From Mariniblastus sp. (GTDB lineage: Bacteria; Planctomycetota; Planctomycetia; Pirellulales; Pirellulaceae), in the NCBI GenBank assembly GCA_029251085.1, contig JAQXDZ010000023.1:1-64000 (forward strand): DNA of 64,000 nt, given 5' to 3'. Each line of letters starts with the position of its first letter. The first letter of the stretch is position 1. The notes below the pieces were generated by a model. The model was not told the DNA's origin. It ran no database searches and saw only the letters and a program-made list of their open reading frames with translations. Both the position numbers and the translations under genes were made by a program. Below, one piece after another: positions 1-64,000 of the stretch.

Positions 1-1134
1 CCTGCCGAGCCTAAGGCGGAAGCACCTAAGGCGGAAGCACCTAAGGCGGAAGCACCTAAGGCGGAAGCACCTAAGGCAGAAGCTACGGCTGCAGGTGAAG
101 GAGAGTCTACTCAAGAGCCTGCTGGTGAGACGGCTACCCAAGAGCCGGCCCCTAAGGAGAGAGCAATCAAGCCGCTCAAAGATATTAAAGAAGAAGTAAA
201 ACGATCGATGTGCGAAGAGCCAGCGTTGGAAGCAATGACAAAGGCAATTTCCGATGCGAGCGTTTCTGTTCAGGCTCATTACGAAGAGCGTCTAAGGTGG
301 GAGTTTGAGCAAGATCAGAACTCCGAAAACGAACCCGTTTCAATGGATCTGGACAGCATTGCGAAACAGTACGGTTTGGTGAAGAAAGAAACCGGTTTGC
401 TTGACTTCACTGAATTTTCAGCTGATGCACTTGGCTCGATTCGGGTCTTTCAAAATAGGATGGTACAGGGGCGGCCGTCGCCTCAGTTGATTCCGTTGAG
501 TCAGATCCTATTTAGTAATTTTAATGGACTCAATGATTACGAGCCCAATACGATTGATGATAACTGGAACACTCGGAATAGTTATCTCTATTGGGTTGCC
601 CAGAAGGTCGATACCAAAATTCCAAGTCTTGAAGAGGCGGAGGGTGAAGTTGCTAAGTATTGGAAGAAACAGCAGGCGTTTAAGCTTGCGATGGAAGACG
701 CTGCGAAATATCAGGCGAAGGTCAACGACGGTGGTGGGAAATTGATGAGTGTTGTTGAGGGTGTTCCTGCGGCTAACGTAATTAAGACAGGTGCATTTAC
801 CTGGTTTAGTAGTTTTGGGTCTACTCGGTACTCAAGTCCAGTTGGAGTGACTGGGGCGGGAGAGAAGTTCATGGAGGCCGCATTCAATACCGATCAGTTC
901 AAGGCAGGCGTTGCTGAGAACGAGTCCCGCGACACTATCTATGTGGTCCAGCCAGTAGTCGAAGGTAAAGAAATTGACATTGTCGGTGAGGATTTCTTGA
1001 CCAATCAACTCTTTAAATTCAAGCGGATTCCTGATGAGGTTCAGCAGGCGTCTCAGATTTATCGTCGAGATGCATTGATGGATTGGTACGAGGAAGTCAA
1101 CGATCGCATGCAGGTCAAAATCTTAGACCGGTAA
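1..1134 (+). CDS. PpiD/SurA-like periplasmic folding factor, C-terminal part (partial)
   Basis: The frame is open at the left edge, so the N-terminus is missing. The visible part begins with a low-complexity linker of five Pro-Lys-Ala-Glu-Ala units, then an acidic Thr/Glu/Pro stretch, then about 320 residues of folded sequence. The segment 'KPLKDIKEEVKRSM' followed by helical, charged sequence resembles the region after the chaperone or PPIase domain of PpiD/SurA-type proteins, which help fold secreted proteins. No catalytic PPIase signature is seen in the part present. The gene ends just before a strong terminator and converges on ppk. The family call is by overall look. An anchored planctomycete protein of unknown role is the alternative. 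Confidence 0.55.
   Translation, partial: PAEPKAEAPKAEAPKAEAPKAEAPKAEATAAGEGESTQEPAGETATQEPAPKERAIKPLKDIKEEVKRSMCEEPALEAMTKAISDASVSVQAHYEERLRWEFEQDQNSENEPVSMDLDSIAKQYGLVKKETGLLDFTEFSADALGSIRVFQNRMVQGRPSPQLIPLSQILFSNFNGLNDYEPNTIDDNWNTRNSYLYWVAQKVDTKIPSLEEAEGEVAKYWKKQQAFKLAMEDAAKYQAKVNDGGGKLMSVVEGVPAANVIKTGAFTWFSSFGSTRYSSPVGVTGAGEKFMEAAFNTDQFKAGVAENESRDTIYVVQPVVEGKEIDIVGEDFLTNQLFKFKRIPDEVQQASQIYRRDALMDWYEEVNDRMQVKILDR
10..84 (+). repeat. 15-bp tandem repeat coding for PKAEA units
   Basis: Five head-to-tail copies of CCTAAGGCGGAAGCA, the last slightly diverged, lie inside the partial coding sequence. They encode a charged, probably extended linker. Near-identity at the DNA level suggests recent copy-number change. 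Confidence 0.9.
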
Positions 1135-1166
1135 TTGGACTCTTCGCTTGAGTTCATCTGAAACAT

Positions 1167-1204
1167 AAAACCGTCTTCATGCTTGCCATGGAGGCGGTTT
1201 TTTT
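1167..1204. terminator. Bidirectional rho-independent terminator
   Basis: A 15-bp stem with two G-T wobbles pairs AAAACCGTCTTCATG (1167-1181) with CATGGAGGCGGTTTT (1187-1201) around the loop CTTGC. A T-run follows on the plus strand, and the A-rich left flank gives a shorter T-run on the minus strand. It lies between the converging ends of the folding-factor gene and ppk, 14 bases past the ppk stop, and can serve both. Confidence 0.85.
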
Positions 1205-1214
1205 CGTCAACGCG

Positions 1215-3377
1215 TCAGTCCTGACTCTCGCCGCGATGTGGTTCAAACACGGTGTGTTTGGGGTTGGTTTGAGCGCTATGAATTTGACAGGCTTCCTGAT
1301 GGAGATTCAGTTGGCTTCTAAAATCTTTTTTCTTCCGCTTTTTGGTGACCGGCACGTAATCGCCGTTAGGTTGAAGTTCGCTTGCGGCGAGGTTGTCATC
1401 AAAATAGGTTCGAAGGATTTTGGTCAGCCTCGTTTTGCAGTTTTTGTCTAAAACGGGAACCATCAATTCAATTCTGCGATCGAGATTTCGTCCCATCCAA
1501 TCCGCACTTGAGATGAAGATTCGTTCATCCCCTCCGTGGTGAAAGTGAAAGATCCTCGCGTGTTCAAGAAGTCGATCAACAACGCTGATCACACGGATGT
1601 TTTCGCTCAGTCCTTTTTTTCCGGGAACGAGGCAGCAGATCCCGCGAATATTCAATCTGATCTTCACGCCTGCCTGTGAGGCGAGATAAAGCTCGTCGAT
1701 AATTTGTTTGTCCACGAGCGAATTAACTTTAGCGGTGATTGCTGCAGCGTTACCACGCGTCGCACTTTCGGTCTCAATGCGAATCATCTCAAGGAGTGAC
1801 TCTCTGAGATTGATTGGCGCTGCGATTAGCTTTTCAAGCGTTTGTGGTACGGAGAGACCTGTGATGGCGTTAAAGAAGTGGACACTGTCACGTCCAAGTT
1901 TTTCATCGCAGGTGAAAAGGCTGGCGTCGCTGTAAAGTTTTGCCGTCGACTCGTTATAGTTTCCGGTACCAAAGTGGATGTACCTTTTAATTCCGGTGGG
2001 CTCGCGCCGAACCACAAGGCACATTTTGGCATGGGTCTTCAGTCCGCGAACGCCGTAGATCACATCTACTCCGGCGTCTGCGAGTTCTCTGGCCCAGTTA
2101 ATGTTTCTCGCTTCGTCAAATCTGGCTTTAAGTTCGACAATTACCGTTACGTGTTTTCCATTTTCCGCGGCGAGACAAAGGGCTTTAACGATCTCGCTGG
2201 ATTCGCTGGTTCGATAGAGCGTTTGCTTTACCGCGATAACATCGGGGTCGGTGGCGGCGGCCTGAATGAATTGAACGATCGGTTCATAAGACTGATAGGG
2301 ATGGTACAGCAGTCGGTCGCCCCGTGCGATGGTTTGGAATATGCCCTCGGCGCTAGAGAATTCAGGGGATGGTTGAGCGGGCCAACTGGCATCCTTCAAG
2401 CGGGGGAATCCGCGCAGACCGGCAAGTGAAAAATAGTCGGACAACCCCAAAGGCCCCTGGATTGAATAAACGTCTTCATCCTGGACATCGATTGAATTCT
2501 GAAGAAATGTCTGCATTTTTTGGCTGGTGGAATCAGATATTTCCAGTCGCACGCACTCGCTTTTTCTTCTGGCTTCGAGCATTGCCTGCATTCCAATGAG
2601 CAAATCAGCTCGCCCGTCCTCTTCAAGATCGACGTCACCATTGCGGGTGACTCGTAAAGTGTTCCATTCGATAATCTCTTGCTCACCAAAGAAATCTGAC
2701 AAGAACATTCCAACAACGTCCTCTGTCAGCATGTACCGGTAACCGGTTTTCGATGGAAGCGATTGAAATCTTGCTAAGGATTTCCCCATGGGGATTAACA
2801 CGTAGCGATCTTTCTCTCGATTGGCGACTTGGTCGAGTGTCGCTTCCTTCTCGGTCGGAACACCTAGTCGTGAAGAAAAATCATTTTTTAATCGAACGCA
2901 CATGCAAATTCGAGCACCGCTGAGGGCAGGGAAGGTTTCCATGTTTTCAATGGCGATCGGCGCGAGGCTGGACATCATTTCTTCGTGGAATCGATTACGC
3001 AAAAACTTCAAATCGGATTTCGATAAATTTCCGGATTCGACTCGCTCAATCCCTTCTTCAGCAAGCAGTGGTTCGAGTTCGTTAAGCAAGCATTCGGATT
3101 GGTGAGCGTACATCTCCTTGACGCGGACGCGGATTTTTTCGAGTTGTTGCGTTGGGGTCCAGCCATTGATGTCGAGTACCGTAGCAGAGTCAGCCACCAT
3201 CGCGAGTCCACCAACGCGGACCATGAAAAACTCGTCAAGATTCGATGCAGTGATCGCAATGAACTTTAAACGCTCCAAAAGTGGATTAGTCGATCGACTC
3301 GCTTGGTCGAGTACGCGTTGGTTAAAGCTAAGCCAGCTCAATTCGCGATTAAAATATGTTTGTTTCGACTTTTTCAT
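1215..3377 (-). CDS. ppk: Polyphosphate kinase (PPK1 family)
   Basis: At 720 residues this is the usual PPK1 length. It transfers the gamma phosphate of ATP to a growing polyphosphate chain. The N-terminus has the typical 'FNRELSWLSFNQRVL' and 'NLDEFFMVRVGG' blocks. The C-terminal half is phospholipase-D-like, with the autophosphorylated histidine in 'LKTHAKMCLV' (about His449) and the second conserved histidine in 'HARIFHFHHGG' (about His606). Its ATG overlaps the end of the upstream exopolyphosphatase gene by 4 bases, so the two are translationally coupled. It is the last gene of a ROK kinase-ppx-ppk operon and ends at the bidirectional terminator. Confidence 0.97.
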   Translation of the reverse strand: MKKSKQTYFNRELSWLSFNQRVLDQASRSTNPLLERLKFIAITASNLDEFFMVRVGGLAMVADSATVLDINGWTPTQQLEKIRVRVKEMYAHQSECLLNELEPLLAEEGIERVESGNLSKSDLKFLRNRFHEEMMSSLAPIAIENMETFPALSGARICMCVRLKNDFSSRLGVPTEKEATLDQVANREKDRYVLIPMGKSLARFQSLPSKTGYRYMLTEDVVGMFLSDFFGEQEIIEWNTLRVTRNGDVDLEEDGRADLLIGMQAMLEARRKSECVRLEISDSTSQKMQTFLQNSIDVQDEDVYSIQGPLGLSDYFSLAGLRGFPRLKDASWPAQPSPEFSSAEGIFQTIARGDRLLYHPYQSYEPIVQFIQAAATDPDVIAVKQTLYRTSESSEIVKALCLAAENGKHVTVIVELKARFDEARNINWARELADAGVDVIYGVRGLKTHAKMCLVVRREPTGIKRYIHFGTGNYNESTAKLYSDASLFTCDEKLGRDSVHFFNAITGLSVPQTLEKLIAAPINLRESLLEMIRIETESATRGNAAAITAKVNSLVDKQIIDELYLASQAGVKIRLNIRGICCLVPGKKGLSENIRVISVVDRLLEHARIFHFHHGGDERIFISSADWMGRNLDRRIELMVPVLDKNCKTRLTKILRTYFDDNLAASELQPNGDYVPVTKKRKKKDFRSQLNLHQEACQIHSAQTNPKHTVFEPHRGESQD

Positions 3378-4969
3378 GATTGATTACTTGCAGTCTCCAG
3401 CACGATTTCCTTACCAAAAATATCTTCGAACAGGCTTCGTACCTGTCGTAGTTCGATGTGTTCTGCTGAGAATTCTGCGACATCTGAAGGGGAAATTTCT
3501 ACTCGGTCTTCTTTTTCAATACAGGTAATGGATTCGATGCGTTGGGCTTTGCCCACGTCCAGTGATTTGGCAATCCGTAAAATTGCTGCCATTTTTACAA
3601 CAAGGACGCGATTTTCTCGCGTCAGCCGAGAATAGCCTTCGTGGCGGGGAAGTGGCGAAGCTCCCCGATGGTAGCGGGCGACGAGTGCCATCAACTTGCG
3701 GTCGAAATTTCCAATCCCGAAAAAATCGGAATTGAGTATGAGGTACATCGAATGTTTATGTTTCGATTTCGTACTTATGAAAACACCAATTTCGTGGAGC
3801 AGGGCAGCAAGTTCAAGAATTCCGCGGTACCGCTCAGGTAATTGATGGAGATCCTGCAGTTGGTCGAATAGTTGGCAAGCAAGTTGGGAAACGTGGCGAG
3901 CATGATTCTCGTTAAACCTATATTTGCGACCCAGTTGGAGTGCTGAGCGAATGATTTGTGTCTGGATGGATTGGGACCATCTGCGACCTGAGGCCATTTC
4001 TTTAATTAGCCCATCCCGCATGTTAACGTTTGCTACGTAGAAGTTGGTGACACCAAGTTCTCGCGCAAATACAAGTTGGGTAAGTAGTCCCGGGCCGAGT
4101 GATTCAGCATCCGGCAGGCTCATGTGAAACCTGCCGGCTAATTGGTCAGGAGATTGAAGAAGAATTTCAGACGTGAATTCTTCCAACGAATTCATCTCGA
4201 TTTCCAAAAGTTCATTTGCAGCTGGTTTATGATCAATTACGCTTGCCGCAAATCGAACTTCGCCTCCCATGGCAATAAAACTCTTGGGAGTTGGATGGTT
4301 TGTGCTGACTTTAAATTCGCTAATGGTCTGGAGGATTTGGGCTTCCATTAGGGAGCGGGATTTACTGAAAGGTGCGTCAAACAGCTCAAGCTTTTGTCTT
4401 AGGCGAAGACTTCCGAGGCGGTAAGTTTTTGAAAAAACAACATCGGTGCTATTGAGCAGGAGAATTTCGGCCGTTCCACCGCCTGCTTCAAATAAGACAG
4501 ACTGCTGCGAAAAAGCCTCTTCCTCTTTAGTCATGTAGGGCAGGACGCCGAGATAGGTAACTCTGTGCAGTTCAGCTTCGTCAAACGGTTCGATGGCAAA
4601 TCCCGTAGCGATGAAAATTCGATCGGTGAACGCGATTCCATTGGTAGCTTCTCGGACGCCGCTGGTCGCGATGACTCTGATGTTTTCATGGTCGGTAATG
4701 CCGTATTCAATCAGTTTGTTACGGTAAATCTTCAGCACACGAACGCAATACTCGGTTGTTTTTTTGGTGATATGGTGTTTCGTAAACGAGTCCTTGCCAA
4801 CACTGACCGCTTGAGAAAATGACTCGAGATTGCGAATTTGGTGGTTGGTTCGATCGATCTCAGAAATTTGCATCCGCAGGGAAGACGCGCCAATATCGAT
4901 CACGGCAACCAATTTCGGGGTTGCGTTTAATCTTGTGTCAGTGAGCGGTGAGTTCTTCTCAGGTTTCAT
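3374..4969 (-). CDS. ppx: Exopolyphosphatase / guanosine pentaphosphatase (Ppx/GppA) with HD-type C-terminus
   Basis: The N-terminus 'VAVIDIGASSLRMQI' is the first phosphate-binding loop of the ASKHA fold, and a glycine-rich second loop 'FEAGGGTAEILL' lies near residue 165. The C-terminal 200 residues contain 'LLHEIGVFIS' and 'HKHSMYLI', the degenerate HD-type helical domain found in long Ppx/GppA proteins. At 531 residues it matches long Ppx. It should degrade polyphosphate or pppGpp. The sequence does not settle which. It begins 11 bases after the ROK kinase gene and overlaps ppk by 4 bases, so synthesis and breakdown of polyphosphate are encoded together. Confidence 0.93.
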   Translation of the reverse strand: MKPEKNSPLTDTRLNATPKLVAVIDIGASSLRMQISEIDRTNHQIRNLESFSQAVSVGKDSFTKHHITKKTTEYCVRVLKIYRNKLIEYGITDHENIRVIATSGVREATNGIAFTDRIFIATGFAIEPFDEAELHRVTYLGVLPYMTKEEEAFSQQSVLFEAGGGTAEILLLNSTDVVFSKTYRLGSLRLRQKLELFDAPFSKSRSLMEAQILQTISEFKVSTNHPTPKSFIAMGGEVRFAASVIDHKPAANELLEIEMNSLEEFTSEILLQSPDQLAGRFHMSLPDAESLGPGLLTQLVFARELGVTNFYVANVNMRDGLIKEMASGRRWSQSIQTQIIRSALQLGRKYRFNENHARHVSQLACQLFDQLQDLHQLPERYRGILELAALLHEIGVFISTKSKHKHSMYLILNSDFFGIGNFDRKLMALVARYHRGASPLPRHEGYSRLTRENRVLVVKMAAILRIAKSLDVGKAQRIESITCIEKEDRVEISPSDVAEFSAEHIELRQVRSLFEDIFGKEIVLETASNQS

Positions 4970-4980
4970 GTTACTGTTTT

Positions 4981-5985
4981 TTATGTGCCTGGATTGTCAA
5001 CCATTTGTTTTGCCAAAGCGGCCGCGCCAATAACTCCAGCGTCGTCCCCCAGTTTTGCTTCTTTAATCTTGTAGACATTCTGAAGGGATGGCAAAACTCG
5101 TTTGCGAGCTTTCTTTTCAATGATGGGCAACATGTACTGGGGCATTGCTTCAATGAGTCCTCCTCCAAACACGATGACGTCGGGGGCAAGGAGATGTACG
5201 ACGGTCACCACGGAAAGTGCCAAGTGGTGGCAGGCGTGTTCGATAATGTCTAGGACAGCACGGTCGCCATTTTTGACGGAGTCTGCCAAGGCGCCGCTTC
5301 GGATTTCCGAGAGATCGGTGCCTGCATTGGACAGTAGGTGAGGTGCCTGACCGCGATAGGCGGCCTGTGCGGCACCACTTGCGATCGAAAGGCGTGACGC
5401 GAGCGATTCTAAAGTGCCTGCGTTCCCGGCGCCATCGAGGGGGCCGTTTGCCATCACCGGAATGTGACCTATTTCCATGCAGGTGCAGTTTGCGCCACGA
5501 AACAGCCGGCCTTCATAAACGCATCCGCCACCGATTCCAGTTCCAGGGAATATGCCAAACACACACCGGGCATTTTGGCCGGCACCAAATTTGTATTCGC
5601 CAAATACACCTGCATCAACGTCATTGGCGATGGCGACTGGGAACTTAAATTCCTTTTCGATGGAGTCAGCAACTGGTACGTCGTCCCAGCCAAGATTGGG
5701 TGCGGTGCGAATTTGTCGTTTTGCTAGATCCAGCGGTCCCGGGCAGCCAATCCCAAGTCCACCAACTTGGTCTGCGGATACTTCGGCGTCATTTAACGCT
5801 TCCTGGATGACGGTATTGATTCGCAGCAATCCTGCTTTCATCCCATCCCGACCTTTTGTTTTTTTACGGGCACGGCCAACCTTTTTGAATTGATTATTGA
5901 ATACGGTCGCCAGCATCTTGGTTCCGCCTAGATCGAATCCAATCCAATAACGGCTGTCATTGTCAGTAGTCGGTTGGTGAGACAT
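4981..5985 (-). CDS. ROK-family sugar kinase (glucokinase-like), zinc cysteines lost
   Basis: The 334-residue protein has the ATP-binding 'DLGGTK' near residue 18, 'LGIGCPGPLD' near 78, the catalytic-type 'NDVDAG' at about 121-126 and 'GIFPGTGIGGG' near 145, as expected of ROK kinases. The ROK signature starts normally with 'EIGH' (171-174), but the zinc-binding Cys-x-Cys-Gly-x-x-Gly-Cys that should follow is replaced by Asp184, Ala186 and Thr191 in 'GPLDGAGNAGTLES'. It is first in an operon with ppx and ppk, 11 bases upstream of ppx. Glucose is the likely substrate. Because of the context a polyphosphate donor is worth testing. ATP is the default. Confidence 0.88.
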   Translation of the reverse strand: MSHQPTTDNDSRYWIGFDLGGTKMLATVFNNQFKKVGRARKKTKGRDGMKAGLLRINTVIQEALNDAEVSADQVGGLGIGCPGPLDLAKRQIRTAPNLGWDDVPVADSIEKEFKFPVAIANDVDAGVFGEYKFGAGQNARCVFGIFPGTGIGGGCVYEGRLFRGANCTCMEIGHIPVMANGPLDGAGNAGTLESLASRLSIASGAAQAAYRGQAPHLLSNAGTDLSEIRSGALADSVKNGDRAVLDIIEHACHHLALSVVTVVHLLAPDVIVFGGGLIEAMPQYMLPIIEKKARKRVLPSLQNVYKIKEAKLGDDAGVIGAAALAKQMVDNPGT

Positions 5986-6020
5986 TCAGTTTTTTTCCTG
6001 AGAATCGTATGGGTTATTGG

Positions 6021-6048
6021 TTTTTATTTTGACTGGGTAAAATAAAAA
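6021..6048. repeat. AT-rich inverted repeat with A/T tandem motif
   Basis: TTTTTATTTT (6021-6030) and AAAATAAAAA (6039-6048) form a perfect 10-bp inverted repeat around GACTGGGT, and further AAAAATA copies run to about 6072. It lies between the NHL lipoprotein gene and the ROK kinase start on the same strand. It could be a weak hairpin or an AT-rich upstream element. No clear terminator is present. Confidence 0.5.
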
Positions 6049-6084
6049 TAAAAATCACCAAAAATAAAAATCTGCGTCGATGCC

Positions 6085-7080
6085 TTATTTTTTGTCAGCA
6101 ACAGGCGGATTCGAATTGTTCAATTGGGAAGACGGGAACCTTTGGATTCGGTTGTTGTAGGAGTCCACCACGTGAAGTTCCCGTTCAGAGTCCCAGCACA
6201 TTGCCCACGGTTGGTGAAGCTGACCAGGCTCTTTCCCGGCTGACCCCCAGACACCTAATGAATTTCCATTGAGGTCAAATTTTTGAATGCGATGGTTACC
6301 GAATTCGCACACAAAAACGTGCCCTTCACCGTCGAGAATGATCTCGTAAGGGTAGCTTAGTTCGCCCTGCTTGGTTCCCATTTTACCCCAGGTGCGGATA
6401 AATTTTGGCTCGTTTCCGGATACATCGAATATCTGGATTCTGCCGTTGCTGGCGTCTGCGACCCAAAGATGATCGTTCTCGTCCATGGCGAGGCCTTGGG
6501 GGCGTTGGAATTGCCCTGGCTGCTCACCGTGCTCTCCCCATTCGTATACGTAATCTCCGGTAGGCGTGAATTTTTGAATTCGATCGTAATCTCCGTATTC
6601 GGAAATGTAGATATTGCCTTTGGAATCTTGTACGGCATCTGTCAGAAACCCAAACTCCCCCGGTCCCCGACCATTGACTCCACCGATCGTTCGTTCTTCA
6701 ATCAGCTCTCCTTCAAATGTGTAAAACAACAATCGGAAATAATGGGTGTCACAAACCATCAGGTGTCCATCTTGGCTGATCGAAAGTCCGCATGGTTTTC
6801 CCTGAATGAGCTCCGGCATTCGCCAACCGTGGAGGAAATTGCCATCTCGATCAAATACTTGAACTCTGGCGGTCTTGTCGACGATGTACAGTCGGTCCTC
6901 TTCGTCGATCGTGATTGCCCGCGGCTTCATGAACCTGCCATCGTCGAGTCCGCGACGTCCCCAAACGAAGATGTCCTGATTGGGTGTGGTTGGCCCTTCA
7001 AGGCAGCCACAAATTGTCACGAGACAAAACAGCCCTATCAGGGCGGCGTGCAATTGGATTGTCCCTAAGTTCAAATTCAA
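6085..7080 (-). CDS. NHL-repeat beta-propeller lipoprotein
   Basis: The 331-residue protein begins with a hydrophobic signal segment ending in 'VTICGC', a plausible lipobox, so it is probably lipid-anchored outside the cytoplasm. The rest is a series of NHL repeats with units such as 'KPRAITIDEEDRLYIVD' and 'RIQKFDLNGNSLGVWG', about six blades, forming a propeller. Such proteins usually bind ligands or partners and are rarely enzymes. It is about 100 bases upstream of the ROK kinase on the same strand but separated by an AT-rich spacer, so co-transcription is uncertain. No substrate can be named. Confidence 0.88.
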   Translation of the reverse strand: MNLNLGTIQLHAALIGLFCLVTICGCLEGPTTPNQDIFVWGRRGLDDGRFMKPRAITIDEEDRLYIVDKTARVQVFDRDGNFLHGWRMPELIQGKPCGLSISQDGHLMVCDTHYFRLLFYTFEGELIEERTIGGVNGRGPGEFGFLTDAVQDSKGNIYISEYGDYDRIQKFTPTGDYVYEWGEHGEQPGQFQRPQGLAMDENDHLWVADASNGRIQIFDVSGNEPKFIRTWGKMGTKQGELSYPYEIILDGEGHVFVCEFGNHRIQKFDLNGNSLGVWGSAGKEPGQLHQPWAMCWDSERELHVVDSYNNRIQRFPSSQLNNSNPPVADKK

Positions 7081-7150
7081 TTTAAGTATTTTGGGGGTAA
7101 ATAGAATGCGTTGGGATGGCTAATACGGGCTTCGACGCGTGAGTTGCTAC

Positions 7151-7180
7151 TTGACCGTCTCACTCGTACAGCGATATATT
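7151..7180 (+). promoter_or_regulatory. Candidate sigma70-type promoter
   Basis: TTGACC (7151-7156) and TATATT (7175-7180) are separated by 18 bases. They lie about 100 bases upstream of the Sua5-YwlE fusion gene on the same strand. The match is by consensus only. Confidence 0.45.
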
Positions 7181-7282
7181 ATTCTAGCGTCCTGATCGCT
7201 TTTTTGCACGGCGGTCGCGGTCGTTTGCTGTTAATATGACGTTGTTGGTATCCATTAAGTTCATCTTCACAAACAGAACCGC

Positions 7283-8416
7283 ATGACTGCCGTTATTCTC
7301 GACTTAAAAAGTTCCGAAGACCCCCGTGACGTCGTCCACCAAGCTGTCGAAGCGCTTGCGGCAGGGAAGATAATTGCTATTCCGACCGAAACGGTTTACG
7401 GTCTTGCGGCAAGCGCTTTGCATCCTGAGGCGGTTCAGCGTTTGGTCGAGATTAAAGGGCGATCTCCAGACAAGCCATTAGCCTTCGCTATCAAGAGTTC
7501 AGATGATGCTCTCGATTACGTTCCAAATATGTCCTGCGTCGCTCGGCGAATCGCGCGTCGCAGTTGGCCCGGTCCGATCACTTTGGTTCTAGATACGGAC
7601 CATCCTGACAGTGTCATCCACCGCCTTGATCCATCCGTGCGGGAGGCAACAATTCCCGAGGGGACTGTTGGGCTGAGAGTTCCCGACCACGAACTGACTT
7701 TGCAGATCATGCGGCTCTGTGCTGGCCCAATCGTATTGACCAGTGCGAACCTGTCAGGAGATGCTCCCGCGATCAATGGAGCGGAGGTACAAGAGAAGGT
7801 GGGGGAGCACATTGATTTGATTCTTGATGACGGCCCTGTGAAATTTGGTCAGCCGTCATCTGTCGTGAGGATCAAGGATAACGAATTTGACGTTCTTCGA
7901 ACTGGGTTAGTTGATGAAGCGACGATCGAAAAATTGACCCACTTTATCGCATTGGTCGTTTGCACGGGGAACACTTGTCGTAGCCCAATGGGGGAAGGCC
8001 TGTTGGCACAACGGATTGCGGAGCGATTGGGAATTCCGATGGGGTCTCTCGAGGAGAAAGGCGTAACGGTGATGTCGGCTGGAATTGCGGCCATGCCGGG
8101 TGCCCCCGCTGCGGATCAAGCAGTCGAGGTGATGAGGCAAATCGGAGTTGATATTTCAAATCATCAGAGCCAGCCGATTACGGGGCGGTTGGCCAAGTTC
8201 GCCGATGTGATTTTGACCATGACGAACGGGCATCGGCAGGCATTAATCTCCCATTGGCCAATGCTTGAAACCAGAACTAAAACAATTCGCCGTGATGGTG
8301 GGGACATTGGGGATCCGATCGGACGCCCCATCTCCGTTTACAGTTCAACAGCAGAGCAGATTGATCAACAGCTATCCGAGTGGGTGCAGGAATTTGACCT
8401 GTCTCGCTTTGAATAA
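7283..8416 (+). CDS. Threonylcarbamoyl-AMP synthase (Sua5/YwlC) fused to a YwlE-type phosphatase
   Basis: Residues 1-210 are a YrdC/Sua5 domain ('IAIPTETVYGLAASA', 'KGRSPDKPLAF', 'GPIVLTSANLSG'), which makes the threonylcarbamoyl-adenylate used for t6A tRNA modification. From about residue 222 a low-molecular-weight phosphatase follows, with the loop 'VCTGNTCRS' (Cys227, Arg233) and the general-acid loop 'DIGDPIGRP' (Asp344). The Thr in Cys-Thr-Gly-Asn-Thr-Cys-Arg matches B. subtilis YwlE, a protein-arginine phosphatase. Tyrosine phosphatases usually have Ile or Leu there. Arginine specificity is inferred. With rpiB 67 bases downstream, the order matches B. subtilis ywlC-ywlE-ywlF, here with the first two genes joined. 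Confidence 0.93.
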   Translation: MTAVILDLKSSEDPRDVVHQAVEALAAGKIIAIPTETVYGLAASALHPEAVQRLVEIKGRSPDKPLAFAIKSSDDALDYVPNMSCVARRIARRSWPGPITLVLDTDHPDSVIHRLDPSVREATIPEGTVGLRVPDHELTLQIMRLCAGPIVLTSANLSGDAPAINGAEVQEKVGEHIDLILDDGPVKFGQPSSVVRIKDNEFDVLRTGLVDEATIEKLTHFIALVVCTGNTCRSPMGEGLLAQRIAERLGIPMGSLEEKGVTVMSAGIAAMPGAPAADQAVEVMRQIGVDISNHQSQPITGRLAKFADVILTMTNGHRQALISHWPMLETRTKTIRRDGGDIGDPIGRPISVYSSTAEQIDQQLSEWVQEFDLSRFE

Positions 8417-8483
8417 ACGCTCGTATGCGCGACGTTGAGAGTACAGTTTCCATAATTCGTTCACCCAACAAAGACACTTCGTT

Positions 8484-8924
8484 ATGATAATTACGATAGG
8501 CAGCGATCATCGAGGGTTGCCCCAGCGTAGGGTTATAGCCGAAACGATTGAATCACTTGGCTACCAAGTCGACGACAAGGGATCCTTCACAGAAGATGCA
8601 TGCGATTACCCGGATGTTGCTGTGAAGGTTTGCCGTGGGGTGAGCTCAGGGGCGGCGACTTATGGAATCCTTGTCTGTGGTACGGGCATTGGGATGTCAA
8701 TTGCCGCCAACAAGGTCAGCGGAATTCGGGCGGCACTTTGCTGTGATATTACGACCGCCAAGTTGAGCCGACAGCATAACGACGCCAATGTTCTTTGTTT
8801 GGCGGGGAACCATTTTGATGAGATCCAATTTCGAGCCATTGTGACCGCTTGGCTTTCAACTGATTTTGAAGGTGGTCGGCATCTCCGCCGGGTGGAGAAG
8901 ATGATGGCATTGGACGCGGACTGA
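8484..8924 (+). CDS. rpiB: Ribose-5-phosphate isomerase B
   Basis: The 146-residue protein has the RpiB/LacAB fold signatures 'GSDHRG' at the N-terminus, 'DYPDVA' near residue 36 and 'GILVCGTGIGMSIAANK' around 60-76 with the catalytic-type cysteine. The block 'RQHNDANVLCLAG' follows. It interconverts ribose-5-phosphate and ribulose-5-phosphate in the cytoplasm. It lies downstream of the Sua5-YwlE fusion on the same strand and may share its transcript. Confidence 0.96.
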   Translation: MIITIGSDHRGLPQRRVIAETIESLGYQVDDKGSFTEDACDYPDVAVKVCRGVSSGAATYGILVCGTGIGMSIAANKVSGIRAALCCDITTAKLSRQHNDANVLCLAGNHFDEIQFRAIVTAWLSTDFEGGRHLRRVEKMMALDAD

Positions 8925-9045
8925 TTGGTCTCTGAATTGTTGCGGTCATTTTTTCAATTGTAGAATACTGTGCTTCAATGGCTGGAAACAATCTGCGGAA
9001 CCGCTTGTGGGATTTTCTGATTTCAGGTTAACAAATTGGCACGAT

Positions 9046-11232
9046 ATGTTTTTGCGTATTTCTCTGGCTTGCTTTTTGTCCTGCTTTCTACCTTGCTTAA
9101 TGCCTAGCGTTTCTTGGGCGCAGGCAAGTCCAGATTGGTTGATCAACGATCGTAGTTTCGAGGCCGAATTCAAAAAATCGGCAACGGATCCCCATCGATA
9201 TGAATTGACGAACGGGCTTGTCAGTCGCTCTTTTTATCTGCGTGAAAATATTTGCGCCACGGTCGGCCTTGAGAGTTTGAGTAATCGTGAAGCTATCGTG
9301 AGGGCGGTAAAACCGGAAGCTGTAGTAATGGTCAATGGCGTGTCCCACCAGGTCGGCGGGTTGGTGGGGCAACCGGATCATGCTTTTTTAAAAGACGATT
9401 GGCTGTCTGGTATGGCTCCGGCGGCAGGTTCGTTGGGGTTAGTCGGTTGGAAAGTTGGGCTGCCCGACGAACGATTGAAATGGAAGCGTATTCGGAATGC
9501 ATCAAAACAATCTGTTTGGCCTCCCGGAGGGGTTAAGGTTTCTTTTGAGTATCGACTCGCCCCAAAGGACGTTGCTCAAGCTGAGGCCGAATTTCGTGTG
9601 TTTGTTAATTACGAACTCTACGATGGTGTGCCCGTTTTTTGTAAGTGGATAACAGTTGAGAATATTGGCTCGAATGCGTTGGTGGTCGATCGGTTTTCAT
9701 CCGAAGTGCTGGCGGTCGTGGAATACGATAGTCGTGTTGAACTAAGAGAAGGTGTCAGCTATCCGCAGCCAAATTCGATCCATGTAGAAACTGATTTTGC
9801 GTTTGGTGGATTCAATTTTGAAAATGCTAACCGCCACGTTGTTCATTGGCGAACGGACCCGGAGTACAGTACCCAGGTTAATTATTTAAAAAGTGCGCCC
9901 TGTCTGCTCGACGTTTCTCCGTCATTTGGGCCGATGCAAACGGTGAAGTCGGGGCAGGAATTCCAAAGCTTTAAAACCTTTGAATTGGTATTTGATAGTA
10001 ACGACCGTGAGAGAAGAAGTCTTTCACTGCGAAAAATGTATCGCGTGATTGCTCCGTGGGTCACTGAAAATCCACTGATGCATCACATGAGGGATGCAAA
10101 CCCAGTAGAAGTGAAACGGGCGATTGACGAGGCTGCGGAGGTGGGGTTTGAGATGGTGATTTTGAGTTTCGGGAGTGGTTTTAATATCGAAAATGAAACG
10201 CCGGCGTATCTTCAACAGTGGCAAGATTTAGCTGATTACGCGGCGAGTAAGCAGGTTGAATTAGGGGGCTATTCGTTACTTTCAAGTCGTCGAATTGGAG
10301 GCGGGAACGATATCGTCCCCCCCGACGGACAGAAGTTGACGCACGGGAATTGTCCTTCACTGACGAGTGAATGGGGGCAGGAGTACTTTCGGCGATTACG
10401 GCGTTTTTATGACAAAACCGGTTTCCTGTGCCTCGAACACGATGGGCCTTATCCCGGAGACATCGACGTTACCGAGAGACTTCCACTTCAAAAGGGTGAA
10501 TTGGATTCGCAGTGGGTCCAAGGGCAAATTTCGAATGATTTCTACAAATGGTGTCGTGAACGAGGGATCTACATTAACGCCCCGGATTATTATTATCTCA
10601 GCGGAACCAGCAAATGCGGAATGGGGTATCGGGAAGTAAACTGGTCTTTGCCACGAGCCTTGCAGTTAGTGCACGCGCGGCAGAATATTTATGATGGCAC
10701 TTGGTATAAAACTCCATCGATGGGGTGGATGTTCGTTCCGTTGTCTGAATATCACGGCGGAGGTGCTGCTGCAACGATCGAACCGCTCAAGGATCATCTG
10801 AAACACTATGCTCAAATGATTGATTCAAATCTTGGACTTGGTGTGCAGGCATGCTACCGAGGCCCGAGGCTTTTTGATTCCCCCGAGACACGGGAGCTTG
10901 TGAAACAGAAAGTTGTCTGGTTTAAAAAGTATCGAGATATTCTCGAAAGTGATGTGATTCACGGGCGGCGGCCGGACGGTCGAAAGCTCGATTGGATGTT
11001 GCACGTCAATCCAGAACTAGATGATTGTGGTATGTTGGTAGTTTATAATCCGACTGATCAGGCTCTCAGTGAACGGCTGAAAGTCAACGTCTACTATACC
11101 GGCTTGCGGGAAATCGCCATTGTGATGAGTTCCGAAGGGAAATCGAGTCAGGTTGACGTACAGCGGGATTATACGATTGATCTAGAAGTAGACGTGCCAC
11201 CGAATGGTATGAGTTGGTATCTGTTGAAGTGA
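9046..11232 (+). CDS. Secreted alpha-galactosidase-like (TIM-barrel glycosidase-like) protein
   Basis: I chose the ATG at 9046, because it opens directly on a signal peptide (MFLRISLACFLSCFL... ending in Ala-Gln-Ala). A GTG at 9007 in the same frame is less likely. The mature part is about 700 residues. The first half is beta-rich. The middle and end have a barrel-like segment with 'FEMVILSFGSGF', 'GFLCLEHDGPYPGD' and 'GIYINAPDYYYLSG'. The Asp in 'LEHDGPYPG' sits where GH36/GH27-type enzymes hold a catalytic aspartate, but I cannot align the second acid. It is first in a three-gene operon (gaps of 19 and 10 bases) with a secreted beta-rich protein and a sugar-binding-like lipoprotein. Glycan breakdown outside the cytoplasm is inferred. 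Confidence 0.65.
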   Translation: MFLRISLACFLSCFLPCLMPSVSWAQASPDWLINDRSFEAEFKKSATDPHRYELTNGLVSRSFYLRENICATVGLESLSNREAIVRAVKPEAVVMVNGVSHQVGGLVGQPDHAFLKDDWLSGMAPAAGSLGLVGWKVGLPDERLKWKRIRNASKQSVWPPGGVKVSFEYRLAPKDVAQAEAEFRVFVNYELYDGVPVFCKWITVENIGSNALVVDRFSSEVLAVVEYDSRVELREGVSYPQPNSIHVETDFAFGGFNFENANRHVVHWRTDPEYSTQVNYLKSAPCLLDVSPSFGPMQTVKSGQEFQSFKTFELVFDSNDRERRSLSLRKMYRVIAPWVTENPLMHHMRDANPVEVKRAIDEAAEVGFEMVILSFGSGFNIENETPAYLQQWQDLADYAASKQVELGGYSLLSSRRIGGGNDIVPPDGQKLTHGNCPSLTSEWGQEYFRRLRRFYDKTGFLCLEHDGPYPGDIDVTERLPLQKGELDSQWVQGQISNDFYKWCRERGIYINAPDYYYLSGTSKCGMGYREVNWSLPRALQLVHARQNIYDGTWYKTPSMGWMFVPLSEYHGGGAAATIEPLKDHLKHYAQMIDSNLGLGVQACYRGPRLFDSPETRELVKQKVVWFKKYRDILESDVIHGRRPDGRKLDWMLHVNPELDDCGMLVVYNPTDQALSERLKVNVYYTGLREIAIVMSSEGKSSQVDVQRDYTIDLEVDVPPNGMSWYLLK

Positions 11233-11251
11233 ACAAATTTTAAAGGCAAGT

Positions 11252-12589
11252 ATGAATTATTTGATTGGTTGGAGTTTAATTTTAGGAGCACTGGTCGCGT
11301 TAAGTGTTTCGCCAAGTGTTGCGATTGCCGATACGCCTTTAAATGCCGATGCGCCGCTGAGGAGTGAGGTGATCGTTCCGATTCGAAAGGCGAGTTTTGA
11401 CCAAGATGGCAAGTGTCGAACTCGTCGGCAGGGTGGTAATCCACGCGAGGTAGCTGGCTACTTGGTCTTTGACGGATCACAGGATGGCAATCGTCAGGTT
11501 GATCCACAGATTGCAGTTGGTGGCGGCTACATTTTACATGGCACCAATAGCGGTCTTATTATTTATGACAAACAAGGGAAGTTCGTAAATGGCGTGAGTC
11601 AAAACTGTTTCAATAAGGGGATTGACCCGAAACTATTTTTTGATGCTCACAATGGCGTCTTTGGGTTTGATTTATGGAATCCGTGGGATCAGGAAAAGAA
11701 AAAACCTGTCAACATTTCCATTTCGGAGACCAGTGATCCTCGGGGAGCGTGGAACACTTACCCCGTGCCGGCCCCCGGAGGAAGAGATGGTGGCGGAATT
11801 GGATACAGTCGGAAATGGATCGGCTATAGTTTTCCCGGCGGTCCCACACAGACATTCGTGATGAAGTTGGGAGAGGCAAAAGCGGGCAAGCCGGCGACCG
11901 TTTATCACTTTAAAGGTAATTTAGGGCATCCCGTTCTGACTCAAGACGCCATCGACGACCTTTACTTTGTCAAAGTGAATGAGCGGGAGGTATCGATAAC
12001 GCGTGTTTATGAAACGGCAAGCGGAACGCCTGCGGCTGAGACGGTTTCTAAGAGGCATGGCCTCAAGCACATGGGATATCCGAGGCAGTCACCCCAAAAA
12101 GGGACTGAGCAATTGACGGCGTCAGGTGATCGGAACCCCAAGAACTTGGTTTTGCAGGACGGTTTTATTTGGTTTTCCCAGGCGGTTACGGTGGATGGGC
12201 GTTCAGCAGTTCAGTGGCATCAAATGCGTCTCAATGGTGCCTTTGTTCAAACGGGATTAATCAGCGATCCAAAAAGGAGTTTCATCCAGACTACAATCGC
12301 GGTTAATCGCCAGCTGGACGTGTTAGTTGGTTTTCAGGAAACGGGCGCGGACATGTTTATTAGTCCAAGATTTGCATTTCGTCGAAGCGACGACCCCTTG
12401 GGGACTTTGCAGCCTACTGTATCGATCGGTGAGGGGCAGGCCGCTACTAACGGAGTGGCTTGGGGAGATTACAGCGGCAGCGTGGTGGACGGTGACAATG
12501 GCCTGGACCTTTGGACAATACAAAGTGTTACCGATGCGGGTGGCAAAGGGGATACAGTGATCGCGAAAGTACCATTTAAAGGTCGGTAA
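11252..12589 (+). CDS. Secreted protein of unknown function, probable beta-propeller
   Basis: At 445 residues it has an N-terminal signal peptide with the hydrophobic core 'LILGALVALSVSPSVAIA'. The mature part is rich in Gly, Asp and aromatic residues with recurring blade-like segments ('QIAVGGGYILHGTNSGLIIYD', 'LVLQDGFIWFSQAV', 'TTIAVNRQLDVLVGF'), which suggests a propeller. I do not recognise a named family. AAGG lies 6 bases before the ATG. The gene starts 19 bases after the glycosidase-like gene and ends 10 bases before the next, so it belongs to that operon. Confidence 0.7.
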   Translation: MNYLIGWSLILGALVALSVSPSVAIADTPLNADAPLRSEVIVPIRKASFDQDGKCRTRRQGGNPREVAGYLVFDGSQDGNRQVDPQIAVGGGYILHGTNSGLIIYDKQGKFVNGVSQNCFNKGIDPKLFFDAHNGVFGFDLWNPWDQEKKKPVNISISETSDPRGAWNTYPVPAPGGRDGGGIGYSRKWIGYSFPGGPTQTFVMKLGEAKAGKPATVYHFKGNLGHPVLTQDAIDDLYFVKVNEREVSITRVYETASGTPAAETVSKRHGLKHMGYPRQSPQKGTEQLTASGDRNPKNLVLQDGFIWFSQAVTVDGRSAVQWHQMRLNGAFVQTGLISDPKRSFIQTTIAVNRQLDVLVGFQETGADMFISPRFAFRRSDDPLGTLQPTVSIGEGQAATNGVAWGDYSGSVVDGDNGLDLWTIQSVTDAGGKGDTVIAKVPFKGR

Positions 12590-12599
12590 TTAGTTAGTA

Positions 12600-14132
12600 A
12601 TGGGAATACTCTTGAAGACAATTGTTCGGAAAACGTGGCACCGCATTTGTTCGGTCTCGCTGGCGGTTTTAATCATTAGTTTTTGCGCGCTTGCCGGATT
12701 GACCGGATGCAATGAAACGGTTGAACCGGAGCAGGAGGTTGCTGAGCCAGTGGCCGTGAAACCGGATCCACTCGTAATGTTGATTGTCGGCGAAGCGGGG
12801 GTTGGTGATCGAATAGCCAGGCAATGGCGGGCGCTTGAGGATGGGGAACTCGAAATCATAGGAATGTCAGTTCAGGATTTCATCGCCAATGATTTCAATG
12901 CTCCAGAGGGCGAAGCCGTGGATGTGATGATTTACCCTCCGGAAATGGTCGCGGAGCTTGTGAATCGGGAGCGTATTCGGAAAGTACCAACCGAGTTAAT
13001 TCAGTCGTCAGATTTTAACAAGTTTGGATTGCTCAAACATTTTCGTGTTTCAATTATTCGGCACGAGGGAGAAACTTGGGCGGTTCCGCTGGGAGGTCCA
13101 AATTTTTCTTTGCTAGTGAATTCCAAGGTCTTGGGTGAAAAATCTGTTCCGGGTAATTGGTCCAAAGTGGGGCGAACACTTTTGCAGATTTCGTCATTTG
13201 ATGAACAAAACCCGGCTGGATTCCAGTTTCCTGCAAAAGTCGATATGCCATTAGCAGAGCGGTGGGCGGCTTGGACGTTCCTCGCCAGGGCTGCACCCTC
13301 GGTGTGTAACCGCGGTAAATTGTCGACTGTGTTCGATCGGGAAAATATTCAGCCGTTGATTAATTTGCCGCCATTCGTTGAGGCGCTCGAACAGTTGAAA
13401 TCGATTGCTAGTCAGCGTTCCCGCGATTTAGATCCTGCCGGCGTGTTTCGATTGATGCAAAAGGGGGAATCTGCGATTGCATTATCATGGCCGTCGGTTG
13501 CTTTTGATCCCAGTCTCAATGAACAGATTGAAGGGGAAGGCAGCGGGGACTTGGGCACCGAACCATTGAGTTCTGAGCAGACGGTTACCGAATTTTCGAT
13601 CTATCCCTTGCCGGGGGCTTTGCGTTGGTACGATCAAAAATCGGAACGCTGGATTATCCGGGGGAAATCTGATGAGAAACGAGTCGGACTGATCGGATTT
13701 TCTGGATTGGTAGCGTCGGTTGCTAAGGATAGTTTAAACGAACAAACTGCGTGGGGGTTTCTGAAATGGCTTCCGGATCAAGCAATCAGTAAAGTGACCA
13801 TGTCGGAGTCGGCTGTGAGTGGCCCATTTCGGGCGAGTCATCTTGGCGAGATGGTGCGGTGGACCGGAAACTGGGTTTCAGAGGATGCCGCGTTCGAGTA
13901 CGCAGACGTAATTGAACAGAATCATGCCCGTGGGGTTGTGTTGATGTTTCCGCGCATTCCGCAGGCTTCACGGTATCTTGAAGCGCTAGATTCGGCCGTA
14001 CGTCGGGTTGTCGCTGGTGAAGAAGAGGCTCAGGCAGCGCTCGATAGGGTCGCGGAGCAGTGGGATGAGATTACGGACGAAATTGGACGAGATGGTCAGC
14101 GAAAGCGACTGCGTAAGGTGACCGGTATTTAA
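12600..14132 (+). CDS. Lipoprotein resembling an ABC-type extracellular solute-binding protein
   Basis: The 510-residue protein has a signal peptide ending in 'LAGLTGC', a lipobox. The body looks like family 1 (sugar-type) solute-binding proteins: 'VDVMIYPPEMVAELVNRERI', then 'WAVPLGGPNFSLLVNSKVL', then 'ALSWPSVAFDP', the usual order of hinge segments. Sugar binding is therefore likely. No permease or ATPase gene is adjacent, so either the transporter is elsewhere or the protein has another role. It is the third gene of the operon with the glycosidase-like and beta-rich secreted proteins. The last 40 residues are charged and helical. Confidence 0.75.
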   Translation: MGILLKTIVRKTWHRICSVSLAVLIISFCALAGLTGCNETVEPEQEVAEPVAVKPDPLVMLIVGEAGVGDRIARQWRALEDGELEIIGMSVQDFIANDFNAPEGEAVDVMIYPPEMVAELVNRERIRKVPTELIQSSDFNKFGLLKHFRVSIIRHEGETWAVPLGGPNFSLLVNSKVLGEKSVPGNWSKVGRTLLQISSFDEQNPAGFQFPAKVDMPLAERWAAWTFLARAAPSVCNRGKLSTVFDRENIQPLINLPPFVEALEQLKSIASQRSRDLDPAGVFRLMQKGESAIALSWPSVAFDPSLNEQIEGEGSGDLGTEPLSSEQTVTEFSIYPLPGALRWYDQKSERWIIRGKSDEKRVGLIGFSGLVASVAKDSLNEQTAWGFLKWLPDQAISKVTMSESAVSGPFRASHLGEMVRWTGNWVSEDAAFEYADVIEQNHARGVVLMFPRIPQASRYLEALDSAVRRVVAGEEEAQAALDRVAEQWDEITDEIGRDGQRKRLRKVTGI

Positions 14133-14636
14133 ATCGTTAGGGCCGGGGGGAAGTCAAGCAGCGGCCGTTAGTCGACGCTTGGTTGTTTTCGTGGTGGTTA
14201 GAACGATAATTCCGGCGTTTGGGTGGCTAATTGCCAAGTGGGGCTTGGACTATTTCGCTAAATCCGTAAGAAAGCCCTTCTCTTTTTCAGCACGCTTGCG
14301 TATTCTTTTAGCTCGCCAAAAGCGAATTTGTTGCTGTCATTTTTCTAGAACGGGTTTTCGAATTAACGAAACCCATGGTTAACCGACATGCTTGGAAAAT
14401 GGTGCCTTGGTTACCATCGAGAGTTACGAATTCGCGGCGAAAATTGAACCGAACGCGTCTCAGGCAAAAACCTTGGTTAGGTAGTTGGAATTGCACGAGA
14501 CTCTGCGGCACAAACGGTGATAGCCTTGCTATCCATTGTCGACCGCTAGGTATCAGAGAGGATTCGCCTCTCACCCATTCGTTTTCGAAACGACTGGGTT
14601 GTGTATTTTTAACAATTTAATTGAGTGGTTACGCAA
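14133..14636 (+). promoter_or_regulatory. Long structured leader upstream of the DEAD-box helicase
   Basis: About 500 bases with no convincing gene. Three hairpins are visible on the plus strand: GGGTTTTCG with CGAAACCC (14352-14374), GAGAGG-ATTCG-CCTCTC (14556-14572), and a 12-bp stem with one mismatch (14573-14599). Long structured leaders are common for cold-induced RNA helicase genes. I infer a regulatory leader. A separate small RNA ending at the last hairpin is possible. Confidence 0.5.
14573..14611 (+). terminator. Terminator- or attenuator-like hairpin before the helicase gene
   Basis: ACCCATTCGTTT (14573-14584) pairs with AAACGACTGGGT (14588-14599) around the loop TCG with one mismatch. 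It is followed by TGTGTATTTTT. It ends about 26 bases before the helicase ATG, so it could stop leader transcripts conditionally. Confidence 0.5.
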
Positions 14637-17312
14637 ATGTCTAATGATGTTTCTGGTGGTTCTACGTCTTCAAATTCTACTGATAGCAATTCAGTTTCTC
14701 CGAAAACGACGGAAGTCCAAGTCGTTTCTCAGGAAGAAAATAACTCTAGTCAGGTTCCCGTCCCTGTTGAATTTGTCGTAGAGGGACAGGTTGAGACTGA
14801 GAGTGTCGTCGATGAATCCGTGGAGGTGGCGGTACAACAGGGACTCTTCGTCGATTCATTGTCGATCGATCCAGCAGAGGAAGTCGCCATTTTACTTGGT
14901 GAAAAACCGAAAAAGAAACCTGCTGTTGAAGTGGAAACAGTTGCTCCGGTGGAGGTTGTTGATGTTCAGGTTACGGAAACTGACAGTAAGGTAGATGACC
15001 CATTTTCGGCGACGGAAAATTTGGAATCACCCAAGGGAAATGCGTCGATTCCAGAGTCTGAGAAGCCAGTTGAGAAACCAGCTGAACCAGTGGTTGTCGT
15101 CGCTGAACCAGTGGCAGAACAAGAACTCGTTGATCACCAGGAACCCCGAAATTTATTCGAGGAAATGGGACTTGGTCCAGCAGTTCTTGAAGCAATCAAT
15201 AGAGTGGGGTACGAAACTCCATCACCGATTCAGGCACAATCAGTTCCCGTGATTCTCTCGGGTCGAGACCTCATGGGTCAGGCCGAAACTGGTTCTGGTA
15301 AAACGGCGGCATTCGCGTGGCCATTACTTTCACGAATCGATATGTCACTGAATCGGCCGCAAGTTTTGGTGCTTGCACCAACTCGTGAGTTGGCAATTCA
15401 AGTCACCGCTGCGTTTGAAAAATATGCGACTGGAATCGAAAACTTTCGGGCAGTTACGATTTATGGTGGTCAAAGTTATGAAACTCAGTTGCGAGCACTC
15501 AATCGTGGCGTCCAGGTCGTGGTGGGAACGCCAGGGCGGGTCATGGACCACTTGCGAAGGAAAACATTAGATTTGCGGAATCTTAAAACTCTCGTCCTCG
15601 ATGAAGCAGATGAGATGCTGAGAATGGGGTTCATTGATGACGTGGAGTGGATTCTGGAACAGCTCCCTCGGGAACGACAGATTCTTTCTTTCTCGGCGAC
15701 CCTGCCACCTCCCATTCAACGGATCGCTAAGAATTATCTCCAGAATCCGGCTCATATTGCAATCAAGAGTAAAACGGCAACTGCTGAATCAATTGCTCAG
15801 ACATGTGTTTTCGTTTCACCACGGGAAAAGATGGAGCGTTTGGTTCGAATTCTCGAGACTGAACAGAGTGACGGCGTAATCATTTTTGTAAAAACCCGGA
15901 ATTCAACGATCGTGGTTTCTGAAGGGTTGGTGCAGCGAGGCATTATCGCATCACCTTTAAACGGTGATATTCCGCAGGCTCAGCGCGAACGAACTGTCAA
16001 TCAATTAAAGTCGGGTCGAATCAACGTGGTTGTCGCTACGGATGTGGCGGCCCGCGGTTTAGATGTGCAGCGAATTAGTCACGTCATTAATTATGACTTC
16101 CCTCATGATACCGAAGCCTACGTCCATAGAATTGGTCGAACCGGACGAGCCGGGCGAAATGGAAACGCGATTCTGTTTGTAGAGCCGAAGGAAAAAGGAA
16201 AACTTAGTCGCTTGCAGCGAGCGACGAATCAGCGCATTGAAACGTTCAAACAAAAGTCAATCGATGAGATTAATCAAGTTCGGATTGAGAAGTTCAAAGA
16301 GCAAGTCGTCAAGGCGAATAGTCATGGTGACATCAAATTCTTTACCAAGATTGTGACTGAACTTAGAGATGATTCTGAATTATCAATCGAACAAATCGCC
16401 GCTGCTCTAGGGGTGTTAGCTCAGGGGCCGACCCCGTTGCTGCTCAAGGAGTTGAAAGATCGTAAATCGAACAGGAAAAAGGAAGACCCCCGTGATCGCG
16501 GGCCAATGACTCTTTATCGAATTGAGGTGGGGCGCGAACATGGAGTTGGTCCTGGGAATATTGTGGGAGCAATTACGAACGAGGCAGATTTATCCAATGG
16601 ACAAATCGGTCGAATTAATATCTATGATAAATACAGTACCATTTTGCTACCGAGTGAATTGAATTCTGAGGTAATTAATCATCTCAAGCATGTTTATGTT
16701 TCCGGCCAAGCATTAGCGATCAGTAAGTCGGACAAAAAATATTCTCGACCCGCGGGCGGAAGAAGTAATGGAGGACCACAATCGCGTGGAAATCGCTCGG
16801 ATAAACGGTTTGGGGAAAAGCGGTTTGGTGATAAACGGTTTGGGGAAAAACGGTTTGGTGATAAGCGTGGAAACGGGAAACGCTTTGAACGCGGAGCAGG
16901 TCGCCCAAAATCGCATCAAGAAAATGCGAGTGACGGACGTGGACGGGATTACGATCGCAAAAGTTCAGAGCGAAGTACTCCCGATCGAAAGCCATCAGTT
17001 GCGGTAAATCGAAAGCCATCGGTTGCGGAAAATCGAAAGCCGTTTAGTGAAGGGGCAGTTCGAAAGAAATTTTCGGATAAGAAACCGACGAAGAAGAAGA
17101 GTAATGCGGTGGTTCAGAGAACTGAACGTGGGGAGAAAAAGGATCGATTCTCACGGGACGAGGGAAGCAAGTACTCCGGCCAAAAAACAAGTTTTGCGAA
17201 GGGGCAAGCCAAGCCTGCAAAAAAATCCAAAGCCGCGACCCGAGTTAAAGCAAAGCGGAAAGCGGGAGCGAAGCCTTCCAGTCCAATGAAAAAGTACGTC
17301 AAGATTCGCTAA
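14637..17312 (+). CDS. deaD: DEAD-box ATP-dependent RNA helicase (DeaD/CsdA type)
   Basis: I chose the ATG at 14637. GAGTGG lies upstream of it, and a GTG at 14625 is less likely. The first 165 residues are an acidic Val/Glu/Pro-rich extension not usual in the family. The helicase core has the Q motif ('ETPSPIQAQSVP'), motif I 'AETGSGKT', 'APTREL', 'GTPGR', motif II 'DEAD', 'SAT' and 'HRIGRTGRAGR'. Near residues 625-700 is a DbpA-type RNA-binding domain. The tail is a long Arg/Gly/Lys-rich region with two short tandem repeats. It should unwind structured RNA, for example during ribosome assembly or in the cold. A long hairpin-rich leader precedes it. Confidence 0.95.
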   Translation: MSNDVSGGSTSSNSTDSNSVSPKTTEVQVVSQEENNSSQVPVPVEFVVEGQVETESVVDESVEVAVQQGLFVDSLSIDPAEEVAILLGEKPKKKPAVEVETVAPVEVVDVQVTETDSKVDDPFSATENLESPKGNASIPESEKPVEKPAEPVVVVAEPVAEQELVDHQEPRNLFEEMGLGPAVLEAINRVGYETPSPIQAQSVPVILSGRDLMGQAETGSGKTAAFAWPLLSRIDMSLNRPQVLVLAPTRELAIQVTAAFEKYATGIENFRAVTIYGGQSYETQLRALNRGVQVVVGTPGRVMDHLRRKTLDLRNLKTLVLDEADEMLRMGFIDDVEWILEQLPRERQILSFSATLPPPIQRIAKNYLQNPAHIAIKSKTATAESIAQTCVFVSPREKMERLVRILETEQSDGVIIFVKTRNSTIVVSEGLVQRGIIASPLNGDIPQAQRERTVNQLKSGRINVVVATDVAARGLDVQRISHVINYDFPHDTEAYVHRIGRTGRAGRNGNAILFVEPKEKGKLSRLQRATNQRIETFKQKSIDEINQVRIEKFKEQVVKANSHGDIKFFTKIVTELRDDSELSIEQIAAALGVLAQGPTPLLLKELKDRKSNRKKEDPRDRGPMTLYRIEVGREHGVGPGNIVGAITNEADLSNGQIGRINIYDKYSTILLPSELNSEVINHLKHVYVSGQALAISKSDKKYSRPAGGRSNGGPQSRGNRSDKRFGEKRFGDKRFGEKRFGDKRGNGKRFERGAGRPKSHQENASDGRGRDYDRKSSERSTPDRKPSVAVNRKPSVAENRKPFSEGAVRKKFSDKKPTKKKSNAVVQRTERGEKKDRFSRDEGSKYSGQKTSFAKGQAKPAKKSKAATRVKAKRKAGAKPSSPMKKYVKIR
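16800..16859 (+). repeat. Two 30-bp tandem repeats in the helicase tail
   Basis: Two nearly identical 30-base units (16800-16829 and 16830-16859, one base different) encode the decapeptide DKRFGEKRFG twice. A second repeat of about 24 bases coding 'RKPSVAxN' units lies near 16981-17045. Both are in the basic, probably disordered RNA-binding tail. Confidence 0.85.
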
Positions 17313-17505
17313 TGTGTCTGGGGATGGGGTCGCTCTGAAAGGGATGCCTCATTGTTGTTCATGCAGGTATCCGTGCCTTGTATCGCTTCAGTGGTATGAT
17401 TGCGTTGTGAATTTACAGGTCGCTTCAAGGCGGATTGCAGCGAGCTAATGTCCGAAATTAAGGCGGTCGCGTTCGGTTTAAGTGATTGTTGTCAGGAGGA
17501 GTGAA

Positions 17506-18273
17506 GTGGCGGCTTTTTTTGCTTTGATTTGCACGCTTATCGTTTCGTTTCTGGTGACGCGGATCGGATCGGTGGCATTGTCCCTGACCGGGATGGCGCA
17601 GGATTCCGCTCGATTTCAAGCGAAGTCTGCGTACACGGGTGTCGGTTTTACAACGAGTGAATCTGAACAGGTAGTTGATCATCCTGTTCGACGACGCATT
17701 CTTTCGACACTGATGACATTGGGCAATGTAGGTATTGCTGTTGTGATTGCATCGATGATGGGAACCTTCGCCACGGTTGCCACCGACGATACGGACATTG
17801 TCTATCGAGTGGCCCTGTTGTCCGGCGTACTAGCATCTTTGTGGGTGATTGGCACGCGGCGTTGGTTTGATCAGGGGATTGAAAGTTTGATTGCGTATGC
17901 GTTACGTCGTTGGACTCATTTGGACGTTCATGATTACGTGTCGCTTTTGCATTTAGCCGACGGATTCGTCGTCTTCGAAATTTGCGTGAATGAGGGAGAC
18001 TGGGTTTGTGAAAAGACGTTGGCAGAGGCGATGCTTTCAGCCGAAGGTGTTTTGATACTTGGTATCCACCGGGCGAATGGAAAATATATCGGAAGTCCTA
18101 ATGGGAAAACTCAGGTGCATGTGGAGGACGTGCTCACTGTGTATGGTCCCCAGTTCCGCCTAGAAGAACTCGATCTTCGGCAGCAAGGATATCAGGGGGA
18201 TACGGCACACCGAACTGCAATTGAAGATCAGCAGAAATCGGCGGCAGAGGGTGAAGAGGATCCCGAGGTTTAG
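17506..18273 (+). CDS. Membrane protein with TrkA-C (RCK_C) domain and filter-like motif
   Basis: The start is the GTG at 17506: AGGAGG lies at 17494-17499 with a 6-base spacer. The 255-residue protein has an N-terminal membrane segment ('FFALICTLIVSFLVTRI'), then 'AKSAYTGVGFTTSESE', which recalls the selectivity-filter loops of Trk/Ktr K+ transporters, then two more membrane segments. From about residue 140 ('ADGFVVFEICVNEGD') a TrkA-C domain follows, which binds small ligands in K+ systems. The tail is acidic. It probably senses or conducts an ion, but the pore is far too small for a full Trk protein. Related proteins of this design are known without assigned function. Confidence 0.8.
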   Translation: MAAFFALICTLIVSFLVTRIGSVALSLTGMAQDSARFQAKSAYTGVGFTTSESEQVVDHPVRRRILSTLMTLGNVGIAVVIASMMGTFATVATDDTDIVYRVALLSGVLASLWVIGTRRWFDQGIESLIAYALRRWTHLDVHDYVSLLHLADGFVVFEICVNEGDWVCEKTLAEAMLSAEGVLILGIHRANGKYIGSPNGKTQVHVEDVLTVYGPQFRLEELDLRQQGYQGDTAHRTAIEDQQKSAAEGEEDPEV

Positions 18274-18355
18274 TGAATGTGTTTTTGCCGAGTGACTACT
18301 TGGCCGAATTTCGTTCAAACGACTCTGCGTTAAGCGGGGCAATGAACTTATCCAA

Positions 18356-18766
18356 TTAACTTGCTCTGCTGATTTTGGCTATTGGATTTTCGTGTTCGAG
18401 ACGCACGTTCCATGTTTCTTTGTCGAAATGAAGGATGGCTAATCGATTTTCTGCCGGTTGCACCCACTGATATCGCCCCGCTCGAACTCGCTTGACAATT
18501 CCGCGGTTATTGGAGACCGGGCCTTCGTAATCGAGGTAATGGATTCGATGATCGATAATTCTTTCTCCCGTTACCGTCTGGTTGATCGTCGGTAATTCAC
18601 TCATACGCCATGTCCAGAGTCTATTTTGAACTTCCAGCATGAGGTCCCAATGGTCGCTATTTCCAACCTGATGAAATAAAACGACGCATCGAGAGGTTGC
18701 GTCGTCGTTTTTGGCAGGAGGATTGGTAGGGGTATTCATGTCGAGTGTAAAATGGGAAGTTGTCAT
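18356..18766 (-). CDS. Stand-alone LigD-type 3'-phosphoesterase domain protein
   Basis: The 136-residue protein matches the phosphoesterase domain found at the N-terminus of bacterial LigD. It has 'VVLFHQVGNSDHWDLMLE', where His-x-Asp and Glu correspond to the metal site, and 'IDHRIHYLDYEGPV', where the second histidine falls. The usual Lys-His-Asp at the start of the first motif and the Arg between Asp and Glu are changed. LigD phosphoesterases trim 3' ends before end joining. Here no ligase or polymerase gene is adjacent. It is transcribed divergently from dus. An internal ATG (18739) is an alternative start. Confidence 0.8.
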   Translation of the reverse strand: MTTSHFTLDMNTPTNPPAKNDDATSRCVVLFHQVGNSDHWDLMLEVQNRLWTWRMSELPTINQTVTGERIIDHRIHYLDYEGPVSNNRGIVKRVRAGRYQWVQPAENRLAILHFDKETWNVRLEHENPIAKISRAS

Positions 18767-18830
18767 TTTTCCGGCGTGTTAGCATGCGTTAGCTATTGGC
18801 GCGGAGACCGATGTCTTTCAAGATTGAATT

Positions 18831-19886
18831 ATGGACGCTACGAATTCCCACGCACCGAAATTTGTTCTGCCGAACGTCAAGCCGATCTCCATTGGCAACG
18901 TTACGGTCGATCCACCGATTTTACAAGCGCCCATGGCGGGATTTACCAACTACGCTTTTCGGCAGATAGTCCGCGAATACGGCGGTTCAGGATTGATTGC
19001 GACCGAGATGGTCAATGCGCGTGGGTTTGTCTGGTTGGACGAGAACACGCCGGAGCACCCTGAGCGCCTTTGGGGCGTGCGGGACGAACCGCGTCCGTTG
19101 GCAGTGCAAATTTGGGATAACCAACCAGAAACCATGGCCAAAGTCGGCCGGCGACTGGTTGAGGATTACCAGGTCAGCATCGTCGATATTAACTTTGGTT
19201 GTCCAGTTAAGCAGGTAACTGAAAAAGCCAAAAGCGGGAGTTATCTCCTCCGCACGCCAGATAAAATGGGTGAGATCATTTCCGAAGTCGTCAAAGCATG
19301 CGCTCCAACTCCGGTGACTGCCAAAATTCGTTTGGGTTGCACGCGGGATAATATAAACGCCATCGATGTGGCTCAGGTGGTGGAGGGGTCGGGTGCGGCT
19401 GCGTTGACGGTACACGGACGAACTGCACAGGATATGTTTAGGGGGCATTCGGATTGGGATCGGATTTCTGAAATTCGACCCTATCTGAAAAAAATTCCTT
19501 TGATAGGAAATGGCGATCTCGACAGTCCTGAAAAAGTATTGCATGCGTTTCAGAATTACGATGTCGATGGTGTAATGATCGCGAGAGCCTGTCTTGGTAG
19601 GCCATGGCTCTTTGCTCAATGCAAGGCAGCGTTGCTAGGTGAACCCGTTCCTCCGGATCCCTCATTGGCTGAACAGAAAACATGCCTGTTGCACCATTTC
19701 GATCTAATTGTGCAGAGATTCGGGGAAAGCAAGGGAGCGCAACTAATGCGAAGATACGCGTGTTGTTACGCACAGGGGCGATTTGGCGCCCGTCATTTTC
19801 GTACGCATGTAGCAAAGGTAAGTACCGCTGAGGAATTTTATGCGGTGGTCGAAGAATATTTTCCGGTCGATAAAGTTGACGTGTAA
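18831..19886 (+). CDS. dus: tRNA-dihydrouridine synthase
   Basis: The 351-residue protein has the FMN-binding Dus barrel: 'ILQAPMAGFTNYAFR' near residue 29, 'VDINFGCPVKQVT' with the catalytic cysteine near 125, 'ALTVHGRTAQDM', and 'IPLIGNGDLDSPE' followed by 'GVMIARACLGRPWLF'. It reduces specific uridines of tRNA. The sequence is nearest to the DusB type by eye, but the subtype is not certain. It stands alone between the divergent LigD-like gene and mch, 115 bases downstream. Confidence 0.95.
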   Translation: MDATNSHAPKFVLPNVKPISIGNVTVDPPILQAPMAGFTNYAFRQIVREYGGSGLIATEMVNARGFVWLDENTPEHPERLWGVRDEPRPLAVQIWDNQPETMAKVGRRLVEDYQVSIVDINFGCPVKQVTEKAKSGSYLLRTPDKMGEIISEVVKACAPTPVTAKIRLGCTRDNINAIDVAQVVEGSGAAALTVHGRTAQDMFRGHSDWDRISEIRPYLKKIPLIGNGDLDSPEKVLHAFQNYDVDGVMIARACLGRPWLFAQCKAALLGEPVPPDPSLAEQKTCLLHHFDLIVQRFGESKGAQLMRRYACCYAQGRFGARHFRTHVAKVSTAEEFYAVVEEYFPVDKVDV

Positions 19887-20000
19887 ACGATAGGTTGCTG
19901 GACTGATTGGGTAGCGTGTTGGCTCTGGATCTGGCGTTGCCGAAGGATGCCTTACTTTTGGCGGTTTCAGGTTTTTATAAATTGTTTGTTGGGATTTAAA

Positions 20001-20948
20001 ATGGCTCACCAGCCGAATCAATTGGCTCATCAGTTATTCGAAATGGCAATCGCGAATCGCGATGCGTTGGAAATTAACTTGGATTCTGTGGGCGATGTTC
20101 GTGTTCTGGATTTTGCAGTTGGGCGAGCGGGTAGTTTGGAAGCCGGAGTTCTTCTGGGTCAGATTTGCATGGGAGGTTTGGCTCAGATTGCCGTATGCGA
20201 TGGGGATGGCACGCTGGGTCTTAAGTCCGTAGAGGTTTCCACTGATGAGCCGTTGTTGGCTTGTATTGGTTCTCAGTACGCCGGCTGGCCGATCTCGTGC
20301 GGAGATTATTTTGCGATGGGAAGCGGTCCATTTCGAATGCTGCGAGGCGAAGAAGAAGTGTTGGCGACTTATGAACTTTCGACTGCACCGCAGCAGGCGG
20401 TGGGAGTTTTGGAGTCAAATCAATTGCCGTCAAATGAAACACTTGAGCAAATGGCGGCAGCGTGCGGGATCGAGATGAGTCTCCTAAACGTCTGCGTCGC
20501 GAGGACAGCGAGTTGGCCCGGGGCGGTTCAGGTGGTGGCAAGATCCATTGAAGTAGCGATGCACAAACTGAACGAACTGCAGTTTGACTTGAGAACAATC
20601 TGTTCTGCAGTTGGCAAGGCTCCGCTTCCTCCGCTGGCGGGAGACGACATGACTGCCTTGGGTTGGACCAACGATGCCATTTTGTACGGTGGGCGAGTGG
20701 AGCTTGTCGTTGACACCTCCGACGAAGCGGTCAACGAAGTGATAGATCAGTTACCAAGTTGTAGCTCTTCAGAATTTGGTTCACCATTTTTAGATATTTT
20801 CGAGCGTTATCACAAAGATTTCTACAAAATCGACAAGCTGTTGTTTAGTCCGGCCAGTGTAAGAATTGAAAATCAGGCAACAGGGACGGCTTGGGATGTT
20901 GGTGAAATTAGAAACGACATTCTACGGCATTCCTTTGGAATCGAGTAA
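20001..20948 (+). CDS. mch: Methenyltetrahydromethanopterin cyclohydrolase
   Basis: I chose the ATG at 20001. An upstream ATG at 19947 would add an unlikely hydrophobic leader. The 315-residue protein carries the Mch hallmarks 'CMGGLAQIAV', 'YAGWPISCGDYFAMGSGPFRML', 'SWPGAVQVVARSIEVAMHKL' and 'DAILYGGRVELVVDT'. It interconverts methenyl- and formyl-tetrahydromethanopterin in the C1 pathway shared by methanogens, methylotrophic proteobacteria and planctomycetes. A RimK-like ligase gene follows after 3 bases. Other pathway genes (fae, mtdB, fhc) are not in the window. Confidence 0.95.
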   Translation: MAHQPNQLAHQLFEMAIANRDALEINLDSVGDVRVLDFAVGRAGSLEAGVLLGQICMGGLAQIAVCDGDGTLGLKSVEVSTDEPLLACIGSQYAGWPISCGDYFAMGSGPFRMLRGEEEVLATYELSTAPQQAVGVLESNQLPSNETLEQMAAACGIEMSLLNVCVARTASWPGAVQVVARSIEVAMHKLNELQFDLRTICSAVGKAPLPPLAGDDMTALGWTNDAILYGGRVELVVDTSDEAVNEVIDQLPSCSSSEFGSPFLDIFERYHKDFYKIDKLLFSPASVRIENQATGTAWDVGEIRNDILRHSFGIE

Positions 20949-20951
20949 ACG

Positions 20952-21818
20952 ATGCGGATCGTTGTTTTATCCAATCCAGACAGTTGGTATTTTTTGGATT
21001 TAGTGCGCGCCGGTGGAACGCGCCACGATATTGTCGCTATGTCATTCGAAACGCTTGCTGCTTCCCTTGGGCCAAATTCACATTTCAGTCTTGAGGCAGA
21101 ATGTGTGATCGCGAGAACCATGCCAGCGGGTTCACTGGAGCAGATTGTGTTTCGGATGGACTGCTTAGGCCAGTTAGAAGCGGCAGGTGTGTTGTTAGTC
21201 AATTCGCCACGCGCCATTGAGACGGCGGTTGATAAATACCTTTCGCTCGCATTGCTTCAACGAGCGGGGACGCCTGTTCCGGCGACCTTTGTCGCTCAGG
21301 ATCTATCAACAGCGATGAAAGGATTTCACGAGCTGGGTGAAGATGTCGTTGTTAAACCAATTTTTGGTAGCCTCGGTCGCGGCCTCGTTCGTTTGCAGGC
21401 AGTGGATCAGGCGGCGGACTACTTTAGGGAATTAGCTGATGGCCAACGCGTGATTTATCAGCAAAAATTTATAGCGCACGCAGGTTACGACGTCCGTTTG
21501 TTGGTTTTGGGAGATCGCGTGTGGGGGATGAAACGTAAGAATCCCCATCATTGGATCACAAATATCAGCCAAGGTGGGATTGGTGAAGTTTATCAAGTTG
21601 GACAAAGGGAGAGAGAGTTGGCATTGGCGGCCTCTGCCGCAGTTGGAGCACATTTTGCGGGCGTTGACTTAATAACCGATGCAAAAACTGGTGAGCAGTT
21701 CGTCTTAGAAGTTAATGCAGTGCCTGGCTGGAGGGCGATCGCAGACGTGGTCGGGGTTGATATTGCAGGGGAACTGGTTTCAGAAATTGAGTATCTGCAC
21801 AGATCCCTCAATCGGTAA
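20952..21818 (+). CDS. RimK-family ATP-grasp ligase, probable methanopterin cofactor gene
   Basis: The 288-residue protein has the ATP-grasp core: 'PRAIETAVDKYLSLALLQ' near residue 85, 'DVVVKPIFGSLGRGLVRL' near 133, 'YDVRLLVLGDRVWGMKR' near 180 and 'FVLEVNAVPGW' near 253 with the metal-binding Glu and Asn. Such enzymes join a carboxylate to an amine, often glutamate. It starts 3 bases after mch. RimK-like genes sit in the methanopterin clusters of methylotrophs, so a role in building the cofactor's side chain is likely. The exact substrate cannot be read from the sequence. Confidence 0.85.
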   Translation: MRIVVLSNPDSWYFLDLVRAGGTRHDIVAMSFETLAASLGPNSHFSLEAECVIARTMPAGSLEQIVFRMDCLGQLEAAGVLLVNSPRAIETAVDKYLSLALLQRAGTPVPATFVAQDLSTAMKGFHELGEDVVVKPIFGSLGRGLVRLQAVDQAADYFRELADGQRVIYQQKFIAHAGYDVRLLVLGDRVWGMKRKNPHHWITNISQGGIGEVYQVGQRERELALAASAAVGAHFAGVDLITDAKTGEQFVLEVNAVPGWRAIADVVGVDIAGELVSEIEYLHRSLNR

Positions 21819-21890
21819 AGATTCTCAGGCGATTAATTCAGTGTTGGAAGTGAAGGTAGAGTGGGCGGGGTAAGTTCGCAACGCAATGGT

Positions 21891-23609
21891 TCACAAGCCA
21901 ATTTCTTGTTTTGCCCAACCTCGCAGTTGTTCTCTAAATATTTTTGAATTGTGACGGATGTCGACAGGTAATGATTGATGAAGAAGGAAGTCATTGATCG
22001 TGTTGGTTTGCCAAAACTTTCCAGCAAGAGACTTGATTTCTGCAAGCAGCCGCGCTTCGTTTGTTTTTGAGGTTGGCCAGTGATCTGGGTTGGGTTCGCA
22101 GATCATGACGGGCCGTTGTTTTCCAGCTACGCCTATGCCAACTAAGGCACTGCGGTAAATTTGTGGGTGGGTATTAATGATGGCTTCACACGGAATGGTG
22201 AACATCGTGTGCTGGGAAGTTTGAACTCGATGTGTTTTTCTACCGCAGAACCAAAACCGATCTTGTTCGTCGAAGTACCCCAGGTCTCCCATGCGATGCC
22301 AAAAGGAATCACCGTCGGATATTTTATGATTGGCGTTGGCGTCTGTCCGCGTTACATATTGGTCCGAAACCACCGGCCCCCGGACCATAAGTTCACCGAC
22401 CAACCCTTGTTCGAGTGGAACGGTATCGCAGATGTCTTGAATTGGATTATCGTCGATGGCGATTATCCGCCAGTCGATTTTTGGAAAACGTTTGCCAACA
22501 CAGGTTCCTTCGCCGCGTTCGGTCCGGTCAGCCGTTTCTCCCAAGACGACGGATCCGGAGTTGCAAGCGATGGGGAGCGACTCGGTTGCGCCGTAGGGCG
22601 TGAAAGTATCGCCACTTGGTGAAATAATTTGTTTGATTTTTCTTAGAGTCGGCGGAGGGACGGGAGCACCTGCGCTTAGGATTCGTTCGATCGTCGGAAG
22701 TCGTTTCGAATGTTTAACGCAATAATTGGCGACTGTGTTCCAAAGCGCAGGAGAGCCGAATGATTGATTTGCCTGGAATTGCTCGACGGCGTCGATGATG
22801 TTGGGGGGGTAAACATCCGCAGGGCGCGTGGGATCCATCTGAGGGAAAACTGTCGTGGTTCCCATGGCGATATTGAACAGAGCAAAGAGTGGGAAACCGG
22901 AGACGTCGGTGCCGCCGGGCATCAGCCGAAAGTAATTCGCAATTTGTTCACACTGTTCAATGAAAATTTGATGACGGTAGAGGACGCCTTTAGGAGGTCC
23001 TGTGCTTCCAGTCGTGAAGATGATGGCAGCGGGATCACTGCGTTTCAGTTTGACCCACGGTGGAGTCGTGTTGTCAGTTTTCTTAAAAAAACGACTGGCA
23101 CTTTTGCATCCGGGGAAGAAACCTTTGATAGCGACGTTGTATTTACACTTTGGGAATTTGGGGAAAAACACTGATCTAGCTAGGTGGGCCAGAGGAATGC
23201 CAAGCATCCCTTCGGGTTGGGCGTCCGACAGGCACTGGATCATGTTTTTGCGGCCCATGCCCGGGTCAATTAAAATCGTGACTACCCCTGATTTGAACAA
23301 ACCAAAAACCGAGGCAACGAAATCGATGCCCGGAGGAACCATGAGTGCAATTCGCATCCCAGGTTTAACTCCCATTTCGATTAATCCATTGGTAATTTGG
23401 TTACTTTTCCGTTCCAGTTCGGCGAAAGTAATGGATTCGTATTCGAGTGATTCTCCTGCAGCAACTCGTTGAGGTTGTCCTTTGCGGGGGCAGGCGACGG
23501 CAATCGCATTGGGCATGGATTCGGCCATTTCCGTCAGCGAATAGCCAATGTTCTGGAGACTATCCAAGGACAGGGGATGAAACTCAGCCAAAGGGGGGTT
23601 GGTTGTCAT
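21891..23609 (-). CDS. OleC-like AMP-forming ligase (beta-lactone synthetase family)
   Basis: The 572-residue protein belongs to the acyl-adenylating enzymes: the P-loop 'IIFTTGSTGPPKGVLYRH' near residue 200, 'PYGATESLP' near 345 and 'GDLGYFDEQDRFWFCGRK' near 450. The blocks 'IDPGMGRKNMIQCL' and 'GIPLAHLARSVFFP' are typical of OleC, which closes beta-hydroxy acids to beta-lactones in long-chain olefin synthesis. The oleA, oleB and oleD partners are absent from the window. A plain fatty acyl-CoA ligase is the alternative. Confidence 0.82.
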   Translation of the reverse strand: MTTNPPLAEFHPLSLDSLQNIGYSLTEMAESMPNAIAVACPRKGQPQRVAAGESLEYESITFAELERKSNQITNGLIEMGVKPGMRIALMVPPGIDFVASVFGLFKSGVVTILIDPGMGRKNMIQCLSDAQPEGMLGIPLAHLARSVFFPKFPKCKYNVAIKGFFPGCKSASRFFKKTDNTTPPWVKLKRSDPAAIIFTTGSTGPPKGVLYRHQIFIEQCEQIANYFRLMPGGTDVSGFPLFALFNIAMGTTTVFPQMDPTRPADVYPPNIIDAVEQFQANQSFGSPALWNTVANYCVKHSKRLPTIERILSAGAPVPPPTLRKIKQIISPSGDTFTPYGATESLPIACNSGSVVLGETADRTERGEGTCVGKRFPKIDWRIIAIDDNPIQDICDTVPLEQGLVGELMVRGPVVSDQYVTRTDANANHKISDGDSFWHRMGDLGYFDEQDRFWFCGRKTHRVQTSQHTMFTIPCEAIINTHPQIYRSALVGIGVAGKQRPVMICEPNPDHWPTSKTNEARLLAEIKSLAGKFWQTNTINDFLLHQSLPVDIRHNSKIFREQLRGWAKQEIGL

Positions 23610-23869
23610 TACTTCCGAAGTAGGTTCTTGAGAGTTTATGTGCGTTGTTCCGATTGCAGTTCGTCACACCCTAATTGTATGGCAAAACTGGGGGCATAGG
23701 CTTTCGGCAGGCTTTAAATTCACGTAAATTATAAGCTCCGAAAACGTTTAAAAAGTCAATTATCTTTTGGCCCGCGAGACTCGTGAGCTTAGAGCAATTG
23801 ACAGAAAATAATTCACTTGTGTTTGACACATCGTACCATCGGCATGTCAAACCTGCGTTGGAACATTAT

Positions 23870-26020
23870 ATGGATATTGACATTTATCAGCAGTGCCCCT
23901 GCCACGCCGAAAAGAAAATTAAATTCTGCTGCGGCAAGGACGTGATTGGCGATTTGAACGAAGTTCTTGCCAAGAACAAGTCCGGGCAATCGACTGCGGC
24001 ACTCGATCAAATTGACCGGGCGATAAAGAAATCTGGGCCCAAAGATTGTCTGTTAACGATTCAGACACACATCCTCATCACCAATGGTGAGATTGAAAAA
24101 GCTCGTGAATCTAACGAACTTTTTTTGAAAACAAATCCTAAGCATTCCACAGGCTTGCACCATCGAGCGCTTATCTTTCTTGCCGAAGGAAAAACGGACG
24201 AAGCTGTCGAGGCGCTGCAGGATGCCATGGACGCAATTACGGGAAATGAAATTCCGATTTCTCTTGCTAATGCTTTTCGGATGGTGGGTGTCGCCCTTTT
24301 CAGTGAAGGGAAAACGATGGCAGGCCGTGCGCATTTGAAGTATGCGATGGTGCTCAAAAACGAATCCGATCCTGAAATTGGACGAATGTTGCAGGAGTCT
24401 CTGGCAGCCCCGTCAACTCCTCTCGTGTTAAAGCAGGAGTTTCCACTTGCACCGGTTCCCGAAGGTGCAGAGTGGGAAAAACGTTATGTCAACACGTTTC
24501 GAGCATTGGATCGCGGTCAATTTCGTAAAGGGCTGAAGTTTTTAAATAAGATTGATTCTGAATTTCCAGATTTGCCAATCATTGCACGCGGCATTGCGAT
24601 CGTGAATTCTTATCTTGGTCGAATTGATGATCAGGTTGAGGCATGGCGTCGTTACAGTCGACTCGAAGGCGTTTCGGTTCTTGAGGGAACCGAAGCTGAG
24701 GCGATAGCTCAGCTGTTTGACACCAAAGCCCTGGCGGCAACCGTTGCGATTGTTCGTCACACTTACGAGGTGGACGGAGTAGAACTGGTAAGCGAACTTG
24801 CGTTGTCAAATTCACGACTTGCCAATTCGGAACCGATGCCGGCTGATCCGTTCGATGAGGGCCCCGCACCCCGTGTGAATTTCTTGATCTTAGATCGCGA
24901 TGCCGTTACTGATGCTGCTGAGTTGACTTTGGAAAACGTGCCAAGTGTGATCGGTGAGCTTCTCGTGTTCGGGAAACAGACAGACCGAGGTGCTCGTCTG
25001 GAAGTCATTACAGCGAAGGATTCTCGGTTAGAAAAAGTTAACTTGTTTATTACGGAGTTGTTCGGTGAATCGATCTCGGGCGACGTGGCTGAGCAGACGA
25101 TTGGCGAATCGACTGCTATGAGTGAATTGCTTGAGTGGCGTTGGCATTTGCCGGAAGGCGTCACTCGAAAGCAGCATTCAGAAATGGTGGAAGCCCATCG
25201 AGAGCATTTAATGGTTGATGAATGGCCCAAGCTCGAATTCAAAATTCTGGGCGATCGATCAGCGGAAGACGCGAAGGGGGATCCGGAGGTTGAATTGGCG
25301 CTGCGGGCATTGGTGCTGATGTTGGAGAACGCTTCGCAGGGGCAAGGTTTCAATGATGGTCTCGGCCTTAAGATGCGTGAAAAACTGGGGTTGTCTGAAT
25401 ACGACCGCATTACCCCCGAGGGTGACCTGTTAACGGGCTCACCTATTCTCCAGCAGTATCTAGATTTTGGTGGCCTGTCCGAAGCGCAGTTAATGTCGGT
25501 TCAGCACTCCGCGATGGGAGTTGGTAATGTACGGGTGTTAAAGCAGTTGGTCAGGGAAGTTTTGTCACGGCCGGACATGGAGTCAATGCCGCGGGATGTT
25601 AGCTATTCGATGATGGCTCATTTTGCTGATGACGATACCGAAGCCTTGGAGTTTTTGGAGAAAGCAAAGGAAGAGGCTCGGAAGTCGGGTAGATCAGTCG
25701 GAATCTACTTCGTTCAAGAATTTGAATTCAAATTAATGCGTGGCATGACTGACCAAATCACTGAACTACTTCAAACGATTCAAATGAATCATCTGAATGA
25801 GCCAGAGGTGGAGTATCAGTTGGTAAGGGTTCTCGATCGCTTTGGGATTGGCCCAGATCGCGGTCCCATTCGGGGAGCCCCGGAGGCCGCGCCGGCTGAA
25901 CCAAACCAGGGCGGAATCTGGACTCCGGATCAAGGAGGAGCGTCGCAACCTGAGCCTGCCGCAAATGCAGACAGCGCGGGCGGCGGTGAAGAATCATCAG
26001 GATTGTGGATCCCCGATTAA
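23870..26020 (+). CDS. SEC-C motif and TPR-like repeat protein
   Basis: I place the start at the ATG 23870, so that the zinc motif is at the very N-terminus. A GTG at 23783 in the same frame would add 29 residues and cannot be excluded. Residues 9-21 are a SEC-C metal-binding motif (Cys-Pro-Cys, eight residues, Cys-Cys). Next come degenerate TPR-like helical pairs ('RALIFLAEGKTDEAVEAL', 'AFRMVGVALFSEGKTMAGRA'). The central 350 residues are not recognised, and the C-terminus is Pro/Gly/Glu-rich with the short repeat 'GGIWTPD/SGLWIPD'. SEC-C motifs bind zinc and often contact the ribosome or SecB. A cytoplasmic adaptor role is inferred. Confidence 0.82.
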   Translation: MDIDIYQQCPCHAEKKIKFCCGKDVIGDLNEVLAKNKSGQSTAALDQIDRAIKKSGPKDCLLTIQTHILITNGEIEKARESNELFLKTNPKHSTGLHHRALIFLAEGKTDEAVEALQDAMDAITGNEIPISLANAFRMVGVALFSEGKTMAGRAHLKYAMVLKNESDPEIGRMLQESLAAPSTPLVLKQEFPLAPVPEGAEWEKRYVNTFRALDRGQFRKGLKFLNKIDSEFPDLPIIARGIAIVNSYLGRIDDQVEAWRRYSRLEGVSVLEGTEAEAIAQLFDTKALAATVAIVRHTYEVDGVELVSELALSNSRLANSEPMPADPFDEGPAPRVNFLILDRDAVTDAAELTLENVPSVIGELLVFGKQTDRGARLEVITAKDSRLEKVNLFITELFGESISGDVAEQTIGESTAMSELLEWRWHLPEGVTRKQHSEMVEAHREHLMVDEWPKLEFKILGDRSAEDAKGDPEVELALRALVLMLENASQGQGFNDGLGLKMREKLGLSEYDRITPEGDLLTGSPILQQYLDFGGLSEAQLMSVQHSAMGVGNVRVLKQLVREVLSRPDMESMPRDVSYSMMAHFADDDTEALEFLEKAKEEARKSGRSVGIYFVQEFEFKLMRGMTDQITELLQTIQMNHLNEPEVEYQLVRVLDRFGIGPDRGPIRGAPEAAPAEPNQGGIWTPDQGGASQPEPAANADSAGGGEESSGLWIPD

Positions 26021-26204
26021 TGGTCGAGTGGCGAAACAGCTGTCCGGTGTGGTGTTCTTTGACCAGTGATTTGTTGATTGAACGTTTGGGCTGAGACAGT
26101 TATTCCGAGTCGCGATCCTGAGTGTGGGGAACGCTTTGGGTCGGGAGCGAGAAGCCAGAGGCGAGTTCGCGAAGAGTTAGAATTAATCGACGGAGAGAAC
26201 CGAA

Positions 26205-27269
26205 GTGCCAAAATACATTGTCAGATACGGGATCATGCGAAGCATTGGCGTCATGGCTTCACGTAATGACATAGTGTACCGGCGCAGCATGGAAGTAATT
26301 GTTCGAACGGATCGAGGGATTGAAGTAGGGCAAGTTTTATGTGAGGCGACGGAGGATGCGTTGTCTCATTTGGATCAACCTGCGACGGGGCATGTGATTC
26401 GCGAAGTTTCCAACGATGACGTCGTGTCGATCGACGGAATTGATGGGGATCGGAAAAAGAAGCTTGCCGTCTGTCAGAAACATATCGAAGCACTCCAGCT
26501 TGATATGAAGCTCATCGATGTGGAGCAGTTGTTTGGTGGCGAGCGCCTCGTTGTGTTTTATTTGTCCGAAGATCGGGTCGATTTTCGGGAACTTGTCAAA
26601 CTTCTTGCGAGTGAGTTTCAAACCCGAATCGAGATGCGCCAGATTGGTGTCCGCGATGAAGCAAAGTTGCTTGCTGATTATGGAGATTGCGGTAAACCGG
26701 TTTGCTGTAACAGCCATTTGATTCAGATGCCTCCGGTATCGATGAAAATGGCAAAATTGCAAAAGGCCACGCTGGATCCAACGAAGATATCTGGGCGATG
26801 CGGGCGATTGAAATGTTGTCTGCGGTACGAGTTCGACACCTATGAGAGAATCCAGAAACAGCTGCCTCGGGTCGGGGCACAGATTGTGACGCGAGACGGC
26901 AAAGGCAAGGTTCTCAATCAGCAGATCATTTCTGAGCAATTGTTGGTCGAAATGGAAGATCATCGCCGGGTCGTGATCGACGCAAGTGACGTGCTCACTG
27001 TGATTAAAAAATCAGCCAAAACATCCAGTGCTGTTGGTGGGAAAGCCAAGCAGGGAACGAAGCAAGTTGCAAATCAAGAAAGCGGTGATTCCGCTCCAAA
27101 AAATAAGACTGCAGGAACTGAAAAGAAGAAAAATACCAAGCGAAACGTGACTGAAGAAGGATCGGCTGACGCGAAAACTGGTAAGCCGCCACGCGGAAAG
27201 AGGCGCCAACGAAAACGTGGCGGAAGAAATAAGAAGCCGCAAGGGGGCGGTGGCGAGGGAGAGAATTAA
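26205..27269 (+). CDS. PSP1-domain protein (RicT/YaaT-like) with lysine-rich tail
   Basis: The 354-residue protein starts at GTG ('MPKYIVRYG', as homologues do). Residues 1-240 are a PSP1 domain: 'VIVRTDRGIEVGQVL', 'VFYLSEDRVDFRELVKLLAS', and the cysteine blocks 'YGDCGKPVCCNSHL' (about 164) and 'SGRCGRLKCCLRYE' (about 200), which in RicT help hold iron-sulfur clusters. In B. subtilis RicT acts with RicA and RicF on RNA processing. The last 90 residues are Lys/Arg-rich and low complexity, fit for RNA binding. No RicA or RicF gene is nearby. Confidence 0.92.
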   Translation: MPKYIVRYGIMRSIGVMASRNDIVYRRSMEVIVRTDRGIEVGQVLCEATEDALSHLDQPATGHVIREVSNDDVVSIDGIDGDRKKKLAVCQKHIEALQLDMKLIDVEQLFGGERLVVFYLSEDRVDFRELVKLLASEFQTRIEMRQIGVRDEAKLLADYGDCGKPVCCNSHLIQMPPVSMKMAKLQKATLDPTKISGRCGRLKCCLRYEFDTYERIQKQLPRVGAQIVTRDGKGKVLNQQIISEQLLVEMEDHRRVVIDASDVLTVIKKSAKTSSAVGGKAKQGTKQVANQESGDSAPKNKTAGTEKKKNTKRNVTEEGSADAKTGKPPRGKRRQRKRGGRNKKPQGGGGEGEN

Positions 27270-27396
27270 GAGATTCGAGTTGGTTTCTATGTGATTCACG
27301 ATAAGATGTTATGCCGCGGGGCGTTTAGAAAATGCTTTCAATTCCAATTCGCCAGTTTGCAGCGAACGAAGTTTTTACTTTAATTTCAGGCCCATC

Positions 27397-27846
27397 ATGA
27401 ATGATGAAGACTTATACATTTGTGAGATTCTAGAGAATGACGACCGCTATCCGAGTACGGCCTACTATTTTATTCGGGACGCGTTAGCGTTTGCGGCGGA
27501 CTCAATGGAGCTAAACGAGTGCTCGCAGGACGAATCGAGTGCTGACATCGAGTCGGAATTATTTGGCTGGACGAAAGAGCGGCACCTCACTGGGCAGCAG
27601 TTTTGTGAGGCGATTCGTCTTTATGCACTCAATCAGTATGGCTACATGGCCAAAGTCGTATTGAAATCATGGGGAGTCGATAGTACTCGCTGTTTTGGTG
27701 ACATGGTCTACAACATGATTTCGGTAGGGATGTTTAAAAAATCGAGTCGCGATGAGCAGGCTCATTTTGATGATGTCTATGATTTTGAGGATGTGTTCGA
27801 GGTCGAATTTGAAATGGGTGGGGCGGTTAGTCCTAGACGATCATAG
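27397..27846 (+). CDS. Minf_1886 family protein
   Basis: The 149-residue acidic protein has the family's recognisable blocks: 'YYFIRDALAFA' near residue 24, 'HLTGQQFCEAIRLYALNQYG' near 66, 'VLKSWGVDSTRCFGDMVYNMI' near 90 and 'DVYDFEDVFEVEFE' at the end. The family is common in planctomycetes and verrucomicrobia and has no assigned function. No membrane segment or signal peptide is seen. Confidence 0.88.
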   Translation: MNDEDLYICEILENDDRYPSTAYYFIRDALAFAADSMELNECSQDESSADIESELFGWTKERHLTGQQFCEAIRLYALNQYGYMAKVVLKSWGVDSTRCFGDMVYNMISVGMFKKSSRDEQAHFDDVYDFEDVFEVEFEMGGAVSPRRS

Positions 27847-27941
27847 ACGTTGATAAAGTTGTTGTTGCGTACGGGGGCTCGGTTTTTTCAATCGAAACTC
27901 CAATTGTTTGATAGTTTGATTTTGTTAGAAGACAGTTGAAA

Positions 27942-28148
27942 ATGGGATCTTCGAAAAAACGATCTGGTAAAACCGGCGGCAGTGAAGCGGACGATCCTAA
28001 AGCTAACGAAATAGTAGATTCCCCTGCCAAGTCGGTTTCGCCTTGGTTAACCGCACCGCAAAGAGGGTTGTTTTACTTTTCCTCGGTCCTCTTCTTGGGT
28101 TGGCTGTCTTTTCTTGGAGTCATTGCCTACATGGTGAATTTTCAATGA
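27942..28148 (+). CDS. Small single-pass membrane protein
   Basis: The 68-residue frame starts at ATG 27942. The first 40 residues are charged and polar. The rest is one membrane segment ('LFYFSSVLFLGWLSFLGVIAYMV'), with no signal cleavage site. Its stop codon overlaps the ATG of the following dehydrogenase gene (ATGA), which supports translation of both. Function is unknown. Confidence 0.7.
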   Translation: MGSSKKRSGKTGGSEADDPKANEIVDSPAKSVSPWLTAPQRGLFYFSSVLFLGWLSFLGVIAYMVNFQ

Positions 28149-29101
28149 ACATTGTCGTGCTGGATGGTTACACCCTGAACCCAGGGGACAATTCGTGGGA
28201 ACCCATCGAGCAGCTTGGCGACCTTTCTATTTATGATCGAACAGAACCCGCCGACGTAATCCAGCGGGCGATGAATGCCGATGTGGTTCTTACCAATAAA
28301 GTTGAACTGAACTGCGACGTGATCGCAAAATTACCTCACCTCAAGATGATTGCGGTGACGGCGACTGGCTACAACGTTGTTGATGTTGAGGCGGCACGGA
28401 AGCGGGGAATTCCTGTGACGAATGTTCCCGTGTACAGCACCGATGCTGTAGCGCAGCACGTTTTTGCCGGGCTCCTGAGTTTCATCCACAAACCCTCTGA
28501 GCATCATCAGGCAATTCAGAATGGTGATTGGCAATCACAAGAGGATTTTTCATTTTGGTTATCACCGCTTGTCGAGTTAAGCGGAAAAACGATGGGGTTG
28601 GTCGGTCTGGGGCGAATTGGTCGAGCGACTGCAAAAATTGCGGATGCTTTCGGTCTGCGTGTTGTTGCCAGCAGTCGACGGAATGTAAACCCGCTGCCGT
28701 ACGAAGGGTTTGAGTGGTTGTCGATTGAGGATTTGTTTTCACAATCGGATTATATTAGCCTTCATTGCCCACAAACGCCCGAAACCACGGGTTTTGTCAA
28801 TTCAGAGTTGATTGGGAAAATGCAGTCTACGGCAGTCCTAATTAACACCGCTCGCGGTGGTCTGGTGAATGAACAAGACCTCGCGAAAGCGTTGAATGCT
28901 GGGCAAATAGGTGGCGCACTTTTAGATGTCGTTTCAAAAGAGCCAATTGAGAGCTCGAATCCTTTGTTGGGAGCAAAAAACTGTGTTCTCACGCCACATA
29001 TTGCGTGGTCGCCAATCGAAGCAAGACGCCGGCTGATGGAGACCGTGGCAGCGAACATACAAGCGTTTCGCGAAGGCAATCCTATTCACGTGGTCAATTA
29101 A
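28145..29101 (+). CDS. D-2-hydroxyacid dehydrogenase (NAD-dependent)
   Basis: Start at ATG 28145, overlapping the stop of the small membrane protein gene. A longer frame from 28043 is an artefact of the other gene's region. The 318-residue protein has the N-terminal 'VLTNKVELNCDVIAKLP', the NAD-binding 'MGLVGLGRIGRATAKIADAF' near residue 148, the catalytic Arg in 'INTARGGLVNE', Glu near 'VSKEPIE', and His in 'LTPHIAW'. Substrate could be glycerate, hydroxypyruvate or glyoxylate. The sequence fits the glycerate dehydrogenase (HprA)-like group, which is a guess. Confidence 0.92.
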   Translation: MNIVVLDGYTLNPGDNSWEPIEQLGDLSIYDRTEPADVIQRAMNADVVLTNKVELNCDVIAKLPHLKMIAVTATGYNVVDVEAARKRGIPVTNVPVYSTDAVAQHVFAGLLSFIHKPSEHHQAIQNGDWQSQEDFSFWLSPLVELSGKTMGLVGLGRIGRATAKIADAFGLRVVASSRRNVNPLPYEGFEWLSIEDLFSQSDYISLHCPQTPETTGFVNSELIGKMQSTAVLINTARGGLVNEQDLAKALNAGQIGGALLDVVSKEPIESSNPLLGAKNCVLTPHIAWSPIEARRRLMETVAANIQAFREGNPIHVVN

Positions 29102-29153
29102 ATGCCGTGATTGAGTCGTATCGAAGACGGTCGTTTTTGATCGAGCAAATGGG

Positions 29154-30329
29154 TTAAATCCGACTGTTGATTAAACTGTCGAACCAGCTCAGTTCTTTTG
29201 CGATTCCGTCAGCGAGAGTCTGGGATTGCATTTCTTCAGGAAGCACATTCCAGGCGTAAGTTTCGACCTCGAAATGAGGGCTTTCTGAGCAGAAGGATTG
29301 AATGGAGTCGAGGCAGTTCGCGATGTCAAATTGAGTCGTGCCGATTTGGTCGACTGTTTCGGTGAAAATGGGCACGTGGAAATGAACCCGCCAGCATCCT
29401 TGGGGATCAGTTCCTGCGGAGTGAAGGGCGTCGGTGAGATCTTCAAAAAACAAGGTCTCGGTGTCGGTGCGAATCACCGTTTGATGGAGATACTTTGGCT
29501 CTGCGAATCGAGCCAGTTGTTCGATCTTCTGTTGTTTTTGGGTTGGTGTCGATAGGTCAAAATTGACTTCGACAGCAGAAGATACTTGTACTTTTCCAAC
29601 TCTAATATTTGCGTTGCAATATTGTTCGATTGCCTTGGCCTGCGATTCGAACATTACAGCAGAATGGCAGATGTCATGGCAGACACCAAAGTGAGATCTG
29701 ATGATGTTGGTTTCAGTTGGGTTTCGGTTAAATAGGTGATTGTCAAAAAACTGAACCACATCCTCGCAGGTGTCGAGTACGCAACCAGGTTCGGGTTCAA
29801 GGCAAATAAATAGGTTTCGTCCATCGGCTTGTGCAATTCTATCGAGGTGTTCTGCACATTTTTGAATATTATCGGCGCAACGTTTTAAAAACTCAGAAAC
29901 CAGAGATGAGGGTGTGCCGTCCGGGAGTGGCCATCCGAGGGGAAGTGTTGAGATGGTGCCTTTTTGCCCTTCCGGTAGCAGGATATTCAGAATGTTGGCT
30001 AATTGATTTGTGTATTGAAGACGTTCGGGGTCAGCCCAGGTTGGCAGGTAAACATCATGTTTTACAACCTCTTGGTGGAAGTCTCCAAACGGAAATCCGT
30101 TGAGTGTGTATGGAACTAAGTCGTGCTCTCGCAACCAGTCTCGGAATTGGAGACAGGTTTCGGTGTGCTCAAGCTCCTTCGCTGTAGTTGCGCTGAGCCA
30201 AAGGCCGATGCCTAAGGGTTCGGTTGGTGAGAATTTTGATTTCACATCGAGGCTGTGTTTAACAAGATTCTGCTTTACCTCTTCAAGTGTCCTCCCCGGG
30301 TGAACGTTCCCGCAATAGCCAATCTTCAT
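29154..30329 (-). CDS. eboE: EboE-like TIM-barrel protein (metabolite traffic family)
   Basis: The 391-residue protein has the EboE pattern: 'YCGNVHPGRTLEEV' at the N-terminus, 'LGIGLWLSATTAKEL' near residue 40, 'YTLNGFPFGDFHQEVVKHDVYLPTW' near 74 and 'ISTLPLGWPLPDG' near 127. Metal-site type residues follow ('CLEPEPGCVLDTCED', 'FGVCHDICHSAVMFE', 'VHFHVPIF'). The fold is xylose-isomerase-like. In other bacteria EboE is part of the eboABCDEF cluster thought to move a metabolite to the periplasm, but no other ebo gene is here. Its reaction is unknown. Confidence 0.85.
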   Translation of the reverse strand: MKIGYCGNVHPGRTLEEVKQNLVKHSLDVKSKFSPTEPLGIGLWLSATTAKELEHTETCLQFRDWLREHDLVPYTLNGFPFGDFHQEVVKHDVYLPTWADPERLQYTNQLANILNILLPEGQKGTISTLPLGWPLPDGTPSSLVSEFLKRCADNIQKCAEHLDRIAQADGRNLFICLEPEPGCVLDTCEDVVQFFDNHLFNRNPTETNIIRSHFGVCHDICHSAVMFESQAKAIEQYCNANIRVGKVQVSSAVEVNFDLSTPTQKQQKIEQLARFAEPKYLHQTVIRTDTETLFFEDLTDALHSAGTDPQGCWRVHFHVPIFTETVDQIGTTQFDIANCLDSIQSFCSESPHFEVETYAWNVLPEEMQSQTLADGIAKELSWFDSLINSRI

Positions 30330-30474
30330 TGAGTTTCTGTCTGTTGTTTAAGTAATGTGTCTGGGTTAGAAGAAATTTTATCAGTCGCTACATCCAGAGT
30401 CCAAGGGTTGTAGGCGAGGTTGCTGGTGATGGAAAAGTGTGGCGTGCGGCAGTCTTAAAAAACGGAAGCTATGG

Positions 30475-30903
30475 TCAGCCCTTAAGCTGAATCGTTTCCC
30501 GTGGAGAGATACAGCAAGTAGCCATTGCGAGGGCAATCCAGCCACCAATGAAAGTAAGCCCGCCGAGTGGCACGATCGCGCCAAGGAACGGTTTTTCAAG
30601 CAGGACCAAAGCGTAAAGCAGCCCTGAAAATAAGCAGATTCCTGTTAAAAAAAGAAACCCTGCAAGACTGGCAAACTTTGAGGGGCGGAGAAGTGTAATA
30701 ATTCCAACAAGCATGATTCCGAGCGAATGATACATTTGATAGGCCGCAGCAGTTTTCCAATTGTCAATTCGCTGATTAACCAATTCGGAATTTTCACCGT
30801 GGATCTCTGTCAGACGCTCGCCCAATCCGTGAGCTCCAAAGGCTCCAAGTCCGACAGCGAGCCCCGCAAGTAAGCAGCCTAACAACATCCAATGGCGATT
30901 CAT
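30475..30903 (-). CDS. DUF423 (YgdD-like) membrane protein
   Basis: The 142-residue protein has four hydrophobic segments and the DUF423 pattern: 'AVGLGAFGAHGL' at the N-terminus, 'NWKTAAAYQMYHSLGIMLVG' near residue 48, 'FLTGICLFSGLLYAL' near 85 and 'IVPLGGLTFIGGWIAL' near 110. It is an inner-membrane protein of unknown function, widespread in bacteria. It sits about 150 bases upstream of eboE on the same strand. Confidence 0.9.
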   Translation of the reverse strand: MNRHWMLLGCLLAGLAVGLGAFGAHGLGERLTEIHGENSELVNQRIDNWKTAAAYQMYHSLGIMLVGIITLLRPSKFASLAGFLFLTGICLFSGLLYALVLLEKPFLGAIVPLGGLTFIGGWIALAMATCCISPRETIQLKG

Positions 30904-31103
30904 TTATTCTCTCGTAGGGGTTGGGAGCACGCTCGGATGTTTGAAGAAAACAAACGAAATGCCCAGTCAATGGTTGCGGTTTTCACTAGGGTGTTTTCAA
31001 ATATTATAGTCGTAAATGGAAGTCTAATGTTGGTCGTGAATGTAACTCGGTAATCGACAATGCATTCGTTTTATTTATTAATTTGATATGAGCTGAAGTA
31101 AAC

Positions 31104-34100
31104 ATGAAATTGTTCTTCTCCCTAGTTGGCGTTTTGGTGATTATGAATTTCTCGACAAGCACAGGTGTTTCACAAACGAGCGACGATTCTAAGAGGTTCC
31201 CATTAACGGTTGCCGAATCAAGTGATTTTCAGTCGACATCGAAATCATCTGAAGTGGTTGATTTTATCGATTCGTGCGTAAAAAAATCGAACCATGTTTC
31301 TCGATTTGATTGGGGAGAAACCGTCGAAGGTAAGACGCTAGTTGGGGCAATCGTTGCCAGTAAAGCTTATAAGTTGGGAGACCAAGACGACCGGAATGTG
31401 GTTCTATTGCTCGGCAACATTCATAGCGGTGAATGTGCAGGCAAAGAGGCGTTGTTGATCCTGTTGCGAGAGCTGACCGATAACCCTGACCACCCATGGT
31501 TGAGGAAAAATGTAATACTATTTGCTCCGAATTATAACGCTGACGGCAATGACCGAATGGGCAAAGACAATCGCCCCGGGCAGGTCGGCCCTGTTAACGG
31601 AATGGGACGCCGTGAAAATGCCCAACAATTAGATTTAAATCGAGATTTTTCAAAAATTGAGTCTCCCGAGGCACGTGCACTGGTTCGTTTAATTGATACC
31701 TGCAACCCACACCTTTTTGTCGATTGCCACACCACCAATGGCTCAAAACACCAGTACAGCCTGACTTATGATATTCCTCATAATCCTGCTACAGCTGAGC
31801 CGATTCGCCGGTTCTTGCGTGAGAAAATGATGCCTACTGTGACTCAGCAGTTGGCTGCGGAGGGGACGAAAACATTTTATTACGGTAACTTTAATCGCGA
31901 GCATACGCGTTGGACAACGTACGGACACGAACCGCGTTACAGTACTGAGTATGTCGGACTTCGTGGAAGGTTGGCGATTCTCTCCGAGGCCTACAGTTAC
32001 CTCGATTACAAAGGGAGGATTTTCGCAACGAAGGATTTCGTCTCTGGATTGCTGGATTATGTCACTGAGAACTCGCAAGCGGTTCATCAGCTATTAGACG
32101 CTGTCGATCAGGATTTAGTAGAGACGGCCTCTATTGAGCCGTCCCGTCTGAGTTTATCTCTGGCTGCTAAGAACGGTCCCTTCGAAGAAAAGTTCATTTT
32201 GAAAGGGTTTAAGGATGGTGAACCGCACGATTATGAGTGTGAGTTCATTTCAAAGTATGAACCAACGAAAACAACTCCATTTGCATTTGCCTACATTGTT
32301 CCTGAAGGTTTCGAGCGTGTCGTCGATCGCTTATTAATGCACGGAGTCAACGTTGAGCGGTTGTCCAAAGATCTCAAGACAGAAGTCGAGGTTGACCGAA
32401 TTGTTTCGTTGGATCGCGCAGATCGAGCTTTTCAAAAACATAAAATGGTTCGCTTGGATGCAGATCGTGAGAGTCTCAAGTTAGTCATCCCCGCAGGAAG
32501 TTACCTCGTTAAAACGGGACAACCGTTAGGGCGTTGGGTTAGCTACATGTTGGAAGCGAATTCTGACGATGGGTACGCGTTTTGGAATTTTTTCGACAGT
32601 GTTTTGAAGCCCAATGAATTATTTCCAATTCTCCGTTTGCCGCGGCCGCTGGAAATTGAAGCCGAATCGGTAGACGAAGTTCCCCGGGATGGCCAACTCT
32701 CGCTTGAGTTAATTGATGGTCCCAATAGCCTGTTATCCGGTATAGCTAGATCTCCTCGCTGGTTTGGTCAATCCAATTGGTTAACCACGGGTTTGTACAA
32801 CGATTCGGCATTAATAGATGCAGAGAGTGCTTCTATCGTCAGCCAGCCTGGTCGGCCTTATCAAACGGAAGAAGTGAAAGATGCGTTGATTGAAGCAGGA
32901 CTTGAGGAAGAGGCCGCTGGTTTACTTTCTCAATGTGATCCTGTGTTGCCCACCAATAATCGGGTCGCCGTGTTCAGTGGGGATGGCTATTCCGCAGTTT
33001 ACTTCATCGGAGAGGTGGACGCGGAACGACCGAGGGCAATGGTGATCGCCAACCCTGGAGAGTCGGGTGAGCTGTTTCACTTTAATGATCAAGAAGATCG
33101 GCTTGCGTTCTGTACGGCCAAAGGTCTAAATATTCTCGATTTAAATTCGTGTGAGATAAAAACTGTGGCGGGCGAAGATGAAAAGCAACTCGTCGGTAAA
33201 CTGGATTGGGTTTACCAGGAAGAGCTTTATGGTCGTGGCAATTTCAAAGGGTACTGGTGGCAGACCCATGGCAATCAGCTTGCATTTCTTAAGTTAGACG
33301 AAACGCCTTTGATCCCGTTTACCGTCATGGATCATATGCCGGTTCGGGGTAAATCAGAAATGACGAACTATCCGAAAGCGGGGGATCCGAATCCTACGGT
33401 GAAGGTTGGAGTTGTTGGCGGGCCAGATTGGGCTACTAAATGGGTTGATCTTTCTGCTTACGATGGAAATGAGATCTTGATCTCGGGAGTTTCCTGGTCA
33501 GGTGATGGGAAACAGTTGTTGATTCAGGTTCAGAATCGTGAGCAGACGTGGCTCGATCTTGTTGCCGTCAACGAAAAGGGGGAGGATCCGAAACTTCTTT
33601 TTCGTGACAAGACGCCAGCGTGGATTGAGTCGCCTGGTGATCCAGTGTTGTTGAACGGCGGCGATTTTCTTTGGCGAAGTCCGCGAACGGGTTACAGCCA
33701 CATTTATCGCTATTCAGCCGATGGAAAGCTTAAATCAGCAGTGACCGAGGGAGAGTGGGAGGTTCGAGCTCTATTGGGGGTTTCGAAGGATAAGCGATAT
33801 TGTTTTTTCACCGCCGCCAAGGATTTGCCAACTGAAATCCACGCGTATCGCAAGGACTTAGTTTCTGGAGATTTGGTTGATTTGACCCCGGAAAAGGGGG
33901 AGCATGCCGTAAATTTCAGTAAGGATATGTCGTTTTTTATTGACGGTTGGAGTGACGTCGATACGACTCCGAGATTTTTGTTGCGTAATTGCGAAGGCAC
34001 CATTTTAAGGCAATTCAATGGTTCCTCTGATGATCGTATTGAGTACGTGGGGGGAACGAGTACCGAATTCCTGGAGGTGCCATCTGCAAACGACCAGCCG

Positions 34101-34820
34101 ATGGATGCCATGTTGATCAAACCGTCAAATTTTGATCCAGGTAAGAAGTATCCAGTCCTCGTGCATATTTACTCAGGTCCCCAGGCGCCTCGCGTGCGGA
34201 ATCGATTTGGAGGGGCGCAGTCGCTTTGGCATCAGATGCTCGCCCAGCAAGGATATGTTATCTGGATTTGTGATAACCAATCTGCGAGTTACCGCAGCGT
34301 AAAACACGCTTGGCCCATTCATCGGAATTTTGCCGTCAATGAACTCGCTGATATTGAGCGAGGGGTTGATTGGTTGAAACAGCAGGCTTGGGTTGACGCT
34401 GACCGAATTGGTATCTGGGGGTGGAGTTATGGCGGGTACATGACCGCCTATGCGATGACACACTCGGACACGTTCAAGATGGGGATTTCGGGTGCTCCCG
34501 TTACGGATTGGAAAAATTATGATTCGATCTACACAGAACGCTACATGGGTCTGCCCAACGGAAATCCCGATGGATATCTCAATGCTTCGGTTTTGAACGG
34601 TAGAGCAAACGATTTAAAGGGAGACCTTTTGTTGATCCACGGCACCATTGACGACAACGTCCATCTCAATAACACGGTCCAGTTCGTAAAAGAATTGCAG
34701 GACGCGGGCAAGCAATTTGACCTGATGCTGTATCCGGGCAGTCGCCATTCGGTTCGTGATGAGAAACAGTCAGCTCATCTTCGTAAGTTGATGACCGAAT
34801 TTATCCACGAGCATCTTTAA
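31104..34820 (+). CDS. Secreted fusion of M14 carboxypeptidase and S9 (DPP IV/prolyl oligopeptidase) peptidase
   Basis: At 1238 residues this is two peptidases in one chain after a signal peptide. Residues about 45-340 are an M14 zinc carboxypeptidase: His107 and Glu110 in 'NIHSGECAGKE', 'DLNRDF' near 175, His in 'DCHTTNG' near 209 and the catalytic Glu in 'LSEAYSY'. Residues about 560-960 look like a DPP IV-type propeller. The last 260 residues are an alpha/beta hydrolase with Ser1108 in 'GWSYGGYM', Asp in 'HGTIDDNVH' and His1215 in 'GSRHSV'. Both active sites look complete. It should cut peptides outside the cytoplasm, taking from both ends. It is monocistronic. Confidence 0.93.
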   Translation: MKLFFSLVGVLVIMNFSTSTGVSQTSDDSKRFPLTVAESSDFQSTSKSSEVVDFIDSCVKKSNHVSRFDWGETVEGKTLVGAIVASKAYKLGDQDDRNVVLLLGNIHSGECAGKEALLILLRELTDNPDHPWLRKNVILFAPNYNADGNDRMGKDNRPGQVGPVNGMGRRENAQQLDLNRDFSKIESPEARALVRLIDTCNPHLFVDCHTTNGSKHQYSLTYDIPHNPATAEPIRRFLREKMMPTVTQQLAAEGTKTFYYGNFNREHTRWTTYGHEPRYSTEYVGLRGRLAILSEAYSYLDYKGRIFATKDFVSGLLDYVTENSQAVHQLLDAVDQDLVETASIEPSRLSLSLAAKNGPFEEKFILKGFKDGEPHDYECEFISKYEPTKTTPFAFAYIVPEGFERVVDRLLMHGVNVERLSKDLKTEVEVDRIVSLDRADRAFQKHKMVRLDADRESLKLVIPAGSYLVKTGQPLGRWVSYMLEANSDDGYAFWNFFDSVLKPNELFPILRLPRPLEIEAESVDEVPRDGQLSLELIDGPNSLLSGIARSPRWFGQSNWLTTGLYNDSALIDAESASIVSQPGRPYQTEEVKDALIEAGLEEEAAGLLSQCDPVLPTNNRVAVFSGDGYSAVYFIGEVDAERPRAMVIANPGESGELFHFNDQEDRLAFCTAKGLNILDLNSCEIKTVAGEDEKQLVGKLDWVYQEELYGRGNFKGYWWQTHGNQLAFLKLDETPLIPFTVMDHMPVRGKSEMTNYPKAGDPNPTVKVGVVGGPDWATKWVDLSAYDGNEILISGVSWSGDGKQLLIQVQNREQTWLDLVAVNEKGEDPKLLFRDKTPAWIESPGDPVLLNGGDFLWRSPRTGYSHIYRYSADGKLKSAVTEGEWEVRALLGVSKDKRYCFFTAAKDLPTEIHAYRKDLVSGDLVDLTPEKGEHAVNFSKDMSFFIDGWSDVDTTPRFLLRNCEGTILRQFNGSSDDRIEYVGGTSTEFLEVPSANDQPMDAMLIKPSNFDPGKKYPVLVHIYSGPQAPRVRNRFGGAQSLWHQMLAQQGYVIWICDNQSASYRSVKHAWPIHRNFAVNELADIERGVDWLKQQAWVDADRIGIWGWSYGGYMTAYAMTHSDTFKMGISGAPVTDWKNYDSIYTERYMGLPNGNPDGYLNASVLNGRANDLKGDLLLIHGTIDDNVHLNNTVQFVKELQDAGKQFDLMLYPGSRHSVRDEKQSAHLRKLMTEFIHEHL

Positions 34821-35259
34821 AAAATCGATGGCGGGGAAGACTCTCAAGTAAGGGATTGGGGAGGAAATTGAGTTTATGAACAGGTTTCCCCGTGAGTCGG
34901 TGTTTTATTGTCGTGGAATTCGAGTGCTTGCTTATGCTTTCACTGTGGTGATATGATTATGAGAGTTTATTGATTTGTTTGTGAGATTGGTGTTGACTCA
35001 ATTTCGGGCGATATTTTAGGTTAGAGTGCTGTGTCATGGAGGGCACTAACTTCATAGCAGCAAACCAGCAAAAAAAACGAAAAACCACACGGAAGTGGAT
35101 TTTAAAATAGTTGCTTGGTAACGGCTATCACCACAATAGAGCGTATGTCGGCGTAACATTTGTTTACCCGCAGTTTCTATTAATCGCTGGCGAAAGTTTC
35201 GCTTCGCGACCTCCAAACGAACAAGGGTTCGTAACTGTGTCACAGTATGGAGTTCTCTG
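34821..35259 (+). other. Intergenic region before dnaG
   Basis: About 440 bases without a convincing gene. TTGACT at 34993-34998 could be a -35 element, but no good -10 follows. A 24-codon frame (35036-35110), basic at its C-terminus, is noted but not called. rpsU, which often precedes dnaG, is absent. Confidence 0.5.
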
Positions 35260-37137
35260 GTGTCTCAAGTTCCAAATTTCGACGTGAAAGATCAGGTCAA
35301 GCAAGCAACCGATGTGGTTGACTTGATTGGCAGTGAGATGAATCTGCGTCGTCAGGGATCTATCTATGTAGGACATTGCCCGTGGCACGATGACCAGAAA
35401 CCAAGTTTTCAGGTCAATCCGAATAAACAAAATTGGGTTTGCTATCCATGCGACGTACGTGGAGACGTGTTTGATTTTGTGATGAAACGCGAGGGTGTGG
35501 ATTTTCGCGAAGCACTCGAAATTTTGGCTGAACGAGCTGGGATTGAGGTGCGTTCCTATCAGAAAAAAGTGGTCAAGGGCTCGGCGGATGATAAGGCGAC
35601 CTTGTATCGTGCGATGGCCTGGGCTGAGCAAGAGTATCACGAGTGTTTATTGAACTCAGATTCTGCAACTCCGATTCGTGATTACCTTGTTGATCGAGGA
35701 ATTACGCAGGAGAGTATTGAGCGATTCCGCGTCGGGTTTGCGCCGTTGTCCTGGTCTTGGTTGGTTGACCGGTCCAGTGGCACCAGTTTTTCGCCGGAAA
35801 TATTACAGGCATGTGGTCTCGTTTCGGCGAATGATCGAGGTGGGTGGTACGAAAGATTTCGTGGTCGAGTTTTGTTTCCTATCCGTGATACTCAAGAGCG
35901 AACCATCGCTTTGGGTGGACGGGTGGTTCCGAGTCTTTACCCAAACGGAGACGCTCCGCCCGCGAAATATGTCAATTCGCCGGAGACGCGGCTATTTTCA
36001 AAAAGCAAGAACTTGTATGCATTGAATCTTGCCAGAAATTATGTCCAGAAGACGAGCGTCAAAGATAAACGTCTAGTCATCGTGGAAGGTTATACTGACG
36101 TCGTTGCCGCGTGGCAGGCGGGGCTGACTAACGTTGTTGCTGCTTTGGGTGTTGCTTTGAACGAGCAGCATATCCGGTTAATTAAGCGATTTGCAGATGG
36201 AATTACGTTGGTTCTTGACGGCGACGAGGCCGGTCAGCGCACCATGAATACGGTGCTTGATTTGTTTGTGGCTCATGATGTCGACTTAAGGATCTTGAGC
36301 CTTCCCGATGGATTGGATCCCTTTGACTTTTTGATGGCGGAAGGTGGTGGAGCCTTTCAGGCGTTGGTTGATAAAGCGCCTGATGCAATCGCTCACAAGA
36401 TTCTTGTCGAGACGCGTGGCGTTGATTTAGTGAATGACACTCATCGCTCTAATCAGGCTCTCGAGAATATTTTGAAAACTCTCGCTAATATCCCAGAAGA
36501 CGAGAATTCAACAGCCAAGAGTATTCGCGAAGATCAAATGTTGTTGCGATTAGGGCGGCAATTTCAATTGGCTCCAGAGATGGTGCGGCGACGTCTAACG
36601 GATCTTAGAAGAAAGACACGCGTGCGACCGGATGCGAGTGACTCGGAAGTTAAAAAGGATTTAGTCGATTATTCTAAGTTTGACAAAAAGGAATCGGAGC
36701 TCGTCCAGTTACTGATCCAAGATCCTTCACTGTTGGATCGAGCCGTTGAGAATGTTTCACCGGAACAGTTTCGTGTCGGCGTCCTTCGTGACCTGTATGA
36801 GTTAATGGGAGAGTTCTTCCATGAGGGTAGGGGGGTAGGTTACCAGCAGTTAACAGTCGAAATTGAAGAGCCAAGATTAAGGAAGTTGGTGGATCACCTT
36901 CGTGATGAGGCGATAGCAAAAAAAGAGATTCATGAGGAACAGAATTCAGCCTATGCAATGGATTTTGAGGATCAGTTACAGTCGATCATTTTGAGATTTA
37001 ATGAGCGAGAGGTAGAGTCTGGAACCCAGGCCAAGATCTCAAAATTACATTCTGGTGGCTTGGATGAAGATGAAGAGAAGCGTGCTCTGGAGGAGTTATT
37101 TAGACAGCAACTCCAGAAACCTAATAATTCAATATGA
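35260..37137 (+). CDS. dnaG: DNA primase
   Basis: The 625-residue protein starts at GTG. The zinc-binding domain is at the N-terminus (Cys40, His43, Cys61, Cys64 in 'HCPWH' and 'CYPC'). The RNA polymerase core has 'YVNSPETRLFSKSKNLYAL' near residue 245, and the Toprim part has 'VIVEGYTDVVAAW' near 272 and 'LVLDGDEAGQRT' near 318. The C-terminal helicase-binding region begins around 470. It makes RNA primers for replication. rpoD follows in the same direction after a 350-base leader, as in the classical macromolecular-synthesis operon. Confidence 0.97.
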   Translation: MSQVPNFDVKDQVKQATDVVDLIGSEMNLRRQGSIYVGHCPWHDDQKPSFQVNPNKQNWVCYPCDVRGDVFDFVMKREGVDFREALEILAERAGIEVRSYQKKVVKGSADDKATLYRAMAWAEQEYHECLLNSDSATPIRDYLVDRGITQESIERFRVGFAPLSWSWLVDRSSGTSFSPEILQACGLVSANDRGGWYERFRGRVLFPIRDTQERTIALGGRVVPSLYPNGDAPPAKYVNSPETRLFSKSKNLYALNLARNYVQKTSVKDKRLVIVEGYTDVVAAWQAGLTNVVAALGVALNEQHIRLIKRFADGITLVLDGDEAGQRTMNTVLDLFVAHDVDLRILSLPDGLDPFDFLMAEGGGAFQALVDKAPDAIAHKILVETRGVDLVNDTHRSNQALENILKTLANIPEDENSTAKSIREDQMLLRLGRQFQLAPEMVRRRLTDLRRKTRVRPDASDSEVKKDLVDYSKFDKKESELVQLLIQDPSLLDRAVENVSPEQFRVGVLRDLYELMGEFFHEGRGVGYQQLTVEIEEPRLRKLVDHLRDEAIAKKEIHEEQNSAYAMDFEDQLQSIILRFNEREVESGTQAKISKLHSGGLDEDEEKRALEELFRQQLQKPNNSI

Positions 37138-37486
37138 GATTTTGGAAAATTTGATTGTCTGAGGCGGGGTGTTTGCGGTTGTTCGCAAGTGACGCCAAGG
37201 AAAATTTGATTTTCCGCATGATGAGATAGATAGAAGCACTTAAGTGTTTTGCAGGCCCATGGATGGGAGGCAGCTTGAGTGTTGATCGGGAGTTGATACA
37301 GAGGCGAGTGTGCGGTGTGGCTGAGCCATCCGTAAATTCACCTGGCATTGTGTTTGGTTTGGTTCCGCGTGAGAGGGACATTCCGAAGGCAATCCGGTTT
37401 GGTAGCACTCGACTTGTACCTGTTTAAGGTGTTTCAACGCAGATCGGTTGGCGTCCAGCGCGAAATGGATTTCGCAGGAGTACGAC
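37138..37486 (+). other. Intergenic leader between dnaG and rpoD
   Basis: About 350 bases with no gene on either strand. The motif GAAAATTTGATT occurs twice (near 37145 and 37200). The second copy forms a small hairpin GGAAAA-TTTGA-TTTTCC (37199-37215) without a T-run. Independent rpoD promoters are likely here, but I could not pick a good -35/-10 pair. Confidence 0.4.
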
Positions 37487-39310
37487 GTGGAAATGACAGC
37501 GAACGGTAGCAGTACCGCAAACCAGCAGAATTTTGAAATTGATGAGAATGAGCTTGCGAAGATCATCAAAAAGGGGAAATCTCAAGGGTTTCTAACCTAC
37601 GAAGATGTAACCGATTATCTCCCCGATGAGGTTGTTGGCGCTGAAAAGCTTAACGGTTTGATTGCGGCGATCGAAAAATCAGGCATCGAGTTATGCGACG
37701 CCGCATCACTTCCCGGTGAAGCGGTTGCTGAAGATCTTCCCAAAGCAGATTCGGATGGCGAAGTCGCTACACCACAACCGCTTGGTAAATTGCCCCGGCC
37801 AAGTGACGATCCGATTCGGATGTACTTGAGCCAGATGGCGGTGATTCCATTGTTGGGCCGCGATGAAGAAATCTCGTTGGCAAAACGGATTGAGATTGCC
37901 CGTAAGCGTTACCGACGAGGCGTGCTTACGAGTAACTACGCACTAATGGCGACCTTTGAGACTCTCAAGCGGGTCTATGCTGGGGAGTTGCCGTTTGACC
38001 GAACCATTAAGGTTTCGCTGACTGAGAATCTGACGAAAGAGCAGATTCAAGCAAGAATGCCCCATAACTTCAAAACGATGGAGCATCTTCTTAAGGAGAA
38101 CGCGAAGGATTTCAAGCTCCTGATAAGTAAGCAAACTGCTGACATTGAGAAGAAATCGGCCAGAAAAAGATTTCTTGGCCGCCGGGCGAAGCTGGTAGTT
38201 TTGGTCGAAGAATTGAGTCTTCGGTCTCGGCGGATCAGCCCTATGATCAAGCAATTGAGAAATTACTCGGATCGAATGAATTTGATTCGTAGCCAGTTAA
38301 GAGACGAAGGTGCAGATGCTCCAACTGAAGTCGAAAGAAAGCACCTTCGATCGGAATTGGCTCGCTTAGTAACACTGTGTCAGGAAAGCCCTGCGAGCTT
38401 AGAAAAAAGAGTGGGTGACTGTGAGAAATTTTTCTCTGAATTTGAAAATGCGAAACGGCAGTTGTCCAGTTGCAATCTTCGGTTGGTTGTTTCTATCGCG
38501 AAAAAATATCGCAACCGTGGGATGAGCTTTCTTGACCTGATTCAAGAAGGGAATACGGGGCTGATGCGGGCGGTCGATAAGTATGAGTACCGGCGTGGGT
38601 TTAAGTTCTCAACTTATGCTACATGGTGGATTCGTCAGGCAATCACGCGAGCAATTGCCGATCAAGCGAGAACCATTCGAATTCCAGTTCACATGATTGA
38701 TGTCCTTTCGCGTCTTAGAAACATTCAAAAGGCACTCCATCAAGAGACAAGGCGTCCTCCAACCATGGAAGAGATTGCTGTCCGGGCTCAAATGGATGTT
38801 GACGAGGTTCGTCGCGTTCTCGATATCGGGCGTCATCCTGTCAGTTTGGATCGTCCCGTTGGCGAAGGAGATGACTGTAGTTTTGGCGAGTTTATCGAAG
38901 ATTCGCAGACAGATAATCCCGTCCGTGCGGCATCCAACTGCATTCTTCGTGATAAAATCGATGGCCTTTTAAAAACCCTGACATACCGTGAGCGGGAGAT
39001 CATTCGTTTGCGTTATGGTTTGGGCGACGGCTACACCTATACGCTTGAAGAAGTTGGCCGGATTTTCAAGGTAACTCGCGAACGCGTTCGTCAGATTGAA
39101 GCGAAAGCGGTTAGAAAGCTTCAGAATCCAGTGCGAAGCCAGCAACTTGAGGGTTTTGTCCCAGCGTTGGGTAATCTTGACCTCGGAGCTGCTTCGGAAA
39201 AAGAAGCCTCGAATAACTCAGAGGGTTCGGAGCGGTTAAACGAAACAGAAGCCGCCAGCAGCTCACCCGGTTTGTTCGAATTAGGGGTTGGGCAGAATAG
39301 CCAGTACTAA
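37487..39310 (+). CDS. rpoD: RNA polymerase sigma factor RpoD (sigma-70, primary)
   Basis: I place the start at GTG 37487: AGGAG (37476-37480) lies 6 bases upstream. ATG 37493 is two codons further in, and a TTG at 37448 is unlikely. The 607-residue protein has an N-terminal region 1.1 ('[23 protein letters not shown]'), region 1.2 near residue 106 ('[11 protein letters not shown]'), a roughly 200-residue spacer before region 2, region 2 ('[27 protein letters not shown]', '[13 protein letters not shown]'), region 3 and region 4.2 ('[27 protein letters not shown]'). The long spacer is the non-conserved region known from primary sigmas. A strong terminator follows 45 bases after the stop. Confidence 0.97.
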
Positions 39311-39354
39311 AAATGGTTGGCTGAATTACGGTAAAATTTGGCTGGAGATCAAGG

Positions 39355-39388
39355 AACCGCTGACCAGTGATGGTCAGCGGTTTTTTTT
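39355..39388 (+). terminator. Strong rho-independent terminator after rpoD
   Basis: A perfect 12-bp stem pairs AACCGCTGACCA (39355-39366) with TGGTCAGCGGTT (39371-39382) around GTGA. A run of eight T follows. It closes the dnaG-rpoD transcript. Confidence 0.95.
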
Positions 39389-39479
39389 ATTGGTACGATG
39401 CTACAACTAACTTGGGGATTCTGTACGGAAGTCGATTTTCAGATCCTCGTTGTTCCTAAACAAATGGAGGTGAAAGCTA

Positions 39480-40196
39480 GTGAGTCTTGACTACGGGTTG
39501 CTTCGAACTTTGCATCGAATGTTGCGTCAACTGACGGACATTGGTGAGCGTATGGACAAAGGCCCTCGAAAGGTTCGAATCGTGGCCGCTAACGAGGCTA
39601 ACTTTTGCGAGGCCCTTGATGTAGCTAAGGCCGCGTTGCTTGAGATGCGGAAAGCTTCAAATGCTAAGCAACTTCAGTTGAATGAGCGCGAGGCAAAAAT
39701 CGAGGACTTGAAGACGAAGCTGAATGTCTGTGACTCCAATAAAGAATTTCAATTGCTGAAGGACAGGATTGCTGCGGATCTTCAAGCCAATAGCGTGTTG
39801 CAAGATGAAATTCTGGAACAGCTTGAAAAGCTCGACGTACTCACCGATGGTGTTGACCAAGCGAAAAAGAATCACGAGAAGTCGCAGGCTGAGTCCAAGC
39901 GAGTTAGCGATGAGGTCGCACTCGATTTGAAAGCGCTCGTGGCAGAGAAGGAGAGGATATCTTCCGAGTTGGTTGAGAAAGAGAAAGAAATTCCTGGAGA
40001 TCTGCTTATCCAGTACCGCCGGCTTGTGACTGCAAAGGGCGAGGATGCACTCGGTGTTACCAATACAGAAACCTGTGGGAATTGCAATCAAACGCTGACT
40101 CCGCAAACCATCAACGACTTAATGTTGAAACAGCCTGTTTTTTGCAAAGGCTGCGGGTGTTGGATGTACCTGTCTGAGAGTCATCCATCGGCGTAA
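39480..40196 (+). CDS. Coiled-coil protein with C-terminal C4 zinc ribbon
   Basis: The start is GTG 39480, with GGAGGT at 39466-39471 and an 8-base spacer. The 238-residue protein is mostly a long coiled coil (residues about 10-190), then 'GNCNQTLTPQTINDLM' and 'CKGCGCWMYLS' form a Cys-x-x-Cys pair-of-pairs zinc ribbon. This is the architecture of the C4-type zinc ribbon proteins (DUF164 family), whose role is not settled but may involve nucleic acid or protein complexes. It is the first gene after the rpoD terminator. Confidence 0.9.
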   Translation: MSLDYGLLRTLHRMLRQLTDIGERMDKGPRKVRIVAANEANFCEALDVAKAALLEMRKASNAKQLQLNEREAKIEDLKTKLNVCDSNKEFQLLKDRIAADLQANSVLQDEILEQLEKLDVLTDGVDQAKKNHEKSQAESKRVSDEVALDLKALVAEKERISSELVEKEKEIPGDLLIQYRRLVTAKGEDALGVTNTETCGNCNQTLTPQTINDLMLKQPVFCKGCGCWMYLSESHPSA

Positions 40197-40349
40197 GCAG
40201 GGAACGGATTTCTTTTCGGGAATTGGGTTTTTTGGCGATCCTTTAAAGAATTTTTGCGTAACACACGCGACGGCGCGATTCATTAAATCATGGTGCCGCC
40301 GCTGAGAGCATAATGTTTTGTTTTTTCCTCTGGTCGTAGCGTCGATGAC

Positions 40350-41093
40350 ATGTCTGGAAATGAGACTAGTGGCAAACGTACCGAATCCGCTGGCGACGAC
40401 GAGATCGTTGTTGAGGTCTGGCGACGTCGTGCGAAGCGAATTCTAATCCGCTTCCTTTGCGGTATTGTTGTCATTTTGGTTCCCGTGGTGATCGTTTGCC
40501 GCGGTTCGCTTGCCGAACCCGCCTCCTACCAGGCTGCGCTCGCGATGACGCAAGGGGACGCGGAAGTTTACCGAATGGAATTCGAGTCCAAGATAATTGA
40601 GTTGGGCAATATCGTTCGTGAAAAAAGCCAATGGAAAACAACGATCACACAGGCAGAGCTGAATGGTTGGCTGGCAGACAATCGTGAGTTTGCCAAGACG
40701 CTTCCGAAAGAGGTAAGCCAGCCGCGGATTGTTTTGGCCGATGCAAGAATGTCCGTTTTTTTTCGTTGCGAAATCTTTGGATTCGATGCGATTGTTCAGG
40801 GAGAACTGGATGTGTTCTGCACTGACGTCCCCGGGCAGATCGCCTGCAGGATTTATCGCGTTCGATCCGGCTGGGTTCCACTACCCATCGATTCGTTTGC
40901 CGATCAGTTGACAGAAGGGATGGTCGCGTATGGCGCAGAGGTCGAGTGGAGTGAAATTGACGGTGACCCCGTCGCGCTTATGCTTTTCCCCGAGGAGACA
41001 TTTCAATTGGGCAAGAAGATCTTGACGGTTCAGGCGTTAGAGATAGAGGAACGCAAATTAATGATCACGGGTAAGTCAAAATCAAAACAATAA
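40350..41093 (+). CDS. Single-pass membrane protein of unknown function
   Basis: The 247-residue protein starts at ATG. A charged N-terminus is followed by one membrane segment near residues 32-50 ('FLCGIVVILVPVVIVC') and an outside domain of about 190 residues. The block 'ITQAELNGWLADNREFAKTLP' and the later 'WVPLPIDSFADQLTEGM' vaguely recall the YpmS/DUF2140 group, a weak similarity. It probably faces the periplasm. It converges on the efpL gene. Confidence 0.75.
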   Translation: MSGNETSGKRTESAGDDEIVVEVWRRRAKRILIRFLCGIVVILVPVVIVCRGSLAEPASYQAALAMTQGDAEVYRMEFESKIIELGNIVREKSQWKTTITQAELNGWLADNREFAKTLPKEVSQPRIVLADARMSVFFRCEIFGFDAIVQGELDVFCTDVPGQIACRIYRVRSGWVPLPIDSFADQLTEGMVAYGAEVEWSEIDGDPVALMLFPEETFQLGKKILTVQALEIEERKLMITGKSKSKQ

Positions 41094-41119
41094 TAGCTTA
41101 ACACCAGGGAATCGTTCGC

Positions 41120-41683
41120 TCAGACCCTGGAGAGGTATTGTCCGGTGCGAGTGTCAACTTTTACGCGTTCGCCTTCTTTGAGGTACTCGGGGACTTGTAC
41201 CTCTAAACCGGTTTCGAGTTGAGCGGGTTTGGTTCGGCTTGTCGCTGAGTTTCCTTTCACCCCAGGGTCGCATTGAGTTACAAGTAACTCGATCGTGTGG
41301 GGAATTTGGATTCCAACACAATCTCCATTGTAGATCAGCGCTAAAATGCCCTCGAGTGAATCAGTGATGTAGGGTTTTTCATTTTCAAGATCCTCCATCG
41401 GAACCGGATACTGTTGAAAGTCGGTTTGGTCGAGGAAGTGGTAATGAGTCGCATCGGAATACATTAACTTGACATCCCGTTTCTCAAAGTCCGCGTCGGT
41501 TAACGACTCAGTTCCTTTTAATGCGATATCAACTTTTTGCCGTGTGACAATATTACGCGCTCGAAATTTATAAACGGTTGAGGCACCTCGCGCGGATGGC
41601 GAATTGACTTTGATTGACTCGATGATCACGGGTGATCCATCGTATTCGACAATCGACCCGTTTTTTATTTCTTTTGCTTGCAT
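41120..41683 (-). CDS. efpL: Elongation factor P family protein, EfpL (YeiP) type
   Basis: The 187-residue protein has the three-barrel EF-P layout, ending in 'YLKEGERVKVDTRTGQYLSRV'. At the tip of domain I it reads 'NSPSARGASTVYKFRAR', with Arg32 where EF-P has the modified lysine. That Ser-Pro-x-Ala-Arg-Gly-Ala block is the mark of YeiP/EfpL rather than canonical EF-P. It relieves ribosome stalling at difficult sequences such as polyproline. A true EF-P may be elsewhere in the genome. No lysine-modifying gene (epmA, epmB) is seen nearby, as expected for the arginine type. Confidence 0.9.
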   Translation of the reverse strand: MQAKEIKNGSIVEYDGSPVIIESIKVNSPSARGASTVYKFRARNIVTRQKVDIALKGTESLTDADFEKRDVKLMYSDATHYHFLDQTDFQQYPVPMEDLENEKPYITDSLEGILALIYNGDCVGIQIPHTIELLVTQCDPGVKGNSATSRTKPAQLETGLEVQVPEYLKEGERVKVDTRTGQYLSRV

Positions 41684-41753
41684 GCTGTTTAGGCCAGAGT
41701 TGGCTAATTCATAAAACTAATTGGATAATATCTAAACTGGAGTTGAATCGGAC

Positions 41754-42230
41754 TTAGAGTAGTGAGTTCGATTGAGGGTCGAGCCCAATTCCTTCGCACA
41801 CGTTGGCAATTCGCTCCATGATTAACAAGAGTCCTCCCGGGTCCAGCATCTCACCGTCTTCTTCCGATCCTTGTTGGCGTTCAAAGTGGTAGATGTCAAA
41901 CCGGGCGTTGGATTTTGATAGCGAACGTAATTTTTCGTGTTCTTCAGTGGTGAGTGTCATGCTCAGGAATTCTTCTCGCAGGTTGTCGACTTGTTCGACA
42001 ACTTCTTCACCTCCGACGTAACTAATTTCCATTGCGGAACTGTCGTGGGGACAAAGGATGGTGACGGATTCAAATTTTCCATCGACCTCTCGCAGATTGG
42101 TGAGTTCGTAGTTTTCAGCGATCTGCTCAATTACCGTTTTCACAGTCGTACCGTTGGGACGGTTGTGATTTTCAAAGAGAATGAAAAACGTATCGCGATA
42201 GACGTAACTGTCGTTTTCAAATAGAGACAC
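41754..42230 (-). CDS. Conserved planctomycete-type protein of unknown function
   Basis: The start is GTG 42230, because GGAG lies 6 bases upstream on this strand. The longer open frame is spurious. The 158-residue protein has no signal peptide. It is acidic, with 'YVYRDTFFILFENHNRPNG', 'EEVVEQVDNLREEF' and a C-terminal 'LIMERIANVCEGIGLDPQSN'. I do not recognise a domain. It lies between efpL and proC on the same strand, with gaps of 70 and 154 bases. Confidence 0.75.
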   Translation of the reverse strand: MSLFENDSYVYRDTFFILFENHNRPNGTTVKTVIEQIAENYELTNLREVDGKFESVTILCPHDSSAMEISYVGGEEVVEQVDNLREEFLSMTLTTEEHEKLRSLSKSNARFDIYHFERQQGSEEDGEMLDPGGLLLIMERIANVCEGIGLDPQSNSLL

Positions 42231-42384
42231 GCGGCACTCCCAAACTATCAAAACCAAAAAAATCTCCGCTGCGAAGACTACTCCCATTCTAGCGGTAGGC
42301 GCGGCGCTAGGTAGTAGCCTATGACGCAGGATTGAAAATGGCAAAAGAAAACCAAAAAAATCCTGCACCGTCGTCTGACGTAAT

Positions 42385-43185
42385 TTAACCAAGTTCCCGT
42401 GATCGTTCGGTTGCCGCCTGAACAGCAGAAATAACAGCATCCCGGAATGAATTTTCCTCTAACGCTTTGATGCCTTCGATGGTAGTGCCTCCCGGGCTGG
42501 CAACGCTATCTCGCAAAATTGCAGGATGATCGCCTGTTTCCTGAAGCATTTTAGCTGAGCCTAGCACGGTTTGGATGGCCAGTTGACGGGCGGTAGCCCG
42601 AGGCATTCCCGTCAGGACTGCCCCGTCAATAAGTGATTCGATAAAGGTGAAGACGAAGGCGGGGCCTGAACCGGATAGGCCGGTCACAGAATCTAAAATT
42701 GATTCTGAAACTTCAACGACCACAGCCATCGGCTCAAGCATTGTTTTAAGTGTTTGTCGATCAGAAAGATTGACTGCTGAATCGGCGGTCATGCCGCAGG
42801 CGCCCATGCCGATCAAGCAGGGGCGGTTAGGCATCATTCGAATGATACGCTGGGAGCCGGTTAAGCGTTCAAGCTCAAAGGTTCGGACGCCAGCGACTAT
42901 CGAGCATATCAGCGGAGAATTTTTAAATTCAACATCTTCGATGGCATCGTGGAGGTATTGTGGTTTGACAGCGAGAAAAATAAGTTCGCTGGAGTCAGCG
43001 AGGTGTTGATTGCTTTCCACGCGAGTGATGCTGTGGGAATCGCCCACAAGCTGGGCGAAACTATCGCATGCTGCGTCACAGGGGTCTGAGATGAAGAAAT
43101 GGATGGATTGATCCGCAGACTGTGCGATTCCAACTGCGAGCGCCTTAGCCATTTGGCCGGCTCCAATGAATCCAATATTATTCAA
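42385..43185 (-). CDS. proC: Pyrroline-5-carboxylate reductase
   Basis: The 266-residue protein has the N-terminal Rossmann motif 'IGFIGAGQMAKALAVGI', 'IFLAVKPQYLHDAI' near residue 70, and the C-terminal signature 'GSGPAFVFTFIESLIDGAV' and 'SVASPGGTTIEGIKALEE'. It reduces pyrroline-5-carboxylate to proline with NAD(P)H in the cytoplasm. It is transcribed divergently from selB, with about 245 bases between the two starts. Confidence 0.96.
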   Translation of the reverse strand: MNNIGFIGAGQMAKALAVGIAQSADQSIHFFISDPCDAACDSFAQLVGDSHSITRVESNQHLADSSELIFLAVKPQYLHDAIEDVEFKNSPLICSIVAGVRTFELERLTGSQRIIRMMPNRPCLIGMGACGMTADSAVNLSDRQTLKTMLEPMAVVVEVSESILDSVTGLSGSGPAFVFTFIESLIDGAVLTGMPRATARQLAIQTVLGSAKMLQETGDHPAILRDSVASPGGTTIEGIKALEENSFRDAVISAVQAATERSRELG

Positions 43186-43432
43186 AGCTCGATCCTTAAG
43201 TTTTGCGTGTTCGTCGTTGAAGGGGAAGAAAGCGGTTACTCAGTGTACAGTTTCAGGTTCGAATTCACTATCGCTCATCGGGCTGTCTCTGGAAATCCTG
43301 TTTGGTTTGCGGCAATTTGGCGAACGATTTCTGATATTAGGAGCGAGAGAGAGTGGTTCCAAGGCTGGATTCAACCAGTCGTTGGTCACGTCACCGCTGG
43401 GCTAAATGCCGAGATTCATTTAGAATTAGGTG

Positions 43433-45364
43433 ATGTTAAAAGATCTAATTCTCGGAACCGCTGGGCACATTGACCACGGTAAAACTTCGCTGATCGGTGC
43501 TCTGACAGGGACAAACACAGACCGTCTCCCTGAAGAACAGAAACGTGGGATAACGATTGAGTTAGGGTACGCGCATCTTGACTTGCCTCCATTTCGTTTG
43601 GGGATTGTCGATGTTCCCGGTCACGAAAAATTTGTTCGCCAGATGCTTGCTGGTGCGACGGGAATGGATCTGGCTTTATTGGTTGTTGCTGGTGATGACT
43701 CTATTAAGCAGCAGACCAAAGAGCATCTTGATATTTTACGAATGCTTGACCTACCCGCGGGTGTCATCGCGCTAACAAAATGTGATTTGTCAGACCCAGA
43801 GTGGCTCGATTTAGTCGAAGATGAAATTCGCCAGATGGTTGCCGGTACTTTTCTGGAAAACGCACCAATTATTCGAACCAGTTCTAAAACTGGAATGGGA
43901 GTCGAAGAATTAAAAAATGCACTTCGCTCTGCTGCTGAGACGGTTGCTCAAACGGATCGTGCAAACCGGCAGGATGCTCCTTATCGCATGGCAATTGACA
44001 GAACGTTCACGATAGATGGATACGGAACGGTAGTGACAGGTTCGGTTAGCAGCGGACGCGTCAGTGTTGGTGACCAGATACAAATACAACCGGGAGATCG
44101 ATCGGTCCGCGTGCGGGGAATCCAGAACCATGACTCAGCATCGGAGACGGTGTCACGAGGGCAAAGGGCGGCGATTAACCTCGCGGGCGTGCACCATCTC
44201 GAAATTGACCGCGGCCATGAGTTGTGTGCCACTGGGCATTTGTTGCCTTCGACGTTGATGACTGTGAAATTGCACCTGCTGGACCGGCTGAGCAAGCCGT
44301 TGAAGGATCGAACTCGAGTTCGTTTTCATGTAGGAACAGCCGAACTGTTCGGGAATTTGCGTTTACTCGGTGTTTCTGAATTGGAACCCGGTCAAGAATG
44401 CTACGCTCAGGTTTTTCTTAATGACGCTGCGGTCGCGGTTTGGAATCAGCCGTTTGTTGTTCGTTTGCAGTCGCCCGTGGTAACGATCGGTGGCGGGCGA
44501 GTCCTGATGCCCAATGCGAAGCGGATTAAGAAAGCCACTGATCTCGACCTTGAAATGATTTCTGATTTGACCAGTCTGGATCCGCTGACTCGTGCTTCGG
44601 CAAGTGTCTACCTTTCGGATGACCTTGGATGGACGCCTGTTGATCTTGCCAGAAGTGCAGGGGTGGTTGGGTTCGAGGAGATTTTTACGCAGCTGAAAGA
44701 TAGAGGAGATCTCATTGAAATCCCGGTCTCAATGAATCGAAGTGTCAAGGTGCACCGCAGTAGATTTGAGCACCTCGCGGATCGGATCATTAAAGCCCTC
44801 GAGCGATTACATCGGCTTCAACCGCTTCGCTTCACACATCCCCGATCGGCACTCAATGTTGAGTTCAAGTATCTTGATACACCTGAATTACTTGATTTGG
44901 TAGTTGAAGAGCTTAAGCGGGAAAAGAAAATTATCGCTAATGTCAATTCAGTAGGGATCGTTGGATATGGTCCAAAATTATCAAAAGGGCAAAAAGCCTT
45001 GCTGGGAGAATTGATTGAAATCGTTAGGAAGGCAGGGCTCAAAGTTCCCACAGTTACTGAACTCGAGGCATCCGCGAAGAAAAATAAAGAGTCAGTCAGA
45101 GAGTTGTTGGAGATGGCCAGCGAGAACGGTGACCTACTAAAGATCGCGCCCGAGTATTACATCCATGGCGAGGTCGTCGAGGAAACTAAGCGAAAACTAG
45201 TTGAGGAAATTGAAGCGGCGAACGGGTTAACGATGAGCGAGATTCGTCAGATATTGGATACGAGTCGCAAATATGCAATTCCGCTATGCGAGTATTTTGA
45301 CAAGACCGGTTTCACAAAACGAGATGGTGACAAACGATTATTGGGCACGGATGAAAAAAATTAG
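43433..45364 (+). CDS. selB: Selenocysteine-specific elongation factor SelB
   Basis: Start taken as ATG 43433 (a GTG directly before it is possible). The 643-residue protein opens with a GTPase domain: '[19 protein letters not shown]', '[17 protein letters not shown]', '[10 protein letters not shown]' and 'TKCDL'. Two beta-barrel domains follow, then a C-terminal part of winged helices ('[16 protein letters not shown]', '[18 protein letters not shown]') that reads the SECIS hairpin. It delivers Sec-tRNA to the ribosome at UGA codons. selA, selD and the Sec-tRNA gene are not in the window. Confidence 0.96.
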
Positions 45365-45435
45365 AAGCTGCGGATGGAAGTGGTTGGAGCGAAATGGTTT
45401 TAACTGGGTTTGACAACGGTTGACTGTGCCTAAGG

Positions 45436-46188
45436 TTGGATTTTGTTGTGGGAAGATGCTTGAAACTAATGCGGATCGCGGGGATCGATGTCCACCTGCA
45501 CTGGACGTTTTGGTTAGTGCCGGTCTGTCTAGTTTGCAATATTTTCGGCTTTGGTGAGCAAGTTTGGTTTGTGACTGGTGTTTCGTTGTTTCTTCTGCTG
45601 AACCTCTCTTTTTGTGTATTGTTGCATGAACTGGGGCACGCTTTAGTGGCTCGTCGATTTGGTGCCACTACCAAGGATATCATTATCGCACCGTTTGGGG
45701 GGCTGGCTCGATTGACGGGAATGCCAAAAAATCCAGGTCAAGAATTCTTGATTAGTTTCGCTGGTCCAGCGGTTAATCTGGTGATTGCACTGCTTTTCGC
45801 GGCAGGTATCATTTTTGCGGGAGGTTCGCTGATTCCACCGTCTGTTTTTGAGAGTCTGAATCAGCTACCTCTGATTCTGCTGTGGATCAATCTTGTGCTA
45901 TTTCTGTTGAACTTGATCCCCGCTTTTCCGATGGATGGAGGGCGTATGCTAAGAAGCATCCTTGCGCGGCGGATGTCGTATTTACAAGCAACCGTGATTG
46001 CTGGACGAGTGGGACAATTCACTGCTTTGTTTTTTTCATTTTATGTTGCATTGGAACAGCAATTTCTCTTGTTGCCAGTCGGCATTTTCCTGTTTTTGTC
46101 CGCTCAATTTGAATTGAATCGGGTGCGAGCCTCGGAAGTCAATGAGCTTGAACGTGATTCGGCAGAAGCAGATTCGGCAGAACGGTAA
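45436..46188 (+). CDS. Site-2-type (M50) membrane metalloprotease
   Basis: The 250-residue protein has several membrane segments, the zinc motif 'HELGHA' near residue 65 and the second metal ligand in 'NLIPAFPMDGGRMLRS' near 160. This is the minimal SREBP/SpoIVFB-like type. The start is uncertain: TTG 45436, GTG 45448, TTG 45460 and ATG 45469 are all in frame, and homologues usually begin a few residues before 'RIAGIDVHLHW'. It may cut membrane-bound regulators. It follows selB and converges on the next gene. Confidence 0.88.
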   Translation: MDFVVGRCLKLMRIAGIDVHLHWTFWLVPVCLVCNIFGFGEQVWFVTGVSLFLLLNLSFCVLLHELGHALVARRFGATTKDIIIAPFGGLARLTGMPKNPGQEFLISFAGPAVNLVIALLFAAGIIFAGGSLIPPSVFESLNQLPLILLWINLVLFLLNLIPAFPMDGGRMLRSILARRMSYLQATVIAGRVGQFTALFFSFYVALEQQFLLLPVGIFLFLSAQFELNRVRASEVNELERDSAEADSAER

Positions 46189-46195
46189 TGTAGAT

Positions 46196-47761
46196 TTATG
46201 GAAAAACGCCTTTTATCGGCTCGCCAGTTCGGTCGATTGGCGTAAATTTCTCCGACTCTGTTTCGGGGACGTAGAGAGCGAATCCAGAGTCTTTATAGAT
46301 TGACGACCAGCCAATTTGTTTCGCCATTTGAGATTCATTCTTGGCGAGCAATTCCCCTAGAGGTGAATTCACAGGAACCAAAACTGCGTGCGTGTCATAA
46401 CGTTGGAGCGTGGCCTGCCAGCCTTCACGGGCCTTGTAAAAATCATCGTTTTCAACAATCGCTGAGTCCGGGTAGGCAACCTCGTAACGGCTGTCGATGC
46501 TTACTTTGACTTGCGGATACAGTTTCCATTGCACAAATGCACCCGCCGAAAAGGGGACGAATAGATTAAGTTCACTTTCCAGGTTTTGTTCGCTCAGGTA
46601 ATCGGCGGCACCGGCGGGATAGATAACTTCGTGTTTTTGAGTTTTGGAAACTTGGTTGGGGATTTTTAATTCCCAGAATCGAACGTTGATGGAATAACCT
46701 GTCGCTATCAAGGCAATCGCAAACGCGGTGACGGTAATTTGCGCTTTGTAGTTGTCGAACATGTTTTTAATTTCCTGTCCAAGTCCTGAGCGTTCGATCA
46801 TCGGAGGAACCATACAGGCCCAAGTCACGGCATACAGGGAACCGTGGCGATAATGTTTGGCCGCGAGATAGGCAGTCAAGACAAGCGCCAGGCTTGCAAA
46901 GATAGAGGTTCGGCCTTCCCGCCAAATAGCGTAGGCGGCGATGAGTACCGAAATTCCATAAATCAACGGTAAGCGAATTTCCCAAATTGGCCGCCATTCG
47001 AGAATGAGCGGACGATCCATTGAAACGGCTCGATAAAGGTAGGGGATGTATTCCCAGCCATAAGGGTTGACGATCAAGAGGATCAGAGTGACGAGACCGA
47101 TGACAATCAGGTGCCAGACCTCATGGAGAGTTTTAAGGAGCGAGCGAGTTTCAAGTGCAGCTTCGACTAAACGCGAAAAACAATAGACTCCGAGAATTCC
47201 CATTCCAGAGACGACGCCGCCGTGCATATTCGACCAGACGATAAACAGCGGAAACCAAATTAACACCCACCATCGTTTGCCGCGTCGATCCAGGTCTAAT
47301 AAAAAAAATAAGATTACCAGAAACAGCAAGGTAAACAGTTGTGCGCGGATATTGTTGAATGCCATCCAACCGCCAAGATTTAGGGCGAAAGGTGCGAGGA
47401 TGGAAAATACGGCGAGGCTGGCGCCTTGTTTGTTTGCGTAAATAAAGCAGCCTAAACAGACTGCAAAAGTGAGGAAATATTTAAGCGTCACCAAAGCTGG
47501 CGCACCCAGACCCGTGGATACAGTTGCCAGATAAATTACAGCGCCAGTGGCCCACTCATGGTGGACTACTGTTTCGTTAGTCGGCGTGTAGGCGAAGGCA
47601 TCGGTGGTCGGCATTGAACCTTCGGATTCCATCTGCCTAAACAGTGCCATTTCATGAAAAAGATCGAGGTCGACGATCATGTTTTTCGAGGCGACTGCGA
47701 GCACGCCACCCAAGAGGGCGAGAGTAATTGCCAGCGGCATTAGTCTGGAAAAAGATAGCAT
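46196..47761 (-). CDS. Polytopic membrane protein, possibly GT-C type glycosyltransferase
   Basis: I chose ATG 47761. The longer frame adds a basic stretch with no clear role. The 521-residue protein has about ten hydrophobic segments and, in its first loop, 'DLDLFHEMALFRQM', then 'TTDAFAYTPTNETVVHHEWATG', a layout seen in GT-C glycosyltransferases and their relatives. A soluble C-terminal part of about 130 residues follows ('SIDSRYEVAYPDSAIVENDDF'). The enzyme activity is a guess. It converges on the M50 protease gene with 7 bases between stops. Confidence 0.7.
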   Translation of the reverse strand: MLSFSRLMPLAITLALLGGVLAVASKNMIVDLDLFHEMALFRQMESEGSMPTTDAFAYTPTNETVVHHEWATGAVIYLATVSTGLGAPALVTLKYFLTFAVCLGCFIYANKQGASLAVFSILAPFALNLGGWMAFNNIRAQLFTLLFLVILFFLLDLDRRGKRWWVLIWFPLFIVWSNMHGGVVSGMGILGVYCFSRLVEAALETRSLLKTLHEVWHLIVIGLVTLILLIVNPYGWEYIPYLYRAVSMDRPLILEWRPIWEIRLPLIYGISVLIAAYAIWREGRTSIFASLALVLTAYLAAKHYRHGSLYAVTWACMVPPMIERSGLGQEIKNMFDNYKAQITVTAFAIALIATGYSINVRFWELKIPNQVSKTQKHEVIYPAGAADYLSEQNLESELNLFVPFSAGAFVQWKLYPQVKVSIDSRYEVAYPDSAIVENDDFYKAREGWQATLQRYDTHAVLVPVNSPLGELLAKNESQMAKQIGWSSIYKDSGFALYVPETESEKFTPIDRTGEPIKGVFP

Positions 47762-47974
47762 TGAATACTCAACATACGGTCGATGCGTGTGAGCTCGTTT
47801 TATCGCTCGCCGAATGATAACAGAAGCAATCGCCCTGATAGAATGCCGATTGTGAATCAAATGCAGAAACGAGACGCAGCGTGATTCGGCTGGGAATTTT
47901 AGATCGGGTAAGGGGCGATGCTATTGGCAGGGAAGAACTAGAAGAGCATTGCTTTACTCTTCTTCGCTAGCTTC

Positions 47975-48160
47975 CTAAGTTTCTTTAGGTGCGTTATCGC
48001 CTTCAGTAGCTGAATCAGCTGGAGCGGTTTGCTGGGCAGGTGTTTCGCTAAGTCTTTTTTTATAGGTGCCTAAGTCACACCCGGAAAAAATCGTAATTGA
48101 AACAAGGCTTAGGATAGCTAAGCAGACAGAATTAAGGTTTCGATTCGATGAAGTTGGCAT
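47975..48160 (-). CDS. Small planctomycete lipoprotein
   Basis: The ATG at 48160 gives 61 residues: a short signal peptide with the lipobox 'TIFSGC', then 'DLGTYKKRLSE' and an Ala/Pro/Thr-rich tail. Tiny lipoproteins with Gly-Cys-x-x-Gly-x-Tyr-x-x-Arg after the lipidated cysteine recur in planctomycetes with no known role. A longer frame to 48211 is less likely. It lies downstream of the structured RNA candidate on the same strand, but that RNA ends at its own terminator. Confidence 0.72.
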   Translation of the reverse strand: MPTSSNRNLNSVCLAILSLVSITIFSGCDLGTYKKRLSETPAQQTAPADSATEGDNAPKET

Positions 48161-48363
48161 GTTGTTATACTTCTGTGCTGGGCCAATAAAATAAGAGTGA
48201 CGGGGGAACACTTGGGCAACCCTCAGCCCATCTTAGCTAATTCTCGCGGTTTTTCGAGGTGCTTTTGGGAAACGGTGATTGGGTTCTGATGCCAGTGGTA
48301 AACGCAAGTGCGATCGGTGTTGGAATGCGTCCAGACTAGTTGTGTCGCAACTGACTGTTTCCA

Positions 48364-48399
48364 ATAAAAAAGCGTTGGCCTCGTGAGAGACCAACGCTT
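48364..48399 (-). terminator. Rho-independent terminator (minus strand)
   Basis: Read on the minus strand, AAGCGTTGGTCTC (48399-48387) pairs with GAGGCCAACGCTT (48382-48370) around TCAC, with one mismatch, followed by TTTTT ATTGG. The plus strand has no T-run on its side, so it acts on minus-strand transcripts, either the candidate RNA or read-through from the MurE-like gene. Confidence 0.85.
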
Positions 48400-48503
48400 C
48401 GTGTTCCCTGGCACTGGGACGGAGTTCGTCCCAGTGCTCAGTTCAAGCTCAGCCGTGAGCACTTATTGTAACGGTTGACCCAGAAACCATAGTTACAATA
48501 AGC
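48364..48503 (-). ncRNA. Candidate structured small RNA of about 140 nt
   Basis: On the minus strand four stems follow one another: CTTATTGTAAC with GTTACAATAAG (48502-48462), TGCTCA with TGAGCA (48461-48435), GCACTGGGACG-AACTC-CGTCCCAGTGC (48437-48411, perfect 11 bp), and a final 13-bp stem with one mismatch followed by TTTTTT. Stems two and three share four bases, so they exclude each other, which hints at a switch. The region codes for nothing convincing. I could not match it to a known RNA family. Confidence 0.55.
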
Positions 48504-48800
48504 AAAATATGCTCTACCCCCAGGAGGGAGGGTGGTGCAAGATTCCCGCGTTTCAAGCACCGTCGACTGATCTTAAGGTGTTTTGTTTTTTCTTTATGCC
48601 GGAGGGTTCTGAATTTGCTTTTCCCAATTCAGATGAGTTGTTTGATGGAATACGTTTACTGAAGCAGTTTGAGCGACGCAATAGCGATTTGTAATTCTTT
48701 TTAGGGAAGCCTTTTGTGCTAGCGACTGTTAGGGTTGAGGGCGTTAAAAAACCATGTTTTTAAGGTTGGTTCTTGCTTGGTCGACTGTTTTTTAGGGGAA
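48504..48800. other. Intergenic region downstream of the MurE-like gene
   Basis: About 300 bases without a supported gene. A small AT-rich inverted repeat (TTAAAAAAC-CAT-GTTTTTAA, 48744-48763) could be a weak terminator for the MurE-like gene. A 61-codon plus-strand frame near 48509 has no domain and is not called. Confidence 0.35.
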
Positions 48801-50348
48801 TTACGTTCGGTAGTCATCGATGTCAAAGATGTTTTGCTGGTCATCGTCTGGTTTGTTTGGTTCTGAAAACACGGCGTTGTCATAGAGCCATGCCTGGCAG
48901 ACGTCTCGATCGGTGATAGTCCAGTTTTCTTCGCCGATCAAAGCAAAGGGGCGTTCGCCACATCCAGCGATGATAACGGCATCATCTGGTTTGGCGTGGG
49001 TGAGCGCCCATTCTATCGCTTTGAAACGATTGGGGATGAGCTGTGCTTTACCCGGATCTTCGAACCCGTCGAGAATTTGATGAGCAGGTTCGAAGTCGAC
49101 CAATGGTCCACCGGCTGTATTGGTAATAATGACATGGTCTGCCGCTCGCTCAGCAATTTCGCCAAGGCGTTGGCGTTCTCTTTGTGAGTGATTTTCATCA
49201 ATTGAGCAAAGGCACCAAACATTACCTTTTGTGTTTTGACGGATTGAGCGGATGGCGTTGGCAAGTTGCCCGCTGCTTCGTGCTGAATCGATCCAAACTC
49301 CAAAATCTTGCCCGCATTCGATCTTTTCGAGTCGCCCGGGAATTTGCCCGACCGACTCAAGGCCCCTGGCAATGTTCTCAATTTCGATGCCTTGAGCGAG
49401 TCCAACGGCTGTTGCTGCGAGGCAGTTATAAATATGTTGGTCGCCGATAATTGACGTTCTGACTGGGATTGAATCGGAGCCGGCGGTAATCATAAACGTT
49501 TGCCCACCTGCTGAGCAATCAATTTGCCTAGCTGTGATGTCGGCTTCTTGCTTGATGCCGATTGTTAAGACGGGACGATCAATTTTACTTAGTAAAAAGT
49601 GTGTTTTGGGGTCGTCTAGGTTTACAATCGCGAGCCCGGTTGGTTTGAGTTTATCCAACAGACGTAGCTTCGCCCTTTGGTAATTCGCCTGAGATCCATG
49701 GAAGTCGAGATGGTTTTCCCGAATGTTTGTCAAAATGGCGACATCGAGTTCGACGCCGGCGAGACATCGTTTTGCAAGGGCGGTGCTAGGTACTTCGATT
49801 ATCGCGTTTTCGCAATTGGCGAGTGCCATTGAGGTCAGTTGTTCGGCAAGCCACGGTGGATTTAAATCAGTGGCAGGAACTGAAGTTTTGTTTTTTCCCT
49901 GGCTTACCTCAATGGAAGAGATCAAGCCTGTGGTTTGGCCAGCTGCTTTGAGAATTCCAGAAACGAGATGGCAGGTGACAGTTTTCCCATCAGTCCCGGT
50001 TACACCGATCGAATTCAACCGTCGGCTGGGATTGCCGGCGAGTGCCTGACAAATTTTCCCATAAGCCTCACGGGAATCGTTAACGAGACATTGGGGGCGG
50101 TGTGTCGTTAGTAAACGTTCGGTCACGACAGCCGTCGCTCCGCGAGCGATGGCTTCCTGTGTAAAATCATGGCCATCTTGTTCTGAGTCCATGATGGCCA
50201 CAAACAGGTCATCGGTCTGACAGTCTGTCCAAAGACCACAGCAAGACTGGAAAAAGACATCGTCAGCGCCAACCAGCTTGGCATCGGGAAGAATGTCCCG
50301 AAGTCTGATGCCACGATCCGTATTGGTATTATACAACTGGGTACTCAC
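48801..50348 (-). CDS. Degenerate MurE-like Mur ligase
   Basis: The start is GTG 50348, with GGGAGG 4 bases upstream on this strand. The 515-residue protein has the three-domain Mur ligase layout with the ATP loop 'GVTGTDGKTVT' (about 118-123). Hallmarks of MurE are altered: 'EVSSHAL' reads 'EVPSTAL' (about 185-191), the 'DYAHTPD' loop is 'IDSARSSG', and the diaminopimelate-binding DNPR motif is 'NTAG'. The ATP site looks intact, so it may be a ligase of another substrate. It is not the housekeeping MurE. It is monocistronic in this window. Confidence 0.8.
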   Translation of the reverse strand: MSTQLYNTNTDRGIRLRDILPDAKLVGADDVFFQSCCGLWTDCQTDDLFVAIMDSEQDGHDFTQEAIARGATAVVTERLLTTHRPQCLVNDSREAYGKICQALAGNPSRRLNSIGVTGTDGKTVTCHLVSGILKAAGQTTGLISSIEVSQGKNKTSVPATDLNPPWLAEQLTSMALANCENAIIEVPSTALAKRCLAGVELDVAILTNIRENHLDFHGSQANYQRAKLRLLDKLKPTGLAIVNLDDPKTHFLLSKIDRPVLTIGIKQEADITARQIDCSAGGQTFMITAGSDSIPVRTSIIGDQHIYNCLAATAVGLAQGIEIENIARGLESVGQIPGRLEKIECGQDFGVWIDSARSSGQLANAIRSIRQNTKGNVWCLCSIDENHSQRERQRLGEIAERAADHVIITNTAGGPLVDFEPAHQILDGFEDPGKAQLIPNRFKAIEWALTHAKPDDAVIIAGCGERPFALIGEENWTITDRDVCQAWLYDNAVFSEPNKPDDDQQNIFDIDDYRT

Positions 50349-50797
50349 AAGGCCTCCCTGCCTGGCGAATGCCAAAATTCAAAAAGCGATTTCGTTCGCG
50401 GTAACTCGCGTTCAACCAAGCATCACACTTAGTCGAGTGGACGAGTACATGTCAGCATCCTGCCAACGAAATCGATTCTCATTAATCGAAAACTTTCGTC
50501 AAGGTTGATCGTTGAACTGCGTGGTTGGTTTTATATGAAAGCGTTAGCCAAAGATTTCTGCAATTCGCAATTGACATGGCTCAAAATTGAATGAATATGA
50601 CGTTTGTCGAGCAAAAAATTTACCGCGCCCTCGTGAAACTTTTTTTCTGGCGATTGTGCATGCTAGCTGCATGCGGTTCTTCCTAAGGTGAATCTCTTGT
50701 AGGCGTAGCCCACGATGTTGTTTAGATTCCCAGCTATTGATTTGAGGCTGGAAATTACCGGTTTTGTATTTCATTTGTGATTTGGCGGAAGAACTCC
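50349..50797 (+). promoter_or_regulatory. Divergent intergenic region with candidate promoter
   Basis: About 450 bases between the MurE-like gene and the HTH-EIIA gene. TTGACA at 50571-50576 is a good -35 element on the plus strand, but the -10 is weak (AATATG or TATGAC, spacer 17-19). Two GCATGC copies flank TAGCT near 50669-50686. No gene is seen. Confidence 0.35.
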
Positions 50798-51505
50798 ATG
50801 GACGAAGATTTTGACGTGATGTCTCTCGCTGCGTATTTGCATTTAACACCAGAGCAGGTTCGAAAGATGGCCAGCCGGGACCGCCTGCCTGGCCGTCGAG
50901 TGGGTGGGAAGTGGCGGTTTTCGAGAGCTGAGATACATCAGTGGTTCGAAAAGAAAATTGGAGCTTCTGATGAACAAGGCTTAACCGAGGTTGAAAAGGT
51001 TCTGTATCGGAATCCCAGTAATGGTCCGGAGGTGGAGCCGCGAATTTCGGAGCTGTTGCTACCTGAAACGACTTACGTTCCCCTGATGGCTCGAACAAAA
51101 AGTTCTGTAATCAAAAATATTTGCGATTTGACGGCAGAAACAGGTAGACTGTGGGACCCAGTGAAAATGGCGGAAGCACTGACCAGTCGTGAGGAATTGC
51201 ATCCAACGGCGTTGGGTAATGGAGTCGCACTTTTACACCCGCGGCGACCGCTGCCCTCGATTATGGGAGAGCCATTTCTGGCGCTTGGCATTACGACATC
51301 AGGAATTCCATTTGGAGGCCCTCGAGGTTGTTTAACAGATGTGTTTTTTTTGATTGGTTCGACAAGTGAGGCGGTTCATTTGAAAGTACTGGCGAGGTTG
51401 AGTCGGATGATTCAGCAGTCGGAATGGCTAACTGAATTACGGGAAAGTACATCTTCTGCAGACGCGTGGCAGATTATTGATGATGGTGATACTGGTCTAG
51501 AGTAA
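50798..51505 (+). CDS. HTH domain fused to a PtsN-type EIIA domain
   Basis: The start is ATG 50798, with GGAAG 6-7 bases upstream. Residues 5-55 are an excisionase/MerR-like winged helix ('DVMSLAAYLHLTPEQVRKMA', 'GGKWRFSRAEIHQWF'). From about 90 to the end is an EIIA domain of the nitrogen-PTS type: 'ALTSREELHPTALGNGVALLHPRRP' holds the phosphorylatable histidine, and 'FFLIGSTSEAVHLKVLARLSRMI' the next conserved helix. It looks like a transcription factor whose state is set by phosphorylation. No other PTS gene is nearby. The pseudo-receiver gene starts 37 bases downstream. Confidence 0.88.
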   Translation: MDEDFDVMSLAAYLHLTPEQVRKMASRDRLPGRRVGGKWRFSRAEIHQWFEKKIGASDEQGLTEVEKVLYRNPSNGPEVEPRISELLLPETTYVPLMARTKSSVIKNICDLTAETGRLWDPVKMAEALTSREELHPTALGNGVALLHPRRPLPSIMGEPFLALGITTSGIPFGGPRGCLTDVFFLIGSTSEAVHLKVLARLSRMIQQSEWLTELRESTSSADAWQIIDDGDTGLE

Positions 51506-51542
51506 TGTGAATTTGGTAACGGAATGTTTGAGGAGCGGTAGG

Positions 51543-52355
51543 ATGGTAACGCATAAGATTTTGGTGACCGGTGATTTTTGGCATTCCGATTTTCAAAAAA
51601 TCATTTCTAAATTTGATGTTCCAGTAACTTTAGTTCCGTTTGACAAAGTCGAAACGGTGGTGGATCAAAGTTATGATCTCGTGGTTTTAGCCCAGTCGAG
51701 ACGCGACCAATTTCTACAAGCGGACGTGGAGGAGTTGTTAGCGAACTTTCCAGCCGTTCCAGTTGTGGGCCTACTTGGCAGTTGGTGTGAGGGGGAATCA
51801 CGTTCCGGACGGCCTTACCCGGGAGTCATCCGAGTTTACTGGCACCAATGGGAGGGTAGGTATGCACAATTCGTTGAGCAGTTAGCGGAAGCAGGCATAA
51901 CGAACTGGCACGCACCGCGGACTTCAACAACCTCAGACCGTATCGTCTCGCAAACAATCCGGCGAGACGTTTCGATAGGCGCGGGGAATATTGGGGTAAG
52001 TGCGTGGACTCGATCCGAATACGAAATGTTGGATGACGCGATCGCCAGCTTTGGGTGGCGTTCCCGTTGGGTAGAGCGTTCCATTTGGGATGCTGCTTCG
52101 TCGGCCACTGTTTTGGTTATGTGTGTTGTCGCCGATTCCTGGACGGTAGAGTTAGAAAAGAGAATTGAGTGGCTAAACTCTGAGATACCTGACGTCCCGT
52201 TCGTTTTGTTGCTCAACTATCCTCGGGAGTCTGACGCCGAAGCGATTGCGGCAGCAGGAGTGTCGGCAGTGGTCTCCAAACCATTTGAGCTTCAAGATCT
52301 AAAAGTGGCGATTTCTGAAGCGGCTGGGAAAGAACTTCAGCGTCCGAAGGCATAA
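51543..52355 (+). CDS. Receiver-like protein without phosphorylation site
   Basis: The start is ATG 51543: GAGGAG lies 7 bases upstream. The longer frame from 51507 is spurious. The 270-residue protein has two alpha/beta halves. The second ends in 'AIAAAGVSAVVSKPFELQDLKVAI', which fits the last helices of a receiver domain including the conserved Lys. The acceptor aspartate is missing: the strand reads 'VLVMCVVADSWTVE'. No DNA-binding or enzyme domain is attached. It is probably co-transcribed with the HTH-EIIA gene and may be its partner. Function is inferred only from that. Confidence 0.72.
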   Translation: MVTHKILVTGDFWHSDFQKIISKFDVPVTLVPFDKVETVVDQSYDLVVLAQSRRDQFLQADVEELLANFPAVPVVGLLGSWCEGESRSGRPYPGVIRVYWHQWEGRYAQFVEQLAEAGITNWHAPRTSTTSDRIVSQTIRRDVSIGAGNIGVSAWTRSEYEMLDDAIASFGWRSRWVERSIWDAASSATVLVMCVVADSWTVELEKRIEWLNSEIPDVPFVLLLNYPRESDAEAIAAAGVSAVVSKPFELQDLKVAISEAAGKELQRPKA

Positions 52356-52452
52356 AGGGTTCTCAGGGTGTTGAATTCCGTCTAAGATTTTCGGTTATTC
52401 GAAAAGACTCCGAAATTTTGTCGACTTAAGAATTCAACCGAATTAATTTGCC

Positions 52453-53418
52453 ATGAACCAACCGCCCTCCGACATTCAACTCGCGCTGAAATGCTGGTTT
52501 TTGACTGGTGCTACTGCCAGTGGGAAAACGAAGGTCAGTCTGGAACTGGCTCGGATTTTGGACGCCGAGATTATTTCGCTGGACTCGATGGCAATTTACC
52601 GTGGGATGGATATTGGAACCGCCAAGCCGGATTCCACCCAGCAATCGGCCGTGCCGCACCACTTGATCGACATTGTTGACCCGCCCGAATCATTCAGTGT
52701 TTCTGAGTATCGTGACTCAGCGTTGAGCAAAATCCGTGAGATTCACGAATCAGGAAAGCAAGTTCTGTTCGTGGGTGGGACTGCTCTGTATCTCAAGGCT
52801 TTGTTACGTGGTTTATTCGAAGGCCCGCCGGCGGACTGGGATTTTCGGAAGGAGATAGAGCAGGAGATAGAGAATTCCGGAGCGGAATTTTTACACCAAC
52901 GGCTCGCAATGATCGATCCAGTGTCGGCACACAAGCTTCACGAAAATGATCATCGCCGTATCATTCGAGCACTGGAGGTTTACAAACAAACCGGAAAACC
53001 AATTAGTCATTGGCAGATGCAATTTGATGAAGGGAGGCAAGCCGATCAGTGCCGAGTTTTCACAATTCGACATGATCGACCCGTTCTGCATCAGCGGATT
53101 GAGGCGAGGGTGGAAGCAATGTTTTCGGAAGGATTGGTCGATGAAGTGAGGGGTTTGCTTGAGCGTTGGTCTGATATCGGGAAAACTGCCTCCCAGGCTG
53201 TTGGCTATCGGGAGGTGATCGACTTTTTAAGCGACAAGATGTCAATGGAGGAGACTGTCGAACGAGTGAGGGTCAGGACTCGTAAATTTGCACGGCACCA
53301 GGAAACTTGGTTCCGAGGCATGTCCGAATGCCGAATCCTTGACCTTGAATCCGAGTTTGATCCGTCCGAATTGGCACAGAAAATTGCAAGTGTTGGGTCC
53401 GAGGTAACGACCAGTTAG
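52453..53418 (+). CDS. miaA: tRNA dimethylallyltransferase
   Basis: The 321-residue protein has the P-loop 'LTGATASGKTKVSLEL' near residue 17, 'ISLDSMAIYRGMDIGTAKP' near 38, 'VPHHLIDIVDPPESFSVSEY' near 66 and 'FVGGTALYLKALLRGLF' near 97. The C-terminus has 'QAVGYREVIDFL' and 'RKFARHQETWFRG'. It adds a dimethylallyl group to A37 of tRNAs that read U-starting codons. It stands alone, converging on the M50-HlyD gene. Confidence 0.97.
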   Translation: MNQPPSDIQLALKCWFLTGATASGKTKVSLELARILDAEIISLDSMAIYRGMDIGTAKPDSTQQSAVPHHLIDIVDPPESFSVSEYRDSALSKIREIHESGKQVLFVGGTALYLKALLRGLFEGPPADWDFRKEIEQEIENSGAEFLHQRLAMIDPVSAHKLHENDHRRIIRALEVYKQTGKPISHWQMQFDEGRQADQCRVFTIRHDRPVLHQRIEARVEAMFSEGLVDEVRGLLERWSDIGKTASQAVGYREVIDFLSDKMSMEETVERVRVRTRKFARHQETWFRGMSECRILDLESEFDPSELAQKIASVGSEVTTS

Positions 53419-53508
53419 CCACGAGGTGGGGTGCGTTGCTGTGATTCCATGATTCGGGCAGTCGAACGTTAATAAGGTTTCGCCATTACTGAAATCGTCT
53501 TCTGTTTT

Positions 53509-55695
53509 TCAGAGAACTGCCGTCTGCGTCGCGAATTTGATTTTAGCTTCCAGCCACTCGGAGGCAGCAATGTAAAAGTAGTTTCCGAGGGATTGCTCTC
53601 CCGTTGGAAAAATCGCCCGACCTCTCTGGCCAGATTTTAAAATGCTGCTTTGGTTTGCTTTCAATTCAATAAAAGCATTGAACCGCGGAGTAAGTAATTC
53701 GAAATCTGGAGCCTTGGCGCTGTTGCTGTTGGCAATTGGCCTGACTGGAAGCGGTCCATCCGCATGGGCGCAAAGCGAGGGGTGAGTCGACGTGGTTGAC
53801 GCCCGTGGATTAACCCGAGTTAGTTGAGACTGGAACAGTGGTAATCCGGGCATGATGATCTTAATTGGATTCCCAACATTATTGTGAATTGAATCGAGAT
53901 CTCGCTGGTCAATTGAAACAACCACCTCTTTGGTGTTAAACGGAGCGATGGTTAGCAGTTCGTCGCCTCGGTGAACAAAACTACCGAGTCGATTTGCCAG
54001 GTCTCGCTGGAAAATAAATCCATCAAAAGGGGCGGCGATTCTTAGACCTTTTACGGCTTTTGTTTTTTCCACACGTTGTTCTTTGAGTTCTTTTTGCTTG
54101 GTTTGTTCGGCGAGCGCTAAGGACTTTTCGTTTTGTTTGCGATAAATGCGATATTGAACTTCAGACTCTTCAATCAAGCGATTTAGTTCGTTTGCTTCGT
54201 TGTTAATGTCAGGATTCTCTAGGACGATTAGTAACTGTCCTTTTCGAACACGCTGCCCATTTTCAACCAAGATATTTTGAATGAACCCCGCGGCGTCAGC
54301 GCGGATGTTGGTTTCTTTTGAGAACTGAACAATTGCGGGGGCTGATTTGATTGCCGGGGCTTTTAAGGTGGTGAATAAGAGCGTTCCGAGGCCGATCAAA
54401 ATACAAAAGCTTAGGCTTGTTCTCAGCAGATTGATCGATCGCTGAGAGTTCCGCATGAAAAGCGGTTTTAACGTTCGATACATCGGCAGGCCAAACCAGA
54501 GAGTCACGCCGAGTGCACTTAGGACGAGCCCGAGTCCGTCGAATAGAACTCCAGCGCCGATGATCAAGCTTAGGCTTATCGAAATCTTCCAAAAGAATGC
54601 AAGGCAACCGTAAATCGCAATTTGTCGAATTTCTGTGGGTTTGCAAAGGTTGTCAGTTGTGGGAAGCCCAAACAGAAGAGAGAGAGTTCGATCTCCGAAC
54701 CATTTGGTCCCTTTGCTGTACAGGTTGGGAATGTTCAATAAATCGGATAGTAAAAAATATCCGTCAAATCGCATGAGTGGATTTGCATTAAATAAAATGG
54801 TGGTCAGGCTCGACATAATGAAGATGTTAAATGCAATATTTGCGGTGACGCCACTTGTTTCGGTCCAGACAACCACCGCAACCGATGCAATGAATAGCTC
54901 GACATACATTCCCGCTGACGAGACAGCCATGCGGTGCCAGCGATTCGTGAATCGCCACATCGAGGTAACATTAACGTACGCCATCGGAGTGAATAAAATT
55001 AGCAAAACACCAGCTTCTGGGACTTCTCCGCCGTATTTGCGACACGCAATTCCGTGTGCCGTTTCGTGGATAAGTTTTAGTAAGACCCAGATAAGAAGTA
55101 GCCAGACCCAGCTGAACCCTGAAAGGATACCAGTGGAAGCAACGGATAATTGATCCCAGTGTTGATAGAGTTTTACCGATGCGAATAAACCGGTTCCACA
55201 CCAGGCGATGAAAAACCAAACTGAAAAAATCCATTGGATATATGGTTGTACTTTTGCAAGTAAATGATTTGGATTGAAAATCCGAAACTTGCAACTGATT
55301 GGGTTGATCCAGGCCATGATCTTCTGGCGATTGATTTTTTCCAATTGGTCGTTTAGGCGTTGGCCATTATCAAAGTCTTTGCCATAGGTTAAGTTCGTCT
55401 GTACCAACCACTGGCTAACTTCGATTGCAAGCTGTGTGGTCAAGTCTGGCTTTTGAAAGTCATCCGAAGAGTTAAGAAGGTCTATGATATCGCGAGCTGT
55501 TCGCTGACCGTCAATTAACGCCAAGAAACGATATTCCCGTTCGCCAATTTGGAAATATTTACTTCGAACAGGATCCTCGATTACAACAACGGCCCTATCG
55601 CCTTCCCAGCGAGTGTCGAACTTAAGTTCTGACCGCAGCGTCAGTTTTGATTCCAGCCAGGGATCAGCGTTTCGGTTTGTGTCAGCGCTGCTCAT
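53509..55695 (-). CDS. PqqD-like, M50 protease and HlyD adaptor fusion
   Basis: The ATG at 55695 lies 2 bases after the stop of the GAF-HlyD gene. The 728-residue protein has three parts. Residues about 20-90 resemble PqqD, a small winged-helix fold that binds leader peptides ('YFQIGEREYRFLALIDGQRTARDIID'). Residues about 150-450 are a multi-pass M50 protease with 'LIHETAHGIACRKYGG' as the zinc motif and 'NANPLMRFDGYFL' as the second site. The rest is an HlyD-type biotinyl-lipoyl and coiled-coil adaptor ('GFIQNILVENGQRVRKGQLLIVLENP'). It resembles proteins annotated as peptide zinc metalloproteases of the YydH type. It is last in the export operon and probably handles and passes on the exported protein. 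Confidence 0.85.
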   Translation of the reverse strand: MSSADTNRNADPWLESKLTLRSELKFDTRWEGDRAVVVIEDPVRSKYFQIGEREYRFLALIDGQRTARDIIDLLNSSDDFQKPDLTTQLAIEVSQWLVQTNLTYGKDFDNGQRLNDQLEKINRQKIMAWINPISCKFRIFNPNHLLAKVQPYIQWIFSVWFFIAWCGTGLFASVKLYQHWDQLSVASTGILSGFSWVWLLLIWVLLKLIHETAHGIACRKYGGEVPEAGVLLILFTPMAYVNVTSMWRFTNRWHRMAVSSAGMYVELFIASVAVVVWTETSGVTANIAFNIFIMSSLTTILFNANPLMRFDGYFLLSDLLNIPNLYSKGTKWFGDRTLSLLFGLPTTDNLCKPTEIRQIAIYGCLAFFWKISISLSLIIGAGVLFDGLGLVLSALGVTLWFGLPMYRTLKPLFMRNSQRSINLLRTSLSFCILIGLGTLLFTTLKAPAIKSAPAIVQFSKETNIRADAAGFIQNILVENGQRVRKGQLLIVLENPDINNEANELNRLIEESEVQYRIYRKQNEKSLALAEQTKQKELKEQRVEKTKAVKGLRIAAPFDGFIFQRDLANRLGSFVHRGDELLTIAPFNTKEVVVSIDQRDLDSIHNNVGNPIKIIMPGLPLFQSQLTRVNPRASTTSTHPSLCAHADGPLPVRPIANSNSAKAPDFELLTPRFNAFIELKANQSSILKSGQRGRAIFPTGEQSLGNYFYIAASEWLEAKIKFATQTAVL

Positions 55696-55697
55696 GG

Positions 55698-57626
55698 TTA
55701 CCAAACCGTCCAGTATCTGATTGATTCCCAACCTCGATGGAATAAATTCCAGCCGAGCGGTGCCCTTTCTGTCTCAATCTTCGCAGATCCTTGCATTCCT
55801 GGGCGGAATTGGTTCTGAGTGTTGGGAAGATGAACCCGTGCTATAAATACACTTTGGTTGTCAACGATTTCTGTACATGGATGAATGTGCTCGACCTTGC
55901 CAGTCCAACTTTCAAGTGGGAATGCATTGAGTTTAAATACAACAGGCATACCGGATGTGACGTATTGAATTTCCGATTCCGGAATGTTGATTTCAGCAAC
56001 CATTTCGTTCAAGGGCGCTACTTCAAATAACGTTTGCCCCATTTCTAAAGGCGCGCCTTCAGCTTTCTCGAGGTCGCCTGTCAAAACGAGTCCATCGATC
56101 GGAGATCGGACCTCAAGCTGCGTTAACTGCTGTTTGAGGATGTCGATTTTCGATAGAAAGCGGTTCATTTCGCTCAGAGCGATTTGCGATTCAGCGATGT
56201 TACCTAAAGCCAATGCGGACTCACGTCTTTTCTTCGCACCATCGTAATCTGCCCGAATGCCAGAGAGCTCAATTCGTAATTTCCTACCGTCGAGCGATGC
56301 GATCAGTTGATCGGCAGCAATCATGTCACCACTGTTGACGTATGTCTTTTCTAAAATTGAGTCGTGAGGCGCTGCAATAAATCTTCGCAATACTGGCTGC
56401 AGTTCACAGTCACAGTTAACTCGGTAGGTGAATGGAATCAGCATCACGGCGACGAGAATCGTTACAGCAAGAATAAAAGCATGTGTTTTGTTACTGCTTT
56501 TAAGTTTGCCCAGCCCGGCAGCAAAAATATCTTTTGTACCGCGATTGGCTCTAATCACTACGTCGACATGACTCGATGTCATTTGGATCAATTTGCTGCA
56601 ATAGGTTCGATAGTGCAGGTTTTCTACTTTTCCCCTGGAGCAAGCCAATAATACGACCCCTAGCCTGCGGCCATTTCCCGTGATCAATGGAATGCAAACG
56701 CAGGCTTCGGCCCCGTTGGCCTTACAGTATTTTTGAAGTGCTAGTTGTTCAATGGATCCTGTCTTTCCATCCTCCGGGTAACTGACTTCGTCGTTTTGAC
56801 GAGCAGTTTGTTGGCAGGCGTGAAGGATTGTCTTATTCGAGTCTGCATTGAAATCAATTTGCTCGACGTCTGAGATTGCCTGTAGTGAAACTACGTTTTT
56901 GGCATCGGTCAGGCAGATTGAAACTTGCTCTGCGTCACAAAGACGCCGCAAATGATTCGCGAGAATCACGATGGCTTGAGAGATAGATTGGGTTTGATCC
57001 AGTGAGTGAATCAAGCCAATTGAATCGGTAAGGTAGCGACTCTTGTTTTCCTCAGAATTCAAACTTTGTTTTTGATGCCAACGACTGATTGCATCGGACG
57101 CGATTCCAGTTAACCACTGTAGGCGTAAAATGCTTTCAGTTTTAGAGGAGAAACAGCCGATCAGGACGCTGTCAATTACACTGTTTGATTTTTTGTTGAT
57201 TTGTTTGGAAATAGGCGCTGCGACGAGTGTTGTGTGCGGTGAATTTTGGATGGGAGAGGAACAGATGTGATGCGTGCGAGCAACTCTCGCGAGCATTTCT
57301 TTGACCTGTAAATCAACAATCGGCCAAAGCGGGTCGTCTTCCGAGTCGGCTAGAAGTTGCGGATCGTTAAATTCTCCGTCGGTGTTTTTGGGCACATTCC
57401 AAATGCAGAGACAGTCCGTTTGTCGTTTTATGATTTGGCTGATGTTTAAATAGAGTTGGTCGAGCGAACTACTGCTGGCAATCGCGACTCCAAAATGCTG
57501 CATCAAACGCTGGTCGGAAAACGAATAGTCCGGTTTGGGAGTGTCGTTGTGGAGGCGCGGAACCTCTGGCCCAACCGTCGTGGCGAGGGGTGATGAGAAA
57601 TCAAAATTGAGTATGGGAGGATTCAT
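55698..57626 (-). CDS. GAF-domain and HlyD adaptor fusion
   Basis: Start taken as ATG 57626. A TTG at 57647 is possible. The 642-residue protein has one or two GAF-like regions in its first 370 residues ('QAIVILANHLRRLCDAEQVSICLTD', 'ACVCIPLITGNGRRLGVVLLACSRG'), a membrane segment near 390 ('AFILAVTILVAVMLIPFTYRV'), then an HlyD adaptor ('PHDSILEKTYVNSGDMIAADQLIASL', 'EVRSPIDGLVL', 'FRPGMQGSAKI'). GAF domains bind small ligands in the cytoplasm and HlyD parts bridge inner and outer membrane, so the protein could gate export. It ends 2 bases before the M50-HlyD gene and starts 52 bases after the HlyD gene. Confidence 0.88.
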   Translation of the reverse strand: MNPPILNFDFSSPLATTVGPEVPRLHNDTPKPDYSFSDQRLMQHFGVAIASSSSLDQLYLNISQIIKRQTDCLCIWNVPKNTDGEFNDPQLLADSEDDPLWPIVDLQVKEMLARVARTHHICSSPIQNSPHTTLVAAPISKQINKKSNSVIDSVLIGCFSSKTESILRLQWLTGIASDAISRWHQKQSLNSEENKSRYLTDSIGLIHSLDQTQSISQAIVILANHLRRLCDAEQVSICLTDAKNVVSLQAISDVEQIDFNADSNKTILHACQQTARQNDEVSYPEDGKTGSIEQLALQKYCKANGAEACVCIPLITGNGRRLGVVLLACSRGKVENLHYRTYCSKLIQMTSSHVDVVIRANRGTKDIFAAGLGKLKSSNKTHAFILAVTILVAVMLIPFTYRVNCDCELQPVLRRFIAAPHDSILEKTYVNSGDMIAADQLIASLDGRKLRIELSGIRADYDGAKKRRESALALGNIAESQIALSEMNRFLSKIDILKQQLTQLEVRSPIDGLVLTGDLEKAEGAPLEMGQTLFEVAPLNEMVAEINIPESEIQYVTSGMPVVFKLNAFPLESWTGKVEHIHPCTEIVDNQSVFIARVHLPNTQNQFRPGMQGSAKIETERAPLGWNLFHRGWESIRYWTVW

Positions 57627-57678
57627 TGAGAGAGCTAAATTGTGCAAAATTGACTAAGCCGAGTGGCCTAGAAGAATT

Positions 57679-58527
57679 CTAAAAGCTAAGCGAACAGCTC
57701 TCGCCGCTTCGCAATTTCATGTCTTGGTTGTCAATCAATAATTTGATATCAACGGTTCCCGACTGAGAGTCCGTTTCAACGCCAATGCGATACACCTTCC
57801 CTGTTACAAGAGAACCGTTCTCTAATCGAATCGTGTATTCTTGGTCAATTGAGAATTCGCCCAGTTGGTTGCTCATGATTGCAAAGGATGCTAAAAGTTT
57901 ATCTACCTGAATGATTGTTGCGACTTCCGGGTGAAGCGGTGAAAGGAACTCACCTTCACGCCGATGAATTTTCGCGACAATTCCGTCAAAGGGCGAAGCG
58001 ATGGATCGTCTGTCGAGTTGGACCTCGGCGCGGCGAAGTTCAATTTCGCGAACGGCCTTTTCTTCTTTGGCGGCAAGTACCTTGGCTTGAGCAATTGAGA
58101 GTTCCATTTCGGCGCGGATGATTTCGCTTTGACTCGCGTGTCCTCGTTTTTTTAGTTCATCCAGTCGCCTCGATATCTCTTTTCGTTTTTCTAGTAGTTG
58201 ATTGGCGGCTATCAATTGGCTGGTCGTTTGAGCCAACTCTTGAGCGATTTGTACTTGCAATTCCTGGACTCGGTCGTCGAGTCTTGCAACAGTTCCACCG
58301 GCCTCAATCTTGTCTCCCTCCTCTACCGCGAGTTCGGAAATAGCTCCGGCCTCATCGCTTGAGAGTTCGATGCTTCGAAATGGGGAAATAAAGCCGTCAA
58401 TCGAATCGTATTGGTCGGTTTGAGCAAGCGTGGAACAGTGGCTGAAAAGAACTGTAACGACGGCCAATGCAAAGACGCGATAACGCGATAATCGGGATTG
58501 GTTGGCAGAAGGTGGAATTAGTTTCAT
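57679..58527 (-). CDS. HlyD-family periplasmic adaptor
   Basis: The ATG at 58527 opens on a signal-like segment ('RVFALAVVTVLFSHCSTLAQ'). The longer frame is spurious. The 282-residue protein has the lipoyl half-motifs 'SIELSSDEAGAISELAVEEGDKIEAGG' and 'SIASPFDGIVAKIHRREGEFLSP' around a coiled-coil hairpin (about 90-165), then a beta-barrel. It should join inner-membrane partners to the TolC-type channel. It lies between the tolC-like gene (314 bases upstream) and the GAF-HlyD gene. Confidence 0.9.
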   Translation of the reverse strand: MKLIPPSANQSRLSRYRVFALAVVTVLFSHCSTLAQTDQYDSIDGFISPFRSIELSSDEAGAISELAVEEGDKIEAGGTVARLDDRVQELQVQIAQELAQTTSQLIAANQLLEKRKEISRRLDELKKRGHASQSEIIRAEMELSIAQAKVLAAKEEKAVREIELRRAEVQLDRRSIASPFDGIVAKIHRREGEFLSPLHPEVATIIQVDKLLASFAIMSNQLGEFSIDQEYTIRLENGSLVTGKVYRIGVETDSQSGTVDIKLLIDNQDMKLRSGESCSLSF

Positions 58528-58841
58528 GGTGGGTTTGACTCGAAATAATTGTGACCAAAGGGTGCAGATTTCGAGGAAACGTAGCTTATCCGAGCGAGAG
58601 TGAAGGCGAGATGATGCAAAAATCAATCCTCAATCATTCCGCAGGCCGCAAAACCACCGTAACGCTGATAATTGAACCTCCGCGAGTCGGGTCTTACAGG
58701 TTTTTCGGGTTGGGTTGTTGAGTTTTGGCAACCAGAAATGCTGGGGCCAGGCTGGACACTGCGTTGGTTCAGCAGGTTTTAGAGAACGCGATAACTTTGA
58801 TCGCTGAGAGAGCGTGGGATATGATCCGTCAGTCGCGGTCT
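58528..58841. other. Spacer between tolC-like and HlyD genes
   Basis: About 310 bases with no supported gene on either strand. I see an inverted repeat GTCGC/GCGAC near the tolC-like stop but no T-run, so no clear terminator. The HlyD-GAF-M50 genes may have their own promoter here. Confidence 0.35.
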
Positions 58842-61172
58842 TTATTTATCGCTGCGACCGGGGTAACCAAAGCTTGCGGGCAAGAAGTTCGACCGAAGGT
58901 TAGGTTGCCGCGGTACCGATTTTGCTGAAGGAGTTTGTGGTGTTACTTGGGCACCACCACGCTGTTGAATATTCAATTCTGGAGTACCGTTGTCGTTACT
59001 CTGACTAAAGTTTATGTTCTCGTGAATTAACAAGGTCCCCATGGTTCGCTGGAGTTTGACTTCCGAAGATTTTAGCTCCAGTTCAGCTTCGGCGTAAACG
59101 AGTTCAGCGTTTGTGAGTCGTTCTTGTGAATCTAATAATTGATCGAGTGCCGTTGTTGGAGTTTGGCCGTCAGCGAAATCACCTTCGATGAGCGCGAATG
59201 AATCCCATCGCCGGAAGCTTTGCTCGAGGTCTGCGCGGGCGGCAATGATTGCCTGCAAGGCCGCATCGAGGGTCTCTTTAGCTGAGTTTACACGACGCAG
59301 CGAAATTTGCGACTCAGCAACAACGTTGAGAATTTTCTCATCGACGACTGCTTTTATCTTAGCGAGCTCTAACTTGCTCTGTGTCACGCGACTTTGCGCG
59401 GCTCGGTTGCGATAGGGCATTTTAAATTCAAGCCCAACGGAATAGCCGGGGGTTGCCTGTCCAAACTGATCTACGATCGCTTGCCCAAGTGCAGAATCAC
59501 CTTTGAGTGCGCTGACGTAGGTGCCAAGTAGGAGAGATAATTCTGGAAGTAATTCATTCTCACTGATATCAAGGTCAATGCATTTTACTTTGGCACGAGC
59601 CATTGCTTCACGGATTTCGGGACGATTCTCTAAGGCTTTAAAAACGACTTGCTCTAAGTCAATTTTGACCCCAACGTTGTTGGGGGTTTCTGTCGGCAGC
59701 ATCTCGGTGGTCTGTTCTGCCTGCCAGTTTCGATCTGCGGTAAGTCGTCTTAATTCTGTTTGAGAATCTCGAATGTCTCGACGAGCGTTAGCGAGGTCGG
59801 TCTGCCGTGATTTGACGGCAGAGCGTGCACGAGTAATTTGGCTTGGGAGGGAATCGAGCTCTCGGCGGCCTTCGAGTATTTCTAAAACATATTCGCCCCG
59901 TGCGACATTCCTTTGCTTCTGAAGATAGACGCTGCGGTCAAAATAGAGATTCCAATAAGCGAAAACTGTCTTTTGAATCTCATCTTGAAGTTCTGCGGTG
60001 AACGTATCCCAGGCCGCGCCACTGGTTGCCTGTGCAATTAGGATTTGGCTCTCGTTGTAATACTTGCCACGGCCTTTCATGAGCGGTTGATTCACATTAA
60101 GAGCAAGTGTCGCAGTCCCTTGATCTTGAGGGGTGAAGAAATTCGAATTGCTGTTTTGAAAGCCGAGGCGTTGACTAAGTTCGTAGGATGCTCCCGTTTT
60201 TAGCTTTTTACGAAATCCAATATCACCAGTCCAGTTGTGATCCTTAAGGTAGTCTGATCCGTCGGTGGTGGTCGACAATGCATCTCCAACCGGGTCTTCG
60301 CGGTCTTCGAATTGGCTCCTCACAAAGGTAATGGGGTCGAAGTCAGCTTCCGCTTCGACGATTTGCTGTTCAAGAATCAAAGGTCGTTGACTGATCGCCC
60401 GAATTCTTGGTGAGTTTTGGAGAGTGGCATAGACGAGACTATTGGTATTCACCGGTTGTTCGGTTGCGTTTTCGACCAGAGGCGAAACCACTTTCGATTT
60501 CCACCATGTGTTGCCTTCAGCAAGCGAGTCTGGATTTGTTTGCTGAGAAGACGCGTCGTCTGCTCCGAGAAAGTCGTTTAACTCAATTGGATCTTGTTGT
60601 TGAGTCTTAGCGCTTAAAGGAGATTTTCCGGCGATGAAACCGCTTCGATTGGGACTGGATGGCCCTGATGGACCGGATGGAGCGAACGATGTATCCGGAA
60701 GCTTTTTGAAAATCGGAGTGAGTTTTAGCAGCGGGTCACCGTTGCCTTTTTTCGTTGAAATTGCGCGAATGGGAGTTTTGGAATTGAGTTTTCCTTGGTC
60801 TTGCGGATCGGGTGAGGAGTATGATTGCTGGAGCGGTTGAGCAAATGGTTTCTGATTGCCTCGGGATTTTCCGTCTTCGCCACGGTTTAGCACTGAGATC
60901 GGTTTTGATTTAGTTTGAAGATCGCTCGGCTTTTTGCTGGTGATCTCTTCTGGTTCGGCAAGTTGAGGTAAAGATTTAAGTTGAATCTTTCGAGCGTTCA
61001 AATTCAAAAACGTTTGGGTGCGGCTCGCTGCTCTAAGTTCATTCCTTACGCGAGGGATCGTTTCTTGTGCTGAACTGACAAGGCAGAGTAGATTTGCCAG
61101 TAATGACGTCGAAACGAAAGCGATCGAGAGGCGCGTTTTAGGTTTGAGTATCCAGTTCGGAATAAACGTCAC
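58842..61172 (-). CDS. TolC-family outer membrane efflux protein
   Basis: The start is GTG 61172, with GGAG 6 bases upstream on this strand. Frames further upstream lack such a site. The 776-residue protein has a signal peptide ('SIAFVSTSLLANLLCLVSSAQ'), a disordered Pro/Ser/Gln-rich stretch to about 235, then a TolC-type body of two similar coiled-coil and barrel halves ('QQIVEAEADFDPITFVRSQF', 'RAAQSRVTQSKLELAKIK', 'LDQLLDSQERLTNAELVYAEAELELKSSE'). It forms the outer-membrane exit duct. It heads the operon with three HlyD-containing proteins and faces the giant secreted protein gene across a divergent promoter region. Confidence 0.9.
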   Translation of the reverse strand: MTFIPNWILKPKTRLSIAFVSTSLLANLLCLVSSAQETIPRVRNELRAASRTQTFLNLNARKIQLKSLPQLAEPEEITSKKPSDLQTKSKPISVLNRGEDGKSRGNQKPFAQPLQQSYSSPDPQDQGKLNSKTPIRAISTKKGNGDPLLKLTPIFKKLPDTSFAPSGPSGPSSPNRSGFIAGKSPLSAKTQQQDPIELNDFLGADDASSQQTNPDSLAEGNTWWKSKVVSPLVENATEQPVNTNSLVYATLQNSPRIRAISQRPLILEQQIVEAEADFDPITFVRSQFEDREDPVGDALSTTTDGSDYLKDHNWTGDIGFRKKLKTGASYELSQRLGFQNSNSNFFTPQDQGTATLALNVNQPLMKGRGKYYNESQILIAQATSGAAWDTFTAELQDEIQKTVFAYWNLYFDRSVYLQKQRNVARGEYVLEILEGRRELDSLPSQITRARSAVKSRQTDLANARRDIRDSQTELRRLTADRNWQAEQTTEMLPTETPNNVGVKIDLEQVVFKALENRPEIREAMARAKVKCIDLDISENELLPELSLLLGTYVSALKGDSALGQAIVDQFGQATPGYSVGLEFKMPYRNRAAQSRVTQSKLELAKIKAVVDEKILNVVAESQISLRRVNSAKETLDAALQAIIAARADLEQSFRRWDSFALIEGDFADGQTPTTALDQLLDSQERLTNAELVYAEAELELKSSEVKLQRTMGTLLIHENINFSQSNDNGTPELNIQQRGGAQVTPQTPSAKSVPRQPNLRSNFLPASFGYPGRSDK

Positions 61173-61593
61173 AACAGTCTCCAACGTTTTATTGCATACG
61201 ACAGTTACTTTTATGTTTCGTTGAAAAACCTTGTAATTGACCAACCTACTTAGCGAAGTCGGACTAGAAATTCAGGCTCTTGGTGTCTTAAAACGCATAA
61301 TCGGTAAACCTTCGCAAGTGATGGCAAGGTTTTGTGAAACTGTGACACTCAGTCGTTTAGCAGTGGCAATGCTGAAAAGCGGTTTCTTTCCGACTGGTCA
61401 TGCTGTTACCTCGCTTTTGATTTGTTTTTGGAATTGTTTCTCCAATTGTGATCTCTTTCCAAAACGGAAGAGGTATCCTTGTTTGCCGGATTCATACAGC
61501 TTTACTCCGGATTAGTTTGAGCAAATTGAGATTGGTAGCTGTCACGGGAATACCACCAAGATTCACTGCGATTATCGATGAACGGTTGAAGCC
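61173..61593. promoter_or_regulatory. Divergent promoter region of the export locus
   Basis: About 420 bases between the tolC-like gene and the giant gene. TTTTGGAA (61426-61433) and TTCCAAAA (61457-61464) form an 8-bp inverted repeat around a smaller one (AATTG/CAATT), a possible operator. No gene is seen. Confidence 0.4.
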
Positions 61594-64000
61594 ATGCCAT
61601 CAATGCCAATGCGGCCTGCCGAAGGAAGTTTTCCTTTTGTCTCTAATGTCGAGCTAGTCGTACTCGAAGACCGAATTCTTTACGATGCTTCGCCACTTGT
61701 TGCATGCGCACAAGATATTTTGGAATCGGCGATTGGCGACGAGGATTTTGGTGCAGTGATGCTCGACGCCAGTTCTCTGTCTGGCTTTGAATCCGATTTT
61801 GTTTCTTCGGTGATCGAGTCGTTCGACGAATTTTCAAACGACGCGGTCAATGTTGAAACCGGCTTATCAAGTGCTCGTCAACTGGTTGTAATTGATAGTC
61901 AGGTCGGGGATGTCGATTCTCTCGTCGATGATATTCGAGCGCAAAATTCTGACGAGATAGAATTCGATATTGCAATTCTTGCAAGTGACGCAAATGGAAT
62001 TGAACAGATCACCGAATTTCTTGATGGGCGGGAATATTACGACGCTATCCACATTATTTCCCACGGTAGTGATGGCGAACTCCAACTGGGAAATAGTTCA
62101 GTCAACGCAAGTAATTTAGATGAATATGAGAGCCAGCTCTCCAGTTGGACGACCGGCTTGGCATTCGGTGGGGATGTACTGCTGTACGGTTGTGACTTGG
62201 CTGGAACTTTGGAGGGTAAGGCTTTTGTCGATCAACTGGCCGAAATTACAAATCGCGATGTCGGAGCGAGTGAAGACCTGACTGGATATCGAGACTTAGG
62301 GGGAGATTGGACGCTTGAGTATGAAACAGGAGAAATTGATAGCCGATTTGTTTTCACTGAACAGCTCGTTGAAGAGTGGGGGCACACGCTGGAGAGTCTT
62401 CAGCTCAGCAGCGAAAAAGACACTTACATCGTTCAAGCCTCCCCGAATACTTCGTTTGGTTCAGAGGGAGCCCTTCAGGTTTCCAAAGCAGGAGGTGTGG
62501 TTGGCAACGTTCGGACATTGATTGAGTTTGATTTGGGCGCAATTCCAGAGAATGTAACCATCAACTCGGCTTCTTTGCTTTTGCAGAGTGTTGAGTCTCA
62601 AAGTAATTTTGGAATTGAGTTGTTTTCGATTGCCAACCCATGGGAGTTGGACGCTGCTGGACAAGGAACAACGTGGACCGAAAGAGCAAATGGCATCAAC
62701 TGGGATTTAGCAGGTGCGGATTACGATTCTGGAGCAGTGGCGTATTCAGATCCCAGTTTGTTTTACAGTTGGGACGTTACACAATTGCTCGATGATTGGC
62801 TCACCAATACCAAATCAAATTATGGAGTGCTGCTTGGTAGTTCATTGCCCGGCAACGGTACGGTTACCTTTCAAAGCTCCGAAAGCGGTCCTGCTCCGCT
62901 TCTAGAGATTGACTATACGCCAAACAATAATGCTCCTGTTTTGGACAATGCGGGGGAGATGTTTCTGCCTGATATCCTCGAGGACGCTCTCGATCCTGCC
63001 GGCGCGTCTGTCGGAGAAATAATAGCCTCGGCAGGCGGTGACAGAATTACTGACGCTGACGTGGGGGCAGTTGAGGGCATCGCAATTGTCGCTGCAAATC
63101 AAACGAACGGTGATTGGCAGTTTGATGTCGGAAATGGCTGGGTTAATCTTGAAGCTGTGTCGGTTAATAGCGCAGTGGTTTTAGATGCGACTGCCTTAGT
63201 TCGTTTCGTGCCCTCAATTGACTATTTCGGTCAGGCTGGAGAACTGATCTTTCACGCGTGGGATCAGACGGATGGCAACCTCAGCGGGACGCTTGGCGTA
63301 AGTCTTGCTGAAACTGGTGGCTTGAGTCCTTTTAGTATTAGCAGTGAATCAGTCTCCCAGACAATTCTACCGGTCAATGACGGGCCTGTGATTTCTGGTA
63401 TCGAAACAACGTCACTGGAGTTTGTTGAAGGATTCCAGGGGTTGTCGGTGAGCTCGACAATCGTGCTTGCCGATGTTGATAATGAGCAGCTTCATTCCGC
63501 GACGGTAGTAATTGCAAATAATTATTCGCCGAATGCGGACGTTCTAATGTTTTCAAATGTAGGTGGAATTTCGGGATCCTGGGATAGCTTCACTGGAATT
63601 TTGACTTTGAGTGGGGTTGATAGCGTTGACAACTATCAAACAGCGTTGAGGACCATCGAGTTTCGTAATACCAGTGAAAGTCCAAATGTTGAGACTCGGT
63701 CTATTGAGTTCTCGGTCTCTGATGGTGAAACCGTTTCCAATGCGCAATCACGAAGCGTCACTGTGATTGCGACGAATGATGCTCCGGCAATGAACTATTT
63801 TTCTGGCGACTCACTTGTCTCACTGAACGACGGAGAAGCTCGTATCCTGGATGCAAGCGTCGCAGTCTCGATCTACGATCCCGATCTTATCACTAATTTT
63901 GATGGAGGTCGTTTGCGAATCGAAGGATTAGGGTTTGCCACTGAAGACGGAATTGGAATTGTAGAGGATTCTGATGTCATCTTATCTAATGGTTTAACCG
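61594..64000 (+). CDS. Giant secreted DUF4347/cadherin-type protein, N-terminal part (partial)
   Basis: The frame opens at ATG 61594, after an in-frame stop at 61579, and runs off the right edge (over 800 residues). Residues 20-35 hold the motif 'LVVLEDRILYDASPL', common at the start of very large planctomycete cell-surface proteins. Residues about 88-265 are a DUF4347 domain with 'IHIISHGSDGELQLG' (His157) and 'LLYGCDLAGTLEG' (Cys200). A DNRLRE-like domain follows (about 270-445, 'SASLLLQSVESQSNFGIELF'), then cadherin-like and calcium-binding-type repeats rich in Asp and Asn ('DADVGAVEGIAIVAAN', 'DNEQLHSATVVIAN'). It is probably the cargo of the export operon on the other strand. Confidence 0.9.
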   Translation, partial: MPSMPMRPAEGSFPFVSNVELVVLEDRILYDASPLVACAQDILESAIGDEDFGAVMLDASSLSGFESDFVSSVIESFDEFSNDAVNVETGLSSARQLVVIDSQVGDVDSLVDDIRAQNSDEIEFDIAILASDANGIEQITEFLDGREYYDAIHIISHGSDGELQLGNSSVNASNLDEYESQLSSWTTGLAFGGDVLLYGCDLAGTLEGKAFVDQLAEITNRDVGASEDLTGYRDLGGDWTLEYETGEIDSRFVFTEQLVEEWGHTLESLQLSSEKDTYIVQASPNTSFGSEGALQVSKAGGVVGNVRTLIEFDLGAIPENVTINSASLLLQSVESQSNFGIELFSIANPWELDAAGQGTTWTERANGINWDLAGADYDSGAVAYSDPSLFYSWDVTQLLDDWLTNTKSNYGVLLGSSLPGNGTVTFQSSESGPAPLLEIDYTPNNNAPVLDNAGEMFLPDILEDALDPAGASVGEIIASAGGDRITDADVGAVEGIAIVAANQTNGDWQFDVGNGWVNLEAVSVNSAVVLDATALVRFVPSIDYFGQAGELIFHAWDQTDGNLSGTLGVSLAETGGLSPFSISSESVSQTILPVNDGPVISGIETTSLEFVEGFQGLSVSSTIVLADVDNEQLHSATVVIANNYSPNADVLMFSNVGGISGSWDSFTGILTLSGVDSVDNYQTALRTIEFRNTSESPNVETRSIEFSVSDGETVSNAQSRSVTVIATNDAPAMNYFSGDSLVSLNDGEARILDASVAVSIYDPDLITNFDGGRLRIEGLGFATEDGIGIVEDSDVILSNGLT

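Follow-up and report, generated by a model that had tools for sequence, protein, structure and literature searches.

An export operon and a giant gene divergent from it, in a contig of Mariniblastus sp., are best explained as an exporter and its cargo, an explanation that we hold with about even confidence: a PqqD-like/M50/HlyD fusion protein would read an LE.R tag at the N-terminus of the giant protein, and a secondary SecA encoded elsewhere in the genome would push. The window (the whole stretch of DNA analysed) covers positions 1-64000 of contig C126, which is 163,100 bases long and belongs to a genome of 5.49 Mb. The four operon genes and the giant DUF4347 gene all lie where the earlier note had placed them, the operon on the minus strand in the order channel (OEP), HlyD, GAF-HlyD and PqqD/M50/HlyD.

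The export operon and its surroundings

61594-64000 in the window, continuing to contig position 68076, plus strand: giant gene, 2,160 aa
61245-61593: divergent intergenic region between operon and giant gene, 349 bp
58842-61244, minus strand: TolC-type outer-membrane channel (Pfam OEP, 70.1 bits; hydrophobic stretch at residues 38-60)
58627-58841: gap between the channel and HlyD genes, 215 bp
57679-58626, minus strand: short HlyD/RND_mfp periplasmic adaptor (TIGR01730 (RND_mfp), 130.3 bits, cut-off 94.9)
55698-57647, minus strand: GAF-HlyD protein (Pfam GAF 25.4 bits, HlyD_D23 75.1 bits; hydropathy)
53509-55731, minus strand: PqqD-like/M50/HlyD fusion (HlyD_3, 54.6 bits)

The TTG start listed for the channel gene probably lies upstream of the true one, the signal-peptide-like stretch starting only near residue 33, and the likely true starts of the short HlyD adaptor and the M50-HlyD fusion are Met34 and Met14 (about 55692), respectively. 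Hydropathy places a hydrophobic stretch at residues 50-70 of the short adaptor, while the GAF-HlyD protein has its GAF domain at residues 228-360, a single hydrophobic stretch at 386-414 and an HlyD part at 425-618. Pfam revealed no ABC gene among 17 genes (ten around the operon, 48801-64000, and seven downstream), and no SecA gene lies between the channel and HlyD genes of the window, the position that holds a secondary SecA gene in related loci such as L208/L209. The claim that the ATPase is missing from the locus is supported. Of the M50-HlyD paralogues in the genome, one is on the same contig at 88515-90764 and another on contig C62, beside GAF-HlyD and a short SecA.

The fusion protein

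The fusion is a predicted inner-membrane protein, in agreement with the place assigned to it earlier, and has the following parts:

55399-55623, minus strand: PqqD-like domain, residues about 37-111 (3g2b profile match; modelled as three strands and three helices)
55054-55068, minus strand: M50 zinc motif HETAH (HExxH in 12 of 12 aligned family members)
54757-54789, minus strand: second M50 motif NANPLMRFDGY, intact
53590-54363, minus strand: HlyD/MacA-like adaptor domain

The PqqD-like N-terminus of the window protein gave no listing at E 0.01 when its sequence was searched alone. A 32-member family profile matches the solved PqqD 3g2b (E 2.8e-4, profile positions 9-95), and homology to PqqD is indicated by this profile comparison. 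The Pfam M50 match alone scores 19.6 bits, under the cut-off of 27.2; the HExxH motif, the second metal-binding motif and a modelled M50 core fold together point to an M50 (site-2) protease. With the NCBIfam daptide metalloprotease model NF041824, residues 52-411 score 165.1 bits where the cut-off is 300, and by this model the protein does not qualify as a daptide-type RiPP metalloprotease.

The giant protein, its tag and DUF4347

The giant protein contains a DUF4347 domain, a CBM96/DNRLRE domain, cadherin/Ig repeats and a conserved C-terminal tail; RTX repeats are absent among its Pfam matches. Two features lie near its start:

61663-61689, plus strand: LE.R tag LEDRILYDA, residues 24-32
61882-62391, plus strand: DUF4347 domain, residues 97-266 (Pfam; predicted fold)

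The N-terminus is basic, and the first 80 residues lack a hydrophobic core (best 19-residue Kyte-Doolittle mean 1.13), so that an ordinary Sec signal peptide was rejected on hydropathy alone and the earlier idea that such a peptide takes the cargo to the periplasm finds no support. In five orthologous giants of the window type, residues 22-40, which hold the tag, have 84% identical columns, compared with 54% for DUF4347, 58% for the repeats and 96% for the tail. The starts of five proteobacterial giants also combine a basic stretch with a tag (LESRQLFDG, LEARYMFDA, LEPRFLLSA, IEPRILLSA and LEPRVLLNA), and by eye none has a hydrophobic core. A strict tag pattern is present in 96 of the 120 DUF4347 homologues examined (the best 120 of 435), with near misses and cut starts common among the remaining 24, and it is found in none of 1,055 other ORFs of at least 200 aa, spurious frames included, at 80 loci (the best 80 of 565 confirmed matches). 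Cyanobacterial DUF4347 proteins begin at DUF4347 itself and have no tag. The NF012209 (LEPR-XLL) model gives 13.2 bits on the window giant against a cut-off of 17, with the motif pattern itself present; as a marker of the tag it proved too strict for planctomycetes, matching in 17 of 246 genomes and missing the window giant.

The DUF4347 domain is predicted to have a caspase/CHAT-like (clan CD) fold with conserved His157 and Cys200, which in the model, predicted from 13 sequences, terminate neighbouring strands. The patterns around these residues recur in 118 (His) and 108 (Cys) of the best 120 of 435 homologues; a peptidase role for this modelled fold is putative. DUF4347 also occurs in proteins with neither a tag pattern nor a nearby exporter (L219-L221) and is present in just 33 of 60 relatives, and was rejected as a universal mark of the cargo.

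Conservation of the set and its proposed cargo

Eighty named loci, the best 80 of 565 confirmed matches, were compared; they are mostly proteobacterial and skewed towards the first query sequence. GAF/HlyD genes are present in 75 of these best 80, and the SecA-like and short HlyD genes in 63 and 51, respectively. A same-strand giant, DUF4347 or tagged ORF is encountered no more than 1.5 kb away in 51 of them. Where flanks of at least 5 kb are available on both sides (46 of the best 80), the corresponding counts are 39 for the giant and 40 for SecA. The seven well-flanked loci in which the adjacency rule finds no giant are L138, L147, L156, L168, L194, L197 and L199, and in L197 a giant is located beyond the sensor gene. 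L036, L038, L040 and L043 retain a giant gene divergent from the set, as does L208/L209, there together with SecA. Orthologues of about 50% identity (L045, L046 and L048-L055) have no adjoining DUF4347 or LE.R ORF, and in eight of these ten the channel was not seen by HMM; that of L045 was also identified by Pfam. Some of the ten have large ORFs of 1,178-1,550 aa, that of L045 being an AAA protein. The expectation that a giant gene is always adjacent thus holds for the nearest relatives and most well-flanked proteobacterial loci, but fails for the orthologues of about 50% identity.

The earlier note had also named an ABC transporter gene in relatives' loci as evidence against its reading. Using a pattern of Walker A plus LSGG as the criterion, no ABC-type ORF lies inside the cluster at any of 127 loci drawn; six of them have such ORFs, all outside. 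Within 3 kb, one of the best 80 of 565 loci has one (L155, 2.8 kb upstream of the cluster), which by eye resembles a metal-uptake ATPase. An ABC transporter as a part of relatives' loci was accordingly rejected.

Across the phylum, M50-HlyD occurs in 57 of 246 genomes. It is present in 16 of the 17 LEPR-XLL genomes, G236 being the exception (Fisher 1.6e-10, kinship ignored), and in all ten genomes with DUF4347 matches of at least 90 bits (Fisher 2.3e-7, kinship ignored), seven of which have it within 10 kb on the same contig; for weaker DUF4347 matches the figure is 4 of 10 genomes. On proteobacterial plasmids, an upstream giant gene or long open frame accompanies 7 of 7 loci and SecA 3 of 7; among these giants, that of E. 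coli has 4,459 aa, that of Pseudosulfitobacter about 12,900 aa and that of Variovorax about 16,200 aa. On the E. coli plasmid the set consists of TolC, two adaptors, M50-HlyD and a DUF4347 giant, the 29 kb read containing no ABC gene and no SecA gene, and its version of the adaptor genes is found in 24 of 5,426 complete genomes. Two plasmid records label SecA as 'prepilin peptidase'; the first gives 331 bits with SecA_DEAD and the second an HMM match.

The possible motor

In many planctomycete M50-HlyD neighbourhoods a gene of about 640 aa lies between the channel and HlyD genes, and Pfam identifies it as SecA in all four loci examined (SecA_DEAD 242-322 bits in L058, L063, L067 and L072; a secondary SecA was likewise confirmed in L111). 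Since this SecA-like ATPase occupies the place at issue in many relatives, the earlier suggestion that a shared ABC protein is borrowed is not supported. In a 134-protein tree made with a quick method, the window M50 clade nests among SecA-bearing planctomycete loci, and the window operon has therefore probably lost its SecA gene, as judged from these sequences. The clade comprises 22 rows, 16 of them scored as lacking SecA and six left unscored. Over the whole tree the SecA label requires 12 changes, and at least nine when judged by well-supported branches.

A single secondary SecA is encoded in the window's own genome, at C62:40716; its gene lies some 3 kb away from an M50-HlyD gene, and the protein has the Walker A sequence GEGKT. 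A similar situation is seen in the near relatives G003, G007, G008, G017 and G019, where a short SecA lies within about 5 kb of another M50-HlyD. The C62 protein is a candidate, at the level of a guess, for a motor acting in trans on the window operon. At least two SecA_DEAD matches occur in 59 of 60 relatives (E 0.001, weak ones included). Among 12 proteobacterial genomes with a SecA-less locus, several of them MAGs, 11 have full-length SecA only and no secondary SecA; a secondary SecA is therefore not always needed, and in other SecA-less genomes housekeeping SecA, or nothing of that kind, may suffice. DUF4347 giants favour SecA-less loci, being found at 7 of 11 (those with room downstream) versus 2 of 63 SecA-bearing loci among the best 80 of 565; giant and SecA do occur together in G308, L056, L174 and others.

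The C-terminal tail and a linked sensor

The giant ends in GYVFWTLRGSALMALALAQLPSWQMIDPLPVL. This tail is found again in DUF4347 giants of planctomycetes, gammaproteobacteria and deltaproteobacteria, and a strict pattern for it is matched by 31 of the best 120 of 435 homologues, a set that contains many partial sequences. The tail is a probable membrane hairpin, and graded no higher because its hydrophobicity in the window giant is just moderate (best mean 1.37 against the usual 1.6). Alphaproteobacterial LEPR giants beside SecA-bearing loci have no tail, and the tail was rejected as a universal export signal.

Downstream of the giant are two signalling genes:

68298-70742, downstream of the giant: membrane-bound PAS, GGDEF, HD protein, the sensor (Pfam)
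71032-72351, downstream of the giant: response regulator with an HD domain (Pfam)

Alignment shows that the sensors share an N-terminal membrane-periplasmic module, homologous in several phyla, and that their outputs vary between GGDEF-HD, GGDEF, GGDEF-EAL and histidine kinase-receiver. Because L175 and L184 have histidine kinases, the view of the sensor as invariably a c-di-GMP enzyme was rejected. At 157 loci of at least 5.5 kb, 20 of 27 sensor genes are immediately preceded by a tail-type ORF, a count drawn from non-random loci that include near-copies, with tails judged by eye. The seven tail-less cases comprise four sensors located after an exporter set's short HlyD gene (L176, L197, L201 and L202), one that follows an ORF ending such a set (L194), one divergent from a channel gene (L070) and one with neither position (L230). 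In L218 the tail is present and no sensor was called.

The sensor occurs in 28 of 60 relatives, 27 of which also have DUF4347, while in the phylum survey a strong match was obtained in two of 246 genomes, the window's own and G308. The latter (L208/L209) has the sensor and a tailed DUF4347 giant, followed by divergent OEP, SecA, HlyD, GAF-HlyD and M50-HlyD genes. Fifteen of 55 sensors (56 rows, two pieces being merged) are directly downstream of a typed giant, where 52 of 78 DUF4347 rows were typed and the other 26, mostly short frames, were set aside; with all 78 rows counted, 22 of the 55 share a contig with one.

Proposed mechanism and alternatives

In the mechanism that we favour, the machinery would move the giant to the cell surface. 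Following the example of leader readers and proteases in RiPP systems, the PqqD-like domain would bind the LE.R tag at the N-terminus of the giant and the M50 protease would cut near it, after which the fusion protein would pass the chain to the two other adaptors and then to the TolC-type channel. The three adaptors may build one conduit, and the C62 secondary SecA-like ATPase may drive export in trans. If the C-terminal tail remains in the inner membrane, the exported giant would be tethered, and the membrane-bound GGDEF-HD protein encoded downstream could sense its anchored end.

Export of the same cargo by the same set may instead be powered by housekeeping SecA/SecYEG or proceed with no dedicated ATPase, the tag, and not a conventional signal peptide, leading the giant to SecY, with adaptors and TolC taking over from the periplasmic side. 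The 11 proteobacterial genomes that have SecA-less loci and no secondary SecA, the E. coli plasmid set and the 12 changes of the SecA label on the M50 tree all speak for such a route, but the missing hydrophobic core in the first 80 residues and the retention of a secondary SecA near an M50-HlyD paralogue in the window's own genome are harder to accommodate, and we regard it as rather unlikely. A conventional type I system that shares an ABC protein from another locus could draw on three ABC_membrane (PF00664) proteins found elsewhere in the genome. Its probability is nevertheless very low given the clusters free of ABC-type ORFs at all 127 drawn loci, the SecA-like ATPase gene in most relatives (among the best 80 of 565) and the lack of RTX repeats among the Pfam matches of the giant.

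The cargo itself can also be questioned. The resemblance of the M50 part to daptide and epipeptide maturation proteases, and the orthologues of about 50% identity that have no adjoining DUF4347 or tagged ORF, would fit the export of a small product such as a processed peptide, with the giant gene a mere neighbour; against this stand the giant or tagged ORF at 39 of 46 well-flanked loci (from the best 80 of 565) and the co-occurrence of tag family and machinery across the phylum, which make it improbable. Scarcely more credible, and if anything a little less so, is the idea that giant and sensor form a signalling pair exported by another route while the operon serves other tagged proteins (C74/C18, C50). 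It would explain why no exporter gene was seen in the 12 kb read around the second giant-tail/sensor pair that this genome has, on C18, and why the tail-sensor loci L223 and L224 of the single-contig genome G025 have none in 12-14 kb read, but not why L036, L038, L040, L043 and L208/L209 keep the giant in divergent arrangement.

The exporter-cargo reading can be extended, tentatively and with distinctly less than even confidence, to a separate non-ABC export class, in which a PqqD-M50-HlyD gate, an LE.R tag and a borrowed SecA-type motor would send chains of about 1,200-16,000 residues through adaptors and TolC. In the branch to which the window belongs, the membrane-hooked giant would serve as a contact antenna with a dedicated sensor and c-di-GMP or phosphorelay outputs; if this is true, the adhesin itself is the antenna feeding those outputs. 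How proteins of several thousand residues are displayed on the surface of planctomycetes and many proteobacteria is an unsettled question, and the cargo tag, candidate tag reader, tail and sensor now open an exporter described in silico in 2015, with no cargo, to simple tests in genetically tractable strains such as Methylobacterium extorquens AM1. The SecA-less versions, the one on E. coli plasmids included, raise the question of what drives TolC-linked export where there is no ABC protein.

Comparison with known systems

Type I secretion combines TolC, HlyD and an ABC ATPase. The window set resembles such systems (HlyB-HlyD-TolC, LapBCE) in its HlyD adaptors, TolC-type channel and very large repetitive cargo, but the ABC ATPase is missing from both the locus and the clusters of its relatives, and the giant carries an N-terminal tag and a C-terminal tail in place of RTX matches. 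Retention of Lap-type adhesins involves the LapG protease and the LapD receptor, and the analogy with LapD/LapG is limited to the c-di-GMP-type neighbour of the giant.

That no system of this make-up has been characterised holds for experiments, as judged from open-access searches, but not for predictions. From sequences, the main text of Kamneva, Poudel and Ward (2015; PMC4452313) describes loci with M50-HlyD, GAF-HlyD, HlyD and sometimes OEP, and with no ABC protein, whose parts are sometimes scattered in the genome; it proposes that a short secondary SecA_DEAD protein serves as ATPase and that the pore is formed by the M50 protein, and names the locus META1p2399-2402 of Methylobacterium extorquens AM1. 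M50-HlyD, GAF-HlyD and HlyD occur together in the window, but the short SecA_DEAD gene of that scheme is absent from its locus. The window operon is hence a SecA-less variant of this secondary-SecA, type I-related locus and not a full member. The main text of PMC4452313 has no match for DUF4347, cadherin, giant, cargo or PqqD, and no cargo, tag, tail or sensor is described there. The cargo class, the DUF4347 fold, the tail and the linked sensor are thus the new part as far as was found, the cargo being absent from the open-access literature searched.

The joining of a PqqD-like domain to an M50 protease is shared with leader handling in daptide and epipeptide RiPP systems, but the window protein also includes an HlyD adaptor, and its association is with giants rather than short peptides. 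Recognition of RiPP leaders goes by the term RRE-type leader reading. The DUF4347 domain of the giant was compared with CHAT/caspase proteins and with the DUF4347 protein Tce1 of Pseudomonas aeruginosa (Hcp3-Tce1, PDB 9qpe); unlike Tce1, it stands as the N-terminal domain in a giant bearing an export-type tag.

Additional Genes in the Mariniblastus sp. Genome

In the window, a gene at 50777-51505 (+) encodes a protein whose N-terminal HTH_17 domain is joined to a PTS EIIA_2 domain. The gene after it matches FleQ weakly. A gene for another M50-HlyD protein, a paralogue of the window's PqqD/M50/HlyD fusion, is found on the same contig, at C126:88515-90764 (L004:8515-10764 in locus coordinates), preceded by a gene for a 230-aa product and followed by one for a 1,003-aa TPR protein. 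The genome also carries a second DUF4347 start, which bears an LEDR tag (L005:3131-6157, contig C74), and, on a separate contig (C18), a second end of a tail-type giant protein followed by a sensor gene (L207:2-6329); the two may belong to a single gene. On contig C50, a 1,770-aa ORF (L222:7524-12836) lies on a stretch matching the LEPR-XLL tag family (23.2 bits), and no exporter gene was called near it within the 16 kb read.

Related Loci in Other Genomes and Plasmids

DUF4347 proteins of 1,581-1,612 aa occur in three loci of relatives (L219, L220 and L221), and since none of these has the tag pattern, the conserved C-terminal tail or an exporter nearby, DUF4347 has another context too. In Betaproteobacteria, genes for sensor-module proteins come immediately after exporter sets that include SecA (L194:14538-16109 and L201:8151-9758), and neither has a tail-type ORF upstream.

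The secondary SecA, a short SecA-like ATPase, is labelled 'prepilin peptidase' in plasmid records (L111:15029-17053 and L112:14177-16093). Proteobacterial loci also contain small accessory genes: those between the giant and GAF/HlyD genes encode DUF3467 proteins (L112:9699-10019 and L117:9651-9947), and one that lies between M50-HlyD and SecA encodes a SapC-family protein (L111:14215-15036). In Variovorax a cluster of gsp-type pseudopilin/secretin genes directly follows the M50-HlyD set (L114:14261-22891).

An Escherichia coli IncF plasmid (NZ_CP081687.1, 44829-64580; L115 and L118) carries a set without an ABC transporter gene, consisting of TolC, two adaptors and M50-HlyD, and adjoined by the gene for a 4,459-aa DUF4347 giant with Ig/cadherin domains. 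Among 5,426 complete genomes of E. coli, 24 had matches to the adaptor genes of this set, which were also matched on Citrobacter plasmids.
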